The notes beneath the pieces are model-generated. The model was given only the letters and a program-made list of their open reading frames with translations, had not been told where the DNA came from and ran no database searches. From Rhodobacteraceae bacterium HLUCCO07 (lineage in GTDB: Bacteria > Pseudomonadota > Alphaproteobacteria > Rhodobacterales > Rhodobacteraceae), in NCBI GenBank assembly GCA_001314705.1, contig LJSU01000035.1, positions 37,112 through 101,111 of the forward strand: 64,000 nucleotides of DNA. Direction: 5' to 3'. A program made the position numbers and the translations under genes. Position 1 is the stretch's first letter; each line of letters begins with the position of its first letter. This document shows positions 1 through 64,000 of this stretch, in pieces.

Positions 1-31
1 GGCCGGCCCCTGGCCCGCCGCCGCGCCGGTC

Positions 32-1462
32 TCACTTGTCCAGGTCCTCGGGCAGAACGAGATTGAGGATGATGGCCAGCCCCGCCGAGGGCAAGAGCCC
101 GCTGGTCAGCAGGATCTGCGCCGTGCGTGGCAGGTGCTGCAACGCCTCCGGCACCAGTTGCAGGCCGAGACCCACCGAAAGTGACGTGGCAAATATCACC
201 ATGTTGCGCCGGTTCCAGGTCACGTCCGAAAGCATGTTGATCCCCGAAGCCGCGACCATGCCGAACATCACGATCACGCCCCCGCCCAGCACATGCTCGG
301 GCATGGTGCGGATCATCGCGCCCACGACCGGCATGCAGCCCGCGACGATCAGGAACACCGCCCCGATGGTCACGACATGGCGGCTCATCACGCCGGTCAT
401 GGCGACAAGGCCGACGTTCTGGCTGAACGATGTGTTGGGCAGCCCGCCGAACACCCCGCCCACCGCGGTGCCCAGACCGTCGGCAAAGGTCGCGCCCGAG
501 ATTTCGCGGTCGGTGGCTTCGCGCCCGGCGCCGCCCTTGGTGATGCCGTTGACATCGCCCACCGTCTCGATCGCCGAGACCACGGCCATGAAACACATGC
601 CGATCACGATGGCCCAGTTGATCTCCCAGCCATATTTGAACGGCATCGGCACCTCGAACCAGGCGGCATTGCCGACATTCGCGAAGCTCACCTGCCCCAT
701 GACCAGCGCCACGGCATATCCCGCGAGAATGCCCAGGAACACCGCCGCGGTCGAGATGAAACCCCGGGTAAAGAACTTGAGCGCCAGCGTGACCACCACC
801 ACGACCAGCGCCGGCAGCCAGTATTTCAGCGTGCCGAACCCCGCGGCCAGCCCCGCGCTGCGTTCGTCCGGTTCGACCGGCACCTGCGCCGCACCCGCCG
901 CCGATTGCAGGTGGATGGCGTTGTATCGCAGAACCCCGCCCGCCGAATACTGGATACCCACCTTGACCAGCGCCAGCCCGATCATCAGCACGATCAGCCC
1001 GGTCACCAGCGGCGGCAGGGCAAAGCGGATGCGCCCGACGAAGAAGCCAAGGCAGAAATGGAAGAGGCCGCCCAGTACCACGCCCGTCATCAGCCCGCCG
1101 AGGCCCGCCGTGCCCAAACCTGCCACCGCCGGGATCATGATCGGCACGAAGGCAAACGACGTGCCCTGCACGATCGGCAGCCGCGCCCCCACCGGCCCCA
1201 TGCCGATGGTCTGGATCAGTGTCGCGACCCCGGCAAAGAGGATCGACATCTGGATCATGTAGCTCATGTCGGGAAAGCCGAGCTCCCCCTGGTCCGAGCC
1301 GAACCCGATCCCCGCGGCGCCCGCGACGATGATCGCCGGCGTCACGTTCGACACGAACATCGCCAGCACGTGCTGGATGCCCAGCGGCACCGCCCGCGCC
1401 AGCGGCGGCATGTAGTCCGGGTCGCGCAGCTGTTCCTGCGTTTCGATCGACGTCGTTGCCAT
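32..1462 (-). CDS. NCS2-family nucleobase (urate/xanthine-type) permease
   Basis: Inner-membrane proton symporter of the nucleobase:cation symporter-2 family, 476 aa, almost wholly hydrophobic with about 14 membrane segments. Seen: the Gln-His pair of the first helix (PLGIQHVLAMF) and the signature SQNVGLVAMTG, which fits the Q-N-x-G-x4-T-G pattern of the urate/xanthine branch. The ATG at 1462 is chosen because GGAGAGGAGA lies just upstream and the protein then begins MATTSIETQ; the in-frame extension upstream is low-complexity. It lies about 200 bp downstream of the ureide genes on the same strand, so uptake of urate, xanthine or a related purine is the likely role. The exact substrate is inferred from context. 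Confidence 0.9.
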   Translation of the reverse strand: MATTSIETQEQLRDPDYMPPLARAVPLGIQHVLAMFVSNVTPAIIVAGAAGIGFGSDQGELGFPDMSYMIQMSILFAGVATLIQTIGMGPVGARLPIVQGTSFAFVPIMIPAVAGLGTAGLGGLMTGVVLGGLFHFCLGFFVGRIRFALPPLVTGLIVLMIGLALVKVGIQYSAGGVLRYNAIHLQSAAGAAQVPVEPDERSAGLAAGFGTLKYWLPALVVVVVTLALKFFTRGFISTAAVFLGILAGYAVALVMGQVSFANVGNAAWFEVPMPFKYGWEINWAIVIGMCFMAVVSAIETVGDVNGITKGGAGREATDREISGATFADGLGTAVGGVFGGLPNTSFSQNVGLVAMTGVMSRHVVTIGAVFLIVAGCMPVVGAMIRTMPEHVLGGGVIVMFGMVAASGINMLSDVTWNRRNMVIFATSLSVGLGLQLVPEALQHLPRTAQILLTSGLLPSAGLAIILNLVLPEDLDK

Positions 1463-1554
1463 GTCTGTCTCCTCTCCTGTTGTCCGGCCGCTCTCTGCCG
1501 GCGGCCTATAGCATTTTGTGCCGACGGGATTCGGCTGATGCCCACCGCGAGGGC

Positions 1555-1645
1555 AGCGCCCGGCCCGGGGTGGGTGCAAAGCGCCCGCCCATGGGGCGGG
1601 TCGGGCGCTGCCCGTGCTGCAAGCAGCCCGGGCGGATTGAACTTG
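1555..1645 (-). repeat. R1-type intergenic hairpin element (partial copy D)
   Basis: Between allA and the permease gene. The core 1580-1609 is an inverted repeat, AGCGCCCG...CGGGCGCT, with an inner CCCGCCC/GGGGCGGG stem. Read on the minus strand it shares layout and words (AGCGCC..., CCCAYGGGC, GGCGCTTTG, CACCC) with the repeat at 4503-4675. The long GC stem could also weaken transcription between allA and the permease. Only the hairpin half of the family is recognisable here. Confidence 0.5.
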
Positions 1646-1662
1646 ATCCTGTGCAACCCATC

Positions 1663-2148
1663 CTAGAGGTCCACCATGACCGGCGGCTCCAATGCATGTT
1701 CTTCCAGGTTCGCACCGTCCCCGATCCGGTCCACCACCGCGAACAGCCCCGGATCATGCAGCGGCGTCAGAACCCCGTGCCAGGTGCCGCGATGGAAATT
1801 CACCCCCTGGTCGCCGCCCGCGACAAAGGCCCGCGGTGCGCCCGGGCGCCCGCCCGCATCCGGTGCCACGATCACCAGCCACTCCCGCCCATGCATCGGC
1901 AGGAACGCCTGGCTGCCCTCCGGGTGGCGCTCCAGCAGGTCGAGCCGATAGGGCAGGTTGCGCGCCTCGGCGAGGAACATCGAAATCCCGGCCTGCCCGC
2001 CGGGTCCGAAATCGAGCTGCGCCCGGTCATGCCAGCGCCCGCATTTCCCGCGATTGATGATCCGGTCGGGCTCGCCGCGCGCCTCGAGCACGTCGCCGAA
2101 CGGCGCGAACGCCGCCGCGGTCAGCGGTTCGGCCGTAATCCCGATCAT
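1663..2148 (-). CDS. allA: Ureidoglycolate lyase AllA
   Basis: Splits (S)-ureidoglycolate into glyoxylate and urea, the last step of ureide breakdown. 161 aa, close to the usual 160. Seen: FxPFGDV near the N-terminus, NRGKCGRWHDRAQLDF, the cupin strand MHGREWLVIVAPD and the conserved GVNFHRGTWHGVLTPL, which carries the metal/active-site His residues. The ATG at 2148 overlaps the TGA of the upstream gene (ATGA), so translation is coupled. A longer in-frame reading upstream runs through allE in another frame and is not the gene. Confidence 0.93.
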   Translation of the reverse strand: MIGITAEPLTAAAFAPFGDVLEARGEPDRIINRGKCGRWHDRAQLDFGPGGQAGISMFLAEARNLPYRLDLLERHPEGSQAFLPMHGREWLVIVAPDAGGRPGAPRAFVAGGDQGVNFHRGTWHGVLTPLHDPGLFAVVDRIGDGANLEEHALEPPVMVDL

Positions 2149-2963
2149 CCGCCCACCCTGAGCGGCACATGCCGGTTCACGTCCTTGTAAAGCAGGTAGC
2201 GGAAATCCTCGTCGCCCTTCGCGATGCAGGCTTGCGGGCAAAAGGCGCGCAGCCACATGAAATCGCCCGGCCCCACCTCCACCCAATCCTGGTTGAGCAG
2301 GTATGTCGCCCGGCCCTGAAGAACATAGATCCCATGCTCCATCACGTGGGTCTCGGCAAAGGGAATGCGCCCGCCGGGACGGAAGGTCACGATATTGAGG
2401 TGGCAATCATGGCGCAGGTCATGCGGCGCGACAAATCGCTGCGTGCCCCACTTGTCGGTGCCTGGCATCCAGTCCACGGCGACATCGCGTTCATTGGTGA
2501 CAAACGCATCGGGCCGTCCCACCCCCGGCGCCCCGGCCCAATGCTTGCGCACCCAGTGAAATCCAAACGGGTCCGGCCCCGGGTTGTGCAGCCACCAATC
2601 CGCCCCCGCCGGGATATAGGCATATCCGCCCGGTCCCATCTCGTGCGGCGCACCGTCTATGGTCAGTTGCGCGCGCCCAGTGGCCACGAACAGGATCGCC
2701 TCGGCGCCTTCGTCCGGCTCGGGCGTGTCGCTGCCGCCGCCGGGCGCCACCTCGACCGCGTATTGCGCGAAACTCTCGGCAAATCCGGTCATGGGCCGCG
2801 CAAGGATCCAGGCGCGGGTCCGCGACCAGCCGGGCAGGAGGCTCGTCACGATGTCGCGCATCGTGATTGCCGGGATCACCGCGTAGGCTTCGGTAAAGAC
2901 CGCCTTGCCTTCGGGATTTTCCGACTGGTCCGGCAAACCGCCGGGGGGAAAGGCATAGCTCAC
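2145..2963 (-). CDS. allE: (S)-ureidoglycine aminohydrolase, bicupin
   Basis: Releases ammonia from (S)-ureidoglycine to give (S)-ureidoglycolate, feeding AllA. 272 aa with two cupin barrels: the first around residues 60-130 (ILFVATGRAQLTIDG, GYAYIPAG), the second around 185-260 with ETHVMEHGIYVLQGRA and GPGDFMWLRAFCPQ, holding the Mn-binding His/Glu set. The start is GTG, with GGAGG about 7 nt upstream inside the end of the allantoinase gene. It overlaps that gene's stop as GTGA and overlaps allA as ATGA. Well supported as the UGHY/AllE family. Confidence 0.93.
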   Translation of the reverse strand: MSYAFPPGGLPDQSENPEGKAVFTEAYAVIPAITMRDIVTSLLPGWSRTRAWILARPMTGFAESFAQYAVEVAPGGGSDTPEPDEGAEAILFVATGRAQLTIDGAPHEMGPGGYAYIPAGADWWLHNPGPDPFGFHWVRKHWAGAPGVGRPDAFVTNERDVAVDWMPGTDKWGTQRFVAPHDLRHDCHLNIVTFRPGGRIPFAETHVMEHGIYVLQGRATYLLNQDWVEVGPGDFMWLRAFCPQACIAKGDEDFRYLLYKDVNRHVPLRVGG

Positions 2964-4372
2964 AACATGTCCTCCAGCCTCAGCCGCGCGATACGCTCGA
3001 CCTGTTTGCAGGCTTCCTCGAACTCGACCTCGGTCGCATTGGCAATCCGCCGCTCGAACGCGGCCAGAATCCCCGCTTTGTCATGGTCGCGCACCGCGAT
3101 GATGAAAGGAAAGCCGTGTTTCTCGACATAGGCGGTGTTCAACTCGCTGAACCGCGCGCGCTCCGCATCGGTCAGCGCATCGAGCCCCGCGCTCGCCTGT
3201 TCCGCCGTCGACTCCTCGGTCAGCCGCTGCGCCGCGGCCAGCTTGCCCGCAAGGTCGGGATGCGCCTTGAGCACGCCCAACCGCTCCGCGTCGCTGGCCG
3301 ACCGGAACATCCGCGCCAGCGCATTATGGAGCCCCGCCGCCCGGTCATGCGCCGGGCCAAGCTCAAGTTCCCAGGCCCGTTCCGCGATCCAAGGGGAATG
3401 TTCGAACACCCCGCCAAAGCGCTCGACGAACGCCGCCCGCCCCATCGCGCTGGGCCGTTCGCGCCGCACGGGCGGATGCACCTTCGCCCAATGCCGCGCG
3501 ATGTCGATCCGCCGCGGGCACCACACACCGTCGAACCGCCCGATATACTCCAGGAACCGCGCCAGCCCGGCAATCTTGCCCGGCCGCCCGATCAGGCGGC
3601 AATGCAGCCCCACGCTCATCATCGCGGGGCGGCCTTCCTTGCCCTCGCGATAAAGCGTGTCGAACGCGTCGCGCAGGTAGGAATAGAACTGCGCGCCGGT
3701 GATATATCCCGGCGCGGTGGCAAAGCGCATGTCATTGGCTTCGAGCGTGTAGGGGATGATCAGCTGGTCGCGCTCGCCCACTTCCAGCCAATAGGGCAGG
3801 TCGTCGTCATAGGTATCGCTGATGTAATCGAACCCGCCCTCTTCGGCGACCAGTCGCACCGTGTTCTCGCTGCACCGCCCGGTATACCAGCCGCGCGGCC
3901 GCTCGCCCACCACCTCGGTATGCAGGCGCACCGCCTCGGCAATGGCCGCGCGCTCGTCCTCGGGGGCCATGTCCTTGTGCTCGACCCATCTGAGCCCGTG
4001 CGACGCGATCTCCCAGCCCGCGTTCTTCATCGCCTCGACCTGCTCGGGGCTGCGCGCCAATGCGCTCGCCACGCCATAGATCGTCAGTGGAATGCCCGCC
4101 CCGGTGAACAGGCGATGCAGCCGCCAGAACCCGGCCCGCGCGCCGTATTCATAGATCGACTCCATGTTCCAGTGCCGTTGCCCGGGCCACGGCGTCGCCC
4201 CCGCGATATCGGAAAGGAACGCTTCGGAGGCCGCATCGCCATGCAGCACGCAATTCTCGCCGCCTTCTTCATAGTTGAGCACGAACTGCACGGCGATCCG
4301 GGCCGCGCCCGGCCATTGCGGATCGGGCCGGTCGGCCCCGTATCCGATCATGTTGCGGGGATAACGGTTCAT
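2960..4372 (-). CDS. puuE: Fused allantoinase PuuE / OHCU decarboxylase UraD
   Basis: 470 aa, two domains. Residues about 1-300 are a cofactor-independent polysaccharide-deacetylase-fold allantoinase (YPRNMIGYGADRPDP, FVLNYEEGGEN, EIASHGLRW), which opens allantoin to allantoate. Residues about 315-470 are the 2-oxo-4-hydroxy-4-carboxy-5-ureidoimidazoline decarboxylase (FVERFGGVFEHSPWIAERA, LKAHPDLAGKL, FPFIIAVR), which makes (S)-allantoin. One chain thus performs two successive steps after urate oxidation. The ATG at 4372 has CAGGAAA upstream and matches family starts; the ATG at 4387, with AAAGGGG upstream, is an equally possible start. First gene of the overlapping ureide operon. Allantoate amidohydrolase and urate oxidase are not in the window. 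Confidence 0.92.
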   Translation of the reverse strand: MNRYPRNMIGYGADRPDPQWPGAARIAVQFVLNYEEGGENCVLHGDAASEAFLSDIAGATPWPGQRHWNMESIYEYGARAGFWRLHRLFTGAGIPLTIYGVASALARSPEQVEAMKNAGWEIASHGLRWVEHKDMAPEDERAAIAEAVRLHTEVVGERPRGWYTGRCSENTVRLVAEEGGFDYISDTYDDDLPYWLEVGERDQLIIPYTLEANDMRFATAPGYITGAQFYSYLRDAFDTLYREGKEGRPAMMSVGLHCRLIGRPGKIAGLARFLEYIGRFDGVWCPRRIDIARHWAKVHPPVRRERPSAMGRAAFVERFGGVFEHSPWIAERAWELELGPAHDRAAGLHNALARMFRSASDAERLGVLKAHPDLAGKLAAAQRLTEESTAEQASAGLDALTDAERARFSELNTAYVEKHGFPFIIAVRDHDKAGILAAFERRIANATEVEFEEACKQVERIARLRLEDML

Positions 4373-4420
4373 CGGGTTTCCTGTCATGACACGGCCCCTT
4401 TTACGGCAGGGATGGTTCAT

Positions 4421-4440
4421 TCGTTATCAAAAAATGACGA
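4421..4440 (-). promoter_or_regulatory. Near-palindrome upstream of the allantoin operon
   Basis: Arms TCGTTAT and ATGACGA (one mismatch) around a short A-run, about 48 nt upstream of the chosen start. It is markedly A/T-rich in a GC-rich setting. Position and symmetry fit an operator for a dimeric regulator of purine catabolism, but no regulator gene lies beside it and no family consensus is recognised. Confidence 0.3.
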
Positions 4441-4502
4441 AAGGAGTTTTCCATTCGTCGGCTGGACGGGAAAGCGGGCTGGGCGGTGAGTTTCCGGGTC
4501 CC

Positions 4503-4675
4503 GCCCGAACAGCGCCGCAGGCGCCGGGCGAGCGCCGGCCCGGCCCACGGGCTGGCGCTTTGGATGGGTTGCACCCCGTTCAGAAGAGGGGATGGCGCTG
4601 TTGGATAAACTGCCTGACGCTGGCGTCGCGAAAGCCATCCCCCGTTCCGGCGCTCGCCCTCGTGCTGTTTGGCTC
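4503..4675 (+). repeat. R1 intergenic repeat, copy A
   Basis: Begins CGCCCGAACAGCGCCGCAGG and contains AGCGCC...GGCGCTTT hairpin arms, then GGGATGGCGCTG and GATAAACTGCCTGACGC. The same words occur in the same order at 25555-25716 and 26724-26890. It has diverged more than those two copies from each other. Confidence 0.6.
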
Positions 4676-4737
4676 ATGTCTGGTCATTCGCGCGTCATAT
4701 TAATCCTTTGCCTTCTCCTTCACACCCACTGCACCCC

Positions 4738-4780
4738 GGCAGCCGGGTGGCAGCCGTCCGGCAGCCGGATGTCACCCCCC
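4738..4780 (+). repeat. R2 GGCAGCCGG repeat, copy 1
   Basis: GGCAGCCGG-type units in tandem (GGCAGCCGGGT, GGCAGCCGTCC, GGCAGCCGGAT) followed by GTCACCCCCC. It sits about 95 bp upstream of smpB in the same sense. Related copies are at 28161-28202 and, inverted, at 43437-43478. In the first two copies a CGTTAACC motif follows shortly after. Confidence 0.6.
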
Positions 4781-4875
4781 CCGAATCCCTGTCGAAAACC
4801 CCCGTTAACCGCGCGGCACGGTGCCTTAACCTTCCCCTCGACAGTCGCCCCGCCGGGCGTTAGAAAACGCCGGTT

Positions 4876-5352
4876 ATGGCCAAGGAAAAAACCAATCCCA
4901 ATTACAAGGTGGTCGCCGAAAACCGCCGCGCGCGCTTCGATTACGCGATCGAGGAAGACCTCGAATGCGGCATCGTCCTGCAAGGTTCCGAGGTCAAGTC
5001 TCTGCGCGAGGGCAGCGCCAACATCGCCGAAGCCTATGCCCATGTGGACAATGGCGAACTGTGGCTGGTCAACAGCTATATCGCGCCCTACGAACAGGCC
5101 AAGACCTTTGGCCACGAGGAGCGGCGCAAGCGCAAGCTCTTGGTTTCACGCAAGGAATTGGCCCGGCTCTGGAACGCGACCCAGCGCAAGGGCATGACGC
5201 TCGTGCCGCTGGTGCTTTATTTCAACCACCGCGGAATCGCCAAGATCAAGATCGGTATCGGCAAGGGCAAGAAAGCCCACGACAAGCGCGAGACCCAGGC
5301 CAAGCGCGACTGGAACCGCCAGAAACAGCGCCTCTTGCGCCACGGGGGATAG
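4876..5352 (+). CDS. smpB: SsrA (tmRNA)-binding protein SmpB
   Basis: Brings tmRNA to stalled ribosomes for trans-translation. 158 aa, usual length. Seen: the OB-fold core ([36 protein letters not shown]), the conserved [16 protein letters not shown] and the basic tail ([19 protein letters not shown]) that folds in the ribosome. Starts MAKEKTNPN. It stands alone between the repeat-bearing gap and a 198-bp gap before the sulfurtransferase. The tmRNA gene itself is not in the window. Confidence 0.97.
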
Positions 5353-5550
5353 CGCGACGATTCGCATAGCCTTCCCGAACCTCGTGCGCGGGGTTCAGAT
5401 ATTGACAAGATTTCCCCGGCAGATTGGCCCGTGCGGCGCCGTGATCACGGAATTCTCCCGCGCCCCGTGACACTGGGCCGCTGCGGCGTCCGGCCTTGTC
5501 AGCTTCGCCCCCCCGCGCTAGTCATGGCGTGAACCGCATGGGGGGCAAAC

Positions 5551-6408
5551 ATGGCGCAAGACGATCCCGGAACCCTGGTCTCGACCGATTGGCTCGCGGC
5601 CCATCTCAAGGACCCTGATCTGCGGGTGATCGACGGGACGTGGTACATGCCCGGCGACCCGCGCGATGCAAAGGCCGAATACGCCGCCGCGCATATCCCC
5701 GGCGCGCGCTATTTCGATATCGACGACATTGCCGACGCGCGCTCGGACCTGCCGCACATGGCCCCGCCGGTCGAAAAATTCATGAGCCGTCTCAGGGCCT
5801 TGGGCGTCGGAGACGGGCACCAGGTGGTGGTCTATGACACCCTGGGGCTGCAAACCGCCGCCCGGGTCTGGTGGCTTTTCCGCCTGATGGGGCACGCGGA
5901 TGTCGCCGTGCTCGATGGCGGCTTTCCCAAATGGCTGGCCGAGGGTCGCGTTGTCGAAGACCTGCCCCCGGTGATCCGTGACCGCCACATGACGGCACGG
6001 CGTCAGAACCAACTGGTCAAGGACGTGACACAGGTTTCGGCAGCCGCGAAATTGGGCGATCACGAGATCATCGACGCGCGCTCGTCCGGGCGTTTCGCGG
6101 GTGCCGAACAAGAACCATGGCCGGGTCTGCGCCCGGGTCACATCCCCGGGTCGAAGAACCTGCCATTCCCCGATTTACTCAACGAAGACAAGACGATGAA
6201 AGACCCCGAGGAGCTTCGCGCGGTCTTCGACAAGGCCGGCGTGGACCTCACGAAGCCTGCGATCACCTCTTGCGGGTCGGGTGTCACCGCCTGCGTCGTG
6301 TCGCTCGCGCTCGAACGGATCGGCAAGAAGGACTGGTCGGTTTATGACGGGTCATGGACCGAATGGGGCGCCTTTCCCACCCTGCCTGTCGAAACCGGAG
6401 ATATCTGA
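5551..6408 (+). CDS. sseA: 3-mercaptopyruvate sulfurtransferase (tandem rhodanese)
   Basis: Transfers sulfur from 3-mercaptopyruvate or thiosulfate to thiol or cyanide acceptors. 285 aa in two rhodanese domains: the N-terminal inactive repeat (about 10-145) and the C-terminal catalytic one (about 165-280). The catalytic Cys241 lies in the loop TSCGSGVTACV; the CGSGVTA loop is the mercaptopyruvate type. The stop overlaps the start of the following aminotransferase (TGATG), so the two form a translationally coupled pair. A link between transamination of cysteine-like substrates and sulfur transfer is plausible but inferred. Confidence 0.94.
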   Translation: MAQDDPGTLVSTDWLAAHLKDPDLRVIDGTWYMPGDPRDAKAEYAAAHIPGARYFDIDDIADARSDLPHMAPPVEKFMSRLRALGVGDGHQVVVYDTLGLQTAARVWWLFRLMGHADVAVLDGGFPKWLAEGRVVEDLPPVIRDRHMTARRQNQLVKDVTQVSAAAKLGDHEIIDARSSGRFAGAEQEPWPGLRPGHIPGSKNLPFPDLLNEDKTMKDPEELRAVFDKAGVDLTKPAITSCGSGVTACVVSLALERIGKKDWSVYDGSWTEWGAFPTLPVETGDI

Positions 6409-7592
6409 TGTTCAACGCCCTCTCGCAACAGCCGGTCGACAAGATCATGCAGCTCATGCAGATGTTCCGCGAAGACCCGCGCGCGGACAAGATCGACCTT
6501 GGCGTCGGCGTTTACAAGAACGCCGAAGGCGTGACGCCGGTCATGCGCGCCGTGAAGGCCGCCGAGAAAACCCTTTGGGAAGAACAGGATACCAAGGCCT
6601 ATGTCGGGCTGGCGGGCGATCCCGCCTTTGCTGATGCGATGGCCGCGCTGGTGCTGGGCGACGCGGTGCCACGCGACCGGGTGGCCGCCGTGGCCACGCC
6701 GGGCGGCACCGGCGCGGTGCGTCAGGCGTTCGAATTGATACTGATGGCCAATCCCGAGGCGCGCGTCTTTGTCAGCGACCCGACCTGGCCCAACCATATC
6801 GGAATCCTCAATTATCTCGGGATTGAGATCGTCACCTATCGCTATTTCGATGGCGAGTCCGGCGCGGTCGATTTCGCCGGGATGATGGAGGATCTGGGTC
6901 AATTGCGGGCCGGTGACGTGGTTCTGCTGCATGGCTGCTGTCACAACCCGACCGGCGCCAACCTGACCTTGCCGGAATGGCAGCAGGTGGTCGAGCGGCT
7001 CAACGCCGCCGGTGCCGTGCCGATGATCGACATTGCCTACCAGGGATTTGGCGACGGGCTCGACGCCGACGCGGCGCCCACGCGGCTGGTGGCCGCGTCC
7101 TGCCCTGAAACGCTCATCGCGGCAAGCTGTTCCAAGAATTTCGGCGTCTACCGCGAACGCACCGGCATCCTGATGGCCGTGGCCCACGAACCCGCATCCA
7201 AGGCGCTGGCGCAGGAAAACCTTACCGCGCTCAACCGCATGAACTATTCCTTCCCGCCTGACCATGGCGCGCGGGTGGTGACGATGATCCTCACCGATGA
7301 CAAGCTGCGCGCCGACTGGAAGTCCGAGCTCGAAGACACCCGCCTCGGTATGCTCCGTCTGCGCGAAGCACTGTCAAGCGAGTTGCGAGAGTTGTCGGGC
7401 AGCGATCGTTTCGGCTTTCTCGCGCAGCACCGCGGAATGTTCAGCCTGCTGGGCACCACGCCCGATCTGGTCGAACGGTTGCGGGCCGAACACGGCATCT
7501 ACATGATCGGCGATTCGCGCATGAACATCGCCGGGCTCAATGACCGCACCGTGCCGATCCTCGCCCGGGCGATCCTCGACGTCGGGATCTGA
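6408..7592 (+). CDS. tyrB: Aromatic amino acid / aspartate aminotransferase
   Basis: PLP-dependent class I aminotransferase, 394 aa. Seen: the opening GVGVYKNAEGVTPVMRAVK, the cofactor region HGCCHNPTGANL, and Lys243 in SCSKNFGVYRERTG, which forms the Schiff base. It is of the AspAT-Ib/TyrB type, which moves amino groups between aromatic or acidic amino acids and 2-oxoglutarate. The ATG at 6408 overlaps the sseA stop by one base. The gene faces dapA; only three bases separate their stops. Exact substrate range cannot be set from sequence. Confidence 0.92.
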   Translation: MFNALSQQPVDKIMQLMQMFREDPRADKIDLGVGVYKNAEGVTPVMRAVKAAEKTLWEEQDTKAYVGLAGDPAFADAMAALVLGDAVPRDRVAAVATPGGTGAVRQAFELILMANPEARVFVSDPTWPNHIGILNYLGIEIVTYRYFDGESGAVDFAGMMEDLGQLRAGDVVLLHGCCHNPTGANLTLPEWQQVVERLNAAGAVPMIDIAYQGFGDGLDADAAPTRLVAASCPETLIAASCSKNFGVYRERTGILMAVAHEPASKALAQENLTALNRMNYSFPPDHGARVVTMILTDDKLRADWKSELEDTRLGMLRLREALSSELRELSGSDRFGFLAQHRGMFSLLGTTPDLVERLRAEHGIYMIGDSRMNIAGLNDRTVPILARAILDVGI

Positions 7593-7595
7593 GGT

Positions 7596-8471
7596 TCAGT
7601 TCATCAACCCGGCATGGCGCATCGCATCGTCGATGCGCGCCTTGACACCGTCCGATACGGTGGTGAGCGGCAGGCGCACCTCGTCGCTGCACAGGCCCAG
7701 CCGTGACATCGCGTATTTCGCCCCCGCAAGCCCGGGTTCTAGGAAAATCGCAACATGCAGCGGCATCAACCGGTCCTGATAGCCGAGCGCCGCGGCATAA
7801 TCCCCGGCCAGCGTCGCTTCCTGAAACTCCGAACAGAGCTTCGGCGCGACATTGGCGGTGACCGAGATACAGCCCACCCCACCATGCGCGTTGAAGCCCA
7901 GCGCGGTGGCGTCCTCGCCCGAGATCTGAATGAAATCCGTGCCACAGGTTATCCGCGTCAGCGGCACGCGAGCCAGATCGCCGGTGGCATCCTTGACCCC
8001 CACGATGCGCGGCAGCTTGGCCAACTCGCCCATCGTGTCCGGCATCATGTCGACTGCGGACCGGCCCGGGATGTTGTAGATGATGATCGGCAGATCACAG
8101 CAATCATGCACGGCGGTGAAATGTGCAATCATGCCCTGCTGGGTGGGCTTGTTGTAATAGGGCGTCACCACGAGGATCGCATCCGCCCCCACGCTTTCGG
8201 CATGCTTGGCAAAGCGGATCGCCTCGAAGGTGTTGTTCGACCCGGCCCCGGCAATGACCGGTATCCGCCCGCCCACCGCCTTCACCACTTCCTCGATGAC
8301 CTGTTCGTGCTCGCGATGGGTCAGGGTCGGGCTCTCGCCGGTGGTGCCGACCGGCACGATCCCGTGCGAGCCTTCGGCGATATGCCACTCGACCAGCTTC
8401 TTGAGCGTCTCGACATCCAGCTCGCCGTTCTTGAACGGCGTGACAAGGGCAGGCATGGACCCTTTGAACAT
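7596..8471 (-). CDS. dapA: 4-hydroxy-tetrahydrodipicolinate synthase DapA
   Basis: Condenses pyruvate with aspartate semialdehyde, the entry to diaminopimelate and lysine. 291 aa, standard. Seen: [25 protein letters not shown], the proton-relay Tyr in IIYNIPGRS and the Schiff-base Lys in GVKDATGDL. The ATG at 8471 has AAGGAG upstream; the in-frame extension beyond is high-GC read-through. It is convergent with tyrB and divergent from slt, so transcribed alone. dapE of the same pathway lies 20 kb away in this window. Confidence 0.97.
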
Positions 8472-8562
8472 GGCGACGCTCCTTTCTTCAACTGCGGGCG
8501 GCTGGCCCGGCTCCGTTCGATCACATGACGCTGCAAATCGCGCCAGCCTGCGGGTTTGTGAA

Positions 8563-8590
8563 TTGAAGACAGGGGCGCGGGCGCTATGCT
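8563..8590 (+). promoter_or_regulatory. Candidate sigma-70 promoter for slt
   Basis: TTGAAG (-35) and TATGCT (-10) separated by 16 nt, placed 40 nt before the preferred slt start in the divergent dapA-slt gap. Match by eye only. Confidence 0.35.
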
Positions 8591-8629
8591 GGGGCTGTCT
8601 ATCCGGATTCATGCGAGGAAATGCAAGGG

Positions 8630-10609
8630 ATGTTGCGGCTGGCTGCGTTGATTTTCTGCATTTCCGCGCTGGTCGGAACGGCCATGGCCGAACCTTCGCG
8701 CGCCCCGCGTCCGCTGGCCAGTGCCCTGCATGCCTCGGAGCGCGGCGACTGGGATCGCGCGGCCGAACTCGCCGTGCGTGACGGACCCTCAGCGATATCA
8801 CTGATCGAATGGTATCGCCTGCGCGCCGGGCGCGGCTCGCCGACCGAAATATTGGCTTTCCTCGAGGATCATGCACATTGGCCCGGGCTCGACCTCTTGC
8901 GCAGGCGCAGCGAGACTGCATTTGCCATCGCCACGGATGAGCAGGTCCTGGCCTTTTTCGACGGGCATCCACCGCAAACCGGGCGCGGTGTCCTGCGCCA
9001 TGCCCGGGCGCTTGCGGCGACGGGCGCCCTGGGCGACGCTCAGGCCGGGTTGGTCCTCGCCTGGCGCAGCTTGCACCTGGGCACTGACGAGCATCTCGAC
9101 TTCATCCTGAACCATGCGGATCTGCTTGCCCCGCATCACGAAGCGCGGCTCGACATGGCGCTGTGGCGCGGTTTGGAGAGCGATGTGCGCCTGATGCTGC
9201 CGCTCGTGGACGAGGGCTGGCGCGCGCTCGCCGAGGCGCGGCTGGGGCTGCGCGCGGGCGCGGGCGATGTCGATACCCTCATCGAAGCCGTCCCCGAGGT
9301 GTTGCAGGGCGACCCCGGACTTGCCTACGAGCGCTTCCTCTGGCGTCTCGGCAAGGGCCTGCGCGAAGAGGCCATCGCGCTCTTGCTGGAGCGCAGTGCC
9401 GCCGGCACGCTGGGCGAGCCGGACCGCTGGGCCGGGTGGCGGCGCAATCTTGCGCGCGACGAGATGCGGGAGGGCAACGCCGACCTGGCCTATCGCATCG
9501 CCACCAACCATGGTCTGACCGAGGGCGCGTCCTTTGCCGATCTGGAATGGCTGGCCGGGTATATCGCGCTTTCCCAACTGGATGATCCGGCCCGCGCACT
9601 CGCGCATTTCCGCGCTTTCACCGGCGCCGTGGACACCCCGATTTCGCTCGGTCGGGCGGGCTATTGGCTGGGCCGCACCTACGAGGCGCTGGAGGATGCC
9701 CCGACCGCGCAGGTCGCATATGCCGAAGGTGCCGAGCACCAGACAAGTTTCTACGGGCTGCTGGCGGCCGAAAAGGCCGGGGTTGCCCCGCAGACCGAAC
9801 TTGCGGGGGCCGAGTATTTCCCCGCATGGCAAGAGGCCGATTTCGCGGACAGCGACCTCGTGAAGGTGGTCGAGCTTGCTCTGGCCATGGGCAACCTGGC
9901 GCTGGCGGAATGGTTTGTCCTGCAACTCGCCGACGGCCAGGATCGCAGGACCATCGGACAGATCGGCAACATGCTCGAGGATCTGGGCGCCACCTATCCC
10001 GGGGCCGCACACCTTGCCGTGATGCTGGGCAAATCCGCGGCTGGCCGTGGGATCGTCCTGCCCGGGGCCTATTATGCGCTGCACCCGATGAAGGACATGG
10101 CCCATCCGGTGCCCACGGAACTCGCCTTGGCCATCGCGCGGCGCGAAAGCGAGTTCGACCCGGGCGTGGCCAGCGGCGTGGGCGCGCAGGGGCTGATGCA
10201 GCTCATGCCCGACACCGCGCGGGAGGTGGCGCGGGGGCTTGACCTCGATCACGATCCGGGCCGCGTGATCACCGACTGGCGCTATAACACGACGCTGGGC
10301 AGCGCCTATCTCGCCCGGCTGGCACGCCGGTTTGACGGCAATGTCGTCATGGTGTCTGCCGGGTATAACGCCGGGCCGGGCCGTCCAAGCCGCTGGATCG
10401 AAGAGCGCGGCGATCCGCGCAAGGGCGAGATCGACATGATCGACTGGATCGAGCATATCCCCTTCAGCGAAACCCGCAATTACGTGATGCGCGTGGCCGA
10501 ATCCTTGCCCGTTTACCGCGCCCGTCTGGGGCGCGATCCGCTCCCCGAACCGTTCAGCCGTGAACTGGTGGGCTCAAGCGTTCTGTCGCTCCCGCCACAG
10601 GGTGAATAG
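8630..10609 (+). CDS. slt: Soluble lytic murein transglycosylase
   Basis: Periplasmic enzyme that cleaves peptidoglycan glycan strands with 1,6-anhydro formation. 659 aa. The start at 8630 is preferred because GAGGAA is 9 nt upstream and the product opens with a signal peptide ([20 protein letters not shown]); the ATG at 8621 would leave no spacing. Residues 25-450 are a helical superhelix typical of Slt70. The C-terminal SLT domain has catalytic Glu506 in RRESEFDP, then [13 protein letters not shown] and [11 protein letters not shown]. Its last 36 bases overlap the convergent EamA gene. Confidence 0.93.
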
Positions 10610-11440
10610 CCCCGCGCCCACGATCAGCCCGGCCCCCAGCGCCACGTTCAGTTTCACCACCTCGCCAAAGATCATCACCCCGATCACCGAGGCAAAGACC
10701 AGTTGCAGATAGGCAAAGGGCTGCACCGCGCTGGCCTCGGCCACCTCGTAGGTCTTGATCAACAGCCAGTGGCCCAGGGCGCCGGTGATGCACAGAATCC
10801 CCATCCATGCCCAGTCGCCGGCGATCATCGGCTCCCATGACCAGATGCCGATCAGGGTCATCATGATTGCCCCCATCGTGCCGGTCCAGAAGAACGACGT
10901 GGCCGTGCTGTCGCGCCGCGCCGCAAACCGCGTCAGCAGCCCGTAAAGGGCAAACAGCAGGGCGGCCGCCAGCGGCACCACCGCCTCGACGGCGAACACC
11001 CCGAAGCCCGGGCGCAGGATGATCAGCACGCCCACGAACCCCACCGCGATTGCGACCCAGCGCCGCCAGCCGACACGCTCGCCGAGGATCGGGCCGGAAA
11101 GCGCCGCGATCAAAAGCGGATAACAGGTAAAGACCGCGTGGCTCTCGACCAGGCCGAGCAGGGTAAAGGCAAGGATCATCACGCAGATTTCCGTGGCCAG
11201 AAGCAGCCCGCGAAAGATCTGCAGGAAGGGCTGCGTCGTGGCGGCGGCGGCGCCGATCCCGCCCGCCTTGCGCCGGGCCACGGCGATGACGAAGGCAGCA
11301 AAGAACCAATAGCGGATCATCACCACCATCAGCACGTTGTATTCCCCGGCAAGGTGCCGCGAAATCCCGTCCTGCGCCGCGAAAACGAAGGTGGTCGCGA
11401 CTATCAGGAGAATGCCGAGGCGGGTGTTCTGCTCGGTCAT
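10574..11440 (-). CDS. DMT/EamA-family transporter
   Basis: Inner-membrane protein of 288 aa with two EamA repeats of five helices each (about 10-145 and 155-285), the drug/metabolite exporter fold. Conserved features: Gln-Asp-Gly near the end of helix 1 and the ALSGPILGERVGW loop closing the first repeat, echoed by FGEVVKLNVALGAGLIV in the second. Begins one base after the stop of mnmD on the same strand, with GAGGATG upstream, so the two are probably cotranscribed. The substrate is unknown. The 3' end is antisense to slt. Confidence 0.88.
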   Translation of the reverse strand: MTEQNTRLGILLIVATTFVFAAQDGISRHLAGEYNVLMVVMIRYWFFAAFVIAVARRKAGGIGAAAATTQPFLQIFRGLLLATEICVMILAFTLLGLVESHAVFTCYPLLIAALSGPILGERVGWRRWVAIAVGFVGVLIILRPGFGVFAVEAVVPLAAALLFALYGLLTRFAARRDSTATSFFWTGTMGAIMMTLIGIWSWEPMIAGDWAWMGILCITGALGHWLLIKTYEVAEASAVQPFAYLQLVFASVIGVMIFGEVVKLNVALGAGLIVGAGLFTLWRERQNA

Positions 11441-11441
11441 C

Positions 11442-12107
11442 TCAGGGCATCCTCGCGGTGGTCATGTGGCGTTTGCGGCCAAAACCGGGGCGGCGCGTCA
11501 CCTCGAACCCGGCGGCTTGCAGCGCGCGGCGCACATGCCCCGCGGCGGTATAGGTCGCCGCCGTGCCCCCCGGCGCGGTATGCGCGGCCACCGCCTGCAT
11601 CAGGTCTGCCCCCCAGAGTTCCGGGTTCCGTGCGGGTGAGAACCCGTCGAGAAACCACGCATCGGCCCGCCCCGGCCAGTGCGGAAGCGTTTCGCGGGCG
11701 TCGCCCTTGATCATCTCGAAGCGCAGATCGGGCAAGTCGACCACTGGACCTGATCCGAGCGCATCAAGAATTTCGACGCTTTCCTCCGCCAGTTCGGGAA
11801 AGGCCGAATGCGCCGCGCGCATGTCGTCAATATCCACAGGGAACGCCTCGAAGCTGGTGAAATGCAGCCGCCCGCCCTGTCCGGTCCCGCGCCAAAGCCG
11901 CCAGGTCGCCAAGAGGTTGAGCCCCGTGCCGAAGCCGAGCTCGGCCACGTGAAATCCGTCGCAGAGCCGCGCGGCAAGATCGTTGCCGTCGAGAAAGACA
12001 TGGCAGGTTTCGGCCAGCCCGTTGTCGAGGCTGTAATACGGATCGTCGAACCGGGTCGAGACCGGCACCTTGCCGTCGCGCCATTCAAGTTCCGCACTCT
12101 GGCCCAT
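11442..12107 (-). CDS. mnmD: MnmD-type tRNA wobble-uridine methyltransferase
   Basis: 221 aa, corresponding to the N-terminal methyltransferase half of E. coli MnmC. It would methylate 5-aminomethyl-2-thiouridine (nm5s2U) to mnm5s2U at tRNA position 34. Seen: the opening LEWRDGKVPVSTRFDDPYYS, DGLAETCHVFLDGNDL, the SAM loop AELGFGTGLNLL, and DAWFLDGFSPARNPELW. The FAD half is a separate divergent gene at 12173. The ATG at 12107 fits the family start; the upstream frame is Arg/Pro-rich read-through. Confidence 0.9.
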   Translation of the reverse strand: MGQSAELEWRDGKVPVSTRFDDPYYSLDNGLAETCHVFLDGNDLAARLCDGFHVAELGFGTGLNLLATWRLWRGTGQGGRLHFTSFEAFPVDIDDMRAAHSAFPELAEESVEILDALGSGPVVDLPDLRFEMIKGDARETLPHWPGRADAWFLDGFSPARNPELWGADLMQAVAAHTAPGGTAATYTAAGHVRRALQAAGFEVTRRPGFGRKRHMTTARMP

Positions 12108-12172
12108 TGCGCCCCGATCCCCTAGAACCCCCGTGACCAGCGGGACAATGAAGACAGAGGGGCGCTTTGGCA

Positions 12173-13207
12173 ATGGTCGACGTGACGATCCGCGGGGCGG
12201 GCATTTTCGGCCTCTCCATCGCGTGGGAATGCCTCGCGCGTGGTGCGACCGTGCGCGTGGTCGATCCGAACGGGCCGGGGGCCGGGGCCTCGGGCGGCGT
12301 GGTCGGGGCACTGGCGCCGCATGTGCCGGAAAACTGGAACGACAAGAAGGCGTTTCAACTGCAAAGCCTGCTGGCAGCCGAGGAATTCTGGGCCGGCGTC
12401 GAGACGACCGGCGGGCTCTCACCCGGTTTCGCGCGCCTCGGGCGGCTCCAGCCGGTGCCCGATGAGCACACGCGCGCGCTGGCCCATGCACGCGAGGAAA
12501 CCGCCCGTGAGCTATGGCAGGGCCGGGCCGAATGGCGGGTGGTCGCCGCAGACACCACCGCTGACTGGGCGCCGCACAGCCCTACCGGCTGGCTCATCCA
12601 CGACACGCTTGCCGCGCGCATCCATCCGCGCCAGGCGGTTCGCGCGCTCGTGGCCGCGATCCGCGCGAAAGGCGGTGAGGTCACGGCAAGGGCAGGCGAC
12701 GAGGGCGTGGTGATCTGGGCCGCGGGCGCATGGGATCTCGACCGGATCAGCACCGCGCTCGGGCGCATGGTGGGCAATGGCGTCAAGGGGCAGGCCGCAC
12801 TATTTGCGCTCGATGCACGCGACCGGCCACAGGTCTTTGCCGACGGCGTTCACATCGTGCCGCACGCCGATGGCACCGTGGCCGTCGGCTCCACCAGCGA
12901 ACGCGATTTCGAGCGCCCCGAAAGCACGGATGAACGGCTCGACGCGGTGATCGCCCGGGCCATTGCCGCCATGCCCGTGCTCTCGGGTGTGCGGATCATC
13001 GAGGCATGGGCCGGTCTGCGTCCCCGCGCCAAGAGCCGCGCGCCGATCCTGGGCCGCCACCCGCTCGCCCCGGATCAGTTCATCGCCAATGGCGGGTTCA
13101 AGATCGGTTTCGGCATGGCCCCCGGCGTGGCGCGCGCCATGGCCGACCTCGTGCTCGACGGGCGCGATACCATCCCCGATGGGTTCCGCCCCGAAGCGTC
13201 GCTCTGA
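12173..13207 (+). CDS. FAD oxidoreductase, MnmC C-terminal-domain type
   Basis: 344 aa DAO-family flavoprotein. Seen: the dinucleotide fold IRGAGIFGLSIAWECL with Asp at the end of beta-2 (VVDPNGPGAGASGG), GRLQPVP, and the C-terminal WAGLRPRAKSRAPILG and NGGFKIGFGMAPG. This matches the half of MnmC that removes carboxymethyl from cmnm5s2U in tRNA. It lies 65 bp from the divergent mnmD, which supports that role; a glycine-oxidase-like activity is the alternative. The ATG at 12173 is preferred over the TTG at 12167 because AGAGGGG sits about 10 nt before it. Confidence 0.8.
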   Translation: MVDVTIRGAGIFGLSIAWECLARGATVRVVDPNGPGAGASGGVVGALAPHVPENWNDKKAFQLQSLLAAEEFWAGVETTGGLSPGFARLGRLQPVPDEHTRALAHAREETARELWQGRAEWRVVAADTTADWAPHSPTGWLIHDTLAARIHPRQAVRALVAAIRAKGGEVTARAGDEGVVIWAAGAWDLDRISTALGRMVGNGVKGQAALFALDARDRPQVFADGVHIVPHADGTVAVGSTSERDFERPESTDERLDAVIARAIAAMPVLSGVRIIEAWAGLRPRAKSRAPILGRHPLAPDQFIANGGFKIGFGMAPGVARAMADLVLDGRDTIPDGFRPEASL

Positions 13208-13210
13208 GGT

Positions 13211-14017
13211 TCAGACCTCGGCCTCGGCCTGCATGCATTGCCGCCCGTCCGGCCCGCGCACCCAAAGCGCATGGCCCTTCCGGCAGAGCGTCGCGGTTTC
13301 ATGGTGCAAAAGCGGTGCGGTGGCCCGGAACGTGAACCCGCTGAGCGGGCCAAGCGCGTCCTGCGCCATCAGCATCAGAAGCTGCGCCAGAAGCGGGCCA
13401 TGCACGACAAGCCCGTCATAGCCCTCGACCTCGCGGGCATAGCGTTCGTCGTAATGGATGCGGTGGCCGTTGAAGGTCAGCGCGGAATAGCGAAACAGCA
13501 TCGTTGAATCGAATGTCACATCCGTCGCTTGCTCTTCCCCCATGGGTGCAGCGGGCGGCGTGGGGCGAGGCCGGCCCTTTTCCGGGTCTTGCCGGTAAAC
13601 CAGATCCTGCCATTCGGTCACGCACAGCGCGCCGGCCTGCCAGATCTCGTGGCGCAGCGTGACAAAGGCCAGTGGACCGCTCCGCCCGCTCTTGCGGTTG
13701 GTGGTTTCCACGGCGCTTCTTTTCTCGGCGGCCACGCCTGAGACAAGCGGTGCATGAAACCGCAATCGCCCGCCGGCCCACATCCGGCGCGGCAGGCCCA
13801 TGTCGGGAATGAGGCCGATGCCCGTGCGCGGATGACCGTCACGCCCGAGCTCTTGCGTTGGCCGGGCGTCCCAGAAATAGAGCTGGTGAAAGAAGGGTGG
13901 CATCTGTGCGCCCGCCTCGATGTCCTGCGCGCGCCCCAGAAGCGCCAGCATCGCCGCGGCGCGGGCCGGGTCGATGACGTCGCCTTGGCGATCCATGTGG
14001 GGAGTGTCAGGCTGCAT
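13211..14017 (-). CDS. Hot-dog (MaoC/HTD2-like) acyl-CoA hydratase
   Basis: 268 aa with two hot-dog folds, resembling mesaconyl-C4-CoA hydratase and mitochondrial HTD2. Seen: LPRRMWAGGRLRF, TLRHEIW, QDLVYRQ, and the catalytic-type stretch FRYSALTFNGHRIHYDERYA followed by LVVHGPLLAQLL, where Asn/His are the usual active residues. Likely adds or removes water on a branched or dicarboxylic acyl-CoA. It ends 3 bp from the convergent FAD oxidoreductase and starts 18 bp after the CapD-like gene. No pathway partner is adjacent, so the substrate is open. Confidence 0.75.
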   Translation of the reverse strand: MQPDTPHMDRQGDVIDPARAAAMLALLGRAQDIEAGAQMPPFFHQLYFWDARPTQELGRDGHPRTGIGLIPDMGLPRRMWAGGRLRFHAPLVSGVAAEKRSAVETTNRKSGRSGPLAFVTLRHEIWQAGALCVTEWQDLVYRQDPEKGRPRPTPPAAPMGEEQATDVTFDSTMLFRYSALTFNGHRIHYDERYAREVEGYDGLVVHGPLLAQLLMLMAQDALGPLSGFTFRATAPLLHHETATLCRKGHALWVRGPDGRQCMQAEAEV

Positions 14018-14035
14018 CGGGCGCAGGATACGGCC

Positions 14036-15940
14036 TCACGGATGTGTCGGCAACAGATCCTGGCGGGGCTGCGTTTCGATCTCCTTCTTCGTTTCCTCGA
14101 AACGCTCCACCCATTTTGCGATGACTGCGCGCGCCGCCTCGCAATCCTGCCTTTCGATAGCCATGCGCAGATCCTTGAGTGCATTGGCCATTTCAAGCTC
14201 GCTCAGGAAACTTTCATGCGCGCGCATGATCTTCTGATGCGGCGTGGTCAGCATATCGGGTGAAATCAGCAATTCCTCGTGCAGTTTTTCACCCGGCCGC
14301 AAGCCGATCTCGATGATCTCGATGTCACCGTCGGGGTTTTCCTCGTCCTTGACCGTCAGGCCCGATCCTTCGATCATCTGGCGCGCCAGTTTCCGGATTG
14401 CGATCGGTTCGCCCATGTCGAGAACAAAGACATCCCCGCCGCGCGAGAACGAAGCGGCCAGAAGCACCAGACGCGCAGCCTCGGACATGGTCATGAAATA
14501 GCGGGTAACCTCGCCATGGGTAAGGGTGACGGGGCCGCCACGGGCGATCTGTTCCTCGAAAAGCGGGATGACCGAACCGGATGATCCCAGGACATTGCCG
14601 AAACGCACCATGGAAAACCGCGTCTTGTCGGATCGCGTGGCAAGATCCTGCACCACCAGTTCGGCCAGTCTTTTCGAGGCGCCCATCACGTTTGTCGGGC
14701 GCACTGCCTTGTCCGACGAAACCAGGATGAAATGCTCGACCCGCGCCGCGCGCGCGGCATCCGCCATGATCTTGGTTCCGAACACGTTGTTGTCCAGCCC
14801 GGCGATCTCGTTATCTTCCACGATCGTGACGTGCTTGTAGGCGGCCGCGTGCAGCACGACCTCGACCTCGTGCTCGGTAAGCGTCTTGTCCACCAGCGAC
14901 CGATCGCAGACCGAACCCAGAACGGCCGTGATCGGAAGATCACCGGCGAGGTTGGCCAGTTCCTTCGTGACGTTGTAAAGCGCAAGTTCCGAGTGATCGA
15001 GGAGAACGAGGCGTGCGGGTTTGCAGGCAATCAGCTGCCGGCAAAGTTCCGATCCGATAGAACCACCTGCACCCGTGATCATGATGCTGCGGCCGGAATA
15101 GGTGTCCGATACGGTCGGCAATTCTTTTTCGAGTCGATTGCGGCCGAGCAGGTCGTCAAGCGAAACCGGTGTCACGCGCGCGCCGATGTCGCCACTGTTG
15201 ATCATCGCGGCGAACGAGGGCAGCGAGTGAACCTCACATCCCATGAGACGAAGTCGATGCGAGATGCGCGCCTGTTCCGTCTGCGGGGCAGATGGCATCG
15301 CCAGGACCACCCTGTCGATGCGGCGTTCCGCGATAAGTTCAGGAATCTTTGTCGCCGCATAGACCGGCAAGCCGGAAATCACGAGGCTCTGCAAGGTCGG
15401 GTTGTCATCGACGAAAGCAACCGGTTCAACCTTGTCATCGGTTCTGAGGGCGGCGGCAAGTTGCTGACCTGTCTGCCCGGCTCCGTAAAGGAGCACCCGC
15501 GCGCGGTTCTTGCCCCGGCGGTAGATCTGGACGAGGATCTGCCGCAAGAGCAGCCGGGTGGCAACGCCGGCGATCATGAGGACCATCGTGAAAATCAGAA
15601 TGGTCTCCATGTTCACGGGATACCCGAAAAGCGGGTTCAGGATGGCAGCCAGGCCCCCGATGGCCGTTGCATAGATCGCTGTCCGTGCAATGCCTTGAAC
15701 TTCAAAGGCGTTGAGCTTGATCCGGGTGAGCCCGAGTGAGTGCGAGAGCGCCACGGCAAAAACGATCAGGACCAGCGAAAGCGGCAAGATCGTCGTGGCA
15801 AGGTGCCAGTCGGCCTTTATCGCGGCATTCAACAGCACGGATGCGGCCAACGCGATCGGGATCAGGAACGCATCGACAATCATGAAGATCACGCGCTTTT
15901 GCTTGCGTGTCAAAGACGTGACCAGGTCATAGAAAGCCAT
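14036..15940 (-). CDS. FlaA1/CapD-type membrane nucleotide-sugar 4,6-dehydratase
   Basis: 634 aa. The N-terminus has four membrane helices (about 20-130), then a CoA-binding-like Rossmann domain (VLLYGAGQTGQQLAAAL), then an extended SDR domain with the NAD loop ITGAGGSIGSELCRQ and the variant active site SSDKAVRPTNVMGASKR. Met replaces the usual Tyr of YxxxK, as is normal in WbpM/FlaA1 enzymes. These convert UDP-GlcNAc-type sugars to 4-keto-6-deoxy forms for polysaccharide or glycan synthesis. The ATG at 15940 has GGGGGA upstream; the ATG at 16003 would add 21 residues with poor ribosome-binding spacing. No other polysaccharide genes are adjacent. Confidence 0.87.
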   Translation of the reverse strand: MAFYDLVTSLTRKQKRVIFMIVDAFLIPIALAASVLLNAAIKADWHLATTILPLSLVLIVFAVALSHSLGLTRIKLNAFEVQGIARTAIYATAIGGLAAILNPLFGYPVNMETILIFTMVLMIAGVATRLLLRQILVQIYRRGKNRARVLLYGAGQTGQQLAAALRTDDKVEPVAFVDDNPTLQSLVISGLPVYAATKIPELIAERRIDRVVLAMPSAPQTEQARISHRLRLMGCEVHSLPSFAAMINSGDIGARVTPVSLDDLLGRNRLEKELPTVSDTYSGRSIMITGAGGSIGSELCRQLIACKPARLVLLDHSELALYNVTKELANLAGDLPITAVLGSVCDRSLVDKTLTEHEVEVVLHAAAYKHVTIVEDNEIAGLDNNVFGTKIMADAARAARVEHFILVSSDKAVRPTNVMGASKRLAELVVQDLATRSDKTRFSMVRFGNVLGSSGSVIPLFEEQIARGGPVTLTHGEVTRYFMTMSEAARLVLLAASFSRGGDVFVLDMGEPIAIRKLARQMIEGSGLTVKDEENPDGDIEIIEIGLRPGEKLHEELLISPDMLTTPHQKIMRAHESFLSELEMANALKDLRMAIERQDCEAARAVIAKWVERFEETKKEIETQPRQDLLPTHP

Positions 15941-16244
15941 CTTGTCCCCCGGTTCTTCAGGCGCGGCGAAGTCGAAACCCTGGAAAGGATCACGACGCCG
16001 CATCCTGATACAATCCGAACCCTGTCCGAATTGTCAGCCCAATTCCTTTGATCCGATAACGATTCGCTATTCTGTCCGGGACCAATTTAGGCGTTTGCAC
16101 ATGATATGGGCAAGGTAAGGTATTCAGATCGCGCGAAAAGACGCCCGCCTGACGGTTCCGCGCCGCCTTCATGTGCGAAAGCCCGACAGTCACGGCGCGT
16201 CGGGTCGCCATCGGCCATGCCGGGTCTGCGCCTTCAGAATCCGG
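15941..16244. other. 304-bp gap before caiD; leader of the CapD-like gene
   Basis: No gene is supported. The left part is more A/T-rich than its surroundings and holds a possible minus-strand promoter, TTGCCC (complement of 16108-16113) and TAAATT (complement of 16084-16089) with 18 nt between. The right part, next to the end of caiD, shows nothing recognisable. Confidence 0.5.
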
Positions 16245-17027
16245 TCATTTCCCCTTCCAGACCGGGTCGCGCTTTTCGGCAAAGGCGCGCGCGCCCTCGA
16301 TCTGGTCTTCGGAGGAATAAAGCCTGTCCACCGTCGCCAGTTGCCGCTTGGTGACGCGGTTCATTGCATCCTGGAACTTGGAATCCTCGGCGTCCCGCAC
16401 GATCTGCTTGATCGCGGCATAGACCAGCGGCGGCCCGGATGCCAGCAGGCGCGCCATTTCCCATGCCTTGTCGTTCAGTTGATCGGCCGGGTGAACATGG
16501 TTGACCATGCCCCAGCGATGCGCCTCCTCGGCATCGAGCCAGCGCCCGGTCAGCAGCATTTCCATCGCGATATGATAGGGGATGCGCTTGGGCAGCTTGA
16601 TGCTGGCGGCATCCGCGACCGTCCCCGACCGGATCTCGGGCAGGGCAAAGCTGGCATGATCGGCGGCAAGGATGATGTCGGCCGACAGCGCCCATTCCAG
16701 CCCCCCGCCGCAACAGATACCATTCACCGCCGCGATCACCGGCTTGCCCAGGTCGCGCAATTCCTGCAACCCGCCAAAGCCGCCGACCCCGTAATCCCCG
16801 TCCACGGCATCCCCGTCCGCCGCGCCTTTCAGATCCCAACCGGGGCAGAAGAACTTGTCGCCCGCCCCGGTTATGATCGCCACGCGCAACTCCGGGTCAT
16901 CGCGGAACTCGGCGAACACGTCGCCCATGAGGCGCGATGTGGCAAGGTCGATGGCATTGGCCTTGGGCCGGTCGAGCGTCACCATCAGGATGTGGTCTTC
17001 GCGGTGGGTCTTGATCGGGTCGGTCAT
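16245..17027 (-). CDS. caiD: Carnitinyl-CoA dehydratase-type enoyl-CoA hydratase
   Basis: 260 aa crotonase. It is strikingly close to E. coli CaiD at both ends: VTLDRPKANAIDLATSRLMG, LRVAIITGAGDKFF, GWDLKGAA, and the terminal EDQIEGARAFAEKRDPVWKG. The oxyanion-hole strand is AAVNGICCGGGLEWALSADI and the second acidic segment ALPEIRSGTVADA. Expected reaction: hydration of crotonobetainyl-CoA or a similar enoyl-CoA. The start overlaps the stop of the upstream acyl-CoA ligase (ATGA). Together with the dehydrogenase and divergent regulator this looks like a carnitine/betaine-type catabolic unit; the true substrate is inferred. Confidence 0.85.
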   Translation of the reverse strand: MTDPIKTHREDHILMVTLDRPKANAIDLATSRLMGDVFAEFRDDPELRVAIITGAGDKFFCPGWDLKGAADGDAVDGDYGVGGFGGLQELRDLGKPVIAAVNGICCGGGLEWALSADIILAADHASFALPEIRSGTVADAASIKLPKRIPYHIAMEMLLTGRWLDAEEAHRWGMVNHVHPADQLNDKAWEMARLLASGPPLVYAAIKQIVRDAEDSKFQDAMNRVTKRQLATVDRLYSSEDQIEGARAFAEKRDPVWKGK

Positions 17028-19054
17028 TTCAGGGCCTTTCGGATCAGCGCGTCGGCGGCAATGGCGCCGGTCGCAGTGCAGATGAGCGGATTCACTTCAA
17101 CCTCTTCGAGGTCATCGAGATTGGCAAGGGCATAGGCCTGAACCGCTTCGATGGCGTCCAGAGCCGCCCCAAGGTCGGCGATGGTTTTGCCGCGAAACCC
17201 GGCCAGCAGGGGAAATGCCCGCAGCCCGCGCAGCGCGTGTTCAATGTCGCTTCGCGCGGCGGGCAGCAAGAGCGAGGCGCTGTCCTCCAGAAGCTCGGTC
17301 AGAACCCCGCCCGCGGCGAGCGTCAGGACAAACCCGTGCGCCGGGTCGCGCGTGACCCCGATCAGAAGCTCTGCCACCGCGCCCTGCACCATTTCCTCGA
17401 TCAGGAAGGCGTCGCATGGCATGTTGGCAGCCGCCGCCTCGATGTCGCTCGCGTCGAGGTTCAACCGCACCACCCCCGCCTCGGACTTGTGCGCAACCCC
17501 GACGCCCTTGAGCGCGAGCGGCGGATTTAGACGCGCGGCCTCGGCCGCGCATTCCGCGACCGAAAGCGCAATGCCACCGCGCGGAATGGCAAGCCCATGC
17601 CGGGCCAGCGCCGGTTTGGCCTCGGCCTCCGTCAGGGTTTCAGCCGCCCGGGTCGTGCCACCGGATCGCCCGAGCGCTACGGGCGCGGGGCAGGGCGGGG
17701 ATCGACGCACCGCCGCTTGCGCCGCGCCGATCGCCTCGTGCACGCCCTGCAACGGCACCACGCCTCCCGCGATCAGCTGCTTGGCGACATCTTCGGGCAT
17801 CAACTCGGGCAGGGTGGACACGACGGCCACGTTCCGACCCGTGCGCGCCCGTGTTTCCAGCGCGGCGCGGGTGGCACAGTCCCAATCCGCGGCATCGGTA
17901 TGCGGATAATCCACGATCAGGAGCGTCAACGCGATCTCCGGCCCGGTCATGGCCGAAAACACCCGCGTCATCGCCTCGGTGTCGCGCCAGATATAGGTGT
18001 GATAATCGAGCGGGTTGGCCAACGCGACCCGGGGGCCCAGCACATCGCGCAGCGTCTCGCGCTGGGTGGGATCGAGCGGCGGAAACCGCACCGCGCGCCC
18101 ATGTGCCGTATCGGCCACAAGGCTGGCCTCTCCCCCCGAACAACTGACCGAGGCAAGCGTGTCGGCCTCCAGCGCCCCGGTCACGTGCAGGAGCTTGAGC
18201 GTTTCAAGAAAACCCGGCAGATCACCCACGCGCGCGATGCCAAGGCGGTCGAGCAGGGCCTGCGCCCCGGCATCCCCACCGGCCAGCGACGCGGTATGCG
18301 ATACCGTGGCCGCGCGTGCCTGATCCGACCGGCCCACCTTGATCGCGACCAGCGGCACGCCCTTGTCATGGGCCTTGCGGGCGAGGGTTTCCCACGCCCT
18401 CAGATCGGCAAACCCCTCGACATGCAGCCCGATGGCCGTGACCCGCGGATCGTCAAGAAGCGCCGCCGCGATCTCGGCCTGCGTGGTCTGGGCCATGTTC
18501 CCGCATGTGACCGTATAGGCAATCGGCAGGGCGCGGCGCTGCATCGTCAGGTTTATGGCGATATTCGAACTTTGGGTGAGGATCGCAACCCCCCTCTCGA
18601 CCCGGCCAGCGCCGTGCTGATCCGGCCAGAGCAGTGCGCCGTCAAGCGCATTGATGAAGCCATAACAATTCGGCCCGAGGATCGGCATGTCCCCCGCCGC
18701 GGCGATCAGCTTTTCCTGGAGCGCCTGCGAGCGGTCGTCTTCGGCCTGCGCCTCGGCAAAGCCCGAGGCGAAACAGACCGCGCCGCCCGCGCCCATCCGC
18801 GACAGGGCCGCCACCGCCTCGACCGTGGCTTCGCGGTTGATACCGACAAAGGCCGCGTCGGGCGCATCGGGCAGGTCTTCGAGCCGCGCAAAGGCGGGCA
18901 CGCCCGCAACCACGCGCGCCTTGGGGTGAACCGGCCAGATCGCCCCCTCGAACCCCATCCTGCGCGATTGCTCGATCACCTGAGCACACCACGCGCCGCC
19001 GCCGATCACGGCGATCGAGCGGGGCCGGAAAAGTCTTGAAAGGTCGCGCACCAT
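17024..19054 (-). CDS. NDP-forming acyl-CoA ligase (fused alpha/beta)
   Basis: 676 aa single-chain acyl-CoA synthetase of the acetate-CoA ligase (ADP-forming) type. It has a CoA-binding domain (LFRPRSIAVIGGG, about 1-125), succinyl-CoA-ligase-like domains with ILGPNCYGF and the phospho-His loop TVSHTASLAG, then a C-terminal ATP-grasp domain (about 470-676; PLALKGVGVAHKSEAGVV, LIEEMVQGAVAELLIGV, LEEVEVNPLI). It would activate the acid used by the adjacent CaiD-type hydratase, in place of the AMP-forming CaiC. Overlaps caiD by 4 nt and follows the acyl-CoA dehydrogenase by 14 bp, so one operon. Confidence 0.87.
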   Translation of the reverse strand: MVRDLSRLFRPRSIAVIGGGAWCAQVIEQSRRMGFEGAIWPVHPKARVVAGVPAFARLEDLPDAPDAAFVGINREATVEAVAALSRMGAGGAVCFASGFAEAQAEDDRSQALQEKLIAAAGDMPILGPNCYGFINALDGALLWPDQHGAGRVERGVAILTQSSNIAINLTMQRRALPIAYTVTCGNMAQTTQAEIAAALLDDPRVTAIGLHVEGFADLRAWETLARKAHDKGVPLVAIKVGRSDQARAATVSHTASLAGGDAGAQALLDRLGIARVGDLPGFLETLKLLHVTGALEADTLASVSCSGGEASLVADTAHGRAVRFPPLDPTQRETLRDVLGPRVALANPLDYHTYIWRDTEAMTRVFSAMTGPEIALTLLIVDYPHTDAADWDCATRAALETRARTGRNVAVVSTLPELMPEDVAKQLIAGGVVPLQGVHEAIGAAQAAVRRSPPCPAPVALGRSGGTTRAAETLTEAEAKPALARHGLAIPRGGIALSVAECAAEAARLNPPLALKGVGVAHKSEAGVVRLNLDASDIEAAAANMPCDAFLIEEMVQGAVAELLIGVTRDPAHGFVLTLAAGGVLTELLEDSASLLLPAARSDIEHALRGLRAFPLLAGFRGKTIADLGAALDAIEAVQAYALANLDDLEEVEVNPLICTATGAIAADALIRKALK

Positions 19055-19068
19055 GGGGCTCGTCCGCC

Positions 19069-20232
19069 TCAACCGCCCAGGGGCCGCAGCAATTCGCGGC
19101 TGATGATATGGCGCTGAATTTCCGACGTGCCTTCCCAGATGCGTTCCAACCGCGCATCGCGCCAGATGCGTTCCAGCGGCAATTCCTCCATCAATCCCAT
19201 GCCACCATGGATCTGGATCGCCTCGTCCGCGATCATCCCCAACACCTCGGTGGCCTTGAGCTTGGCCATCGACATGTCGGCCTCGGTCACGGTGCCCTGG
19301 TCGAATTTCCACGCCGCTTCCCATGTCAGAAGCTCCGCCGCCTTCAGCTCCATCGCCATGTCGGCCAGCTTGAAACTCACCCCCTGGAACTTGCCGATCT
19401 GCTGGCCGAACTGCTTGCGTTCCGCGGCATAGGAAATCGCGTGTTGCAAGGCCCGGTCGGCCCGGCCAAGACAGGTCGCCGCCACCTGGAGCCGCGTCGC
19501 CCCCAGCCAGTCATTGGCAACCTGGAACCCCTTGTGAACCTCGCCCAGCACGGCCGATTTCGGCAGCCGGCAGTTGTCGAATTCGAGGATCGCATTGGTG
19601 TATCCCCGGTGCGACACGTTGCGATAGCCCGCGCGCACGGCGAACCCGGGCGTGCCCTTGTCGACGAAAAAGGCGGTGATGAGCTTCTTGGGGCCGCGCG
19701 GGGTGTCCTCTTCTCCCGTGGCCATGAACACGATCGCGAAATCGGCGATATCGGCATGGCTGATGAAATGCTTGGTCCCGTCGAGGATGAAGTCGTCGCC
19801 GTCCTGCCGCGCGGTGGCCTTCATCCCGCGCAGGTCCGACCCCGCCCCCGGCTCGGTCATCGCAAGGCAATCCCAGGTCTCGCCGCGGATGCAGGGGTAG
19901 AGGTATTTCTCCTTCTGTTCCTCCGTGCCGGCCAGCAGGATGTTCGACGGCCGCGCCACACAGGTCCAGTGCAGCGCGTAATTGGCCCGCCCCAGTTCCT
20001 TCTCGTAGAGCAGCCAGCTCAGTGTATCGAGACCCGCGCCCCCCACCTCTTCGGGCATGTTGGCGGCGTAAAGCCCCGCTTCGATCGCCTTGGCCTGCAC
20101 CTCGCGGATCAACTCCATGCGCAGATGGCCGCTGCGCTCCACCTCGGCCTCATGCGGGTAAAGCTCGTTCTCGACGAAACCGCGCGTGGTTTCGACAATC
20201 ATCCGCTGCTCGTCGCTCAGATCGAATCGCAT
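19069..20232 (-). CDS. Acyl-CoA dehydrogenase
   Basis: 387 aa FAD enzyme introducing a 2,3-double bond into acyl-CoA, passing electrons to ETF. Seen: MTEPGAGSDLRGM (flavin binding), the RKQFGQQIGKFQGVSFKLADM helix, IQIHGGMGL and the catalytic-base loop IWEGTSEIQRHI, whose Glu is present. In this operon it may act as a gamma-butyrobetainyl/crotonobetainyl-CoA type reductase or dehydrogenase, but its sequence is that of a general short-chain enzyme rather than a close CaiA. First gene of the operon, divergent from the GlxA-type regulator across 76 bp. Confidence 0.9.
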   Translation of the reverse strand: MRFDLSDEQRMIVETTRGFVENELYPHEAEVERSGHLRMELIREVQAKAIEAGLYAANMPEEVGGAGLDTLSWLLYEKELGRANYALHWTCVARPSNILLAGTEEQKEKYLYPCIRGETWDCLAMTEPGAGSDLRGMKATARQDGDDFILDGTKHFISHADIADFAIVFMATGEEDTPRGPKKLITAFFVDKGTPGFAVRAGYRNVSHRGYTNAILEFDNCRLPKSAVLGEVHKGFQVANDWLGATRLQVAATCLGRADRALQHAISYAAERKQFGQQIGKFQGVSFKLADMAMELKAAELLTWEAAWKFDQGTVTEADMSMAKLKATEVLGMIADEAIQIHGGMGLMEELPLERIWRDARLERIWEGTSEIQRHIISRELLRPLGG

Positions 20233-20249
20233 GGTTTTTCCTGTCCTAG

Positions 20250-20284
20250 TTGCCTCCCGGCAGGCTATGACGGGTCGGAGGCAA
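20250..20284. promoter_or_regulatory. Perfect inverted repeat in the divergent regulatory gap
   Basis: TTGCCTCC at 20250-20257 and its exact complement GGAGGCAA at 20277-20284, 19 nt apart, within the 76-bp gap between the acyl-CoA dehydrogenase and the GlxA-type regulator. Position fits an operator controlling both directions. A hairpin in the leader of the regulator transcript is the alternative. Confidence 0.4.
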
Positions 20285-20308
20285 ATTCATGCAGAATCGG
20301 AGCGGATC

Positions 20309-21253
20309 ATGCAGACATGGTTGAAACCGCACGCCGCGATGCAGCAGGTGGATATTGTCCTTTTCGATCATTTCTCGGCCCTTTGCCTTGCCAACACGGT
20401 CGAGCCGATGCGCGCGGCCAACATGCTGGCCGGGCGCGGGCTCTATCGCTGGCGGTTCCTGACCGTGACCGGGGCCTCGGCCACGTCGTCGAGCGGCATG
20501 AGGGTAGAGGCCGATGGCGCACTGGCGGGGCATCGCGGTGACATGCTGATCGCGATGCCCTCCTATCATTACGGGGCGCACGCCGTGCCGCCCACCTTGC
20601 GCGCGCTGCGCGCGGCGGCAGGGCGCTATGACATGCTGGCGGGCTTCGACACGGGCAGTTGGCTGCTGGCGGCCGCCGGTCTGCTCGACGGTTATCGCGC
20701 CACGATTCACTGGGAAGAGATGTCGCGCTTCGAGGAAGCCTTTCCCGAGGTCGAGGCGCGAAGGCAACGTCATGTCACCGACCGCGGCAGGCTCACCTGT
20801 TCCGGTGCGCAGGCGGCGTTCGACCTGATGGCGGCGCTGATCGGCGCGCGCCATGGCCATGCCCTGCGGATCGAGCTCGAGGCGCTGTTCATGAATGCCG
20901 ACACCGCCGCCCCCGGCGACCTGCCCCGCCCGCGCGGCAGGACGGTGGCCCGCGCCGTGGCGCTGATGCAGGCCAACCTCGAAACGCCGCTCACCATCGC
21001 GGCGATCGCGCGCCAGCTTGGTCGCAGCCGCCGGTCGCTCGAAACCCGCATGTCGCAAGAGCTCGGCGCCGGGCCGCAGGTCGTCTACAAGCGGCTGCGG
21101 CTCCTTAAGGCGCGCAAACTCGTCCTCGAAACCGATCTTGCCGTGGCTGAAATCGCCCTGCGCAGCGGTTATCAGGACCCCGCCGCGATGACCCGCGCCT
21201 TTCGCAGCGAATTCGGCCAGACTCCGCGCCAGATGCGGGGCGAACCCCGTTAG
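20309..21253 (+). CDS. GlxA/CdhR-type AraC-family transcriptional regulator
   Basis: 314 aa. The N-terminal domain (about 10-190) is a DJ-1/PfpI-like glutamine-amidotransferase fold (DIVLFDHFSALCLANTVEPM, MLAGFDTGSWLLAAAGLLDG); the usual nucleophile Cys is not evident, as is common in regulators. The C-terminal domain has two helix-turn-helix motifs (TIAAIARQLGRSRRSLETRM; AEIALRSGYQDPAAMTRAFR). Relatives include CdhR and GbdR, which control carnitine and glycine-betaine catabolism; divergent placement next to a CaiD-type operon agrees. The ATG at 20309 has GGAG about 7 nt upstream. Confidence 0.87.
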   Translation: MQTWLKPHAAMQQVDIVLFDHFSALCLANTVEPMRAANMLAGRGLYRWRFLTVTGASATSSSGMRVEADGALAGHRGDMLIAMPSYHYGAHAVPPTLRALRAAAGRYDMLAGFDTGSWLLAAAGLLDGYRATIHWEEMSRFEEAFPEVEARRQRHVTDRGRLTCSGAQAAFDLMAALIGARHGHALRIELEALFMNADTAAPGDLPRPRGRTVARAVALMQANLETPLTIAAIARQLGRSRRSLETRMSQELGAGPQVVYKRLRLLKARKLVLETDLAVAEIALRSGYQDPAAMTRAFRSEFGQTPRQMRGEPR

Positions 21254-21257
21254 CGGC

Positions 21258-22013
21258 TCAGGATGCGTAATTCGACCCTTCCTCGTCCAGAATGGCCTTC
21301 AATTCGCTCAGATGCCGTTCGTCCTGTTCGGGATAGGCTTCGAGCTCGCGCGCGGTCTTCTCGGCAATCTCGTCCGGCAGCACCCGCAAGGGCTGCCCGG
21401 TTTGCAGCGCGCGGATATAGGTCTCGGCCGCACGCTCGAAATAATAGAGCCGGTTGAACGTCTCGGCCACCGTCTCGCCGATGACCATGACGCCGTGATT
21501 GCCCATGATCAGCACCTTTTTCGCCGGGTCCGTCAAGAGGTCGGCGCAGCGTTCGCCCTCTTCCTCGAAGGCCAGCCCGCCATAATGGTCGTCGATCACG
21601 TAGCGGTTGAAGAAGGTCGCACAGTTCTGGTCGATGGGCGGCAGGCTCGAATCCGCGAGGCTGGCCAGAACCGTCGCGTGGATCGAATGCACATGCATGG
21701 CACAGCGCGCATGACGGCAATGCCGGTGAATCCCGCCATGCAGGCCCCAGGCCGTCGGGTCGGGCGCATCCGGACCTTCGAGGGTTTCGGGGTCGTTCGC
21801 GTCCACCTCGATGAGGTCGCTGGCCTTGATGCGGGAAAAATGCACCTGGTTGGGATTCATCAGGAACCGCGTTCCGTCAGCGTTGATGGCAAGGCTGAAA
21901 TGGTTGGCGACACCTTCATGCAGGTTGAGCCGCGCGGTCCAGCGAAACGCCGCCGCAAGGTCCACCCTTTCCTGCCAGTGCTCCATGTTCGGGCGAAGAT
22001 TTGTCACGCTCAT
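21258..22013 (-). CDS. Class II aldolase/adducin family protein
   Basis: 251 aa. Seen: ARLNLHEGVANHFSLAINAD (phosphate-binding type loop), the zinc-site HVHSIHATVLASL with two His, and later GNHGVMVIGETVAETFNRLYYFERAAETYI with the third His. The fold cleaves or decarboxylates small hydroxy-acids or sugars using Zn2+. The ATG at 22013 has AAAGGAG upstream. It faces the regulator gene, 4 bp from stop to stop, and lies after the VOC gene on the same strand. Substrate unknown; many non-sugar family members occur in catabolic clusters. Confidence 0.85.
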   Translation of the reverse strand: MSVTNLRPNMEHWQERVDLAAAFRWTARLNLHEGVANHFSLAINADGTRFLMNPNQVHFSRIKASDLIEVDANDPETLEGPDAPDPTAWGLHGGIHRHCRHARCAMHVHSIHATVLASLADSSLPPIDQNCATFFNRYVIDDHYGGLAFEEEGERCADLLTDPAKKVLIMGNHGVMVIGETVAETFNRLYYFERAAETYIRALQTGQPLRVLPDEIAEKTARELEAYPEQDERHLSELKAILDEEGSNYAS

Positions 22014-22039
22014 CGGGGTCTCCTTTGGATCAGGTGAAT

Positions 22040-22477
22040 TCAGGAAATGTCGTGGCTCGGCAACGGGCGCGATGGCACCCACGCATAGCCGTCGCCGTCA
22101 AGGATATAGGCTTCGCGCAGACCGTGCGGTTTGTCGCGCGGGGCCTGCAGGATCGTCAGCCCGGCGGCCTCGGCCCGTTCAGTGGCCGTGTCCGGGTCGC
22201 TGTCATAGAGCCGGATTTCGATACCCCCGCCACGGGGCGGGTTCTCCGGCAGGACGTTCAGAAGCGGGTTCCGCGCATAGGTCGTGTCGGAATGCAGCTG
22301 AAAGAGCTGATCGCCATAGGTCATGATGGCGAAATCCTCGGACAGGCGATGCGCGCCCATGTCGAACACCGCAACGAGGGTCGCCGCCGTGGCCTCGACA
22401 TCGCGCACGAGGATATTCAGCCCGATCCCGCGAAGGGACGCGCCGAACTCTTCCGGGCTCACTGTCTCGTAATCCAT
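22040..22477 (-). CDS. VOC (glyoxalase/dioxygenase) superfamily protein
   Basis: 145 aa with a beta-alpha-beta-beta-beta module: GLNILVRDVEATAATLVAVFDMGAH, FAIMTYGDQLFQLHSD and the second half IEIRLYDSDPDTATERAEAAGL ending EAYILDGDGYAWVPSRP. His in LFQLHSD and Glu in GIEIRLYD could be metal ligands. Starts MDYETVSPEEF at 22477; the ribosome-binding site is weak. Probably cotranscribed with the class II aldolase 26 bp downstream. The reaction is not predictable. Confidence 0.75.
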   Translation of the reverse strand: MDYETVSPEEFGASLRGIGLNILVRDVEATAATLVAVFDMGAHRLSEDFAIMTYGDQLFQLHSDTTYARNPLLNVLPENPPRGGGIEIRLYDSDPDTATERAEAAGLTILQAPRDKPHGLREAYILDGDGYAWVPSRPLPSHDIS

Positions 22478-22605
22478 TTCGCCGCACCTGCGATCCTTGC
22501 CCTTGTGCAACTTGATCCTGGGGCACGGGCATGTCAACGTGCCGTGATCCGCCGATTGCTTATCGCCGCGTCCGGGCTGAAATGGCCACCAGAACGGAGT
22601 CCCTG

Positions 22606-24084
22606 ATGACCAAGCCCGAGTCGGAGTTTCTTTCGCCCGAGCCGCCCGCGCCGGAACTGTTCATGGATGCCGCGCAGGCGGTCGAACGCCTCTGCGCGCT
22701 CTATGAAGATGCGATCGGATTCCTCAAGACCCGTTTTCTCGCCGCCATCGCGGGTGACCTGCCACCGGCCCATGTGCGCGCCTTCTATCCGCAAATCCGA
22801 CTCGTCACGACGAGTTTCGCCGAGATCGACAGCCGGTTGAGCTTTGGCCACGTCTCCGACCCCGGAGCCCATGCGGCCACGATCACGCGCCCCGATCTTT
22901 TCGGCAACTACCTGCGCCAGCAGATCGCCCTCCTGATCGAGAACCACGGTGTTCCGGTGGAAATCGGGGTATCCGACACCCCGATCCCCGTGCATTTCGC
23001 CATGTCGTCCGACCCCGACATACTGGTGCCGCATCAGGGGGCGGCCGGTTTCACCTTGCGTGACCTCTTCGACGTGCCGGATCTGGCCACGACCAATGAC
23101 GACATCGTCAACGGCACCCACGATCCCGGCCCGGGCGGCGCGGGGCCGCTTGCCCCCTTCTCCGCGCAGCGGGTCGACTATTCGCTGGCGCGGCTGTCGC
23201 ATTATACCGCCACCGACCCCGAGCATTTCCAGAATTTCGTGCTTTTCACCAACTACCAGTTCTACGTGAACGAGTTCGAGGAATTCGCCAGAAAGGCATT
23301 GGCTGACCCCGCCAGCGGCTATGTGAGTTTCGTTGCCACCGGCAATGCCGAGATCCGCGAGCCCGACGCCCCCTTGCCGAGGCCCGCCAAGCTTCCGCAG
23401 ATGCCGGCCTATCACCTGAAACGCGAGAACGGGTCGGGGATCACCCTCGTCAATATCGGGGTGGGGCCGTCGAACGCCAAGACCGCCACCGACCACATCG
23501 CGGTGCTGCGTCCATATGCGTGGATCATGGTTGGCCATTGCGCGGGCCTGCGCAACAGCCAGAGCCTGGGCGATTTCGTTCTGGCCCACGCCTATCTGCG
23601 CGAGGACCGCGTGCTCGACGATGACCTGCCGATCTGGGTACCGGTTCCACCGCTGGCCGAAATCCAGATCGCGCTGGAACGGGCGGTGGCCAGCGAGACA
23701 CGGCTGGACGGCTATGATCTCAAGAAGGTGATGCGCACCGGTACCGTGGCCAGCTTCGACAACCGCAACTGGGAACTGCGCGAGACCCACGGCCCGGTGC
23801 AACGTCTGAGCCAGAGCCGCGCCATCGCGCTCGATATGGAAAGCGCGACCATCGCCGCGAACGGCTTCCGGTTCCGGGTGCCCTATGGCACGCTCTTGTG
23901 CGTCTCGGACAAGCCGCTTCATGGCGAGTTGAAGCTGCCGGGCATGGCCAGCGATTTCTACAAGGGGCAGGTCGAACGTCACCTGATGATCGGGATTCGC
24001 GCCATGGAATACCTCCGCGACATGCCGCTCGAACGTATCCACAGCCGCAAATTGCGCAGTTTCAACGAAACGGCATTCCTTTGA
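22606..24084 (+). CDS. amn: AMP nucleosidase
   Basis: Hydrolyses AMP to adenine and ribose 5-phosphate, a purine-pool control step. 492 aa, near the usual 484. The N-terminal Amn domain (about 15-190) is followed by a nucleoside-phosphorylase fold: ITLVNIGVGPSNAKTATDHI, AWIMVGHCAGLRNSQSLGDFVL, ALDMESATIAANGFRFRVPY and LLCVSDKPLHGE, with the ribose-binding Glu in DMES. The ATG at 22606 has CGGAG 7 nt upstream, preferred over upstream ATGs. Upstream and downstream neighbours are unrelated. Confidence 0.94.
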   Translation: MTKPESEFLSPEPPAPELFMDAAQAVERLCALYEDAIGFLKTRFLAAIAGDLPPAHVRAFYPQIRLVTTSFAEIDSRLSFGHVSDPGAHAATITRPDLFGNYLRQQIALLIENHGVPVEIGVSDTPIPVHFAMSSDPDILVPHQGAAGFTLRDLFDVPDLATTNDDIVNGTHDPGPGGAGPLAPFSAQRVDYSLARLSHYTATDPEHFQNFVLFTNYQFYVNEFEEFARKALADPASGYVSFVATGNAEIREPDAPLPRPAKLPQMPAYHLKRENGSGITLVNIGVGPSNAKTATDHIAVLRPYAWIMVGHCAGLRNSQSLGDFVLAHAYLREDRVLDDDLPIWVPVPPLAEIQIALERAVASETRLDGYDLKKVMRTGTVASFDNRNWELRETHGPVQRLSQSRAIALDMESATIAANGFRFRVPYGTLLCVSDKPLHGELKLPGMASDFYKGQVERHLMIGIRAMEYLRDMPLERIHSRKLRSFNETAFL

Positions 24085-24093
24085 CCGGGTGTA

Positions 24094-24129
24094 AAATGGC
24101 ACAAAATGCACGTTTTTGGCTTGCCATTT
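24094..24129. promoter_or_regulatory. Inverted repeat between amn and hup
   Basis: AAATGGCA at 24094-24101 and its exact complement TGCCATTT at 24122-24129, 20 nt apart, in an A/T-rich stretch just after amn and upstream of the HU promoter. It could form the end of the amn transcript or be an operator for hup; there is no T-run after the second arm. Confidence 0.3.
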
Positions 24130-24140
24130 GCCACTATTCG

Positions 24141-24169
24141 TTGTGTTCCTAACCTATATTCCGTTATAT
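24141..24169 (+). promoter_or_regulatory. Candidate sigma-70 promoter for hup
   Basis: TTGTGT (-35) and TTATAT (-10) with 17 nt between, in the most A/T-rich stretch near the gene. This would start transcription about 40 nt before the HU start codon. Confidence 0.5.
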
Positions 24170-24216
24170 CACGGCAATGAGGCCCAAGTGATCGGGCAGA
24201 TGCAAGGAGACCCAAA

Positions 24217-24504
24217 ATGGCAAAACCGATGACCAAGACCCAGCTTGTTGCCGCCCTGGCCGACGAAATGGGCAGCGACAAGAAAACCGCAGGCGGCGCG
24301 CTCGATGCGATCGTCTCGATCATCACCCGCGAAGTTTCGGGTGGCGGCGCCGTCACCCTGCCGGGCGTGGGCAAGATCTACTGCCGCGAACGCCCCGAGC
24401 GGATGGTGCGCAACCCCGCGACCGGCGAACAGATCAAGAAAGACGCCGACAAGGTGGTCAAGATGACCATCGCCAAGGCGCTCAAGGACAGCGTGAACGG
24501 CTGA
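24217..24504 (+). CDS. hup: HU-family DNA-binding protein
   Basis: 95 aa histone-like protein that bends DNA as a dimer. Seen: MTKTQLVAALADEMGSDKKTA (N-terminal helices), GGGAVTLPGVGKIYC, and the beta-arm with RPERMVRNPATGEQI, where the RNPxTG hallmark inserts the DNA-kinking Pro. AGGAGA upstream, strong-looking promoter at 24141 and a clear terminator at 24527 indicate a short monocistronic, highly expressed gene. The N-terminus MAKPMTKTQL is the alphaproteobacterial form. Confidence 0.96.
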   Translation: MAKPMTKTQLVAALADEMGSDKKTAGGALDAIVSIITREVSGGGAVTLPGVGKIYCRERPERMVRNPATGEQIKKDADKVVKMTIAKALKDSVNG

Positions 24505-24526
24505 ACCCGTCCGGATTCCGCTTCCC

Positions 24527-24552
24527 AAGGCCACCCGTACGGGTGGCCTTTT
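24527..24552 (+). terminator. Rho-independent terminator of hup
   Basis: Perfect 10-bp stem AAGGCCACCC / GGGTGGCCTT with loop GTAC, followed by further T residues, 22 nt after the hup stop. The clearest terminator in the window. Confidence 0.9.
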
Positions 24553-24633
24553 CATTTCGTGCCCTTGCCGTTCCCGCCGCGCGGCAGTTAACTGCGCAAC
24601 GAACACCGGACGCGACACGAGGCGAGACACCAG

Positions 24634-25506
24634 ATGAACCTGCGCGCAATCCTGATGGGCCTGGCCTTTGCCCTGATGTGGTCCTCGGCCTTCACTTCGG
24701 CCCGTGTCATCGTCGCCTATGCGCCGCCCATGGGCTCGCTCGCGCTCAGGTTCTTCATCTCGGGGCTGATCGGCGTGGCGATCGCCCTTGCCCTTGGCCA
24801 GACGCTGCGCCTCACCCGGGCGCAATGGCGCGCCACGATCATCTTCGGGATCTGCCAGAACGCGCTCTATCTCGGCCTCAATTTCGTTGCCATGCAATGG
24901 ATCGAGGCGGGCCTTGCCTCGATCATCGCCAGCACCATGCCGCTCATCGTGGCACTGCTGGGGCGGGTGTTCCTGGGCGACGCGCTCAGCCCGATGGCGT
25001 TCTTCGGCCTTGTCATCGGCTTTGTCGGGGTCGGGCTGATCATGGGCGGGCGACTCGATGGCGGGCTCGACTGGACCGGGGTCACCCTGTGCATCATCGG
25101 CGCCATCGCCCTTGCGGTGGCCACGCTCTCGGTGCGCGGCGCCTCGTCTGGGGGCAACGTGATGATGATCGTGGGGCTTCAGATGTTCGTGGGCGCGGCC
25201 GGCCTTGCCGTGGTGTCGGCCCTGACCGAGACCATGACCGTGACCTGGTCCTGGCAGCTTGTCGTTGCCTTCATCTACACAACGATCGTGCCGGGGCTGA
25301 TGGCCACATGGGTCTGGTTCACGCTGGTCAACCAGATCGGTGCGGTCAAGGCCGCGACCTTCCATTTTCTCAACCCGTTCTTCGGTGTCGCGGTGGCCGC
25401 AGTATTCCTTGGCGAGAAGATGGGCACGCTCGACGTGATCGGCGTGGCCACCGTCGCGGCGGGTATCCTCGCGGTGCAATTGTCGAAACAGCGCCCTGTG
25501 GTCTGA
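24634..25506 (+). CDS. DMT/EamA-family transporter
   Basis: 290 aa inner-membrane protein with ten predicted helices in two EamA repeats. Seen: LMWSSAFTSARVIVAYAPP in helix 1-2, LSPMAFFGLVIGFVGVGLIMGG closing repeat one, and FHFLNPFFGVAVAAVFLGEKMGTLDVIGV in repeat two, the usual family signature. Probably exports an amino acid or similar metabolite; the substrate is unknown. It stands alone between the HU terminator and the R1 repeat. Distinct in sequence from the EamA protein at 10574. Confidence 0.9.
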   Translation: MNLRAILMGLAFALMWSSAFTSARVIVAYAPPMGSLALRFFISGLIGVAIALALGQTLRLTRAQWRATIIFGICQNALYLGLNFVAMQWIEAGLASIIASTMPLIVALLGRVFLGDALSPMAFFGLVIGFVGVGLIMGGRLDGGLDWTGVTLCIIGAIALAVATLSVRGASSGGNVMMIVGLQMFVGAAGLAVVSALTETMTVTWSWQLVVAFIYTTIVPGLMATWVWFTLVNQIGAVKAATFHFLNPFFGVAVAAVFLGEKMGTLDVIGVATVAAGILAVQLSKQRPVV

Positions 25507-25554
25507 TGGGGCAGATGCCCGACAGGCACGGGCCTTGTTGATCAAACTTGCTTA

Positions 25555-25716
25555 CGCCCGGAATAGCGGCGAAGCCGCCCGGGCAGCCCCGATGGCCGGG
25601 TGCTTTTGAGAGGTAGCGCGCCATTCCGGGTAAGGGATGACGTTGCGGGATAAAGTGCCCGACGCCGATGTTACAAGCACCCGACCGCGGCCCGGTGCTA
25701 CCCTATCCTTTGGCGC
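25555..25716 (+). repeat. R1 intergenic repeat, copy B
   Basis: Opens CGCCCGGAATAGCGGCGAAG, whose GGCG/CGCC arms form a small hairpin, then GGCCGGGTGCTTT, AAGGGATGACGTTG, GATAAAGTGCCC and CACCCGACCGCGGCCCGGTG. It ends 28 bp before the stop of the AEC transporter gene. Copy C, in the same orientation, lies just beyond that gene's start. Confidence 0.75.
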
Positions 25717-25744
25717 CGGTTGAACTCGATTTGCTGCCACCACC

Positions 25745-26689
25745 CTACAACAGCACGAACAACAGCACGTTCAGCGTCACGAACGCCCCGCCCGTGGCCA
25801 GGATCTGCGCGATCGAGGCCATGCCCTCATGCCCCAGCTCCTGCGCAAAGAGCGCATAGATCGAGAACATCGGAATCGCCGCCGAGATCACCACCGCCGC
25901 AGCCAGTTCCGGCGCAAGCGGCGCCAACCCCACCAATGGCACCGCCAGCAAGGCCAGCGCGACCATCGCCGGATGCACCAGCAGCTTGCCCAGCACGATC
26001 ATCACGGCCACGCCCCGGTTGCCGCGAAACGGCACCCCCACCAGTGCCCCGCCGATCACGAAAAGCGCCAGCGCCGAGGCCGAGGCCGCCAGCATCTCGA
26101 ACACCCGCAGCACCGGCCCCGGCAGTCCCAGCCCGCTCAGCGACACCAACAGCCCGGCCACTAGCGCGATCACCATCGGCCGCCGGATCACGCCAAGCAG
26201 GATGTGCCCCAGCTTGTGCATGAGGTCGGCCTCGCCCCGGCCCTTCGATGCTTCCATGATCGCCAGACAGACCGGGATGATCACGAAATTCTCCACCAGC
26301 ATGTTGAGCGCAAGGATCTGCCCCGCGATCTCGGGAAAACTCAGAAGCATCACCGGGTAACCGATGAACCCCGAATTCGGGCAACTCGTGCCCATGATCG
26401 CCACCGCCCGGCGCCCGGGCGACAGCCCCAACGCACCGAAGACCACGAATCCGACCGCAATGGTCGCCAGCGCCCCGGCGAGGAAAACCGCCATGTAGGT
26501 CAGGTCGAACACTTCGCTCACGTCGCGCGTGGCCACCGCGTTGAACAAGAGCGCAGGCAGGGCGATGTTCATCACGTAACCGCCGAATTGCGGCATGTGC
26601 TCGGGGCGAAACACGCCCTTGCGCACACAGGCATAGCCCAGCGCGATGATGACATAGATCGGAAAGGTGATGCCCAGGATCGCCAGCAT
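25745..26689 (-). CDS. AEC-family (auxin efflux carrier-like) transporter
   Basis: 314 aa, ten predicted membrane helices in two five-helix halves. Seen: FPIYVIIALGYACVRKGVF, MNIALPALLFNAVATRD, the unwound-helix region TSCPNSGFIGYPVMLL, and in the second half VHPAMVALALL and SAAIPMFSIYALFAQELG. Bacterial members carry dicarboxylates or other small anions. The ribosome-binding site is weak (AAGGG 13 nt away). The gene is enclosed by two R1 repeats in direct orientation about 1.17 kb apart, which is unusual here. Confidence 0.88.
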   Translation of the reverse strand: MLAILGITFPIYVIIALGYACVRKGVFRPEHMPQFGGYVMNIALPALLFNAVATRDVSEVFDLTYMAVFLAGALATIAVGFVVFGALGLSPGRRAVAIMGTSCPNSGFIGYPVMLLSFPEIAGQILALNMLVENFVIIPVCLAIMEASKGRGEADLMHKLGHILLGVIRRPMVIALVAGLLVSLSGLGLPGPVLRVFEMLAASASALALFVIGGALVGVPFRGNRGVAVMIVLGKLLVHPAMVALALLAVPLVGLAPLAPELAAAVVISAAIPMFSIYALFAQELGHEGMASIAQILATGGAFVTLNVLLFVLL

Positions 26690-26723
26690 TTATGGCATGT
26701 TGCCCTTATTCAAACGTGTCTTC

Positions 26724-26890
26724 GCCCGGAACAGCGGCGTAGCCGCCCGGGCAGCACCGGGCCGCCCTGACGGCCGGGTGCTTTCGATAGGGTGCGCACC
26801 GGTCTGTGCAAGGGATGACGTTGAAAGATGAACTGCCCTGGGTTTATGTTCCAGGCACCCGACCGTGGCCCTGTGCTGCCCTCTCGTCCG
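26724..26890 (+). repeat. R1 intergenic repeat, copy C
   Basis: Near-identical to copy B over its first part (CGCCCGGAACAGCGGCGTAG, then GCCGCCCGGGCAGC), with GGCCGGGTGCTTTCGATAGG, AAGGGATGACGTTG and CACCCGACCGTGGCCC in the same order. It carries a short insertion relative to B after GGGCAGC. It lies between the start of the AEC gene and the end of aroC. Confidence 0.75.
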
Positions 26891-26947
26891 GCATTGGTGA
26901 AAGCCGATCTTGAGCGTAAAACGGTGATGTGCCTTGATCGCCAGCAT

Positions 26948-28054
26948 TCAGCCGATCCGACCCCCCATCTCGCCCACCTGCCCGCGATGCAGCAGCATGT
27001 GGTCAAGCATGACACAGGCCATCATCGCCTCGCCCACCGGCACCGCTCGGATACCGACGCAAGGATCATGCCGGCCCTTGGTGACAACCTCGGTCGGGCT
27101 GCCGTCGATGCGGATCGACCGGCGCGGCGTGAGGATCGAGGATGTGGGCTTGACCGCGAAGCGCACCACGATGTCCTGACCCGTCGAAATCCCGCCGAGG
27201 ATGCCGCCCGCATGGTTCGACGAGAACACGGGCTGCCCGTCATTGCCCATGAATATCTCGTCGGCATTCTCGGTTCCCTTGAGCCGTGCGGCGGCCATGC
27301 CCTCGCCGATCTCGACCCCTTTCACCGCGTTGATCGACATCATCGCCGCGGCGAGATCGGTGTCGAGCTTGCCATAGACCGGCGCGCCCAGTCCGGCGGG
27401 CGCATGGCGGGCCACGATCTCGATCTCCCCGCCGACCGAGTTTCGGTCCTTGCGGATCGCGGTCAGGTAGCTTTCCCATTCGTTGGCGATTTCCGGGCCT
27501 TGCGGAATCCAGAACGGGTTGGTTTCGATCGCGTCCCAGTCGAAGGCGTCGCGGTCGATTGCCATCTCGCCCATGCGCGTCATGTAGCCCTTGATATCGA
27601 GTTTCGGTGCGAGCTGCGCCAGCGCGGCCCGCGCCACCCCGCCTGCGGCCACCCGCGCCGCCGTTTCGCGGGCCGAGGATCGCCCCCCGCCGCGCGGATC
27701 GCGCCGCCCGTATTTCATGTGATAGGTGATATCGGCATGACCCGGGCGAAAGGTCCGGGCGATCTCGCTGTAATCCTTCGACCGCTGGTCGGTATTCTCG
27801 ATCATGAGCTGGATCGGCGTGCCGGTGGTGACCCCTTCGTAAGTGCCCGACAGGATACGTACCTGGTCCGGCTCCTGTCGTTGCGTGGTATTCTTGTTCT
27901 GGCCCGGCCGCCGCTTGTCGAGCCAGTGCTGGAGCATCGCCTCGTCGAGCGTCACGCCCGGCGGGCAGCCATCGACGGTGGCACCAAGGGCGGGGCCATG
28001 GCTTTCGCCCCATGTGGTGACGCGAAACAGGTGTCCGAATGTGTTGAGGCTCAT
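26948..28054 (-). CDS. aroC: Chorismate synthase
   Basis: Converts EPSP to chorismate using reduced FMN, the last common step to aromatic amino acids. 368 aa, standard. Seen: [20 protein letters not shown] with the catalytic His, [36 protein letters not shown] and [17 protein letters not shown], and the late [14 protein letters not shown] and [18 protein letters not shown]. The ATG at 28054 has AAAGGAG upstream. It follows dapE on the same strand across 210 bp containing an R2 repeat, so it is probably transcribed separately. Confidence 0.97.
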
Positions 28055-28160
28055 GCGCGGGCTCCTTTCGCGCTGGCATAGCGTTGCGGGCGCGCTCTGC
28101 CAAGCCTTGAGCGCGCGCCGCGTTAACCCGATTTGCGAGGGCGCGCCTGGCGGATGGGGC

Positions 28161-28202
28161 GGCAGCCGGACAGCAGCCGGGTGGCAGCCGGAAGTCACCC
28201 CC
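28161..28202 (+). repeat. R2 GGCAGCCGG repeat, copy 2
   Basis: GGCAGCCGGACA, GCAGCCGGGT and GGCAGCCGGAA units followed by GTCACCCCC. A CGTTAACC motif and AACGCCGGTT follow, as after copy 1 near smpB. It lies in the 210-bp gap between dapE and aroC, reading against both genes. Confidence 0.6.
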
Positions 28203-28264
28203 TGCAAAAACGCACGTGAGCCCGCGTTAACCCCTGCGAACGCCGGTTTTGCGAACAGTTGCGG

Positions 28265-29413
28265 TCAGGCGAAATAGTCGGTGAGAATCCGTGTATAGAT
28301 CGCCTTGAGCTGCTCGATCTGTGCCGTGGGCACATGCTCATCGACCTGGTGCATGGTCTTGCCGACCAGCCCGAACTCCACCACCGGGCAATGATCCTTG
28401 ACGAACCGCGCATCCGACGTTCCTCCGGATGTCGAAAGAACCGGGGTCCGCCCGGTCTCCGCCTCCACCGCCCGCGTCACCAGATCCGAGAGCGGCCCGG
28501 GGGGCGTGAGGAAGCTCTCACCCGAAATTTTCACTTTCAATTCAATGCCCACGCCGAATTCTGTCGCTGCGCGATCGGCCTCTTCCTCAAGCCAGCGCGA
28601 CAGGGATGCGCCCGAATGCAGGTCGTTGAAGCGGATGTTGACGGCGGCGGTGCATTCGGCCGGGATCACGTTGGTGGCGGGGTTGCCCGTGTCCATCGTC
28701 ACCACCGCCAGTGTCGAGGCATCGAAATGTTCGCTGCCCTCGTCCAGCTCATGGCTGGCCAGCCGGTCAATGAGCCGCGCCAGCGCGGGCAGGGGGTTCT
28801 TCGCCCGGTGCGGATAGGCGGAATGCCCCTGTATCCCCGTCACCCGAAACCACCCCGTCATCGACCCCCGCCGCCCGATCTTGATCATATCGCCCATGTT
28901 TTCAGGGCAAGTGGGCTCCCCCACAAGGCAGGCCGACATCGCTTCGCCGGTCTCTTCCATCCAGTCGAGCAGTGCGGTGGTGCCGTCCACGGCGTCGCCC
29001 TCTTCATCGCCGGTGATGGCCAGAACAACCGAGCCGTCGGGCGGGGTGGTGCGGACGAAATCCACCGCGGCGGCAACAAAGGCGGCGACGCCCGATTTCA
29101 TGTCGGTCGCGCCACGCCCCCAGAGGACACCGTTTTCCAGGTCGCCCGAGAAGGGCGCGTGGGTCCATGCCGCCACGTCGCCCGGTGGCACGACATCGGT
29201 ATGGCCGTTGAAGCCGAAGGTTCGGACATGGCCTTTGGCCCCCCATCTGGCGAAGAGATTGGCCACCCCGCCGCGATCCACGCGGGTGCAGTCAAAACCC
29301 GCCTTGCTCAGCAATGCCTCGAGGAGCACGAGCGCACCGCCCTCCTCGGGGGTGACGGATTTGCAGCGGATGAGGCTTTGGGTCAGGTGGATGGGGTCGA
29401 GCTGTTGGGTCAT
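28265..29413 (-). CDS. dapE: Succinyl-diaminopimelate desuccinylase
   Basis: Zn-dependent amidohydrolase of the M20 family that removes succinate from N-succinyl-LL-DAP in lysine and peptidoglycan synthesis. 382 aa. Seen: [13 protein letters not shown] (metal His and Asp), [11 protein letters not shown] (bridging Asp), ITGDEEGDA (catalytic Glu pair), [17 protein letters not shown] and the terminal His in [10 protein letters not shown]. The start [10 protein letters not shown] at 29413 fits the family; the ribosome-binding site is weak. Shares its pathway with dapA at 7596. Confidence 0.95.
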
Positions 29414-29713
29414 GAGGCAAGCCTGATTTTCGACAACTTTTGCGCAAGCCTTAAACCGGACCATTCCCGGGTGCAAATGTGGCGGAAATGACGCTTTGGG
29501 TGGAGCCTAGTGGAAGTTATGCGAAATGAGGAGCTTAACAGGTCCAATTGTTCCGTGTTATACTGAATTTAACAATAAACCGAGGCAGGTTGCGGCAAGA
29601 GGGCATAAACGCCCCGCCGAGCAGGAATGAACAGTGCTGACCCTTGATTGGGGTCGCGCTGTATCGTGACTGAAATGGATGGCCTGCCTCAGAATAAGCG
29701 AGGTGAGCAGGTC
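29414..29713. other. 300-bp leader between dapE and the Hint genes
   Basis: Divergent regulatory gap, clearly more A/T-rich than the surrounding genes around 29510-29600. Contains the promoter described at 29535. The stretch 29600-29700 shows no gene or repeat that can be supported, although an in-frame upstream ATG (29675) could extend the Hint protein by 13 residues. Confidence 0.5.
29535..29564 (+). promoter_or_regulatory. Candidate sigma-70 promoter for the Hint-gene pair
   Basis: TTAACA (-35, five of six) and TATACT (-10, five of six) with 18 nt between. Transcription would begin near 29572, giving a leader of about 140 nt to the start at 29714. The best promoter match seen in the window. 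Confidence 0.55.
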
Positions 29714-31327
29714 ATGGTTGCGGCGTCCGAGCTTCCGATCAACACCAATGCATCCGCCATGCAGATGGCGCAGAAAATCTTTGGCGACGGTGCCACGGTC
29801 GTGAATGCTTCTTACACTGGCGACTGGCGGTCGTCGGGCATCTATTCGGAAGGTGACACGGTCTCGCCCGACGTGACGCCCGGGGATGAGGGTGTGATCC
29901 TCTCGACGGGGCGGGCGGAGGATTTCACCAATGCGGCGGGAACGCGCCCGTGGTGGCAGGGTGGAGGACCCACTGAAGCGAACCAGAGCACGAACACCTC
30001 GACCGACACGAGCGGTCCAAACGACAACAGTTGGTTCAACGAGGCCGCGGGCGCGCGAACTTATGATGCGTCGTGGCTGGATGTGGATTTCGTTCCTGAC
30101 GGGGACACGATGACGATGCAGTTCGTCTTTTCCTCGGACGAGTTTCCTGAATATTCCAATTCGCAGTTTCAGGATTTCGTGGGGGTCTGGGTGAATGGCG
30201 TTCTTGTAGAAACTGCGGTCGGGGCGGCCAACCCGGGCAACCTTGTCGGCGGGATCAACCAGAATCTCTACAACGACAATACCCAGAGCCAACACAACAC
30301 CGAGATGGATGGGTTCACCGTCACCATGACGCTGACCACGCCAGTCACGGCAGACGAGGTGAACTCGATTCGGATCGGGATCGCGGATGTCGGGGATTCA
30401 TCTTATGATTCCAATCTGCTGATTGCTGGTGGTTCGGTGCAAACTGCCCTTATTGCCAATGATGACATGGCTCACCTGACAGGAGATCAGACCAAGACAC
30501 TGGACGTTCTGGCCAATGACGAGAACGCTGCCGGCGGCACCTTGTCAATTACACATATCAACGGGAATTCGGTCGGAGCGGGTGATACGGTCACGCTCAA
30601 CACGGGCCAGACTGTAACACTCAATGCGAACGGAAAGATAACGCTGGTCGGAGATGGCGACGACGAAGACTTCAATTTTACCTACACGGCAACCAATGGG
30701 ACGGAGGATGACACCGGGTTCGTTCTGGTCGAGTCGGTGCCCTGTTTCGTGGCAGGCACGCGCATCGAGACCGTCGATGGCCCACGCCAAGTCGAGTTTC
30801 TCGAACCTGGTGAACTAGTGTTGACGCAAGACCACGGCCCGCAGCCCTTGCGCTGGATAGGGCGCCGCCGGGTTGAGGCCAAAGGCAAGTTCGCGCCGAT
30901 CTATATCGCGCCCAACACGTTCGGGCAGCATGGTGCGGTGGCGGTGTCGCCGCTGCATCGGATTCTTGTGCGTGATTGCGTTTCCGAATTGTTGTTTGGC
31001 GAGGCCGAAGTTCTCGTTGCCGCGCGTGATCTCGTCAATGATCGAACGGTGCGCCCGGTCTATGGTGGCTCGGTCGAATATCTGCATCTTCTGTTTGACG
31101 ATCATCAGGTGGTTTATTCCGACGGGCTTGCGAGCGAAAGTTTTCATCCCGGCCCGCAAACGTCGCGTAGCCTCGAAGCCGAAATGGTCGCGGAGATTCA
31201 TGCACTTTTCCCCGAGATGGATCCTGTGACGGGAGCTGGATATGGCCCCAGTGCGCGCCCGGCCTTGCGCCGTTTCGAGGCCGAGCTTCTCACCCGAATG
31301 GGTGCTGCATCCGGCCGGGTCGCATGA
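29714..31327 (+). CDS. Secreted-type protein with choice-of-anchor L, VCBS/cadherin-like and Hint domains
   Basis: 537 aa. Residues 1-240 form a choice-of-anchor L-type domain (ELPINTNASAMQMAQKIFGD, SSGIYSEGDTVSPDVTPGD, GVILSTGRAEDFTN, QFVFSSDEFPEY). About 240-340 are a bacterial Ig/cadherin-like repeat (LDVLANDENAAGG, ITLVGDGDDEDFNFTYTATN). About 341-480 are a Hint_2 module, with the nucleophile Cys344 in VPCFVAGTRI and the block-B His415 in VSPLHRIL, then HQVVYSDGLASESFHPG. There is no N-terminal signal peptide, as in type I-secreted proteins. Hint domains cleave a peptide bond at their Cys; here only about 55 residues follow the module. Start set by GAGGTGAG upstream. Base composition is lower in GC than its neighbours. 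Confidence 0.8.
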   Translation: MVAASELPINTNASAMQMAQKIFGDGATVVNASYTGDWRSSGIYSEGDTVSPDVTPGDEGVILSTGRAEDFTNAAGTRPWWQGGGPTEANQSTNTSTDTSGPNDNSWFNEAAGARTYDASWLDVDFVPDGDTMTMQFVFSSDEFPEYSNSQFQDFVGVWVNGVLVETAVGAANPGNLVGGINQNLYNDNTQSQHNTEMDGFTVTMTLTTPVTADEVNSIRIGIADVGDSSYDSNLLIAGGSVQTALIANDDMAHLTGDQTKTLDVLANDENAAGGTLSITHINGNSVGAGDTVTLNTGQTVTLNANGKITLVGDGDDEDFNFTYTATNGTEDDTGFVLVESVPCFVAGTRIETVDGPRQVEFLEPGELVLTQDHGPQPLRWIGRRRVEAKGKFAPIYIAPNTFGQHGAVAVSPLHRILVRDCVSELLFGEAEVLVAARDLVNDRTVRPVYGGSVEYLHLLFDDHQVVYSDGLASESFHPGPQTSRSLEAEMVAEIHALFPEMDPVTGAGYGPSARPALRRFEAELLTRMGAASGRVA

Positions 31328-32394
31328 GGCCGTCCATGGGGTGGTTTGCGATCGCAGACAGCGAAACGACGAATTTTCGCGCGCCACGAGGCGGGCGGGA
31401 TGGACCATTGCCTCGCGGCACATTGATGATCGAAACTCGTCTGTCGCCAGATGGCAGGCCGCAAACCCTTCTGGCCTTTGAAAGCTATCATTGTGGAGAC
31501 TTCAAGCTTTCGGTGCAGGCGATCCCGGGGGGGGGCGTGGTGCTGGTCATGGCAGAGAATGGCGAGGCGTTCCACGCGACGCTTGATCACGATGCACAGG
31601 ACCGCGCAGACCTTCTGCGCATCAGCTATAGCTGGGATCTGATGCTGGGCAGTGGACGGTTGGCGATCGAGCGGCCGGAACACGGCAAGATGGTCAAACT
31701 CATGCTGGAGCGGCCACGCGCCATGCGAGTCGCGGATGTGCATGCGATGACGCGGGAGCCGGGGCGTCGTCTGATGGATCGGGATGTCGAGTTCTTTGCC
31801 GTTTCCGACCGGGTTGAACCCGTCGGACCGACCCCGAGCCTTGGTGGTGATGTGCCTGTCCTCGGGTCAGATCGCTATGTATCGGTAGGGGATCTGCGGC
31901 GCGGGGATCTGGTCGAGACCTTGGAGGCCGGTCTCGTGCCGGTCCTGCACGCGGTGCGGCGCACCGTGCCGGCACGTGGATCGTTCCGCCCCGTGCGGCT
32001 GCGCGCACCGTATTTCGGCTTGCGCCACGACATCGTTGTGGCCCCGGACCAGCGGTTGGTCGTGGGCGGGCCAGAGGTCGAGTATATCTTTGGCCGCGAG
32101 GCGGTCTTGGTACCGGCGCGGCATCTGGTCAACGGGATTTCTGCAATCAGTCTCAGTGGGCCGCCAACCGTGACCTATTGCCAGGTGATCCTGCCGCGGC
32201 ACGAATCCATGATTGGTGCCGGCTGTCCGATCGAGAGCCTCTACATCGGAAGGTTGCGGCGCAAGCCCGCGCAATTGGCGCAGAGTGTATTGGCGGAGAT
32301 CGACCGCACGTTGCTGCCGGAGCATTCCAAATCGAGCTATCCGATGCTGCGACCCTTCGAAGCTGTCACGCTGATGCAGCAACGCGCCGCATGA
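31324..32394 (+). CDS. Hint-like domain protein with degenerate active site
   Basis: 356 aa, overlapping the preceding Hint gene as ATGA. Residues about 30-125 look like an all-beta, LamG/concanavalin-like domain (GTLMIETRLSPDGRPQTLLAF, LRISYSWDLMLGSGRLAIER). About 175-315 align with the Hint_2 module of the neighbour: VPVLGSDRYVSVGDLRRGD, FRPVRLRAPYFGLRHDIVV, VTYCQVILPRHESMIGAG and IESLYIGRL. The Cys position is Val179 and the block-B His is Gln243, so self-cleavage by the usual route is not expected. Possible roles are an accessory or immunity-like partner, or a structural relative; not known. Confidence 0.72.
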   Translation: MRPSMGWFAIADSETTNFRAPRGGRDGPLPRGTLMIETRLSPDGRPQTLLAFESYHCGDFKLSVQAIPGGGVVLVMAENGEAFHATLDHDAQDRADLLRISYSWDLMLGSGRLAIERPEHGKMVKLMLERPRAMRVADVHAMTREPGRRLMDRDVEFFAVSDRVEPVGPTPSLGGDVPVLGSDRYVSVGDLRRGDLVETLEAGLVPVLHAVRRTVPARGSFRPVRLRAPYFGLRHDIVVAPDQRLVVGGPEVEYIFGREAVLVPARHLVNGISAISLSGPPTVTYCQVILPRHESMIGAGCPIESLYIGRLRRKPAQLAQSVLAEIDRTLLPEHSKSSYPMLRPFEAVTLMQQRAA

Positions 32395-32416
32395 TCCGGC
32401 GCATCTGGTCTGACCT

Positions 32417-33070
32417 TCAGAACGGAGTCCGTGCGTGGAACCGCATGCCCCGGCCACCTTCGGGGTGACGAAGGCGCAGTTCCTCGGCATGTAGCATCAT
32501 GCGCGGATACTCATCGGCATTGTCGGAATAGAAAGGATCGCCAAGGATGGGGTGACCGAGTGCAGCCATGTGTACGCGCAATTGATGGCTGCGCCCGGTG
32601 CGAGGAAAGAGGCGTACCCGGCTTTCGCATGCGTCGCTGCGGATAACCTTGTAGTTGGTGATGGCTTGCTTGCCAGTCGCATGGCAGACCATCTGGCGTG
32701 GACGGTTGGGCCAATCGACAATAAGTGGCAAGTCGATCATCCCTTCGCGCGCATCGATCCGACCGTGAACCCGCGTGACGTAGGTCTTTTTGGTCTGCCG
32801 TTTTTCGAATTGCAGGCCAAGGTGGCGCTGTGCATGGGGGGTGGCGGCAAAGACCATGACGCCGGATGTGTCGCGATCGAGACGGTGAACCAACAGTGCC
32901 GTGGGAAAACGGGCGACGACACGGGCGAGAAGACAATCGGCCAAGTGCGCACCCTTGCCCGGCACTGACAGGAGGCCGGCAGGTTTGTTGACCACGATCA
33001 ACGCCTGATCTTCATGCAGGATCTCGGGTGGGTCTTGCGGTGGGTCATAATTGTCCATGACATTGTTCAT
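32417..33070 (-). CDS. RluA-family pseudouridine synthase
   Basis: 217 aa. Isomerises uridine in rRNA or tRNA. Seen: EDQALIVVNKPAGLLSVPGKG, the catalytic motif HRLDRDTSGVMVFA with Asp, QFEKRQTKKTYVTRVHG, and FPRTGRSHQLRVHMAALGHPI. No S4 domain. The size and the catalytic HRLDRDTSG place it in the RluA/TruC-like group; E. coli RluA acts on 23S U746 and tRNA U32. Convergent with the Hint pair, 22 bp away. Target site inferred only. Confidence 0.9.
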   Translation of the reverse strand: MNNVMDNYDPPQDPPEILHEDQALIVVNKPAGLLSVPGKGAHLADCLLARVVARFPTALLVHRLDRDTSGVMVFAATPHAQRHLGLQFEKRQTKKTYVTRVHGRIDAREGMIDLPLIVDWPNRPRQMVCHATGKQAITNYKVIRSDACESRVRLFPRTGRSHQLRVHMAALGHPILGDPFYSDNADEYPRMMLHAEELRLRHPEGGRGMRFHARTPF

Positions 33071-33594
33071 GGTCCTGAGCCATACCCCGCGACCGGTTGA
33101 GGGGCAACCCGACCTCGGCGAGGTCTGGCAAGCCGGGGCCTTGCGGCCTGTTCGGAGTTGGATTTCGGTGGGCGACGTACATGGCGCACCTGAAGATCGA
33201 ACGTGTGCTCGAGGCGGTTGCCGAAAGCATGGACAGCGCGAACGAATCCCCTGACGGTCGGAACCTTCCGCTTTCTGCCACCGTCTTACTGGTTGTGTGA
33301 AAGGTCTTTTCCGGCGTCCGGTTTCGCCGGGGGCTTTATGTGATGGGCCGCTTGGTTTTGGCGCGGGTTCGGTGAACTTGATTTAGTGAGTGTCGATTTG
33401 ACCACGCTCACCGAGGACTGGATGGTCACAGAATTCAAGGTCGTCATGCGTTTGGCTCAAATCGGTGGGATGCGCTAAGGAGCGATGAGTGCGAGGGTCG
33501 CCACCGATTTTCGCTTTGCCGGTCACTCCGAGGCATTGCGCTCCAGCGGAAGGGGGCCCTTGAATGTCGGGCAAGGATGGGCTTGGCTGGCAAC
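33071..33594. other. 524-bp gap with one long inverted repeat
   Basis: No protein-coding gene is convincingly supported. A 39-codon reading frame at 33181-33300 on the plus strand (MAHLKIERVLEAVAES...) has no recognised relatives and no clear ribosome-binding site. The segment 33300-33460 has ordinary composition and shows nothing. The inverted repeat at 33459-33510 lies about 85 bp before the methyltransferase start. Confidence 0.5.
33459..33510 (+). repeat. 10-bp perfect inverted repeat, possible RNA hairpin
   Basis: AAATCGGTGG at 33459-33468 and its exact complement CCACCGATTT at 33501-33510, separated by 32 nt containing AAGGAG and ATGAG. If transcribed it would form a long-armed hairpin upstream of the methyltransferase gene. 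It could be a leader structure or the end of a small RNA; neither is shown. Confidence 0.35.
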
Positions 33595-34242
33595 ATGAAC
33601 GATGATGCTCGACCTGGCCCGGATGATGCCCCCGACCTCGATGCTGCCTATGCTCTGCGCACGCCTGAAGACAGTCAGCGACTTTACCGCAGCTGGGCGG
33701 ATAGCTATGACAGCGATTTCGTCGACGAGATGGATTACCGTCTGCCCCAGCACGTGGCGCGCGTGTTTCTGGCGGCTCATCCCAAGGGTCCGGTACTCGA
33801 TCTCGGTGCGGGAACGGGCGTTATGGGTCTCTTGCTCGAAGGGCAGGTGACACCGGTCGACGGCACCGACATTTCTCCCGAAATGCTGGCAGTTGCCGCA
33901 CGCAAACAGGTGTATCGGCAGCTTTTCGAAGGTGATCTGACAGGACGGCTGAACGTGGCGGACGGCGCGTATTGCAGCGTCGTGAGTGCGGGGACCTTCA
34001 CCACCGGCCATGTCGGGCCTGCCGCGCTCGATGAGGTGCTGCGCATTCTGGCTCCGGGCGGATATGGCGTGATTTCGGTCAATGTCCGTCATTGGCAAAG
34101 CGAAGGTTTTGCCGATGCCTTTGCGATGCTGCGCCCGCGTCTTGCCTCTTTCGAGCGGATCGAGGTGTCGATATATGGGCCACGCAACACGGGCCCGCAT
34201 GCTGATGACAAGGGTTTTGTCGTGCGCTTCCAAAGGGACTGA
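33595..34242 (+). CDS. Class I SAM-dependent methyltransferase
   Basis: 215 aa from the ATG at 33595; the ATG at 33577 would add six residues. Seen: DLDAAYALRTPEDSQRLYRSWADSYDSDF, motif I VLDLGAGTGVMGLLL, the acidic end of beta-2 (VDGTDISPEML), and the post-I motifs GDLTGRLNVADGAY and ILAPGGYGVISVN. The TPEDSxxLYxxWADSYD opening is shared with a group of small methyltransferases of unknown target. Neighbours are unrelated, so no substrate is proposed. Confidence 0.8.
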   Translation: MNDDARPGPDDAPDLDAAYALRTPEDSQRLYRSWADSYDSDFVDEMDYRLPQHVARVFLAAHPKGPVLDLGAGTGVMGLLLEGQVTPVDGTDISPEMLAVAARKQVYRQLFEGDLTGRLNVADGAYCSVVSAGTFTTGHVGPAALDEVLRILAPGGYGVISVNVRHWQSEGFADAFAMLRPRLASFERIEVSIYGPRNTGPHADDKGFVVRFQRD

Positions 34243-34344
34243 GCCCAGACCATCATTCGTTCTTGGGAATGATGCTCGGTCGCAGCACGTGCATGCAGGT
34301 TGCAAAGGGAAATCGGTGCATGGGTTGAGGTCCGATAAGGAGTA

Positions 34345-35751
34345 TCAGTCGACGGGTAGCACTTTCCCCGGGTTCATGATCCCATTGGGATCAAGTGCCG
34401 CCTTGATCGCCCGCATCGTAGCCATTGCCACCTTGTTCTTGCGCCGCGCCATGGAAGGCAGTTTCGCAGTGCCGATTCCGTGTTCTGCCGAAAAACTTCC
34501 GCCGAGATCAAGGACGATCTCCTCGACCCCTTCCATGAGGCGATTCATCGTTTCCGGGTCCTGCGTTTTTGGCCAGATCGCATAATGCACGTTGCCATCG
34601 CCCAGATGCGACACCACCATCGGCTGCGCACCGGGATCCACGCAGGCGATCATGGTATCGGCGCGTTCGAGAAAGGTGGCCACCTTGTCGAGCGGAACCG
34701 CGATATCGTTGTTCTGGATCGGTAGCCGCGACAGGGTCACCTCGGCCGCCGCCTCGCGCCGCGCCCACATCTCGCGGCGCTGGGCCTCGTTCACGGCCAC
34801 CACTGCATCCAGAACCGCGCCCTGCTCGAACAGGTCTTCAAGCACGCTTTCCAGGTACGACGCAACAGGTGCGCGCCCATCCGGTCCGGGATTGGCGTCG
34901 CGCGGTGACGTGGCACCGACCTCGACGAGGATATTGACCTCATGGGGCGTGTCGAAAGGCTCGCGCGCGCCCTTCACGATCTTGAGATGCTGTTCGACAT
35001 AGCTGCGCGGCATGTATTCAAAGGCCTCGACCGCACCGCCGGTGGCTTCCTGCAGTCTGTTGAGCAGGATCAGCGCCCCGTCGAGTGAGGGCGCGGCCAC
35101 CATGGCGGTGGCATAGGCGCGTGGTTTGGGCACCAGTTTCAGCACCGCACCGGTGATGATGCCCAGCGTGCCTTCGGCGCCGATCATCAAGTGTTTGAGG
35201 TTGTAGCCGGAATTGTCCTTGTGCAGTTCCGACATGAGATCCATCACCGAGCCGTCAGGCAGAACCGCCTCGATGCCCAGAACCAGGTCGCGAGTATTGC
35301 CATGGCGCAGCACGTTCGATCCGCCCGCATTGGTTGACAGGTTACCACCGATCATCGCGCTGCCTTGCGCCCCGAAGGTGAGTGGAAAGACAAGCCCTTG
35401 CTCTTCGGCTGCCGCGCGGATGTCCGACAGGATCACCCCAGCCTCGACAATTGCGAGCCGCGCCTTGGGACGGATCTCCCGGATCCGGTTCATCCGTTCG
35501 AGCGAGATCATGATCGCGCCCTCGGCTTGCGCGCCCCCGGCCAGCCCGGTATTCCCCGAAACCGGGACCACGGGCGTGCGCGTTTCATTGGCGAGTTTCA
35601 CGATGTCCGAGACTTCCGCTGTCGATCCGGGCCGCACGACGGCAAGCGGAGTCCAGGTGTAGGACCGCGTGAAATCGTGGGAATACCGGCCCACATCCGC
35701 ACCGGTCAGAACATTGGACGCGCCGACAATGGCCTCAAGTTTCTCGATCAT
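34345..35751 (-). CDS. FAD-linked D-2-hydroxyacid dehydrogenase (GlcD/D2HGDH-like)
   Basis: 468 aa. The N-terminal PCMH FAD domain (about 35-215) has VVRPGSTAEVSDIVKLANET, PVSGNTGLAGGAQ and GGNLSTNAGGSNVLRHGNTRDLV. The C-terminal oxidase domain has VAVNEAQRREMWARREAA, the metal-site His of VVSHLGDGNVHY, and SAEHGIGTAKLPSMARRK near the end. This pattern fits D-lactate, D-2-hydroxyglutarate or glycolate oxidation with electrons passed to ETF or quinone. It lies 95 bp after the acyl-CoA dehydrogenase pair on the same strand and may share its transcript. Substrate undecided. Confidence 0.87.
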   Translation of the reverse strand: MIEKLEAIVGASNVLTGADVGRYSHDFTRSYTWTPLAVVRPGSTAEVSDIVKLANETRTPVVPVSGNTGLAGGAQAEGAIMISLERMNRIREIRPKARLAIVEAGVILSDIRAAAEEQGLVFPLTFGAQGSAMIGGNLSTNAGGSNVLRHGNTRDLVLGIEAVLPDGSVMDLMSELHKDNSGYNLKHLMIGAEGTLGIITGAVLKLVPKPRAYATAMVAAPSLDGALILLNRLQEATGGAVEAFEYMPRSYVEQHLKIVKGAREPFDTPHEVNILVEVGATSPRDANPGPDGRAPVASYLESVLEDLFEQGAVLDAVVAVNEAQRREMWARREAAAEVTLSRLPIQNNDIAVPLDKVATFLERADTMIACVDPGAQPMVVSHLGDGNVHYAIWPKTQDPETMNRLMEGVEEIVLDLGGSFSAEHGIGTAKLPSMARRKNKVAMATMRAIKAALDPNGIMNPGKVLPVD

Positions 35752-35846
35752 ATGCGATGGCCTCCCCCCGCCGCAAGGTGGCGCCTTTCACGCGCCGAGG
35801 CAAGTGCGGCCGGTCAGAGACTGGACGACCCCGACCGACGCTGTCG

Positions 35847-36941
35847 TCAAGCGGCGCGGCCCTGTTCGATGAAACGGGCCAGGTGGAAATCCTGATCGCC
35901 CCATTCATGGTCGATCATCACGAGACGCTTGGCGAAATGGCCCAGGTCGTATTCCCATGTCATCGCGATACCGCCATGCATCTGGATCGATTCCTCGGCC
36001 ACAAGCCGCCCGATCCGCCCGATCGAGTATTTCGCGGCGGCGATGATCCGGGCGCGTTCCGGACCCGCAAGCGCCATCGCATTGGCCGCGTTGATCACCG
36101 CGCTGCGCGCCTGTTCGATCTCAAGCAGCATTTCTGCCATGCGATGTTGCAGCGCCTGGAACTTGCCGATCACCACACCGAACTGTTTCCGGGTGCGCAG
36201 GTATTCGATGGTCATCTCGCGGATCGTCTGCATGATGCCCAGCGCCTCGGCCGAGAGCGCCAGAACGGCGCGGTCGGCCGCCTCCTGCAACATCTCTGCA
36301 CCCGTACCCTCCTGGCCCAGCAACTGGCCCTCGGCGCCCTCAAGCGAAAGCTCGGAGGCCCGGCCGCCGTCGAAGGTGGCATAGTCGCGCAGTCTCACCT
36401 GATGGGGAGCGACCAGGAAAAGCGACATACCCTTGTCGGTGCGCGCCGAAACGATGAAACCGTCACAGCCTGGGGCATATTTCACAACCGACTTCGCACC
36501 GGTGAGCACCCACCCGTCGCCGTTGGCTTCGGCCCGGGTCTCGACATCGGTGAGGTCATAAAGCGCCTGTGGCTCTTCGGCGGCAAGCGCATATCGCGCG
36601 GTACCCGCGATGATGTTCTCGACCGCGTCCGAAAGGCCCGCGGCGGCAAGGATTGGCCCGGGGACCAGCGCGTTGTCCATCACCGGCTCATTCACCAGCC
36701 GCTTGCCCATTTCCTCGAACACCACGGCAATGTCGAAACCCTCGCCGCCGAACCCGCCCTGATCCTCGGGGAACAGCGCGGCGATGACACCAAGCTCGGC
36801 CAGCGCCTCGTATTGCGCGGGCTGGAAGCCCGGTTCGCCATTGCCGGCCTCGACACGGGCGGTAAGCGGGTATTTGTCCCGCAGGTAACGGTCGATCGTG
36901 TCGGCCAGCATCCGGCGGGTATCGGTGTGGATGAATTCCAT
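35847..36941 (-). CDS. Acyl-CoA dehydrogenase, partner subunit without catalytic Glu
   Basis: 364 aa. Has the acyl-CoA dehydrogenase fold (FPEDQGGFGGEGFDIAVVFEEM, RTRKQFGVVIGKFQALQHRM, IQMHGGIAMTWEYDLGHFAK) but lacks the TEPGAGSD flavin motif and ends IDHEWGDQDFHLARF where an EGT-EIQ loop would be. Neither of the two usual positions for the catalytic Glu is filled. Such chains pair with an active subunit in alpha2-beta2 enzymes (FadE26-FadE27 type) that handle bulky or branched acyl-CoAs. It starts 12 bp after its probable partner. Confidence 0.83.
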   Translation of the reverse strand: MEFIHTDTRRMLADTIDRYLRDKYPLTARVEAGNGEPGFQPAQYEALAELGVIAALFPEDQGGFGGEGFDIAVVFEEMGKRLVNEPVMDNALVPGPILAAAGLSDAVENIIAGTARYALAAEEPQALYDLTDVETRAEANGDGWVLTGAKSVVKYAPGCDGFIVSARTDKGMSLFLVAPHQVRLRDYATFDGGRASELSLEGAEGQLLGQEGTGAEMLQEAADRAVLALSAEALGIMQTIREMTIEYLRTRKQFGVVIGKFQALQHRMAEMLLEIEQARSAVINAANAMALAGPERARIIAAAKYSIGRIGRLVAEESIQMHGGIAMTWEYDLGHFAKRLVMIDHEWGDQDFHLARFIEQGRAA

Positions 36942-36953
36942 GTGTTGCCCCCT

Positions 36954-38150
36954 TCAGAGCCCGACAATCATCTTGTTGATGATGTTCTTCTGAATCTCGG
37001 TCGATCCGCCATAGATCGTGGTCTTGCGGTGGTTGAAATAGACACCCGACGCGTTCTGGAACCCTTCTGGTGCGACATAGGGACCATTGAACCCGGGATC
37101 GTCCGCCTCGGGGACGAGCGCCTGTGCGCTGCGGCCAAGGGCGCGGCGGGTCAAATCCGTCAGTTCCTGTTCGATCTCCGTGCCTAGGATCTTGAGCATC
37201 GAGCTCTCCGGCCCAGGTGCGCCACCGGCCTCGGCCTGTGCCAGAACCCGCAGGTTGGTGATTTCCATGTTCATCAGGTCGATCTCGACCCGGGCCATGC
37301 GGGCGGCAAAATGCGGGTCTTCGGCCAATGCTTTACCGTTGCGTTTCTGGCTGGAGGCCAGTTCCTTGAGCCGGGCAAGCTCCTGATTGGACTTGCCCAC
37401 GCCGGCGATATTGGTGCGCTCATGCGTCAGCAGATACTTGGCATAGGTCCAGCCCTTGTTCTCCTCGCCCACGAGGTTTTCGACGGGGACTTTCACATCG
37501 CTGAACCAGACCTCGTTGACCTCGCGGCCGCCGTCGATCGTCTGGATCGGGCGGACCTCGATGCCGGGGCTCTTCATGTCGATCAGCAGGAAGGAAATCC
37601 CCTCTTGCGGCTTGCCCTCTGTCGAGGTGCGCACGAGGCAGAAGATCCAGTCGGCATGCTGGCCCAGCGTCGTCCATGTCTTCTGGCCGTTGACGATGTA
37701 GTGATCGCCCTCGCGCACCGCGGCGGTCTTGAGGCTGGCCAGGTCCGACCCGGCGCCCGGCTCGGAATAGCCCTGGCACCACCAATGGGTGCCGTCGCAC
37801 ATCCGCGGCAGGTAATAGTCCTGCTGTTCCTTCGTGCCGAATTTCATCAGCACCGGACCCAGCATCCTGAGCCCGAATGGCAGCAGCCGGGGTGCGCAGG
37901 CATAGGCCATCTCTTCCTCGAAGATGAACTGCTTGACCGGGCCCCAGCCGGTGCCGCCGAACTCGGCCGGCCATGAATAGGTGAGCCATCCCTTTTCGTG
38001 CAGGATGAGTTGCCAGCGCAGCATGTCATCCTTGGTCAGATGCGACTCGCTTCGAACCTTGCGCGCAAGATCCCTGGGCAGGTTCTTGGCCAGCCAGCCG
38101 CGCACTTCGTCGCGGAATTCGATTTCTTCCTGTGTGAAATTGAGATCCAT
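36954..38150 (-). CDS. Acyl-CoA dehydrogenase, catalytic subunit of a heteromeric pair
   Basis: 398 aa. Seen: the flavin motif GYSEPGAGSDLASL, TWTTLGQHADWIF, and the C-terminal TTIYGGSTEIQKNII. The loop Glu of EGT is replaced by Gly, but Glu244 in LLTHERTNIAG stands at the helix-G position used as base in isovaleryl-CoA dehydrogenase and FadE26. This suggests an enzyme of the heterotetrameric kind with the next gene as second subunit. Starts 10 bp after the multifunctional beta-oxidation gene. The ATG at 38150 (MDLNFTQEEIEF) fits the family. Confidence 0.87.
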   Translation of the reverse strand: MDLNFTQEEIEFRDEVRGWLAKNLPRDLARKVRSESHLTKDDMLRWQLILHEKGWLTYSWPAEFGGTGWGPVKQFIFEEEMAYACAPRLLPFGLRMLGPVLMKFGTKEQQDYYLPRMCDGTHWWCQGYSEPGAGSDLASLKTAAVREGDHYIVNGQKTWTTLGQHADWIFCLVRTSTEGKPQEGISFLLIDMKSPGIEVRPIQTIDGGREVNEVWFSDVKVPVENLVGEENKGWTYAKYLLTHERTNIAGVGKSNQELARLKELASSQKRNGKALAEDPHFAARMARVEIDLMNMEITNLRVLAQAEAGGAPGPESSMLKILGTEIEQELTDLTRRALGRSAQALVPEADDPGFNGPYVAPEGFQNASGVYFNHRKTTIYGGSTEIQKNIINKMIVGL

Positions 38151-38160
38151 ACCGGCCTCC

Positions 38161-40275
38161 TCAGCTTGCAGCGCGCTTGTTGAGGTCGTCAAAGCTTTCG
38201 CCATTTTCGACCATTTCGATGATGAGTTGCGCCGGTTTCCAGAACTTGGGATCTTCCTTCTCGAATTCGCGCAGATCTTTCAGGACATTTTCCAGGCCAT
38301 ACATGTCGGCATATTTCATCGGCCCGCCGCGGTAGCGCGGAAAGCCGTAGCCGAAGAGGAAGGTCACGTCGATATCCGAGGGTTTGAGTGCGATGCCCTC
38401 TTCGAGAACCTTGGCGCCTTCGTTGATCATCGCGGCAAGATAGCGGCGGATGATCTCTTCCTCGGTGAACTCGCGCGGTGTGATGCCAAGATCGCGACGC
38501 GCCTCGTCGATGATCTTTTCGGCGTCCGGATTGGGGGTGCCTCGGCGATCACCTTCCTTGTAGATGTACCAGCCTTTGCCGGTCTTTTGCCCGAACCAGC
38601 CGTTTTCGCACAGCCTGTCGGCGATGGTGCCGCTGTAGCGTTCGTCATTCGAGCGTGTCGCGGCCTTGTTCTTGCGGTTGGACCAACCAATATCGAGGCC
38701 AGCGAGGTCGGCCATCGCGTGAATCCCCATCGGGTAGCCGAAATTCACCAGCGCCTCGTCAACCTTGTAGGGCGAGGCCCCGTCTTCGACCATGTAAGCT
38801 GCGGCGGTGGCGTATTTGCCGAGGATCCGGTTTCCGATAAAGCCGTCGCACAGGCCAGCCCGCACCGGCACCTTCTTCATCTTCTTGGCCAGGTCGAAGC
38901 CGGTGGCGATGGCGTCATCCGACGCTTTTGTGGGGATAACGATCTCCAGCAGCCGCATGATATTGGCCGGTGAGAAGAAATGCAGCCCGATCACGTCCTC
39001 GGGCCGCGACGTGGCCGACGCGATCTCGTCGATATTGAGGTAGGACGTGTTCGAGGCCAGAACGGCGCCGGGTTTGGCCACCTTGTCGAGCGCCGCGAAC
39101 ACCTCTTTCTTGACATCCATGTTCTCGAATACGGCCTCGATGATCAGGTCGGCATCGGAAAGATCATCATAAGAAGTCGACGGCGTATAGCGCGCCATGA
39201 TCGCGGCCTTCTGTTCTTCTGTCTTGCGGCCCTTCTCGACATCGCGGGCATAGACCTTTTCGACATTCTGCTTGCCGCGCGCGATGCTTTCCTCGTCACG
39301 CTCGACCATGGTGACCGAAAACCCGGCATTGAGCGCGGCCACGGTGATGCCTGCCCCCATGGTGCCTCCGCCGATGACCCCGATCTTGTTGAGCGGACGC
39401 GGATCGGCGCGGCCGTTCTCGGGTACCTTGGCGCTGGCACGTTCGGCGAAGAAGGCGTGGACAAGGCTCTTTTGTTGCGGTGTTTCCAGGCATTCCATGA
39501 AGCAATCGCGCTCGTAATTCGAGGCGTCTTGCAGGGAATGATTGAGAGAGTATTCAACGGAATCGACCATGCGGGCGGGCGAAAACAGCCCCTTGGCCTT
39601 CTTGACGATACCCTTGCGAGCGGCCTCGATGGCCGCGGCGTTTTCCTCATCCGTTCCCAGTCCTTCACTGCGTTCGGATGTCTTGCGCGGGCCTGCGCCT
39701 TCGGCGATCAACTCGCGTGCAAAGGCCTTGGCGCTGTCCAGCAGATCGCCATCGGCCAGGCGGTCGACAATTCCCAGCGACTTGGCCTCCTGCGCACTGA
39801 CCTGGCGACCCGAGATCATGATGTCTAGCGCGGCCTCGATGCCCGCTATGCGGGGCAGACGAATCGTGCCGCCTGCGCCGGGAAGAACACCGATCAACAC
39901 CTCGGGCAGGCCGACGCGGCCCTTGGGATCACTGATACGGTAATGAGCGCCAAGCGAGACTTCGAGGCCCCCACCAAGCGCTGTACCGTGTATCGCGGCA
40001 ATGACCGGTTTGGTTGTATCCTCGATTCGCATACACACCTCGGAGAGACCGGGCGGTTGCGGCGGTTGACCGAATTCGCGAATGTCAGCCCCGGCAGGAA
40101 AGGTGCGGCCGGCCCCGATTATGATCGCGGCCTTGATTGCGTCGTCGGCGTCGATCTCTTCCATCGCCTTGGACAGACCCTGCCGCACGGCGGCGCCGAG
40201 CGCGTTGACTGGCGGGTTGTCGACGGTGACCACTGCAATATCGCCGTCGCGCGTGAGGGTGACCTGATCGCTCAT
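38161..40275 (-). CDS. fadJ: Bifunctional enoyl-CoA hydratase / 3-hydroxyacyl-CoA dehydrogenase
   Basis: 704 aa. Residues 1-190 form a crotonase domain with IAAIHGTALGGGLEVSLGAHYR and LPEVLIGVLPGAGGTIRLPR, both Glu positions kept. About 295-480 bind NAD (IGVIGGGTMGAGITVAA; GLHFFSPANIMRLLEIV holds the catalytic His), and about 485-700 carry two C-terminal dehydrogenase helical domains (CDGFIGNRILGKYATAA; FGYGFPRYRGGPMKYADM). Performs steps two and three of beta-oxidation. FadB/FadJ-like in order; the symbol is by analogy. First gene of the operon with the two acyl-CoA dehydrogenase chains; no thiolase is present nearby. Confidence 0.9.
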   Translation of the reverse strand: MSDQVTLTRDGDIAVVTVDNPPVNALGAAVRQGLSKAMEEIDADDAIKAAIIIGAGRTFPAGADIREFGQPPQPPGLSEVCMRIEDTTKPVIAAIHGTALGGGLEVSLGAHYRISDPKGRVGLPEVLIGVLPGAGGTIRLPRIAGIEAALDIMISGRQVSAQEAKSLGIVDRLADGDLLDSAKAFARELIAEGAGPRKTSERSEGLGTDEENAAAIEAARKGIVKKAKGLFSPARMVDSVEYSLNHSLQDASNYERDCFMECLETPQQKSLVHAFFAERASAKVPENGRADPRPLNKIGVIGGGTMGAGITVAALNAGFSVTMVERDEESIARGKQNVEKVYARDVEKGRKTEEQKAAIMARYTPSTSYDDLSDADLIIEAVFENMDVKKEVFAALDKVAKPGAVLASNTSYLNIDEIASATSRPEDVIGLHFFSPANIMRLLEIVIPTKASDDAIATGFDLAKKMKKVPVRAGLCDGFIGNRILGKYATAAAYMVEDGASPYKVDEALVNFGYPMGIHAMADLAGLDIGWSNRKNKAATRSNDERYSGTIADRLCENGWFGQKTGKGWYIYKEGDRRGTPNPDAEKIIDEARRDLGITPREFTEEEIIRRYLAAMINEGAKVLEEGIALKPSDIDVTFLFGYGFPRYRGGPMKYADMYGLENVLKDLREFEKEDPKFWKPAQLIIEMVENGESFDDLNKRAAS

Positions 40276-40302
40276 TGCACTTCTCTTTCCTGATTTTCCT
40301 CC

Positions 40303-40328
40303 TGTGCCGTGATGATCACCTCGGCACA
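40303..40328. promoter_or_regulatory. 26-bp palindrome upstream of the beta-oxidation operon
   Basis: Arms TGTGCCG and CGGCACA frame a centre TGATCA, with only two mismatched pairs over the 26 bp. It ends 28 nt before the start codon of the operon, next to the ribosome-binding region. Its symmetry fits an operator for a dimeric repressor of fatty-acid catabolism (TetR or GntR class); no such gene is adjacent. Confidence 0.45.
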
Positions 40329-40428
40329 GTCTTCAATATGCCTGCAAGGGAGGCAGTTGAGCAACAGTGCATAAGAGTTTGGCCGTCACGTCACTGGGCC
40401 TGACGCCGCGTTACAGGGTCTGGCAGGA

Positions 40429-40761
40429 TCAATCTGACAAACCCGGTTCGTCCAGCAGATGGCGGCCTTCGCGGTCCTCGACCTCGACAACCCACAGATC
40501 GGGGTCAAAGCTGCGTTGCTTGGCTATTGATGCCTCTATGTCCGTTTCGGCACCGTCAGCGAGAAGATCCCAGTGGCGGGCGCCGGTCATCGGGTCGAAG
40601 GTGCGATGATAGGCACGTGCCTGACCATCGAGCGTGTTGAGCTTGACCAGCACCGCGCCCGATGTGTCATCGCCATGTGCTGTAACGAAAGCGGGGATGT
40701 CATGGAGCCGCAACCGGGCAAGATAGGCATGGACCCAGAATTGGGCAGTCAGCCGGCTCAT
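40429..40761 (-). CDS. DUF1491 family protein
   Basis: 110 aa, cytoplasmic, unknown function. Recognised from SRLTAQFWVHAYLARLRLHDIP, GAVLVKLNTLDGQARAYHR and the strongly conserved tail RSFDPDLWVVEVEDREGRHL. Conserved in Rhodobacterales and other alphaproteobacteria beside era and recO, hinting at a link to DNA repair or RNA metabolism, but no reaction is known. It lies 93 bp after era on the same strand. recO, which often follows, is not found here: the beta-oxidation operon starts about 150 bp further on. The ATG at 40761 is preferred over a TTG 12 nt upstream. Confidence 0.8.
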   Translation of the reverse strand: MSRLTAQFWVHAYLARLRLHDIPAFVTAHGDDTSGAVLVKLNTLDGQARAYHRTFDPMTGARHWDLLADGAETDIEASIAKQRSFDPDLWVVEVEDREGRHLLDEPGLSD

Positions 40762-40854
40762 GGCGACACGCAAGCGGGGAGCACGCCCCTGGTTTTCGTG
40801 CGCCCGCTGTGGGACAAGGGTCCGGGGCGCTGTCGGATCAGGTCAAGCGACAGG

Positions 40855-41760
40855 TCAGTTCCCATCTTTGAATTCGAGTCCCATTTCCGAATAGCGTTCG
40901 CTTTCCTCAAGCCAATGTGGGCGCACCTTGACCTGCAAGAACAAGTGGATGCGGCGACCGAGAAACTCTTCGAGTTCTTCGCGGGCGAGCTTCGAGATCG
41001 CCTTGATGGTTTCGCCCTTCTTGCCGAGAATGATTCCCTTGTGGCCGTCGCGCATGACATAGATCACCTGGTCTATGCGGGCTGAGCCATCCTTGCGTTC
41101 CTCCCAGTTCTCGGTCTCTACGGTCAACTGGTAGGGCAGTTCCTGGTGCAGGCGCAGGGTGAGTTTCTCGCGGGTGATCTCTGCCGCGATCATGCGCATC
41201 GGCAGGTCTGCGATCTGGTCCTCCGGATAGAGCCACGGACCTTCGGGCAAAGTTGCTGAGAGCCAAGTGCGCAGGTCCTGCGTGCCATAGCCCTTTTCGG
41301 CGGAAATCAGGAAGGTCTTCTCGAATGCGAAACGGTCGTTGAGTTCTTTTGTGAGTTCGAGGAGTTTCGGCGCCTCGACGCGGTCGATCTTGTTGATGGC
41401 AAGGGCCACATGGCGGGACTGGGGCAGATCCTTCAACCCCTGGATGATCCGTTCCACACCTTCGGTTATGCCGCGATGCGCCTCGACCAGCAACACGATG
41501 ATGTCCGCATCCGCGGCCCCGCCCCATGCGGCGGCGACCATGGCGCGATCCAGCCTGCGGCGCGGCTGGAAGAGACCGGGCGTGTCGACAAACACGATCT
41601 GGGCATCGCCCTCGATCGCCACGCCGCGAATACGGGCGCGGGTAGTCTGAACCTTGTGGGTGACAATCGAGACCTTGGCGCCAACCATGTGGTTGGTCAG
41701 TGTCGATTTGCCCGCGTTGGGTTCCCCGATCAGGGCCACGAAGCCGCAATGTGTGGTCAT
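40855..41760 (-). CDS. era: GTPase Era
   Basis: Ribosome-assembly GTPase that binds the 3' end of 16S rRNA. 301 aa. Seen: G1 [10 protein letters not shown]2 region TTRARIRG, G3 DTPGLF, G4 NKIDR, G5 SAEKG, and the KH domain with [18 protein letters not shown] and the ending [14 protein letters not shown]. The ATG at 41760 overlaps the rnc stop as ATGA, giving the classic rnc-era coupling. Longer upstream reading is rnc in another frame. Confidence 0.97.
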
Positions 41761-42437
41761 GATTCTACCTTGTCCAGAAGGGCCTTCGCGGCGGCCTGTT
41801 CGGCGGCGCGCTTGGAATTGGCAGTAGCACGGGCGGCCTCTCCGGTCGCGAGCTGGGCTTCTATGGTGAAGATCGGGGCGTGATCGGGGCCTTCGCGTTT
41901 CAACTCGCTGTAGACAGGCGGTTGCTGCCGGCGCGCCTGGGCCCATTCCTGAAGCGCCGTCTTGGCATCGCGCGCATCGGTGTCGACCGAATCTATTCTT
42001 TCCCCCCAGAGTCTCAGGATCAGATCACGTGCAGCGACAAATCCACCGTCTCGATAGACGGCGGCGATCACCGCCTCCATGGCATCACCCAGAAGGGCGG
42101 TCTTGCGGCGGCCACCGGTCATCATTTCGGAACGACCGATCTTGAGCACCGCGCCGATGTCGATCTCGCGCGCGATCTCTGCGCAGGTTTCCTTGCGCAC
42201 CAGTGCGTTGAAGCGCGGGGCAAGTTGGCCCTCGGTCGCTTCCGGGTCGTGATCGAGGACGGCTTCGGCCATGACGAGGCCCAGCACACGATCCCCAAGA
42301 AACTCAAGCCGTTGATTGTCACCGCGCGTGGGTGATGAAATCGAGGCATGCGTGAGCGCTCGGACCAAGAGCCCGGGATCGGCGAAAGTGTGGCCGAGCC
42401 GGGTTTCAAACTCCTTAATGTCGCGTGCGAGTTTCAT
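41757..42437 (-). CDS. rnc: Ribonuclease III
   Basis: Double-strand RNA endonuclease for rRNA and mRNA processing. 226 aa. The catalytic domain has the signature [19 protein letters not shown] and the second acidic site [16 protein letters not shown]; the dsRNA-binding domain (about 155-225) has [11 protein letters not shown] and the terminal [16 protein letters not shown]. Start at 42437 with TTAGGG upstream. Follows lepB by 55 bp and overlaps era, part of the lepB-rnc-era run. Confidence 0.97.
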
Positions 42438-42492
42438 GACAGGCCCTAAATGGAGCGAATGCGGGGCGCTGTCCAGATGCGCAACGCGGCGA

Positions 42493-43329
42493 TCACTCGA
42501 TCGCCTTGAAATACCGATCGGAGCGCCAGGTCCAGAAAAACAACATCGAGCGACCGGCCGAAGAGAACATGACCCGGTCGGCACGGCCAATGAGGTCTTC
42601 GTAGGGCACGTAGCCAACGCCGCCCGCGGTCTGGGCGACACGGCTGTCGGTGGAATTGTCGCGGTTGTCGCCGAGGAAGAAGTAATGCCCATCAGGCACG
42701 GTATAGACGCCGGTATTGTCCGATCCTTGCATGGTGACGTTCAGGATCGCGTGTTTGATGCCACCCGGCAGGGTTTCCCAATATCTTGATTTCTCACAAT
42801 TTCCACCTCTGCCGACCGGGGCGTTTTCACAGCGGGGGGTGCGACCTTCGGGGCCTTGGGGTTCGAATTTTTCGGTGAAGGTGCCGGCGGGCTCGGTGGG
42901 GACGGGTTCGCCGTTGAGGACAAGCTGCCCATCCTGCATCTGGATACTGTCGCCTGGCAGGCCGATCAGGCGCTTGATATAGTCCGAACCCGTGACCGGG
43001 TGGCGGAACACGACGACATCGCCGCGCTGGGGTTCGCCGCCCCAGATGCGGGAATTGTCGGATGTCATCCAGCCACAGATGTCTTCGGCGTCGATGTCGA
43101 GACCGATGATGGCGATGCGGATCGATGGGCAGGACGCATAGGAATAACCGTAAGCCATTTTATTCACGAACAAAAAATCACCGACCAGCAGCGTGTCCTT
43201 CATCGAACCGGACGGAATCCAGAAGGGCTGAAAGAACAGCGTCCGGAAGATCCCGGCAATGAGAAGTGCATATACGATCGTCTTGACCGTCTCGATCACC
43301 GATCCTGCGAAACTGCTCTTCTCGCCCAT
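42493..43329 (-). CDS. lepB: Signal peptidase I
   Basis: Cleaves signal peptides of exported proteins at the outer face of the inner membrane. 278 aa. One N-terminal membrane helix ([20 protein letters not shown]), catalytic Ser in [15 protein letters not shown], Lys in [13 protein letters not shown], and [13 protein letters not shown] (box E). A periplasmic insertion of about 35 residues carries spaced Cys (RCENAPVG...NCEKSRYW) and another pair lies near residue 70-90, possible disulfides. The ATG at 43329 has AGGAGG upstream. The leader of about 260 bp contains an R2 repeat. Confidence 0.96.
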
Positions 43330-43436
43330 GGGCGGACCTCCTGGGTAGCGTTGTGGTCGCTTCATGCGGGGCGGGGGCGGGGGTGTCAAGGCCATCCGCG
43401 GAAAGCCGGGTTAACATGACCCAATGGCATCGAATC

Positions 43437-43478
43437 GGGGGGTGAAATGCGTGCACCGGCCGGCTGCCGCCCGGCTGT
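43437..43478 (-). repeat. R2 GGCAGCCGG repeat, copy 3 (inverted)
   Basis: Minus-strand reading gives CAGCCGGGCGGCAGCCGG, then about 15 nt later TCACCCCCC, as in the copies near smpB and dapE/aroC. GTTAAC motifs flank it on both sides. It lies about 108 bp upstream of lepB, in the same sense as lepB. Confidence 0.55.
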
Positions 43479-43593
43479 CGGGAACGCGAGCCGGCGCCGT
43501 GAACCGCGAGGTTAACGCCCCGGCCGCTGAAGGCTATGCAGGGTACCGACCGGGGCGAGGATGCCCCGGTCCGAGATCCGAGCTATGCCGGGG

Positions 43594-44034
43594 TCAGTGT
43601 GCGGGCCGCATCGGTGCGTTGACCTGCGTGGCATCCTCGACGGGCCGGGCCTCGATCAGGACGAACGCCTGCGCCCAAGGGTGATCGTCGGTGAGGGTGA
43701 CGTGGATGATCGCCTCATGCCCCGGTGGGGTCATCTCGTCGAGCCGGTCGCGCGCCCAGCCGGTGACATGCATGACGGGCTGCCCGGTCGAGATGTTCGA
43801 GACCGCCATGTCCTTCCACGCGATGCCCATGCGCAACCCGGTTCCGAGCGCCTTTGAGCAGGCTTCCTTGGCGGCCCATCGCTTGGCGTAGGTGCCGGGG
43901 GTGTCGCGGCGGCGCTCGGCCTTGCGCTGCTCGGTCTCGGTGAAGACGCGGTTGCGGAACCGGTCGCCGAACCGGTCGAGGGTGCGCGCGATGCGGTCTA
44001 TGTTGGCAAGGTCCGTGCCGATGCCGAGGATCAC
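43594..44034 (-). CDS. acpS: Holo-[acyl-carrier-protein] synthase
   Basis: Transfers 4'-phosphopantetheine from CoA to acyl carrier protein. 146 aa. Seen: the N-terminal [20 protein letters not shown] with Mg-binding Asp, [10 protein letters not shown], and the hallmark [18 protein letters not shown] with the second acidic ligand. The start is GTG at 44034, overlapping the pdxJ stop as GTGA. The pdxJ-acpS pairing is widespread. The C-terminus is somewhat longer than average. Confidence 0.95.
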
Positions 44035-44780
44035 GCGCGCGCCTCGTCCATCAAGCGGCGCATTTCGGTAATCGCCGCGGGCAGGCCGATGAAGATCGAC
44101 TCGGCGATCAGGAAATGGCCGATGTTGAGTTCCATGACTTCTGGAAAGGCGGCGATGGGTTTCACGGTGTCGAAAGTCAGGCCGTGCCCGGCATGAACCT
44201 CGAGTCCGAGGGACTGGGCGTGCGCCGACATCTCGCGCAGGCGGTCGCATTCGGCGTCACGTTCGTCGAACCTGCCTTCGGCATGCAGGTCGCAATAGGC
44301 GCCGGTGTGCAGCTCGACCACCTGTGCGCCGATTCGTGCGGCGGCCTCGACCTGTGCGATATCGGCGGCGATGAAAAGCGAGACCCGGCAGCCGGCCTCG
44401 CGCAAGGGGGCAATGTAATGGGCGAGGCGGTTTTCCTCGCGCGCGACTTCGAGCCCGCCCTCGGTGGTGCGTTCCTCGCGCTTTTCGGGCACGATGCACA
44501 CGGCGTGCGGCACGTGGCGCAGCGCGATCTTCTGCATCTCATTGGTGGCGGCCATCTCGAAGTTGAGCGGCACTGAGAGGCCGGCCATCAACGCCTCGAT
44601 GTCGGCGTCGCCGATATGGCGACGGTCTTCGCGCAGATGCGCGGTGATGCCGTCGGCCCCGGCCTCTTCGGCCAGTTTGGCGGCGCGCAGCGGGTCGGGA
44701 TAGGCGCTGCCGCGGGCGTTGCGGACGGTGGCGACGTGGTCGATATTCACGCCGAGGCGGAGGTTGCCCGGTTGTGTCAT
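44031..44780 (-). CDS. pdxJ: Pyridoxine 5'-phosphate synthase
   Basis: Closes the pyridoxine ring from 3-amino-2-oxopropyl phosphate and deoxyxylulose 5-phosphate in vitamin B6 synthesis. 249 aa TIM barrel. Seen: [52 protein letters not shown], and [10 protein letters not shown] and [12 protein letters not shown] near the C-terminus. Active-site His and Glu positions are intact. Overlaps acpS as GTGA. Lies 97 bp after the DUF2062 gene. Confidence 0.97.
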
Positions 44781-44877
44781 GCGATGATTCCCTCGAACTT
44801 TGACGCCAAGGTAATGATTTTGGGCACGAGGGTGAATCGGATATTGAGGGGCATGCCGCCTTGCGGGTCCGGACGCA

Positions 44878-45540
44878 TCATTCGCCGGTTGTGCTGTCCC
44901 TCGTCTTGGCTTCGTCGTGCTTGCGCTTGATCGACTCGAGTTTGTCCTTCAACAGCCCCTTGCGGCGGTTCTGATAGGCGCGGATGACCGGCACGGCGAG
45001 ATAATAGCAGATCGAGGCGGCGATGATGCCGGGGATGATGCCGCCGATCAGGTAGGGAAAGAACACCTCGTCATGGAATACCGAAAGGTTGCTCCAGTTC
45101 TGCGGGGCCCCGGTGAAAATCGCAATGATGTTGTGCCACAGATCGGTCCATGCATCGGTGAACTTTCCGGCGAGCGAGCGTTCCGCCCTCTCGGGGTCGA
45201 ATTCGGTTCCCAACAGCCAGTGACCGGTGCCGAGCGATACCATCGCGATCGGAATATAGGTCAGCGGGTTTCCGAAGAACGTGGCAAGAAGCGCGGCCAC
45301 GATATTGCCCTGCATCAGCCGTGCGAGGATAATCGACATGACGAAATGCAGCCCGTAAAACGGCGTGAAGGCGACAAAGACCCCGGCCCAGATCCCGCGG
45401 GCGATCTTGTGCGGCGGATCGGGCAACCTGTGCAGGCGGTGACGGACATATTGCGCCGCGCGCCACCATCCGCCACGTGGAAAGAAGAATTCCGCCACGA
45501 TTTTCCAGATGGGCCGTTTGTCGCGTCGTCTAAAGACCAA
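44878..45540 (-). CDS. DUF2062 membrane protein
   Basis: 220 aa inner-membrane protein of unknown function. Seen: basic N-terminus, then HKIARGIWAGVFVAFTPFYGLHFVMSIILA and ATFFGNPLTYIPIAMVSL, the DUF2062 core with conserved F-P-F-Y-G and N-P-L-T, and a third helix pair near PYLIGGIIPGIIAASICYYLA; ends in a charged tail. The start is read as TTG at 45540 because AAGGAGAG lies just before it and no ATG fits the domain start. In Rhodobacterales it commonly lies between rsh and pdxJ, as here. Confidence 0.82.
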   Translation of the reverse strand: MVFRRRDKRPIWKIVAEFFFPRGGWWRAAQYVRHRLHRLPDPPHKIARGIWAGVFVAFTPFYGLHFVMSIILARLMQGNIVAALLATFFGNPLTYIPIAMVSLGTGHWLLGTEFDPERAERSLAGKFTDAWTDLWHNIIAIFTGAPQNWSNLSVFHDEVFFPYLIGGIIPGIIAASICYYLAVPVIRAYQNRRKGLLKDKLESIKRKHDEAKTRDSTTGE

Positions 45541-45598
45541 TGGTCTTCTCTCCTTTCCTTGATGCCCGGATCGGGGCCGCCCGCGGAGCGGCGGGGGT

Positions 45599-47737
45599 TC
45601 AGGACTGTGCGATGCGCTGGCCGGCGTGTTGGGGATCACGGTGGCGGCTTACGGCAGCGACGTCGCTATCGGCTTCGAGAACCGAAGTGACGCGGTGAAG
45701 ATGTTCGGCATCGCTCAGTTCGACGTCAATCAGCAGGCGAAAAAAATCGGGTTTGCGGTCAACAAACCGCAGGTCGGAGATATTGGCCTTCTGCTCGCCG
45801 ATCAAGGTGCAAACCCGGCCCAGGACCCCGGCGTCGTTGCCGATGGTCATTTCAAGGGTCACCGCATAGACCGCGGGGTGGCGGCCGGGCTGCCAGTGCA
45901 GGTCGAGCCAGCGGGCGGGCTGATCCTCGTAGCCGGAGAGCACGTCGCAATCGATCGCGTGCACCACCACGCCGCGGCCGCGATAGGTGATGCCGACGAT
46001 GCGTTCGCCGGGCAATGGTTGACAACATGGGGCGCGGCTCATCATCCGGTCGGCGCCGAGGCCGATGACGGCGCGTTCGGTGGAGATTTCCTCGGACTTG
46101 TCCGGCACAAGGTCGGGATAGACCGACTGCACCACGTCGCGGGCGGTGATTTCGGCAGAGCCGAGCCGGGCGAGAAGGGTATTGCGGTCGTCGAGGCGCA
46201 GATTGCGGGCCGCGGTTTCAAGCGCCTTGTCGGTCGCGCGTTTGCCGACATGGTCGAAGGCCGCCCGCGCCAGTTCGCGCCCGAGCTTGATGAAACGCTC
46301 GCGGTCGACCTCGCGCAGTTTGCGGCGGATCGCGGTCTTGGCCTTGCCGGTCACCGCGATGTCGAGCCATGTAGCCTGCGGGGTCTGGCCTTCGGCGGTG
46401 ATGATCTCGACCGACTGGCCGTTCTTGATCCGGGTCCAGAGCGGCACGCGCATGTTGTCGACCTTGGCCCCGACGCAGGCGTCGCCGATGCGGGTATGGA
46501 TGGCATAGGCAAAGTCGATCGGCGTGGCACCGCGTGGCAGTTTGACCACCTCGCCCTTGGGGGTGAAGCAGAACACCTGGTCGGCATACATCTCGAGCTT
46601 GACCGCTTCGAGAAAATCCTCGTGATCCTCTTCGCTGTCGAAGCGCTCGGTGAGGCCGGCGACCCATTTCGCGGGATCGACCGCGAACGGGTTCTCGGCG
46701 GGCACGCCATCGCGATAGGACCAGTGCGCGGCGACGCCGGATTCGGCCACGTCATGCATCTGCCAGGTGCGGATCTGAACCTCGACCCGGCGACCGTTGC
46801 GGCCGGAAACGGTGGTGTGGATCGAGCGATAACCGTTCGATTTGGGCTGGCTGATGTAATCCTTGAACCGGCCCGGCACGGCGCGCCAGCGGCGGTGGAT
46901 CACGCCAAGGGCGGCATAGCAGTCCTCTTCGCTGTCGACGAGGACGCGAAAGCCGTAGATGTCGGACAGACGGGAAAAGGACAGTTCCTTTTCCTGCATC
47001 TTGCGCCAGATCGAGTAGGGCTTCTTGGCCCGGCCCAGCACCTTGGCCCTGATCCCGGCCTTTTTCAGTTCGCTTTTCATGTCGCCGGTGATGCGTTCGA
47101 CCACATCGCCGGTTTCCTTCTGGAGGGTGACGAAGCGGCGCATGATCGAGTTGCGCCCCTCGGGATTGAGCACCTTGAAGGCGAGATCCTCGAGTTCCTC
47201 GCGCATCCATTGCATCCCCATGCGACCGGCGAGCGGGGCATAGATGTCCATCGTTTCGCGCGCCTTCTGGGCCTGTTTGTCGGGGCGCATCGCCTTGATC
47301 GTGCGCATGTTGTGCAGCCGGTCGGCGAGTTTGACAAGGATCACCCGCAGGTCGCGCGACATGGCGATGAAGAGCTTGCGGAAATTCTCGGCCTGCTTGG
47401 TTTCGGTCGACGAGAGTTGCAGGTTGGTGAGCTTGGTCACGCCATCGACGAGTTCGGCGATCTCGCGGCCAAACCGCTTTTCGACCTCGACAAAGGAGGC
47501 GCCGGTGTCTTCGATCGTGTCGTGGAGTAGGGCGGTGATGATCGTCGCGTCATCGAGACGCTGGCCGGTCAGGATCTTGGCGACCTCGACAGGATGCGAG
47601 AAATAGGGCTCGCCGGAATGGCGGGTCTGGCCCTCATGTGCGCTCCTGCCGAATTCATAGGCCGCGCGAATCAGGCTCTCGTCGGTCTTCGGGTTATAGG
47701 CGCGGACCAGTTCGATCAGATCGTCTACGGGGATCAT
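45599..47737 (-). CDS. rsh: (p)ppGpp synthetase/hydrolase RelA/SpoT (Rsh)
   Basis: 712 aa bifunctional stringent-response enzyme. The HD hydrolase domain (about 25-150) keeps ALLHDTIEDTG and VKLADRLHNMRT. The synthetase domain (about 230-350) keeps RLSDIYGFRVLVDSEEDCY, YISQPKSNGYRSIHTTV and EVQIRTWQMHD. A TGS domain (about 385-445, VFCFTPKGEVVKLPRGATPIDFA) and a C-terminal ACT domain follow. Both active sites look intact, as expected where one Rsh does both jobs. It lies 32 bp after rpoZ on the same strand; rpoZ-rsh is the usual pair. Confidence 0.97.
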   Translation of the reverse strand: MIPVDDLIELVRAYNPKTDESLIRAAYEFGRSAHEGQTRHSGEPYFSHPVEVAKILTGQRLDDATIITALLHDTIEDTGASFVEVEKRFGREIAELVDGVTKLTNLQLSSTETKQAENFRKLFIAMSRDLRVILVKLADRLHNMRTIKAMRPDKQAQKARETMDIYAPLAGRMGMQWMREELEDLAFKVLNPEGRNSIMRRFVTLQKETGDVVERITGDMKSELKKAGIRAKVLGRAKKPYSIWRKMQEKELSFSRLSDIYGFRVLVDSEEDCYAALGVIHRRWRAVPGRFKDYISQPKSNGYRSIHTTVSGRNGRRVEVQIRTWQMHDVAESGVAAHWSYRDGVPAENPFAVDPAKWVAGLTERFDSEEDHEDFLEAVKLEMYADQVFCFTPKGEVVKLPRGATPIDFAYAIHTRIGDACVGAKVDNMRVPLWTRIKNGQSVEIITAEGQTPQATWLDIAVTGKAKTAIRRKLREVDRERFIKLGRELARAAFDHVGKRATDKALETAARNLRLDDRNTLLARLGSAEITARDVVQSVYPDLVPDKSEEISTERAVIGLGADRMMSRAPCCQPLPGERIVGITYRGRGVVVHAIDCDVLSGYEDQPARWLDLHWQPGRHPAVYAVTLEMTIGNDAGVLGRVCTLIGEQKANISDLRFVDRKPDFFRLLIDVELSDAEHLHRVTSVLEADSDVAAVSRHRDPQHAGQRIAQS

Positions 47738-47769
47738 CCGGTCCGCATCCGGGGTTGGGGTCGGGCGTT

Positions 47770-48123
47770 TCAGCCCTGACCCTGGGCTTCCATGAGGGCG
47801 CGCAGCAGTTGTTCTTCCGAGATGTCATCCTCGGCCGGCTTGTCGGCCTCGGCCCCCATGAGGATCGCCATCGCGTCATCCTCGGGTTCGTCCACCTCGA
47901 TCTGGTTCTGGTTCGATTCGATCAGGCGTTCGCGCAGTTCCTCGGCCGATTGGGTTTCATCGGCGATTTCGCGCAGGGCGACGACGGGGTTCTTGTCGTT
48001 CTCGCGTTCGACGGTGATCGGCGCGCCGGACGCGAGTTCGCGCGCACGGTGCGCGGCGAGCATCACGAGTTCGAACCGGTTGGGAACCTTGTCAACGCAG
48101 TCTTCGACGGTTACGCGGGCCAT
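47770..48123 (-). CDS. rpoZ: RNA polymerase omega subunit
   Basis: 117 aa. Assists assembly of RNA polymerase and is part of the ppGpp site in Gram-negative enzymes. Seen: [34 protein letters not shown] and [10 protein letters not shown], the conserved core, followed by a long acidic tail (about 65-117) typical of alphaproteobacteria. First gene of the run that continues with rsh. Confidence 0.97.
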
Positions 48124-48207
48124 GGGGACCTCTGGTTTGGGGCAGGGATATCGAAAGGTGACGTCATAGTGCGGCTTTGCCGGAAACGCAAGCAGAGAGT
48201 CGTTGCC

Positions 48208-48229
48208 GGGCCGGGCGTCGTTCCGGCCC
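48208..48229 (-). terminator. GC-rich hairpin after the HAD gene
   Basis: Perfect 7-bp stem GGGCCGG / CCGGCCC with an 8-nt loop, 8 nt beyond the stop of the minus-strand HAD gene and upstream of rpoZ. There is no T-run on the minus strand, so it is at best an atypical terminator or a REP-like hairpin. Confidence 0.35.
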
Positions 48230-48236
48230 TTCCGGG

Positions 48237-48869
48237 TCAGCCAACCATGTCCCTGATCGCGCCAAGCGTGTCGACACGCTCAACCTGGTTGAGCAGGTTT
48301 CGCGGCAATGGCGCCGCGTCGTCGGGGGCCAGCATCACAAAGCGCATGCCGGCGTTGAGGGCGAATTGAAAATCGAAGATCATGTCGCCGACATAGAGCA
48401 TCTCGCCGGGTGTCGTGCCGGCTTTTTCGCACACGATCCGTGCTGCCATCGGGTCCGGCTTGCCGCGGGTGAGGTCGTCGCCACAGACCAGCGCATCGAC
48501 CTCAAACCCCATGCGTGCAATGATCAGTTCGGAATTGGCACGCGGTTTCGAGGTGATGATCGAGGTGCCGAAGCCTTGTGTGCGGCACCAGTGGAGCAGA
48601 TCGGCGGCGCCGTCGATCTGGTCGATCTGGTCATAAAGGCGCCGGGTGTGAGAGAAATAGAGCTCGTTGAGTTCCATCTCGAAGTTCGAAAGGCCCAGCA
48701 ATTCCAGGATCCGGGGGAACGGCAGGCCGACATAGCGGCGGTATTCGGCAAAGCCGCAATTGATCCGCAGCTTCTCGGTTGATGCCTCCCACGCCTGTTG
48801 CATGATGGCAAAGGAGTTGATCAGCGTGCCGTCGAGATCGAAGGAGATGTGGCGCAGGGGATCGCTCAT
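48237..48869 (-). CDS. HAD-superfamily phosphatase (Gph-like)
   Basis: 210 aa. Motif [10 protein letters not shown] with nucleophile Asp, helical cap (about 20-85), motif II ITSKPRA, conserved Lys in GKPDP, motif [19 protein letters not shown]. Overlaps the cytidylyltransferase stop (ATGA at 48869), so it is coupled to sugar-nucleotide synthesis; an alternative ATG is at 48875. It may dephosphorylate the sugar acid before cytidylation, in place of KdsC, but motif content is equally that of phosphoglycolate phosphatase. Role inferred from the neighbour. Confidence 0.8.
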
Positions 48870-49627
48870 GCGCATTCACGCTCGATGCGTTCGCGATAGA
48901 GGGGGTCGCGCTCCATCATGCGGCAGGCGAGTTCGTAATCCTCGGGCGTGTCGACCGAGAGCGAGGTGCCGGTTTGCAGGAAAGTGCCGATCGGTTCACC
49001 GAGTTCGATGAGCCGCATCAGTTCGATCCGCTCGGTGTTTTCGAGCGGCGTCGGATGCGATGAGATGAAGCGCCGCAGGGCGGGCAGGCGAAAGCCGATG
49101 ATCGACAGATGTTTCTTGAGCGGTTGCGGCATCTCGCCGAAATGGCAGGGCACATCGGCGCGGGAGAAATAGATCACCCGGTCGCCATGCGCGACCATCT
49201 TGACCCGGTTGAGGTTGCCGTATTCGTCGATCATCTGGTGCGGCACGACGCAGCCATAGCCGGTCCGGGCGGTGAAATCGGCCACTTCCTCGATATATTC
49301 TGGGCGCACGAAGGGCTCGTCGCCCTGCACGTCGACGATGATGTCATCCTCGGTCAGGCCCATGACCTCGGCCGCCTCGGCGATGCGTTCGGTGCCGTTC
49401 TGATGGGTGGAGCGAGTCAGGCAGACATCGATGCCGAACTTCTCGCATGTCATCAGGATCTCGATCGAATCGGTGCAGACCACGGCCTTGGTCACACGGG
49501 GCGAGAGCGCGGCGCGCTTGGCGACATGGACGATCATCGGGATGCCGGAAATCTTGCGCAGCGGCTTGCCGGGCAGGCGGGCGCTTTCCATGCGGGCGGG
49601 AATGAGGGCGAAAACGCGGTTCTGCAT
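48866..49627 (-). CDS. kdsB: 3-deoxy-manno-octulosonate (Kdo-type) cytidylyltransferase
   Basis: Activates Kdo or a related 3-deoxy-ulosonic acid with CTP. 253 aa. Seen: FALIPARMESARLPGKPLRK (CTP binding; the usual form is IPARxxSxRLPGKPL), VVCTDS, IVDVQGDEPFVRPE with the Mg-binding Asp, IYFSRADVPC and the C-terminal SVDTPEDYE. Divergent by about 105 bp from a WaaA-like transferase. Whether the sugar is Kdo, 8-amino-Kdo or another ulosonate cannot be decided from the motifs; the enzyme differs at several positions from classic KdsB. Confidence 0.86.
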   Translation of the reverse strand: MQNRVFALIPARMESARLPGKPLRKISGIPMIVHVAKRAALSPRVTKAVVCTDSIEILMTCEKFGIDVCLTRSTHQNGTERIAEAAEVMGLTEDDIIVDVQGDEPFVRPEYIEEVADFTARTGYGCVVPHQMIDEYGNLNRVKMVAHGDRVIYFSRADVPCHFGEMPQPLKKHLSIIGFRLPALRRFISSHPTPLENTERIELMRLIELGEPIGTFLQTGTSLSVDTPEDYELACRMMERDPLYRERIERECA

Positions 49628-49667
49628 GGGCTATGGCATTGTCTGGCATGAGGAAGGCGTTCGTGCC

Positions 49668-49696
49668 TTAATAGGCGCGTGACCCGGGTCTGTCCA
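49668..49696 (-). promoter_or_regulatory. Candidate promoter for kdsB
   Basis: On the minus strand TGGACA (complement of 49691-49696) and TATTAA (complement of 49668-49673) are separated by 17 nt, about 40 nt before the kdsB start codon. Confidence 0.4.
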
Positions 49697-49732
49697 GTCG
49701 CCGGGCGCGCCGGGTGATCTTGGGCGAGGGAA

Positions 49733-51082
49733 ATGGCGGAAACCGGCAAGAGAGAATGCCTGCGGCGGCGATGGGCGGCGATGGGCCGGGGTGAACGGCT
49801 GGTCTTGCGCGCCTATTTCGGGTTGATGCGGGTCATTCCCGAAAGCCTGGCGGTGGCACTGGCGCGCAGGCGCGCCCGTACGCGGCCGGGCGAAGAGAAC
49901 GCCGAGCGCGCGCCCGAGCGGGTGGCCCGCGGCATGCCCCGGCGTCCGGAGGGGCGGGTGGTCTGGCTGCATTCCATCGGTCCCGGAGATTCGACCGCGA
50001 ACCTCACCCTGGCGCGGGCCCTGCTTGGAGAGGCGGCGGACCTGACATGCCTGATCACCACGCGCACGGCAGAGGGGCAGAAGGTGTTCGCACGGCTTGC
50101 CGAGGAAAGCGACGGGCGGGTCATCGTGATGCTTGCACCGCTCGACCTCTATCGCGCGACGCGGCGCTTTCTCGATCACTGGCGGTTCGATCTGGCGATC
50201 TATGGCGAGGGCGACATGTGGCCCAATGCGTTGCGCGGCCTGGCGGCGGCCGGGGTTCCGGTCGCGCTGGTCAATGGCCAGTTCAATGGTCGCCTGGGGC
50301 GTCTGGTCGGGCGCAGGCCGGTGCCGGGCCGCTGGGCGATGGCACATTTCGATCTGCTCCACGTGTTTCGCGGCGAATGTGTCGAGGAGGCAGGAAACTG
50401 GGTCCGGCCCGGGTGCGAGGTGGTGCATCATCCCAATCTTAAGATGGATGCGCCCGCACCGCGGATAGATGACGCGCTGCTGGGAGAGATGCGTGCGCGT
50501 TGGGGGGATGCGCCGGTGTTCGTCTGCGGATCGGTGGCCGACAACGAGATCGACACGTTGCTTGACGCATTTTGCCGGGCGCGGCAGGCCGTGCCGGGGA
50601 TGAAGCTCATCCTGGTGCCGCGCTGGAAAGAACAGGGCGAAACAATCGCGGCGACCGCCCGGGCGCGCGGATGGACTGTGCCGCGCAGGGCGGTCGAGGG
50701 TCTGCCCGGGGCCGAGGACCCGCTCTTCATCGCCGATAGCTATGGCGAGATGGGGACATGGTTCGAGATGGCCTTCGGCGTTTTCATGGGGCACACGCTA
50801 TTCGGGGGGATCGGGCACAACCCCTACGAGGCGATTGCGCGGCAGCGCCCGATCCTGTCGGGATCGATCACGCCGCTCTTGCCTGCCGATTACACCTATC
50901 TCGTCGATATGGGGCTGTGCCGGATCACGCCGGATGCCGAGAGCATCGCACGGGGAATGATCGACTATCATCAGGCGATGCAGGAGGGCGACGATCGGTT
51001 CGCGGCGTTTCGCGCGGCACAGGGATTCTCGCACGATCTTGCACGGCGGCTTCTGGCGCTGATGACGGATCGGCCGGGTTAA
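49733..51082 (+). CDS. WaaA/KdtA-like Kdo transferase, divergent
   Basis: 449 aa, resembling 3-deoxy-D-manno-octulosonic-acid transferase (GT30). Correspondences: WLHSIGPGDSTANLTLARAL to the family WIHAVSVGE...; YGEGDMWPNALRGLAAAGVP to the family ETELWPN; then LVNGQFNGR, and late GTWFEMAFGVFMGHTLFGGIGHNPYEA, close to the family GG-H-N-x-x-E block. At the catalytic base position the family Glu is Asp86. There is no clear N-terminal membrane helix, only a weak amphipathic start. The neighbouring cytidylyltransferase supports use of a CMP-ulosonate donor. It may be a second Kdo transferase with altered acceptor or activity. Confidence 0.75.
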   Translation: MAETGKRECLRRRWAAMGRGERLVLRAYFGLMRVIPESLAVALARRRARTRPGEENAERAPERVARGMPRRPEGRVVWLHSIGPGDSTANLTLARALLGEAADLTCLITTRTAEGQKVFARLAEESDGRVIVMLAPLDLYRATRRFLDHWRFDLAIYGEGDMWPNALRGLAAAGVPVALVNGQFNGRLGRLVGRRPVPGRWAMAHFDLLHVFRGECVEEAGNWVRPGCEVVHHPNLKMDAPAPRIDDALLGEMRARWGDAPVFVCGSVADNEIDTLLDAFCRARQAVPGMKLILVPRWKEQGETIAATARARGWTVPRRAVEGLPGAEDPLFIADSYGEMGTWFEMAFGVFMGHTLFGGIGHNPYEAIARQRPILSGSITPLLPADYTYLVDMGLCRITPDAESIARGMIDYHQAMQEGDDRFAAFRAAQGFSHDLARRLLALMTDRPG

Positions 51083-51675
51083 GCCGTTCCTCCGGGTGGC
51101 GCGGCGACCGGCACGATCTCCTCCACGGCCTCGGGTGGAAGCGCGGCGCACATGTCGGCGACGCTCTGGCCCAGCACGGGATGAACCCAGCCGGGTGCCA
51201 CGTCGGCCAGCGGTATCAGAACGAAGGCGCGCTCCTGTAGCCTTGGATGGGGAAGAATCAACTCGGCTGGGGCGATACGGGTCTGCGTTTCGGGAGGCAG
51301 GCCGTGCCAGTGACGCCACGTCGTGCGATCGGGCAGCACAAGCCCGCCTATCGCCAGAAGGTCGAGATCCAGCGTCCGCTGCCCCCATCGTTCGGATCGC
51401 GCCCGGCCGTGCGTTGCCTCAACGTCATGAAGCAGTGCCATAAGCGTGTCGGGCGAGCCGCCATATTGCAGGCAAGCAGCGGCATTTATGTAATCCGGCC
51501 CGTAACCTGCTGGAAATGCAGGGGTGCGGAAAAACCGGCTGACCGCGGTAACGGTGCAGCCCCGCGCCGCGAGGTCATCGAGGGCCACGCACAGGGTTTC
51601 GCCGGGAGCGCGATCGCCATGAGGCTGATTGGCGCCGAGTGCGAGCAAGCAAAGTTGATCGCAATTGTCAGTCAC
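51079..51675 (-). CDS. folK: 6-hydroxymethyl-7,8-dihydropterin pyrophosphokinase FolK
   Basis: Pyrophosphorylates hydroxymethyl-dihydropterin in folate synthesis. 198 aa. Seen: LALGANQPHG, FFRTPAFPAGYGPDYINAA, the HPPK core RARSERWGQRTLDLDLLAIGG (Asp pair binds Mg) and LPHPRLQERAFVLIPLADVAP. The 3' end overlaps the convergent WaaA-like gene by 4 bp. Divergent from the NYN gene. Confidence 0.95.
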   Translation of the reverse strand: MTDNCDQLCLLALGANQPHGDRAPGETLCVALDDLAARGCTVTAVSRFFRTPAFPAGYGPDYINAAACLQYGGSPDTLMALLHDVEATHGRARSERWGQRTLDLDLLAIGGLVLPDRTTWRHWHGLPPETQTRIAPAELILPHPRLQERAFVLIPLADVAPGWVHPVLGQSVADMCAALPPEAVEEIVPVAAPPGGTA

Positions 51676-51702
51676 AGTATGCTCATTCCCATAATAAGCT
51701 GC

Positions 51703-51731
51703 TTGCAGGGGATTCAGGATAAACTTATTTG
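51703..51731 (+). promoter_or_regulatory. Candidate promoter for the NYN-domain gene
   Basis: TTGCAG and TATTTG with 17 nt between, in the A/T-rich divergent gap between folK and the NYN gene, about 65 nt before the start codon. Confidence 0.3.
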
Positions 51732-51797
51732 AGGCTTCCCATCCTGTCCCCCAACACTCACGGATTCAACGGCGGGACGCAATGAGAAGGAAATCTG

Positions 51798-52370
51798 ATG
51801 TTCTACAAAGACGAACGGCTGGCGCTGTTCATCGACGGATCGAATCTCTATGCCGCCGCTCGGGCGCTCGGGTTTGACATCGATTACAAGCTTTTGCGGC
51901 ATGAGTTCATGCGTCGCGGAAAGCTGTTGCGCGCGTTCTATTATACCGCGCTGCTGGAGAACGATGACTATTCCCCGATACGCCCGCTCGTCGATTGGTT
52001 GCACTACAATGGCTACTCTATGGTGACCAAGCCAGCCAAGGAATACACCGACAGCCATGGCCGGCGGAAGGTCAAGGGGAACATGGATATCGAACTGACT
52101 GTCGATGCCATGGAGCTTGCGCCGCGTATCGATCACGCCGTGCTGTTCTCCGGCGATGGCGATTTCCGCCCACTGGTGGAGAGCCTGCAGCGGCAGGGTG
52201 TGCGTGTCTCGGTGGTTTCGACCATTCGCAGCCAGCCGCCCATGATTGCCGACGAATTGCGCCGACAGGCCGACAATTTCATCGAACTGGATGAGTTGAA
52301 GGACGTGATCGGTCGCCCGCCGCGCGAACAACAGCCGACGCGCGAGACCGAGGACGCCACCACCGAGTGA
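51798..52370 (+). CDS. NYN-domain (LabA/DUF88-type) protein, putative RNase
   Basis: 190 aa PIN-like fold. Seen: LALFIDGSNLYAAARAL with the first metal Asp, NMDIELTVDAMELA with the second, and HAVLFSGDGDFRPLVESLQRQG with the third acidic pair, then IADELRRQADNFIELDELK. These conserved acidic residues are those of metal-dependent RNases such as LabA and MARF1-type NYN proteins. The last 25 residues are a polar tail. Transcribed alone. RNA target unknown. Confidence 0.88.
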   Translation: MFYKDERLALFIDGSNLYAAARALGFDIDYKLLRHEFMRRGKLLRAFYYTALLENDDYSPIRPLVDWLHYNGYSMVTKPAKEYTDSHGRRKVKGNMDIELTVDAMELAPRIDHAVLFSGDGDFRPLVESLQRQGVRVSVVSTIRSQPPMIADELRRQADNFIELDELKDVIGRPPREQQPTRETEDATTE

Positions 52371-52445
52371 GGCATCTTGTCAAAGGCATGCCTTGATCTG
52401 CCGTTACAGTAAATGTGGCGGGCGGGCATGGGCCGGGGGTGCACC

Positions 52446-52901
52446 CTATTGGCCCTGTGCCGCGTTCATCCGGTCGTGGCGGTCGATGATCTGGTCGGGC
52501 CATGTCGACTTGATATAGGCGAGGATGGCGAGGATCTCGTCATCGTCCAGCTGATCGGCGAACCCTTCCATCCGGGTCTTGTAGTCATCGCCCACGAGGG
52601 CCGCGGTGCCGTGTTTGGTGATCATGAAGAGCTGTTCATCAGGGTGGTGCCAGGTGTGTCCTGTTGCATCATGCGGCGGGGCAGGCAGGTAGCCGTCCTC
52701 GTCGGGCCGGCGCCAGTTCGGCTCGCCTTCCAGATCGGCACCGTGGCAGGCGGCGCAATAGTCGTCGTAAAGCGCCTCGCCGCGGGCCACTTCGCGCGCG
52801 TCGGTATAGGGGAAAAGCCCCTCGGCCGATGCGGGCGGCGGGGCAAGCAAGGGCAGGGTCAGAACGGCGAGGCCGCAAAGGGTGTGGGCTTTGGCGTGCA
52901 T
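52446..52901 (-). CDS. Periplasmic class I c-type cytochrome
   Basis: 151 aa. Signal peptide [19 protein letters not shown], then one haem-binding motif CAACH in [16 protein letters not shown], and a downstream [26 protein letters not shown] where Met is the likely sixth ligand. Start at 52901 with GGAGAG upstream; an ATG 30 nt earlier would spoil the signal peptide. Convergent with the NYN gene and divergent from ispH. Electron-transfer partner unknown. Confidence 0.87.
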
Positions 52902-53054
52902 GGTCTCTCCAGTGATATCCTTCGGGATCAAGTCGGGGCCTCCTGCGCGGGAAGGTCAAGTCAACGCGGCGTGAACGGATGCTGAATTTCACCTGCTTGC
53001 GACTGGACGCAGGCGGGCAAAACGCATAGCTCTTGGCCTGCGACAGGAGGCGTC

Positions 53055-54005
53055 ATGACCAAACCATCCCTGACCTTGTTCTTGGCGGCGCCGCGCGGGT
53101 TCTGCGCGGGTGTGGACCGGGCGATCAAGATCGTCGAGATGGCGATCTCGAAATGGGGCGCGCCGGTCTATGTGCGCCACGAGATCGTGCACAACAAATA
53201 CGTGGTCGACGATCTGCGCGCCAAGGGCGCGGTGTTCGTCGAGGAGTTGAGCGACTGCCCCGACGACCGGCCGGTGATCTTTTCGGCCCATGGCGTGCCG
53301 AAGGCGGTGCCCGCAGAGGCCAAACGGCGCGAGATGGTGTATGTGGACGCCACCTGCCCGCTGGTCAGCAAGGTCCATATCGAGGCCGAACGGCATTTCG
53401 AAGAAGGCCTTCAGATCATCATGGTCGGACATGCCGGTCACCCCGAGACCATCGGCACGATGGGCCAGTTGCCCGCGGGCGAGGTTCTGCTGGTCGAGAC
53501 GGTCGATGACGTGGCGCGTGTGGCCGTGCGCGACCCGGACAAGCTGGCCTTTGTCACCCAGACGACGCTTTCGGTGGATGACACGATTGACATCGTGGCG
53601 GCGCTCAAGGCGCGGTTCCCGACGATCCGGGGGCCGCACAAGGAAGATATCTGCTATGCCACGACCAACCGGCAGGAGGCCGTGAAGGCGATCGCCGGGA
53701 AAGCGCAGGCGATGCTGGTGGTGGGGGCGCCCAACTCGTCGAACTCGCGGCGCCTGGTCGAGGTCGCCCGGCGGGCGGGCTGTGGTTATTCGCAACTGGT
53801 GCAGCGGGCCGGGGATATAGACTGGCGCGCGCTTGAAGGGGTGCAGAGCATCGGCGTGACGGCCGGGGCCTCGGCCCCCGAGTTGCTGGTGGAAGAAGTG
53901 ATCGAGGCGCTGCGCGCGCGTCATGACGTGACCATCGAAGAGGTCGAGACGGCACAGGAGAATGTCGAGTTCAAGGTGCCGCGGGTGCTGCGGCAGCCGG
54001 CATGA
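53055..54005 (+). CDS. ispH: 4-hydroxy-3-methylbut-2-enyl diphosphate reductase
   Basis: Last enzyme of the MEP isoprenoid pathway, an iron-sulfur protein giving IPP and DMAPP. 316 aa. Three conserved cluster Cys: [25 protein letters not shown] and [11 protein letters not shown], with the active-site His in HEIVHN and GHAGHPE and Glu in this region, plus [11 protein letters not shown] and [18 protein letters not shown] lies upstream. Begins a run of five genes joined by 4-8 nt overlaps. Confidence 0.97.
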
Positions 54006-54466
54006 GCGGAGCGCGCGATATTCCCGGGGTGGCGCTTTGGCTTGGGCTGGCCGGGCTTTTGCCGTTCATCTGGGGTGCGGGGACGACGGTTTTCCCCGAA
54101 CTGGGCGATTCCGCACGCCCCATGGTCGGATCGCGGATGATCGGGCCTTACGTGCAACTTTTCTACGGCATGGTGATCCTGTCATTCATGTCGGGCGTTC
54201 TGTGGGGGTTTGCCACGCGCGCAACGGCGGACCGGGCGGTCTGGGCCTATGGGCTTTCGGTCCTGCCGGCGCTCTGGGCGTTCTTCACCACCGGGGGAGG
54301 ACCCCATGGCGCGGGTTTGGCATTGATCGCGGGATTTGTCGGGCTTTTGGCGCTGGATTGGCTTTACTGGCGCGCGGGGTTGGCGCCGGAGTGGTGGATG
54401 CGGCTCCGGGTGCCGCTGACGGCGGTGGCTGTCGTCTGCCTGGGATCGGGAGTGGTGATGGCATGA
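54002..54466 (+). CDS. DUF3429 membrane protein
   Basis: 154 aa with five likely membrane helices. Recognised as DUF3429 from [38 protein letters not shown] and the helix-rich C-terminus. Function unknown. Overlaps ispH as ATGA and the following methyltransferase as ATGA, so it is translated in a coupled series. Confidence 0.8.
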
Positions 54467-55053
54467 GCGATCGACACACGGTTGAAGTTTATGATGCGCG
54501 GGCAGGCGATTACGAGAAGGCCAATGCAAGGCTCTATGAACTGGATGATCTCGAAGCCTTTGCCGCGCGCCTGCCCACGGGCGGGCGGGTGCTCGACCTG
54601 GGGTGCGGGCCGGGGTTTTATGCCGCGAAACTGGCCGAATGGGGATTCGAGGCCGATGCCACCGATGCCTCGGCCGAGATGGTCGCGCGCGCGGCCCGTA
54701 AACCGGGCGTGACCGCATGGCAGGCCCGGTTCGACGAACTGGATGCCGTCGGGATTTACGATGGCATATGGGCCAATTTCAGTCTGCTGCACCTGCCAAG
54801 GGTCGAGATGCCGGAGATGCTGAGGCGTATCCGGCGCGCGGGCAAGCCCGGGATGGCGCTGCATGTGGGGCTCAAGCTGGGCGAAGGAGAAGGACCGGAC
54901 GGGATCGGGCGGTTCTATGCCTATTACGGCGAGGATGAGTTGCTGGGTCTTCTGCGCGATGCCGGGTTCGAGGTGATCGCGCGCCGCTTTGGCCGTGGAA
55001 AGGGGCTGGATGGCAGCCTGTCGGAGCATATCGTGGTGCTGGCCCATGGCTGA
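54463..55053 (+). CDS. Class I SAM-dependent methyltransferase
   Basis: 196 aa. Seen: [20 protein letters not shown], motif [20 protein letters not shown], the acidic beta-2 end [10 protein letters not shown], motif II region [20 protein letters not shown] and [12 protein letters not shown]. The target is unknown. Overlaps DUF3429 by 4 nt and rnhA by 8 nt. Related small methyltransferases act on small molecules or on quinones; there is no evidence to choose. Confidence 0.83.
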
Positions 55054-55510
55054 GCTTTTCGCCTATACCGACGGGGCGTGCAGCGGCAACCCGGGGCCGG
55101 GCGGCTGGGGCGTTCTGTTACAGGCGGTCGAGGGGGAGGCCGTGTTGAAGGAGCGCACCCTGTCGGGCGGTGAGGCCGAGACCACCAACAACCGGATGGA
55201 GCTCCTGGCGGCGATCAATGCGCTCGAGGTGCTCGAACGGCCCTCGAAAATCACCATCGTGACCGATTCGGCCTATGTGAAGAACGGTGTGACCGGCTGG
55301 ATCCACGGCTGGAAGCGGAACGGCTGGAAAACATCGGCCAGGAAGCCGGTCAAGAACGCGGAGCTTTGGCAGCGGCTCGACGCGGCACAGGCGCGACATG
55401 ACGTGACCTGGCAATGGGTCAAGGGCCATGCCGGCCACCCCGAGAACGAACGCGCCGACGAGCTTGCCCGCGAGGGGATGGCGCCGTTCAAGAATTCCGC
55501 GCGCGCATGA
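55046..55510 (+). CDS. rnhA: Ribonuclease HI
   Basis: Cleaves RNA in RNA-DNA hybrids. 154 aa. The four catalytic acids are in place: Asp in [17 protein letters not shown], Glu in [10 protein letters not shown], Asp in [11 protein letters not shown] and Asp in [10 protein letters not shown]; the His of [12 protein letters not shown] is present. The ATG at 55046 lies 8 nt inside the end of the methyltransferase gene, and its own stop overlaps the next start (ATGA). Confidence 0.97.
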
Positions 55511-56130
55511 TCTGGGTGGGGTTGCTCGACTACGCGGCGGTGCTGGTTTTCGCGCTGACCGGGGCGCTGGCCGCGAGCCGGGCGCAACTTGATATCGTGG
55601 GATTTGCCTTTGTTGCCTGCCTGACCGGGGTGGGTGGGGGAACGATACGGGACGTATTGCTTGATCGTGATCCGGTTTTCTGGATCGCCGAACCGTTTTA
55701 CATCGCGGTGGCGGTTCTGGGCGCGATCGCGGTGTTCTTTACCGCGCACCTGGTGGAAAGCCGCTATCGCTGGCTCACCTGGCTGGATGCTTTCGCGCTG
55801 GCCGTGGCGGTTCCCGCAGGGGTGAGCCTTGCCGTCACAACGGACCAATCGGCGCCGGTGATCATCATCATGGGGATGGTCACGGGGTGTCTTGGCGGGC
55901 TGATGCGCGACGTGGTGTGCAACGAGGTGCCACTGGTCCTCAAGCAGGGCGAACTTTACGCCAGCGCGGCCTTTGCGGGTGCAGGCGGTGGGGTTGTTGC
56001 ATTGGCCGTCGGACTGGGAGAAGTGCCGGCCATCGTGCTCTGCGGTGCCGTGACGCTCGCGTTGCGCGCGGGATCGATCATCCTTGGCTGGCGGCTGCCT
56101 GTTTACAGGACGCGCCCGCCGAGGAAGTGA
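55507..56130 (+). CDS. TRIC-type (UPF0126/YadS) membrane protein
   Basis: 207 aa with seven likely helices made of two similar halves. Each half has a glycine-rich kinked helix followed by Arg-Asp: [20 protein letters not shown] and [19 protein letters not shown]. These are the duplicated motifs of the trimeric intracellular cation channel family. Bacterial members conduct K+ or Na+, although some relatives such as YadS have been linked to glycine uptake. Last gene of the overlapping ispH run. Confidence 0.88.
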
Positions 56131-56211
56131 GTGGCGCTATTGCCGAACCGCTGTTGACTTTGGCCGTGCCTGTCGAAAGGTTGCGCGACATCAGGTACAA
56201 GGATGTTTTGC

Positions 56212-58188
56212 ATGTCTGAGTTGCGAGAAATCGAAGAAATTCCGGACCTTGGAGTCGTGATGCCCGACGGGGTGCGGCTGTCGTGCCGGGTCTGGCGGCC
56301 GGTGGATTGCCTGGACGATCCGGTGCCCGCGATTGTCGAACATCTGCCCTATCGCAAGCGTGATGGCACGGTGGCCCGCGACGAGATCACCCATCCGTGG
56401 ATGGCCCGGCGCGGTTATGCCTGCGTCCGGGTGGACATGCGCGGCAATGGCGACAGCGACGGGTTGATGGAGGATGAATACACCCCGCAGGAACTGGCCG
56501 ACGCGGTTTCGGTGATCGAGTGGCTGGCGGCGCAGCCCTGGTGCAACGGCCGCGTGGGCATGATGGGGATCAGCTGGGGCGGGTTCAACGGGTTGCAGGT
56601 CGCGCAACTGGCGCCTGAGCCGCTCAAGGCGGTCATCTCGCTTTGTTCGACGGTGGATCGTTTCAACGATGACATTCATTACAAGGGCGGTTGTCTGCTC
56701 AACGAGAACCTGGCCTGGTCCTCGACCATGTGGGCCTATTCGAGCCGACCGCCCGACCCGGCGCTGCGTGCGGACTGGCGCGAGGTCTGGCTGAAACGGC
56801 TGGAGGCGGAGCCGTTCCTGTTGACCACGTGGCTCAGGCATCAGCGGCGCGACGACTATTGGAAACATGGCAGTATCTGCGAAGACTATCCTGCGCTGAG
56901 GGCCAGGGTGCTCGCGATCGGCGGTTGGGCCGATGGATACAAGAACGCGGTGCCCGCGATGGTGGAGAACCTGCCCGGCGCCAAGGGAATTGTCGGGCCG
57001 TGGGTGCATCTTTACCCGCATATTGCGCGCCCCGAGCCGCGGATCGGGTTCCTTCAGGTTGCCAAACGCTGGTGGGACCGGTGGTTGAAGGACGCGGAGA
57101 ACGGTGCCGAGGACGACCCGGCCTATCGCGCTTTCCTCATGGAGGGGCACCGGCCGGACCGGGTGGCGCGGGAGCGCGCGGGGCATTGGATCGCCGACGC
57201 CGCGACCCAGGGCGAGAAAGAGCGGTTCGCGCTGGGCGCGGGCGGTGTTCTGGGCGGCGACGGCGACGAGTCGGTGTGCGTGACCTCGCCCCAGACCTGC
57301 GGCATGGGGGGCAGCGAGTACTACGCCATCGGGCGAGGGCCGGAACTGTCGGGTGATCAGCGTGGCGACGATTCGGGATCGGCGGTTTGGCTTTCTCCGC
57401 CGCTGGGCGCGAGCCGCGATGTCGTGGGGGCGCCGGTGGTGCGGCTGCGCCTGTCGGCGGACAGGGCACAGGGGCAGATCGCGGTGCGGCTGAACCATGT
57501 GCACCCGGACGGGGCGCGCACGCGGATCACCTATGGCGTGCTGAACCTGACCCATCGCAATGGCCATGCGGCGCCCGAGCCGATGGTGCCGGGTGAGGCG
57601 GTGGAGGTCGCGGTGGTGCTGGACCATATCGCCTATCGGGTGCCCGCGGGGCACAGGATCGCGGTGGCGGTGAGCACGGCCTATTGGCCGCTCTTGTGGC
57701 CTTCGCCCGAGCCGCTGGGCGTGACCATTGCGAGCGGGGGGCTGGAACTGCCGGTGCGGGCGCGGTCGGACGCGGATGAATGGGATTTCCCGCCGGTGGA
57801 CGAGGATGTGACGCCCTGGGCCGCGGAAGAGTTGCGCGCGACGGAGAATATCCGCCGGGTGGAAGAGGATTTGTCGAGCGGTGATGTTGCCCTGATCATA
57901 GAGGATGATTTCGGAAAGTGGCGCGATCGGGATCATGGGCTGATCTCGGGAGGCAAGTCGCGCGAGCGATGGGTGATTCATCCCGACGATCCACTGGGCG
58001 CGCGGGGCGTCACCCACTGGACCGAGGAAACCGGACGCGGTGACCTGATGCTGCGGACCGAAACTTTTGCAGAAATGTGGTCGGATGGGCAGTTATTTCA
58101 TGTTACTGCTCGTCTGGAAGCTTACGAAAATGACACATTGGTCTATCAAAAGGAAATGACAGACAGCATCCCGCGCGACGGAATGTGA
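56212..58188 (+). CDS. CocE/NonD-family hydrolase (peptidase S15-like)
   Basis: 658 aa serine hydrolase without signal peptide. The alpha/beta-hydrolase domain (about 15-300) has the oxyanion region HLPYRKRDGT, VDMRGNGDSDG and nucleophile Ser121 in MGISWGGFNGLQ. A C-terminal jelly-roll (about 380-560) has the X-Pro dipeptidyl-peptidase C-terminal pattern (VRLSADRAQGQIAVRLN; YRVPAGHRIAVAVSTAYWP). Acts on esters or amides, including small peptides. It lies 131 bp before a family-5 ABC importer, which suggests hydrolysis of the imported compound in the cytoplasm. Start set by AAGG 9 nt upstream. Confidence 0.87.
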   Translation: MSELREIEEIPDLGVVMPDGVRLSCRVWRPVDCLDDPVPAIVEHLPYRKRDGTVARDEITHPWMARRGYACVRVDMRGNGDSDGLMEDEYTPQELADAVSVIEWLAAQPWCNGRVGMMGISWGGFNGLQVAQLAPEPLKAVISLCSTVDRFNDDIHYKGGCLLNENLAWSSTMWAYSSRPPDPALRADWREVWLKRLEAEPFLLTTWLRHQRRDDYWKHGSICEDYPALRARVLAIGGWADGYKNAVPAMVENLPGAKGIVGPWVHLYPHIARPEPRIGFLQVAKRWWDRWLKDAENGAEDDPAYRAFLMEGHRPDRVARERAGHWIADAATQGEKERFALGAGGVLGGDGDESVCVTSPQTCGMGGSEYYAIGRGPELSGDQRGDDSGSAVWLSPPLGASRDVVGAPVVRLRLSADRAQGQIAVRLNHVHPDGARTRITYGVLNLTHRNGHAAPEPMVPGEAVEVAVVLDHIAYRVPAGHRIAVAVSTAYWPLLWPSPEPLGVTIASGGLELPVRARSDADEWDFPPVDEDVTPWAAEELRATENIRRVEEDLSSGDVALIIEDDFGKWRDRDHGLISGGKSRERWVIHPDDPLGARGVTHWTEETGRGDLMLRTETFAEMWSDGQLFHVTARLEAYENDTLVYQKEMTDSIPRDGM

Positions 58189-58220
58189 TCGGGCACGAGG
58201 CGAAGTTTTCCAGAAATTTC

Positions 58221-58249
58221 TTGAAGCCTCCGAGGGGATGCGGTTTGAT
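58221..58249 (+). promoter_or_regulatory. Candidate promoter for the ABC importer operon
   Basis: TTGAAG and TTTGAT with 17 nt between, about 70 nt before the binding-protein gene, following the end of the CocE gene. Weak match. Confidence 0.28.
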
Positions 58250-58319
58250 TGACCGATGAGTTAAGAACGCGGGGTCGTCTGCCGATCGCCGTGAACCAAG
58301 AGCAACAAGGGAGACCTCG

Positions 58320-59903
58320 ATGAAGAACTATCTCGATTACCTCAAGGTGAATGCGGCCATGGGCCGGATATCGCGCCGCGAATTCATGGGCCGCGCGGCG
58401 GCCGTGGGGGTGACGGCGGCGGCTGCCAACACGATGCTGGCCGAGGCGGTTCACGCGGCCGGGCCACAAAAGGGCGGCATCATGCGGCTGGGCCTTCAGG
58501 GCGGTTCGACCACCGACAGCCTCGATCCGGCGCTGGCCACCAACATGGTGGCGCTCATGGCGATCCGGCTTTGGGGTGAAAGCCTGACCGAGCTGGCCGA
58601 TGATGGCAGCATTCAGGGCAAGGTCGCCGAAAGCTTCTCGGCCTCGGAAGATGCCAAGACCTGGACCTTCAAGATCCGCGAGGGCATTACCTTTTCCAAC
58701 GGCAAGCCGGTGACCGCCGAAGATGTCGTCGCCACGATCGAGCGCCATTCGGATGATGAGGCCAAGTCGGGTGCGCTGGGCCTGTTGCGCGACATCGCCG
58801 ACGTCCGTGCCGATGGCGACAACGTGATCGTCGAACTCAGCAGCCCGAATGCAGACATGCCCTACATGCTGGGCGATTATCACCTCGCGATCCAGCCCAA
58901 CGGTGGCAAGGACGCGCCTGACGCAGCGATCGGCACCGGACCTTACATCATCAAGGAAGCCGAGATGGGTGTGCGGATCATCGCCGAGAAGAACCCCGAC
59001 TACTGGGGTGATATGGGCCATGCCGCCGAGATCGAGATTCTGGTGATCAACGACAACACCGCCCGGGTGGCGGCGCTGCAATCGGGGCAGGTGGACATGA
59101 TCGACCGGGTGCCGCCGCGCACCGCGGCGCGTGTCGCTCAGGCGCCCAACATCACCCTGCGCACGTCGGCTGGCCCTGGCCATTACGTGTTCATCATGCA
59201 TTGCGACAAGGAGCCGTTCGACAACAACGATGTGCGTATGGCACTGAAATACGGGATCAACCGGCAGGAATTGGTCGACAAGATCCTGCATGGCTATGGT
59301 TCGATCGGGAATGACACGCCGATCAACGCGTCCTACCCGCTCTATACCGAGTTCGAGCAGCGTGAATACGATCCCGACAAGGCCGCGTTCCACATGAAGA
59401 AATCGGGCTTTGAAGGGTCGATCCTGTTGCGCACGTCTGACAATTCGTTTCCCGGTGCGCCCGATGCGGCGGCGCTGTTCCAGGAAAGCTGTGCCGGGGC
59501 GGGGATCGATGTCGAGATCAAGCGCGAGCCCAATGACGGCTACTGGTCGGAAGTCTGGAATGCGAAGCCTTTCTGCACCTCCTACTGGGGTGGACGTCCG
59601 ACACAGGACCAGATGTTCACCACGGCATACCTGTCCACCGCGGACTGGAACGACACGCGCTTTGAAAACGAGAAATTCGACCAGTTGCTGCTTGCGGCGC
59701 GGGCCGAGCTGGACGAGGCCAAGCGCACGCAGATGTATGCCGACATGGGCACGCTCGTGCGTGATGAAGGCGGCCTGATCTGTCCGATGTTCAACGACTT
59801 CCTCGATGCGACGACCGACCGGATCGCAGGATGGAAGGATGACGTGGCGGGCCAGCCCCTGATGAACGCCTATGCACCCTTCCGGATGTGGGTCGTGTCA
59901 TAA
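58320..59903 (+). CDS. ABC transporter substrate-binding protein, family 5
   Basis: 527 aa periplasmic binding protein of the peptide/nickel/opine class. The N-terminus holds a Tat signal: ISRREFMGRAAAVGVTAAAAN and a cleavage-like AVHAAG. Then LRLGLQGGSTTDSLDPALAT, the SBP_bac_5 core ESLTELADDGSIQGKVAESF, WTFKIREGITFSNGKPVTAEDV and GTGPYIIKEAEMG. Export by Tat implies folding or cofactor capture in the cytoplasm. AAGGGAG upstream. First gene of the importer operon; only one base lies between its stop and the next start. Confidence 0.92.
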   Translation: MKNYLDYLKVNAAMGRISRREFMGRAAAVGVTAAAANTMLAEAVHAAGPQKGGIMRLGLQGGSTTDSLDPALATNMVALMAIRLWGESLTELADDGSIQGKVAESFSASEDAKTWTFKIREGITFSNGKPVTAEDVVATIERHSDDEAKSGALGLLRDIADVRADGDNVIVELSSPNADMPYMLGDYHLAIQPNGGKDAPDAAIGTGPYIIKEAEMGVRIIAEKNPDYWGDMGHAAEIEILVINDNTARVAALQSGQVDMIDRVPPRTAARVAQAPNITLRTSAGPGHYVFIMHCDKEPFDNNDVRMALKYGINRQELVDKILHGYGSIGNDTPINASYPLYTEFEQREYDPDKAAFHMKKSGFEGSILLRTSDNSFPGAPDAAALFQESCAGAGIDVEIKREPNDGYWSEVWNAKPFCTSYWGGRPTQDQMFTTAYLSTADWNDTRFENEKFDQLLLAARAELDEAKRTQMYADMGTLVRDEGGLICPMFNDFLDATTDRIAGWKDDVAGQPLMNAYAPFRMWVVS

Positions 59904-59904
59904 G

Positions 59905-60864
59905 ATGTCGCCTGTGATAAGATTGCTGGCCCAGCGGATTTCGCTGGGCCTGCTTTTGCTCTTTTTCGTGTCGGTGTTGATCTTCGCCGGCACGATCATC
60001 CTGCCAGGAGACGTGGCGCAATCCATCCTTGGCCAATCGGCCACGCCGGAGGCGCTGGCCAATCTTCGCCGTGAAATGGGTCTGAACGATCCGCCGGTGC
60101 AGCGCTATTTTGCATGGCTGGGTGGTGTGCTTCAGGGCGATCTGGGCACGTCGCTCACGTCGGGGCGCGATATTGCCTCGTCGATGGGGTCGCGGCTCCA
60201 GAACACGTTGTTCCTGGCCTTCTGGGCAGCGCTGATTTCGGTGCCGCTGGCGATTTTCCTGGGCCTTCTGGCGGTGCGGTATCGCGACCGCTGGCCCGAC
60301 AAGCTGATTTCCGGTGTCACGCTGGCATCGATCTCGGTGCCCGAGTTTCTGATCGCCTATGTGGTGATGTTCTTTCTCGGGGTGAAATTTCGCCTGCTCA
60401 ACCCGACGGCAATCGGGTTCAGGCCGGATGCGGATATATTCGCCAAGCTTGAAATGATCGCCCTGCCGGTGCTGGTTCTGACGCTTGTGATCCTTGCGCA
60501 CATGATGCGGATGACGCGGGCGGCGATCCTCAACGTGATGCAATCGGCCTATATCGAGACGGCGGAACTCAAGGGGCTGACGATGTTCAAGATCATCTGG
60601 CGCCATGCCTTCCCGAACTCGATCGCGCCGGTGGTCAACGTGGTGATGCTCAACCTTGCCTATCTGGTGGTGGGCGTCGTGGTTATCGAGGTGGTGTTCG
60701 TCTACCCGGGAATGGGCCAATATCTGGTCGATCATGTGAGCAAACGCGACGTGCCGGTGGTGCAGGCCTGTGGCCTCGTCTTTGCGGCGGTCTATATCGG
60801 GCTGAATCTTGTGGCCGATATCGTTTCGATCCTGACCAATCCGAGATTGAGGCACCCGAAATGA
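59905..60864 (+). CDS. ABC transporter permease (DppB/OppB-type)
   Basis: 319 aa with six helices. N-terminal LLAQRISLGLLLLFFVSVLIFAG and DVAQSILGQSATPEALANLR are the OppB-type entry; the EAA loop TAELKGLTMFKIIWRHAFPNSIAPVVN contacts the ATPase. Starts MSPVIRLLAQR one base after the binding-protein stop. Overlaps the next permease as ATGA. Confidence 0.92.
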   Translation: MSPVIRLLAQRISLGLLLLFFVSVLIFAGTIILPGDVAQSILGQSATPEALANLRREMGLNDPPVQRYFAWLGGVLQGDLGTSLTSGRDIASSMGSRLQNTLFLAFWAALISVPLAIFLGLLAVRYRDRWPDKLISGVTLASISVPEFLIAYVVMFFLGVKFRLLNPTAIGFRPDADIFAKLEMIALPVLVLTLVILAHMMRMTRAAILNVMQSAYIETAELKGLTMFKIIWRHAFPNSIAPVVNVVMLNLAYLVVGVVVIEVVFVYPGMGQYLVDHVSKRDVPVVQACGLVFAAVYIGLNLVADIVSILTNPRLRHPK

Positions 60865-61679
60865 TCAAGACCATTCCAATGGCCGCGGCGGTCGGTCTGT
60901 TCTTCACCATCCTCTATTTCCTGATGGCGATCCTTGCACCCTGGATCGCGCCCTATGGCGTGGCCGAGGTTGTCGGAGACGTATGGGAGCCGTCGAGCGC
61001 CGATTACTGGCTGGGCACAGACAATATCGGGCGCGACCTTCTCACCCGGATGATCTATGGCGGGCGCACGACGATCTTCATCGCCACGGTGGCGACATTC
61101 ATCTCGTTCACCACCGGTTCGATCCTTGGTTTTCTGGCGGCGGTGATGGGAGGCTGGGTCGATCAGGTGCTGTCGCGCTTTGTCGATCTGATCATGTCGA
61201 TCCCGCCGCTCATCTTTGCACTGGTGGTCCTGTCGGTGATGCCGGTCACGGTGCCGGTGCTGGTTCTGGTGATGGGTTTTCTGGATAGCACGCGGGTCTT
61301 TCGCCTGAGCCGGGCTGTGGCGGCGGATATAAACGTGATGGATTTCGTCGAGGCGGCCAAGCTGCGTGGCGAGGGGCGGGGCTGGGTCATCTTTCGCGAG
61401 ATCCTTCCCAATGCCCTGTCGCCGCTGGTGGCGGAGATGGGGCTGCGCTTCATCTTCATGGTGCTGTTCATCTCGACGCTTTCATTCCTTGGGTTGGGTA
61501 TCCAGCCGCCTGCGGCCGATTGGGGCGGGATCGTGAAAGAGAATGCCGACGGGATCAATTACGGCATCGGTGCCGCGCTTTATCCGGCGATAGCGATCGC
61601 GACGCTGGCAATCAGCGTGAACCTTGTTGCGGACTGGATCCTGAACCGAACGACAAGCCTGAAAGGGGGGCGGGGATGA
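60861..61679 (+). CDS. ABC transporter permease (DppC/OppC-type)
   Basis: 272 aa with six helices. WLGTDNIGRDLLTRMIYGGRT is the classical DppC/OppC entry; the EAA loop is FVEAAKLRGEGRGWVIFREILPNALSPLVAEMG; the C-terminus has FLGLGIQPPAADWGGIV. Overlaps both neighbours as ATGA. Confidence 0.92.
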   Translation: MIKTIPMAAAVGLFFTILYFLMAILAPWIAPYGVAEVVGDVWEPSSADYWLGTDNIGRDLLTRMIYGGRTTIFIATVATFISFTTGSILGFLAAVMGGWVDQVLSRFVDLIMSIPPLIFALVVLSVMPVTVPVLVLVMGFLDSTRVFRLSRAVAADINVMDFVEAAKLRGEGRGWVIFREILPNALSPLVAEMGLRFIFMVLFISTLSFLGLGIQPPAADWGGIVKENADGINYGIGAALYPAIAIATLAISVNLVADWILNRTTSLKGGRG

Positions 61680-63316
61680 GCAGCGATACGCTGGTAAAGG
61701 TGCGCGGCCTCAAGATCGGCGCGACGGTCTATCCGCCCGACGCGGCCCCGCATGACATCGATATCGTGCATGGTGTCGATTTCGAGCTCGAACGCGGCAA
61801 GGTACTGGGCCTGATCGGCGAGTCGGGCGCTGGAAAATCCACGATCGGACTGGCCACCATGGCCTATGGTCGCGGCGGGGTGAAGATCACCGGCGGCGAG
61901 GTCTGGATCAACGGGCGCGATATCCTGAAATCGCGGCTGCGCGATGTGCGGCGTCTGCGCGGTGGCGAAGTGACCTATGTCAGCCAGTCGGCGGCGGCCT
62001 CGTTCAACCCGGCCAAGAAGATCATGGATCAGGTGGTCGAGGCCTCCGTCGAGCATGGCAAGTTCTCGCGACGGAAGGCCGAGAAACGGGCGGTGGAGCT
62101 GTTTCGCAAGCTGGGCCTGCCCGAACCCGACAAGATCGGGAACCGCTATCCGCACCAGGTATCGGGCGGGCAGTTGCAGCGTTGCATGACGGCCCTGGCC
62201 CTTTGCCCCGAGCCCGAGCTGGTGGTGTTCGACGAGCCCACCACCGCGCTCGATGTGACCACGCAGATAGATGTGTTGATGGCGATCAAGGAGGCGATCC
62301 GCGATACCGGGGTTGCGGCGATTTACATCACCCATGACCTCGCTGTGGTGGCGCAGGTCAGTGATGATATCATGGTGCTCAAGATGGGCGAGAAGGTGGA
62401 ATATGGCACCGCCGAGCAGATCATCAATGCACCGCGCGAGGAGTATACCAAGGCGCTGGTTTCGGTACGGTCGATCGAGCATGAAGAGAAGGTGCCGAGC
62501 CCGGAGCCGGTGCTGCGATGCCAGAACATCACCGCGCGCTACACGGGGACGAATTTCGACGTACTGCACAATGTGAGTGTCGATCTGAGCCCCGGTCAGA
62601 CGCTGGCCGTTGTGGGTGAAAGCGGGTCGGGCAAATCGACATTGGCGCGGGTGATCACCGGTCTTTTGCCGCCGAGCACGGGGCGGATCGAGTTCGCCGG
62701 GCGCACCCTTGCACCGGACCTGCCCAGCCGGAGCCGCGAAGATCTGCGCGAATTGCAGATGATCTATCAAATGGCCGATGTCGCGATGAACCCGCGCCAG
62801 ACCGTGGGCACGATCATCGGGCGGCCACTGGAATTCTATTTCGGCATGCGGGGCGAGAAAAAGCGCAAGCGGATTCAGGAATTGCTCGACCAGATCGAGA
62901 TGGGGGCGGGATTCATCGACCGGTACCCGGCGGAATTGTCGGGCGGGCAGAAGCAGCGGGTCTGCATCGCGCGGGCACTGGCGGCCGACCCCAAGTTGAT
63001 CATCTGCGACGAGGTGACGAGCGCGCTCGATCCGCTGGTGGCGGATGGAATTCTCAAGCTGCTGCTGAACCTTCAGAAGGTCGAGAACGTGGCCTATCTG
63101 TTTATCACCCACGATCTGGCGACGGTGCGGGCGATCGCGGATTCGATCGCGGTGATGTATCAGGGCAAGGTGGTGCGATACGGGACCAAGAGTGAGGTCA
63201 TGAGCCCGCCATTCGACGATTACACCGACCTGTTGCTGAGTTCCGTCCCCGAGATGAAGTTGGGCTGGCTGGAAGAGGTTATCGCGAATCGCAAGATGGA
63301 AAGCGCGGGTAACTGA
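61676..63316 (+). CDS. ABC transporter ATPase, fused double nucleotide-binding protein
   Basis: 546 aa, two complete ATPase domains in one chain. First: Walker A GESGAGKST, signature VSGGQLQR, Walker B LVVFDEPT. Second: Walker A GESGSGKST, signature LSGGQKQR, Walker B LIICDEVTSALD. It serves in place of separate DppD and DppF subunits, a common arrangement in this family. The ATG at 61676 overlaps the permease stop. The last gene of the importer; a gap of about 195 bp follows. Confidence 0.92.
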   Translation: MSSDTLVKVRGLKIGATVYPPDAAPHDIDIVHGVDFELERGKVLGLIGESGAGKSTIGLATMAYGRGGVKITGGEVWINGRDILKSRLRDVRRLRGGEVTYVSQSAAASFNPAKKIMDQVVEASVEHGKFSRRKAEKRAVELFRKLGLPEPDKIGNRYPHQVSGGQLQRCMTALALCPEPELVVFDEPTTALDVTTQIDVLMAIKEAIRDTGVAAIYITHDLAVVAQVSDDIMVLKMGEKVEYGTAEQIINAPREEYTKALVSVRSIEHEEKVPSPEPVLRCQNITARYTGTNFDVLHNVSVDLSPGQTLAVVGESGSGKSTLARVITGLLPPSTGRIEFAGRTLAPDLPSRSREDLRELQMIYQMADVAMNPRQTVGTIIGRPLEFYFGMRGEKKRKRIQELLDQIEMGAGFIDRYPAELSGGQKQRVCIARALAADPKLIICDEVTSALDPLVADGILKLLLNLQKVENVAYLFITHDLATVRAIADSIAVMYQGKVVRYGTKSEVMSPPFDDYTDLLLSSVPEMKLGWLEEVIANRKMESAGN

Positions 63317-63460
63317 AACGGTCCGGGCGGGGCGGTGGGCGTCCTGCGACCGGCCTCTGCCCGAGGACGGAGAATGTATCGCCTCGGGACAAGGTGACGT
63401 GCGGGCAAGTGGCGCCTGTCTTGATCTGGCGCAAGGATGATCGCAAGACGTCATGTATTT

Positions 63461-63495
63461 TGCACGTGCAGCATGATACTGTTGCGGCGCAGCAA
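63461..63495 (+). promoter_or_regulatory. TGC-rich palindromes upstream of the CoA-ligase gene
   Basis: TGCACGTGCA (63461-63470) is a perfect palindrome, and TTGCGGCGCAGCAA (63482-63495) is a second symmetrical TGC/GCA element, 17 nt before the start codon. PhaR-type regulators of alphaproteobacteria are known to bind TGC/GCA-rich repeats; assignment to PhaR is only suggestive. Confidence 0.3.
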
Positions 63496-63511
63496 AGGAT
63501 GAGGCACGATC

Positions 63512-64000
63512 ATGTTCAAACGCCCGCTCGAAACATTATTCAATCCGCGCGGCATCGCGGTTTTCGGTGCCAGTGAGTCGCCCACGAGTGTCGGATCGAA
63601 GGTCCATGCCAATCTCATGGCCGGTGGGTTCGAGGGACCGGTGGTGCCGGTCAACCCGAAATACGAGAGTGTGCGTGGGCAAGCCTGTTACAAATCCATT
63701 GCCGAAGTGCCCGACCGGATCGACGTTGCCGTGATCGCGACCCCAGCGGCGACGATCCCGGGCATCCTCAAGGATCTCGGCGCGGCGGGGATAGGTGCGG
63801 CGATCGTTCTTTCGGCGGGATTTCGCGAGGTGGGCGAGGAGGGCCGCAAGCTCGAGGCGACGCTCAAGGAAGCGGCGCGCAAGGCGGGGGTCCGGTTCCT
63901 CGGCCCCAACTGCGTGGGGCTGGTACGTCCATGGCTGGGGATGAACGCGACATTCCTCAATTCCGACGCGCCCGAGGGTCGGCTGGCGGTGGTGTCGCAA
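63512..64000 (+). CDS. NDP-forming acyl-CoA ligase family protein, 5' part
   Basis: Open to the right edge: 163 codons without stop. Seen: LFNPRGIAVFGASESPTSVGSKV (CoA-binding Rossmann entry), VVPVNPKYESVRGQACYKSI, DVAVIATPAATIPGILKDLG and FLGPNCVGLVRPWLGMNATF, ending AVVSQ at the edge. These are the first domain and start of the second of acetate-CoA ligase (ADP-forming) or of Pat-type protein acetyltransferases, which share them. AAAGGATGAGG lies upstream. It is a distant relative of the ligase at 17024. Deciding between ligase and acetyltransferase needs the missing 3' part. Confidence 0.85.
   Translation, partial: MFKRPLETLFNPRGIAVFGASESPTSVGSKVHANLMAGGFEGPVVPVNPKYESVRGQACYKSIAEVPDRIDVAVIATPAATIPGILKDLGAAGIGAAIVLSAGFREVGEEGRKLEATLKEAARKAGVRFLGPNCVGLVRPWLGMNATFLNSDAPEGRLAVVSQ

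Follow-up and report, generated by a model that had tools for sequence, protein, structure and literature searches.

A conserved, probably non-processing Hint-like protein encoded beside an intact Hint_2 protein in Rhodobacteraceae

By comparing two adjacent genes of Rhodobacteraceae bacterium HLUCCO07 with related loci we identified, from alignments and substitution rates, a conserved pseudo-Hint family under purifying selection. Its member in the window (the whole 64,000-nucleotide stretch of DNA analysed), here called P2, joins a predicted lectin-like domain to a Hint_2 domain in which the catalytic Cys and both conserved His are replaced, and in which self-processing is very probably absent. 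The gene directly upstream encodes P1, whose Hint_2 domain is intact. Our preferred reading, which we hold tentatively, is that both belong to one surface or secreted Hint_2 set, with P1 self-processing and P2 a permanently uncleaved lectin-Hint protein.

Domain content of the two proteins

Two sets of P2 loci were compared. The first comprised 88 loci, aligned with 57 P1 sequences, and the second 80 loci; a further alignment comprised 70 P2 rows alongside 53 P1 rows. The earlier note on this DNA had described two open reading frames overlapping as ATGA, and these were recovered as follows, together with the neighbouring gene and the domains of P1.

28265..29476, minus strand: divergent neighbour marking the locus, which we take to be dapE-like (tblastn in the flanks of P2 loci)
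29714..31327, plus strand: P1, a 537-residue choice-of-anchor L, Ig-like and intact Hint_2 protein (open reading frame, profile matches, AlphaFold)
29762..30439, plus strand: P1 choice-of-anchor L domain, residues 17-242 (NF038133, E 4.7e-42)
30449..30739, plus strand: P1 Ig-like domain, residues 246-342 (borderline Big_9 match; VIA-align)
30740..31153, plus strand: P1 Hint_2 domain, residues 343-480 (PF13403, E 1.7e-46)
30743..30745, plus strand: P1 Cys344, Hint nucleophile position (Cys in 52 of 53 rows, Tyr in one)
30956..30958, plus strand: P1 His415, block-B His of SxxH (His in 53 of 53 rows)
31085..31087, plus strand: P1 His458, conserved His of YxHL (His in 53 of 53 rows)
31324..31327, plus strand: ATGA overlap of the P1 stop and the P2 start (sequence)

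Hint domains are known for self-cleavage. As the earlier note had proposed, P1 carries Cys344 and His415, so that by sequence the nucleophile of block A and the T/SxxH of block B are both present, Ser412 of block B being Ser in 53 of 53 rows. The Hint_2 match of P1 scores 158.7 bits against a curated cut-off of 28.4, and in the P1 model (mean pLDDT 75.6) the domain adopts the intein/BIL/Hedgehog fold, with Z up to 14.0. The choice-of-anchor L domain scores 143.9 bits (cut-off 27); a literature search for 'choice-of-anchor L' found nothing. The proposed cadherin-like domain received mixed support, since its sequence match, to Big_9, is borderline at 23.6 bits (Pfam cut-off 23.6), whereas residues 246-342 of the model superpose, at Z 10.2-11.3 in VIA-align, on domains found in the entries for FrhA and MpAFP. 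Phage collar proteins also match this Ig-like domain (Z 8.1-8.8, VIA-align).

The features of P2 are the following.

31324..32394, plus strand: P2, a 356-residue lectin-like and pseudo-Hint protein (open reading frame, profile match, AlphaFold)
31336..31827, plus strand: P2 N-terminal lectin-like sandwich, residues 5-168 (VIA-align, CBM40 modules)
31837..32253, plus strand: P2 pseudo-Hint domain, residues 172-310 (PF13403, E 8.4e-28)
31837..31839, plus strand: P2 Ser172, in the place of the catalytic Cys (structure superposition and alignment)
32050..32052, plus strand: P2 Gln243, opposite the block-B His of P1 (Gln in all 70 rows and in 64 of 88 sequences of the wider set)
32182..32184, plus strand: P2 Gln287, in the place of P1 His458 (Gln 39, His 27, Asn 3 and Gly 1 of 70 rows)
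32254..32391, plus strand: P2 C-terminal tail, residues 311-356, aligned with the P1 tail (pairwise BLAST)

The Hint-like nature of P2 claimed by the earlier note is borne out by the profile search, in which Hint_2 scores 98 bits against the cut-off of 28.4; the match begins at profile position 15, without the Cys block. P2 is predicted to have the intein/Hedgehog fold: in its AlphaFold model (mean pLDDT 92.6, pTM 0.91) the pseudo-Hint domain superposes on the BIL domain 6y75 with a Z of 14.2 and an rmsd of 2.5 over 125 residues (VIA-align). By pairwise BLAST the end of P1 aligns with P2 residues 190-356, and Leu350 and the terminal Ala356 of P2 are found in 70 of 70 rows.

The N-terminal region of P2 has no Pfam match at E<=1, and its resemblance to CBM40 is one of fold. 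The sandwich aligns with CBM40/concanavalin-like modules over 143 residues (Z up to 11.9, rmsd 3.5), but at 13% identity, and the fold is a common one whose other members score almost as high, among them laminin G and the receptor-binding domains of clostridial neurotoxins (Z 10.3-10.5). Since the fold is so widespread, a sugar ligand for P2 is a guess. Glu37, Arg99 and Trp104 are invariant in the 70 rows; in a wider 29-sequence set only Trp7, Gly32 and Trp104 are invariant and Arg99 varies. A sialic-acid-type site in this domain is at most a candidate.

Locus and coevolution of the pair

The earlier note had read the low GC content of P1 as fitting an acquired system. The GC of P1 (0.585) is indeed the lowest among the whole genes compared, but its GC3 (0.669), although below that of 7 of 9 nearby genes, lies inside their range (0.640-0.876). 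In addition, tblastn of the fetched flanks gave dapE matches at 87 of 87 P2 loci and at 78 of 80, whether P1 is present or not. The GC3 value and the dapE synteny do not support an acquired island called from GC, nor, with dapE flanking nearly all P2 loci, a recent acquisition of the pair. No convincing conserved third gene emerged within the fetched flanks, where one screen was blurred by antisense open reading frames, and no hidden P1 or P2 was found near dapE in 20 chosen genomes without them.

The arrangement of the locus bears most on a possible dedicated role of P2 as a partner to P1 (a regulator, chaperone, decoy or acceptor), its dead Hint domain binding P1 and controlling or receiving its processing. 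P1 lies directly upstream of P2 in 57 of 88 loci of the first set and in 69 of 80 of the second (one locus, L214, counted by hand). The genes are at most 10 bases apart in 37 of 57 and 63 of 68 pairs; with starts set by script, the overlap of 4 recurs in 16 of 57 and 7 of 68. On the P1 tree the label paired or solo requires 4 changes, where shuffled labels average 21, and the distances of P1 and P2 are correlated beyond what dapE accounts for (partial r 0.51), with none of 500 permutations as high. Against such a partnership, P1 is absent within 500 bases upstream in 30 of the 88 P2 loci, and in 24 of the 29 genomes of these solo loci no P1-type match reaches E<=1e-60; conversely, P1 stands beside dapE with no P2 downstream in three genomes (G081, G116 and G158). 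Distances of P2 and of the P1 Hint domain do not correlate (partial r -0.01 to 0.06), a weak test, since no partner examined showed a correlation with the P1 Hint. We looked for gene conversion among P1 and its paralogues as the source of this result and did not see it, as no paired P1 had a solo P1 for its nearest Hint (0 of 59). We read the weak correlation as an absence of signal and therefore do not claim covariation of P2 with the anchor domain to the exclusion of the Hint. On balance we judge a dedicated partnership rather unlikely. The adjacency and correlation agree with the earlier note's suggestion of a partner, regulator or decoy, but since P2 is often found without P1, and some P1 without P2, a decoy or regulator role is possible and not well supported.

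It is less likely still that P1 and P2 are functionally unrelated neighbours with a module and transcription in common at a stable locus; each does occur without the other, but their tight spacing and distance correlation argue otherwise. Under our preferred reading of one Hint_2 set, P1 and P2 would form an operon of long standing near dapE, passed on within Rhodobacteraceae mainly by vertical descent. We note that the tight operon structure and the distance correlation would also fit a dedicated P1 partner.

Replacement of catalytic residues in P2

The earlier note had placed Gln243 of P2 opposite His415 of P1 and Val179 opposite Cys344. The first assignment stands; in the second the correct residue is Ser172, because the alignment of 88 P2 with 57 P1 sequences and the structure superposition agree on it. 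When the P2 model is superposed on inteins such as 6riy and 6bs8, the aligned stretch starts at its residue 172, which falls on their residue 1; on Hedgehog 1at0 it starts at the same residue, opposite residue 258. Residue 344 of the P1 model behaves likewise. Two further replacements, both unreported earlier, are Ala240 for P1 Ser412 and Gln287 for P1 His458; in the wider set position 287 is Gln in 55 of 88 sequences and His in 12 of 88.

Position 172 varies across the 88 P2 sequences (Gly 33, Thr 24, Ser 14, Trp 7, Ala 5, Cys 4, Leu 1), and likewise in the 70 rows (Ser 24, Gly 24, Thr 14, Ala 8), whose set was found partly via a pattern asking for Thr, Ser or Gly there. His occupies position 243 in 13 of the 88. 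Far from regularly keeping Cys and His, the family retains both in only 2 of 88 loci (L067 and L070), in line with the earlier view that P2 does not process itself. We consider it improbable that P2 is still catalytic through Ser/Thr172 or another nucleophile. Inteins without a first nucleophile do exist, as PMC7664689 reports, Ser or Thr is present at 172 in 38 of 88 sequences and 38 of 70 rows, and L067 and L070 retain Cys with His; however, the other 50 of 88 have Gly, Ala, Trp, Leu or Cys there, Gln243 is invariant in the 70 rows, and no alternative conserved Cys of the class 3 intein kind was found, no cysteine column exceeding 26 of 70 rows.

In three comparisons each, dN/dS was 0.047, 0.062 and 0.119 for the dead Hint domain of P2 and 0.065, 0.072 and 0.099 for the P1 Hint. 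Although catalytic residues have been lost and one genome (G009, locus L107) has each gene of the pair broken across two frames, this purifying selection, together with long open frames throughout the P2 family and the confident predicted fold, makes a decaying duplicate without function extremely unlikely.

As members of one set, both proteins would be exported or surface proteins with the Hint_2 C-terminal module in common. The P1 Hint may cleave at Cys344, freeing or re-attaching the choice-of-anchor L/adhesin-like part. P2 would be a pseudoenzyme that keeps the fold and tail; with Cys and both His replaced, its lectin-like domain would remain joined to the Hint/tail module. P2 may thus serve, uncut, to bind sugars at the surface or in a matrix, the dead module providing retention or targeting.

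Export and relation to known systems

A type I secretion ATPase scores above cut-off in the same genome (TIGR01842), and three of its open reading frames carrying Hint_2 also contain RTX repeats. Neither P1 nor P2 has RTX repeats by Pfam (PF00353), and no signal peptide was seen in P1, as judged by eye. Type I secretion of the pair is plausible. The terminal Ala, also present in 52 of 53 P1 rows, was considered as an export signal and dropped, since only 65 of 88 P2 sequences in the wider set end in Ala and 43 of 53 dapE sequences do so too, the dapE count coming from aligned segments and serving as a rough control. FrhA and MpAFP, which we take to be large RTX adhesins, contain a domain like residues 246-342 of P1, but P1 differs in being short, without such repeats and with Hint_2 at its end.

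The P1 and P2 models share their fold (Z 11.3-14.2) with BIL domains (2lwy, 6y75) and with the autoprocessing domain at the C-terminus of Hedgehog (1at0), and P1 Cys344 and P2 Ser172 fall at the nucleophile position of these domains, but P2 is without a family-conserved nucleophile or block-B His. A literature search on inactive or degenerate Hint domains gave only matches unrelated by title and abstract. We think it very unlikely that P2 is the acceptor or receptor of the P1 Hint reaction, its dead Hint docking on P1. Were this so, P2, or a glycan held by its lectin-like domain, would receive the choice-of-anchor L part from the P1 thioester, and a couple of one active and one dead Hint would bring about covalent attachment to the bacterial surface in the manner of Hedgehog; P1 and P2 resemble Hedgehog in predicted fold and nucleophile position.

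Hint_2 matches occur in 173 of 198 sampled Rhodobacteraceae genomes. Both P1 and P2 score over the cut-off for these proteins; P1 is typical of them, whereas P2 has neither the Cys block nor a block-B His. PMC12487129 lists PF13403 with the functional units for which fast-growing marine bacteria are enriched, and describes Hint as overrepresented in responsive Rhodobacteraceae. The source organism of the pair is a marine bacterium. The wide conservation of a pseudo-Hint with a lectin-like domain suggests that the Hint fold may be retained purely for binding or targeting, and the natural intact/dead pair offers a test case for the roles of the numerous Hint_2 proteins that are still uncharacterised in Rhodobacteraceae.

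A pseudo-Hint protein joined to a lectin-like domain

P1 and its downstream neighbour P2 overlap through a shared ATGA, where P1 ends and P2 starts, and their database matches are as follows.

29714-31327: P1, choice_anch_L + Big_9 + Hint_2
P1 residues 17-242: choice_anch_L (NCBIfam match)
P1 residues 246-335: Big_9 (borderline Pfam match)
P1 residues 343-480: Hint_2 (Pfam match)
31324-32394: P2, Hint_2

P2 has a single Pfam domain, Hint_2 at residues 185-309, which enters the profile at position 15, and no NCBIfam match at E<=1. Its predicted model (mean pLDDT 92.6, pTM 0.91) was divided by Foldseek and VIA-align comparisons into two domains, ~5-168 and ~168-310. The first is a concanavalin-like sandwich whose best-scoring matches are sialidase CBM40 modules (Z up to 11.9; rmsd 3.5 over 143 residues). 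It also matches laminin G domains and the receptor-binding domains found in clostridial neurotoxins, which points to a common fold and indicates no specific function. The second has the BIL/intein/Hedgehog fold (Z 14.2, rmsd 2.5, 125 residues). P2 is a conserved, open-frame pseudo-Hint joined to a lectin-like domain. In the P1 model (mean pLDDT 75.6) the Hint fold begins at residue 344 (Z up to 14.0), and residues 246-342 resemble a domain of FrhA and MpAFP entries (Z 10.2-11.3, against 8.1-8.8 for phage collar proteins).

By simple Nei-Gojobori comparison of the window with three related loci (L152, L153, L154), rough dN/dS values, dS being mostly ~1 or higher, were 0.047, 0.062 and 0.119 for the P2 pseudo-Hint, 0.122, 0.117 and 0.199 for its N-domain, 0.043, 0.062 and 0.263 for its tail, and 0.065, 0.072 and 0.099 for the P1 Hint.

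Residues at the catalytic places

Two sets of loci were compared. Set B came from a protein search with P2 as query in 198 Rhodobacteraceae genomes, one per genus; 171 gave matches at E<=1e-3, many being other Hint_2 proteins, and 89 loci were fetched, mainly long-coverage choices among the matches listed. With the window included, and L090 (outside the P2 definition) and L101 (a duplicate of L098) excluded, 88 loci remained, two from one genome (G060). Set A comprises 80 named loci, the best 80 of 364 relatives from a genome-contig search with a 34-sequence alignment; the nearest of these is Aquicoccus porphyridii (87% identity). From set A we built alignment A2 (window P2 with P2 from 69 of the 80 loci, 70 rows) and alignment A3 (window P1 with 52 of 67 P1 sequences).

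In set B, 88 P2 and 57 P1 sequences were aligned together. P1 has Cys at position 344 in 53 of the 54 rows having a letter, and Ser412 and His415 in 55/55. At the Cys place the P2 proteins carry G33, T24, S14, W7, A5, C4 and L1, and at the His place Q64, H13, T4, L3, A3 and E1 (n=88 for both). The earlier note had placed Val179 and Gln243 at these positions; both catalytic residues are indeed replaced, the Cys counterpart being Ser172 and not Val179. Here the alignment agrees with the predicted structures: residue 172 of the P2 model opens the aligned stretch against inteins 6riy and 6bs8, at their residue 1, and against Hedgehog 1at0, at its residue 258; residue 344 of the P1 model does likewise. 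A2 gives S24, G24, T14 and A8 (n=70) at the Cys place, partly selected, since one of the three search patterns required T, S or G there; another required a GRxRR stretch, and the composition of A2 is biased there as well. Gln243 was covered by none of the patterns, and the His place is Q in 70/70. The place of P1 His458 is Q39, H27, N3 and G1 (n=70).

Homologues of P2 do not regularly keep both residues (2/88, L067 and L070), and the degenerate reading stands. Neither of these two has the Ser of SxxH or the third His, and both cluster with P2 proteins lacking Cys and His. PMC7664689 describes inteins that have no first nucleophile. Class 3 inteins rely on a conserved alternative Cys; no conserved cysteine was found in P2 in A2 (best cysteine column 26 of 70 rows). 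In Marimonas lutisalis (L103 / L154) the P1 Hint nucleophile is Tyr, with His and P2 both retained; judged by its residues, this is probably a second dead Hint within one pair.

Association of P1 and P2

The earlier note suggested that P2 may be a partner, regulator or decoy of P1. P2 may be a dedicated partner. Direct adjacency is frequent: a same-strand P1 lies less than 300 bases upstream of P2 at 57 of 88 set B loci (58, the figure used in the dapE-flank and P2-tree analyses, with L102 at an estimated 420 bases), and set A gives 68 of 80 by script, or 69 with L214, whose P2 start was mis-set. With script-set start codons, gaps fall within 10 bases in 37/57 set B pairs (16 four-base overlaps; largest gap 405) and 63/68 set A pairs (seven four-base overlaps). 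A P1 tree was built from 83 rows of at least 480 aa, 59 of them paired and 24 with no P2 downstream; on it the paired/solo label requires 4 changes, where shuffling gives a mean of 21. Among 20 additional, apparently unpaired P1 loci, four (L133, L140, L145, L146) have a divergent P2 downstream. P1-P2 distances correlate at 0.595, or 0.509 given dapE, with 0/500 permutations as high (53 loci). Taken by itself, the P1 Hint shows no correlation with any tested partner, its own anchor domain included, and a domain-level reading of the covariation is therefore unsafe. Exchange between paralogues was searched for and none was found.

Other results speak against P1 and P2 being exclusive partners. 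No P1 lies within 500 bases upstream at 30 of 88 P2 loci (29 genomes), all 30 with dapE in the flank. No P1-type match at E<=1e-60 was found in 24 of these 29 genomes, an upper figure because at most seven candidates per genome were scored and some genomes are incomplete (G068 76%, G118 84%). Two others (G111, G121) match the N-terminal part of P1 only, and in three (G027, G053, G082) a full-length paralogue of P1 type is encoded downstream or elsewhere. The pair/solo label is also scattered across the P2 tree (23 changes, shuffled mean 25.3; 87/500 shuffles as low), and in G081, G116 and G158 P1 lies beside dapE with no P2 downstream. Among 20 additional, apparently unpaired P1 loci, four (L133, L140, L145, L146) have a divergent P2 downstream.

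At eight loci (L044, L054, L064, L124, L125, L128, L129, L130) a second P1-type protein is encoded ~0.4-2.9 kb 3' of P2, in some with a solute-binding-like gene and a small one on the reverse strand in between, seen by eye. At L107 (G009) both P1 and P2 are broken across two frames, through either sequencing error or recent loss.

The dapE locus and Hint_2 in the family

The window's dapE-like protein (28265-29476, reverse strand) was matched by tblastn in the P2 flanks of 87/87 set B and 78/80 set A loci, within ~5-6 kb of fetched flank and regardless of orientation; one of the two exceptions (L226) ends at a contig end. Coordinates place solo P2 beside dapE in G110, G137 and G148, and at 20 chosen dapE loci, in genomes outside the P1 and P2 lists, ~6 kb of upstream sequence revealed neither P1 nor P2 nor any match to the P2 N-domain profile. 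The locus is therefore better read as a stable site on the chromosome, subject to gains or losses, than as a recent acquisition; the acquired system that the earlier note considered is not supported. The remaining neighbours are rarely kept (RluA-like 5/80 in set A and 3/87 in set B; aroC-like 1/80 and 0/87). Nine neighbouring genes have GC3 values of 0.640-0.876, compared with 0.669 in P1 and 0.717 in P2. Along positions 28000-41000 the GC skew, negative or near zero at first, turns positive at 29 kb, dips slightly below zero between 34 and 40 kb and is positive again beyond that, a pattern that may follow gene strand or replication.

Hint_2 was found in 173 of the 198 sampled genomes, and 12 times in the window's own genome. 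By eye, seven of these 12 retain Cys and SxxH, one (L008) carries Ser instead of the Cys, and four (L009, P2, L011, L012) are partly or wholly degenerate. The three besides P2 have differing N-terminal parts. Since they too are degenerate, dead Hint_2 proteins, as read from their residues, also occur outside the P1-P2 pair. RTX repeats lie within three own-genome Hint_2 ORFs (contigs C11, C13, C26), and the genome encodes a PrtD-type T1SS ATPase. We suggest that P1 would cleave itself, that both proteins would be exported, and that P2 would stay uncleaved and work by binding.

We found no description of the P1-P2 feature in open-licence papers. The P2 pseudo-Hint is a real, somewhat unusual feature of the family.
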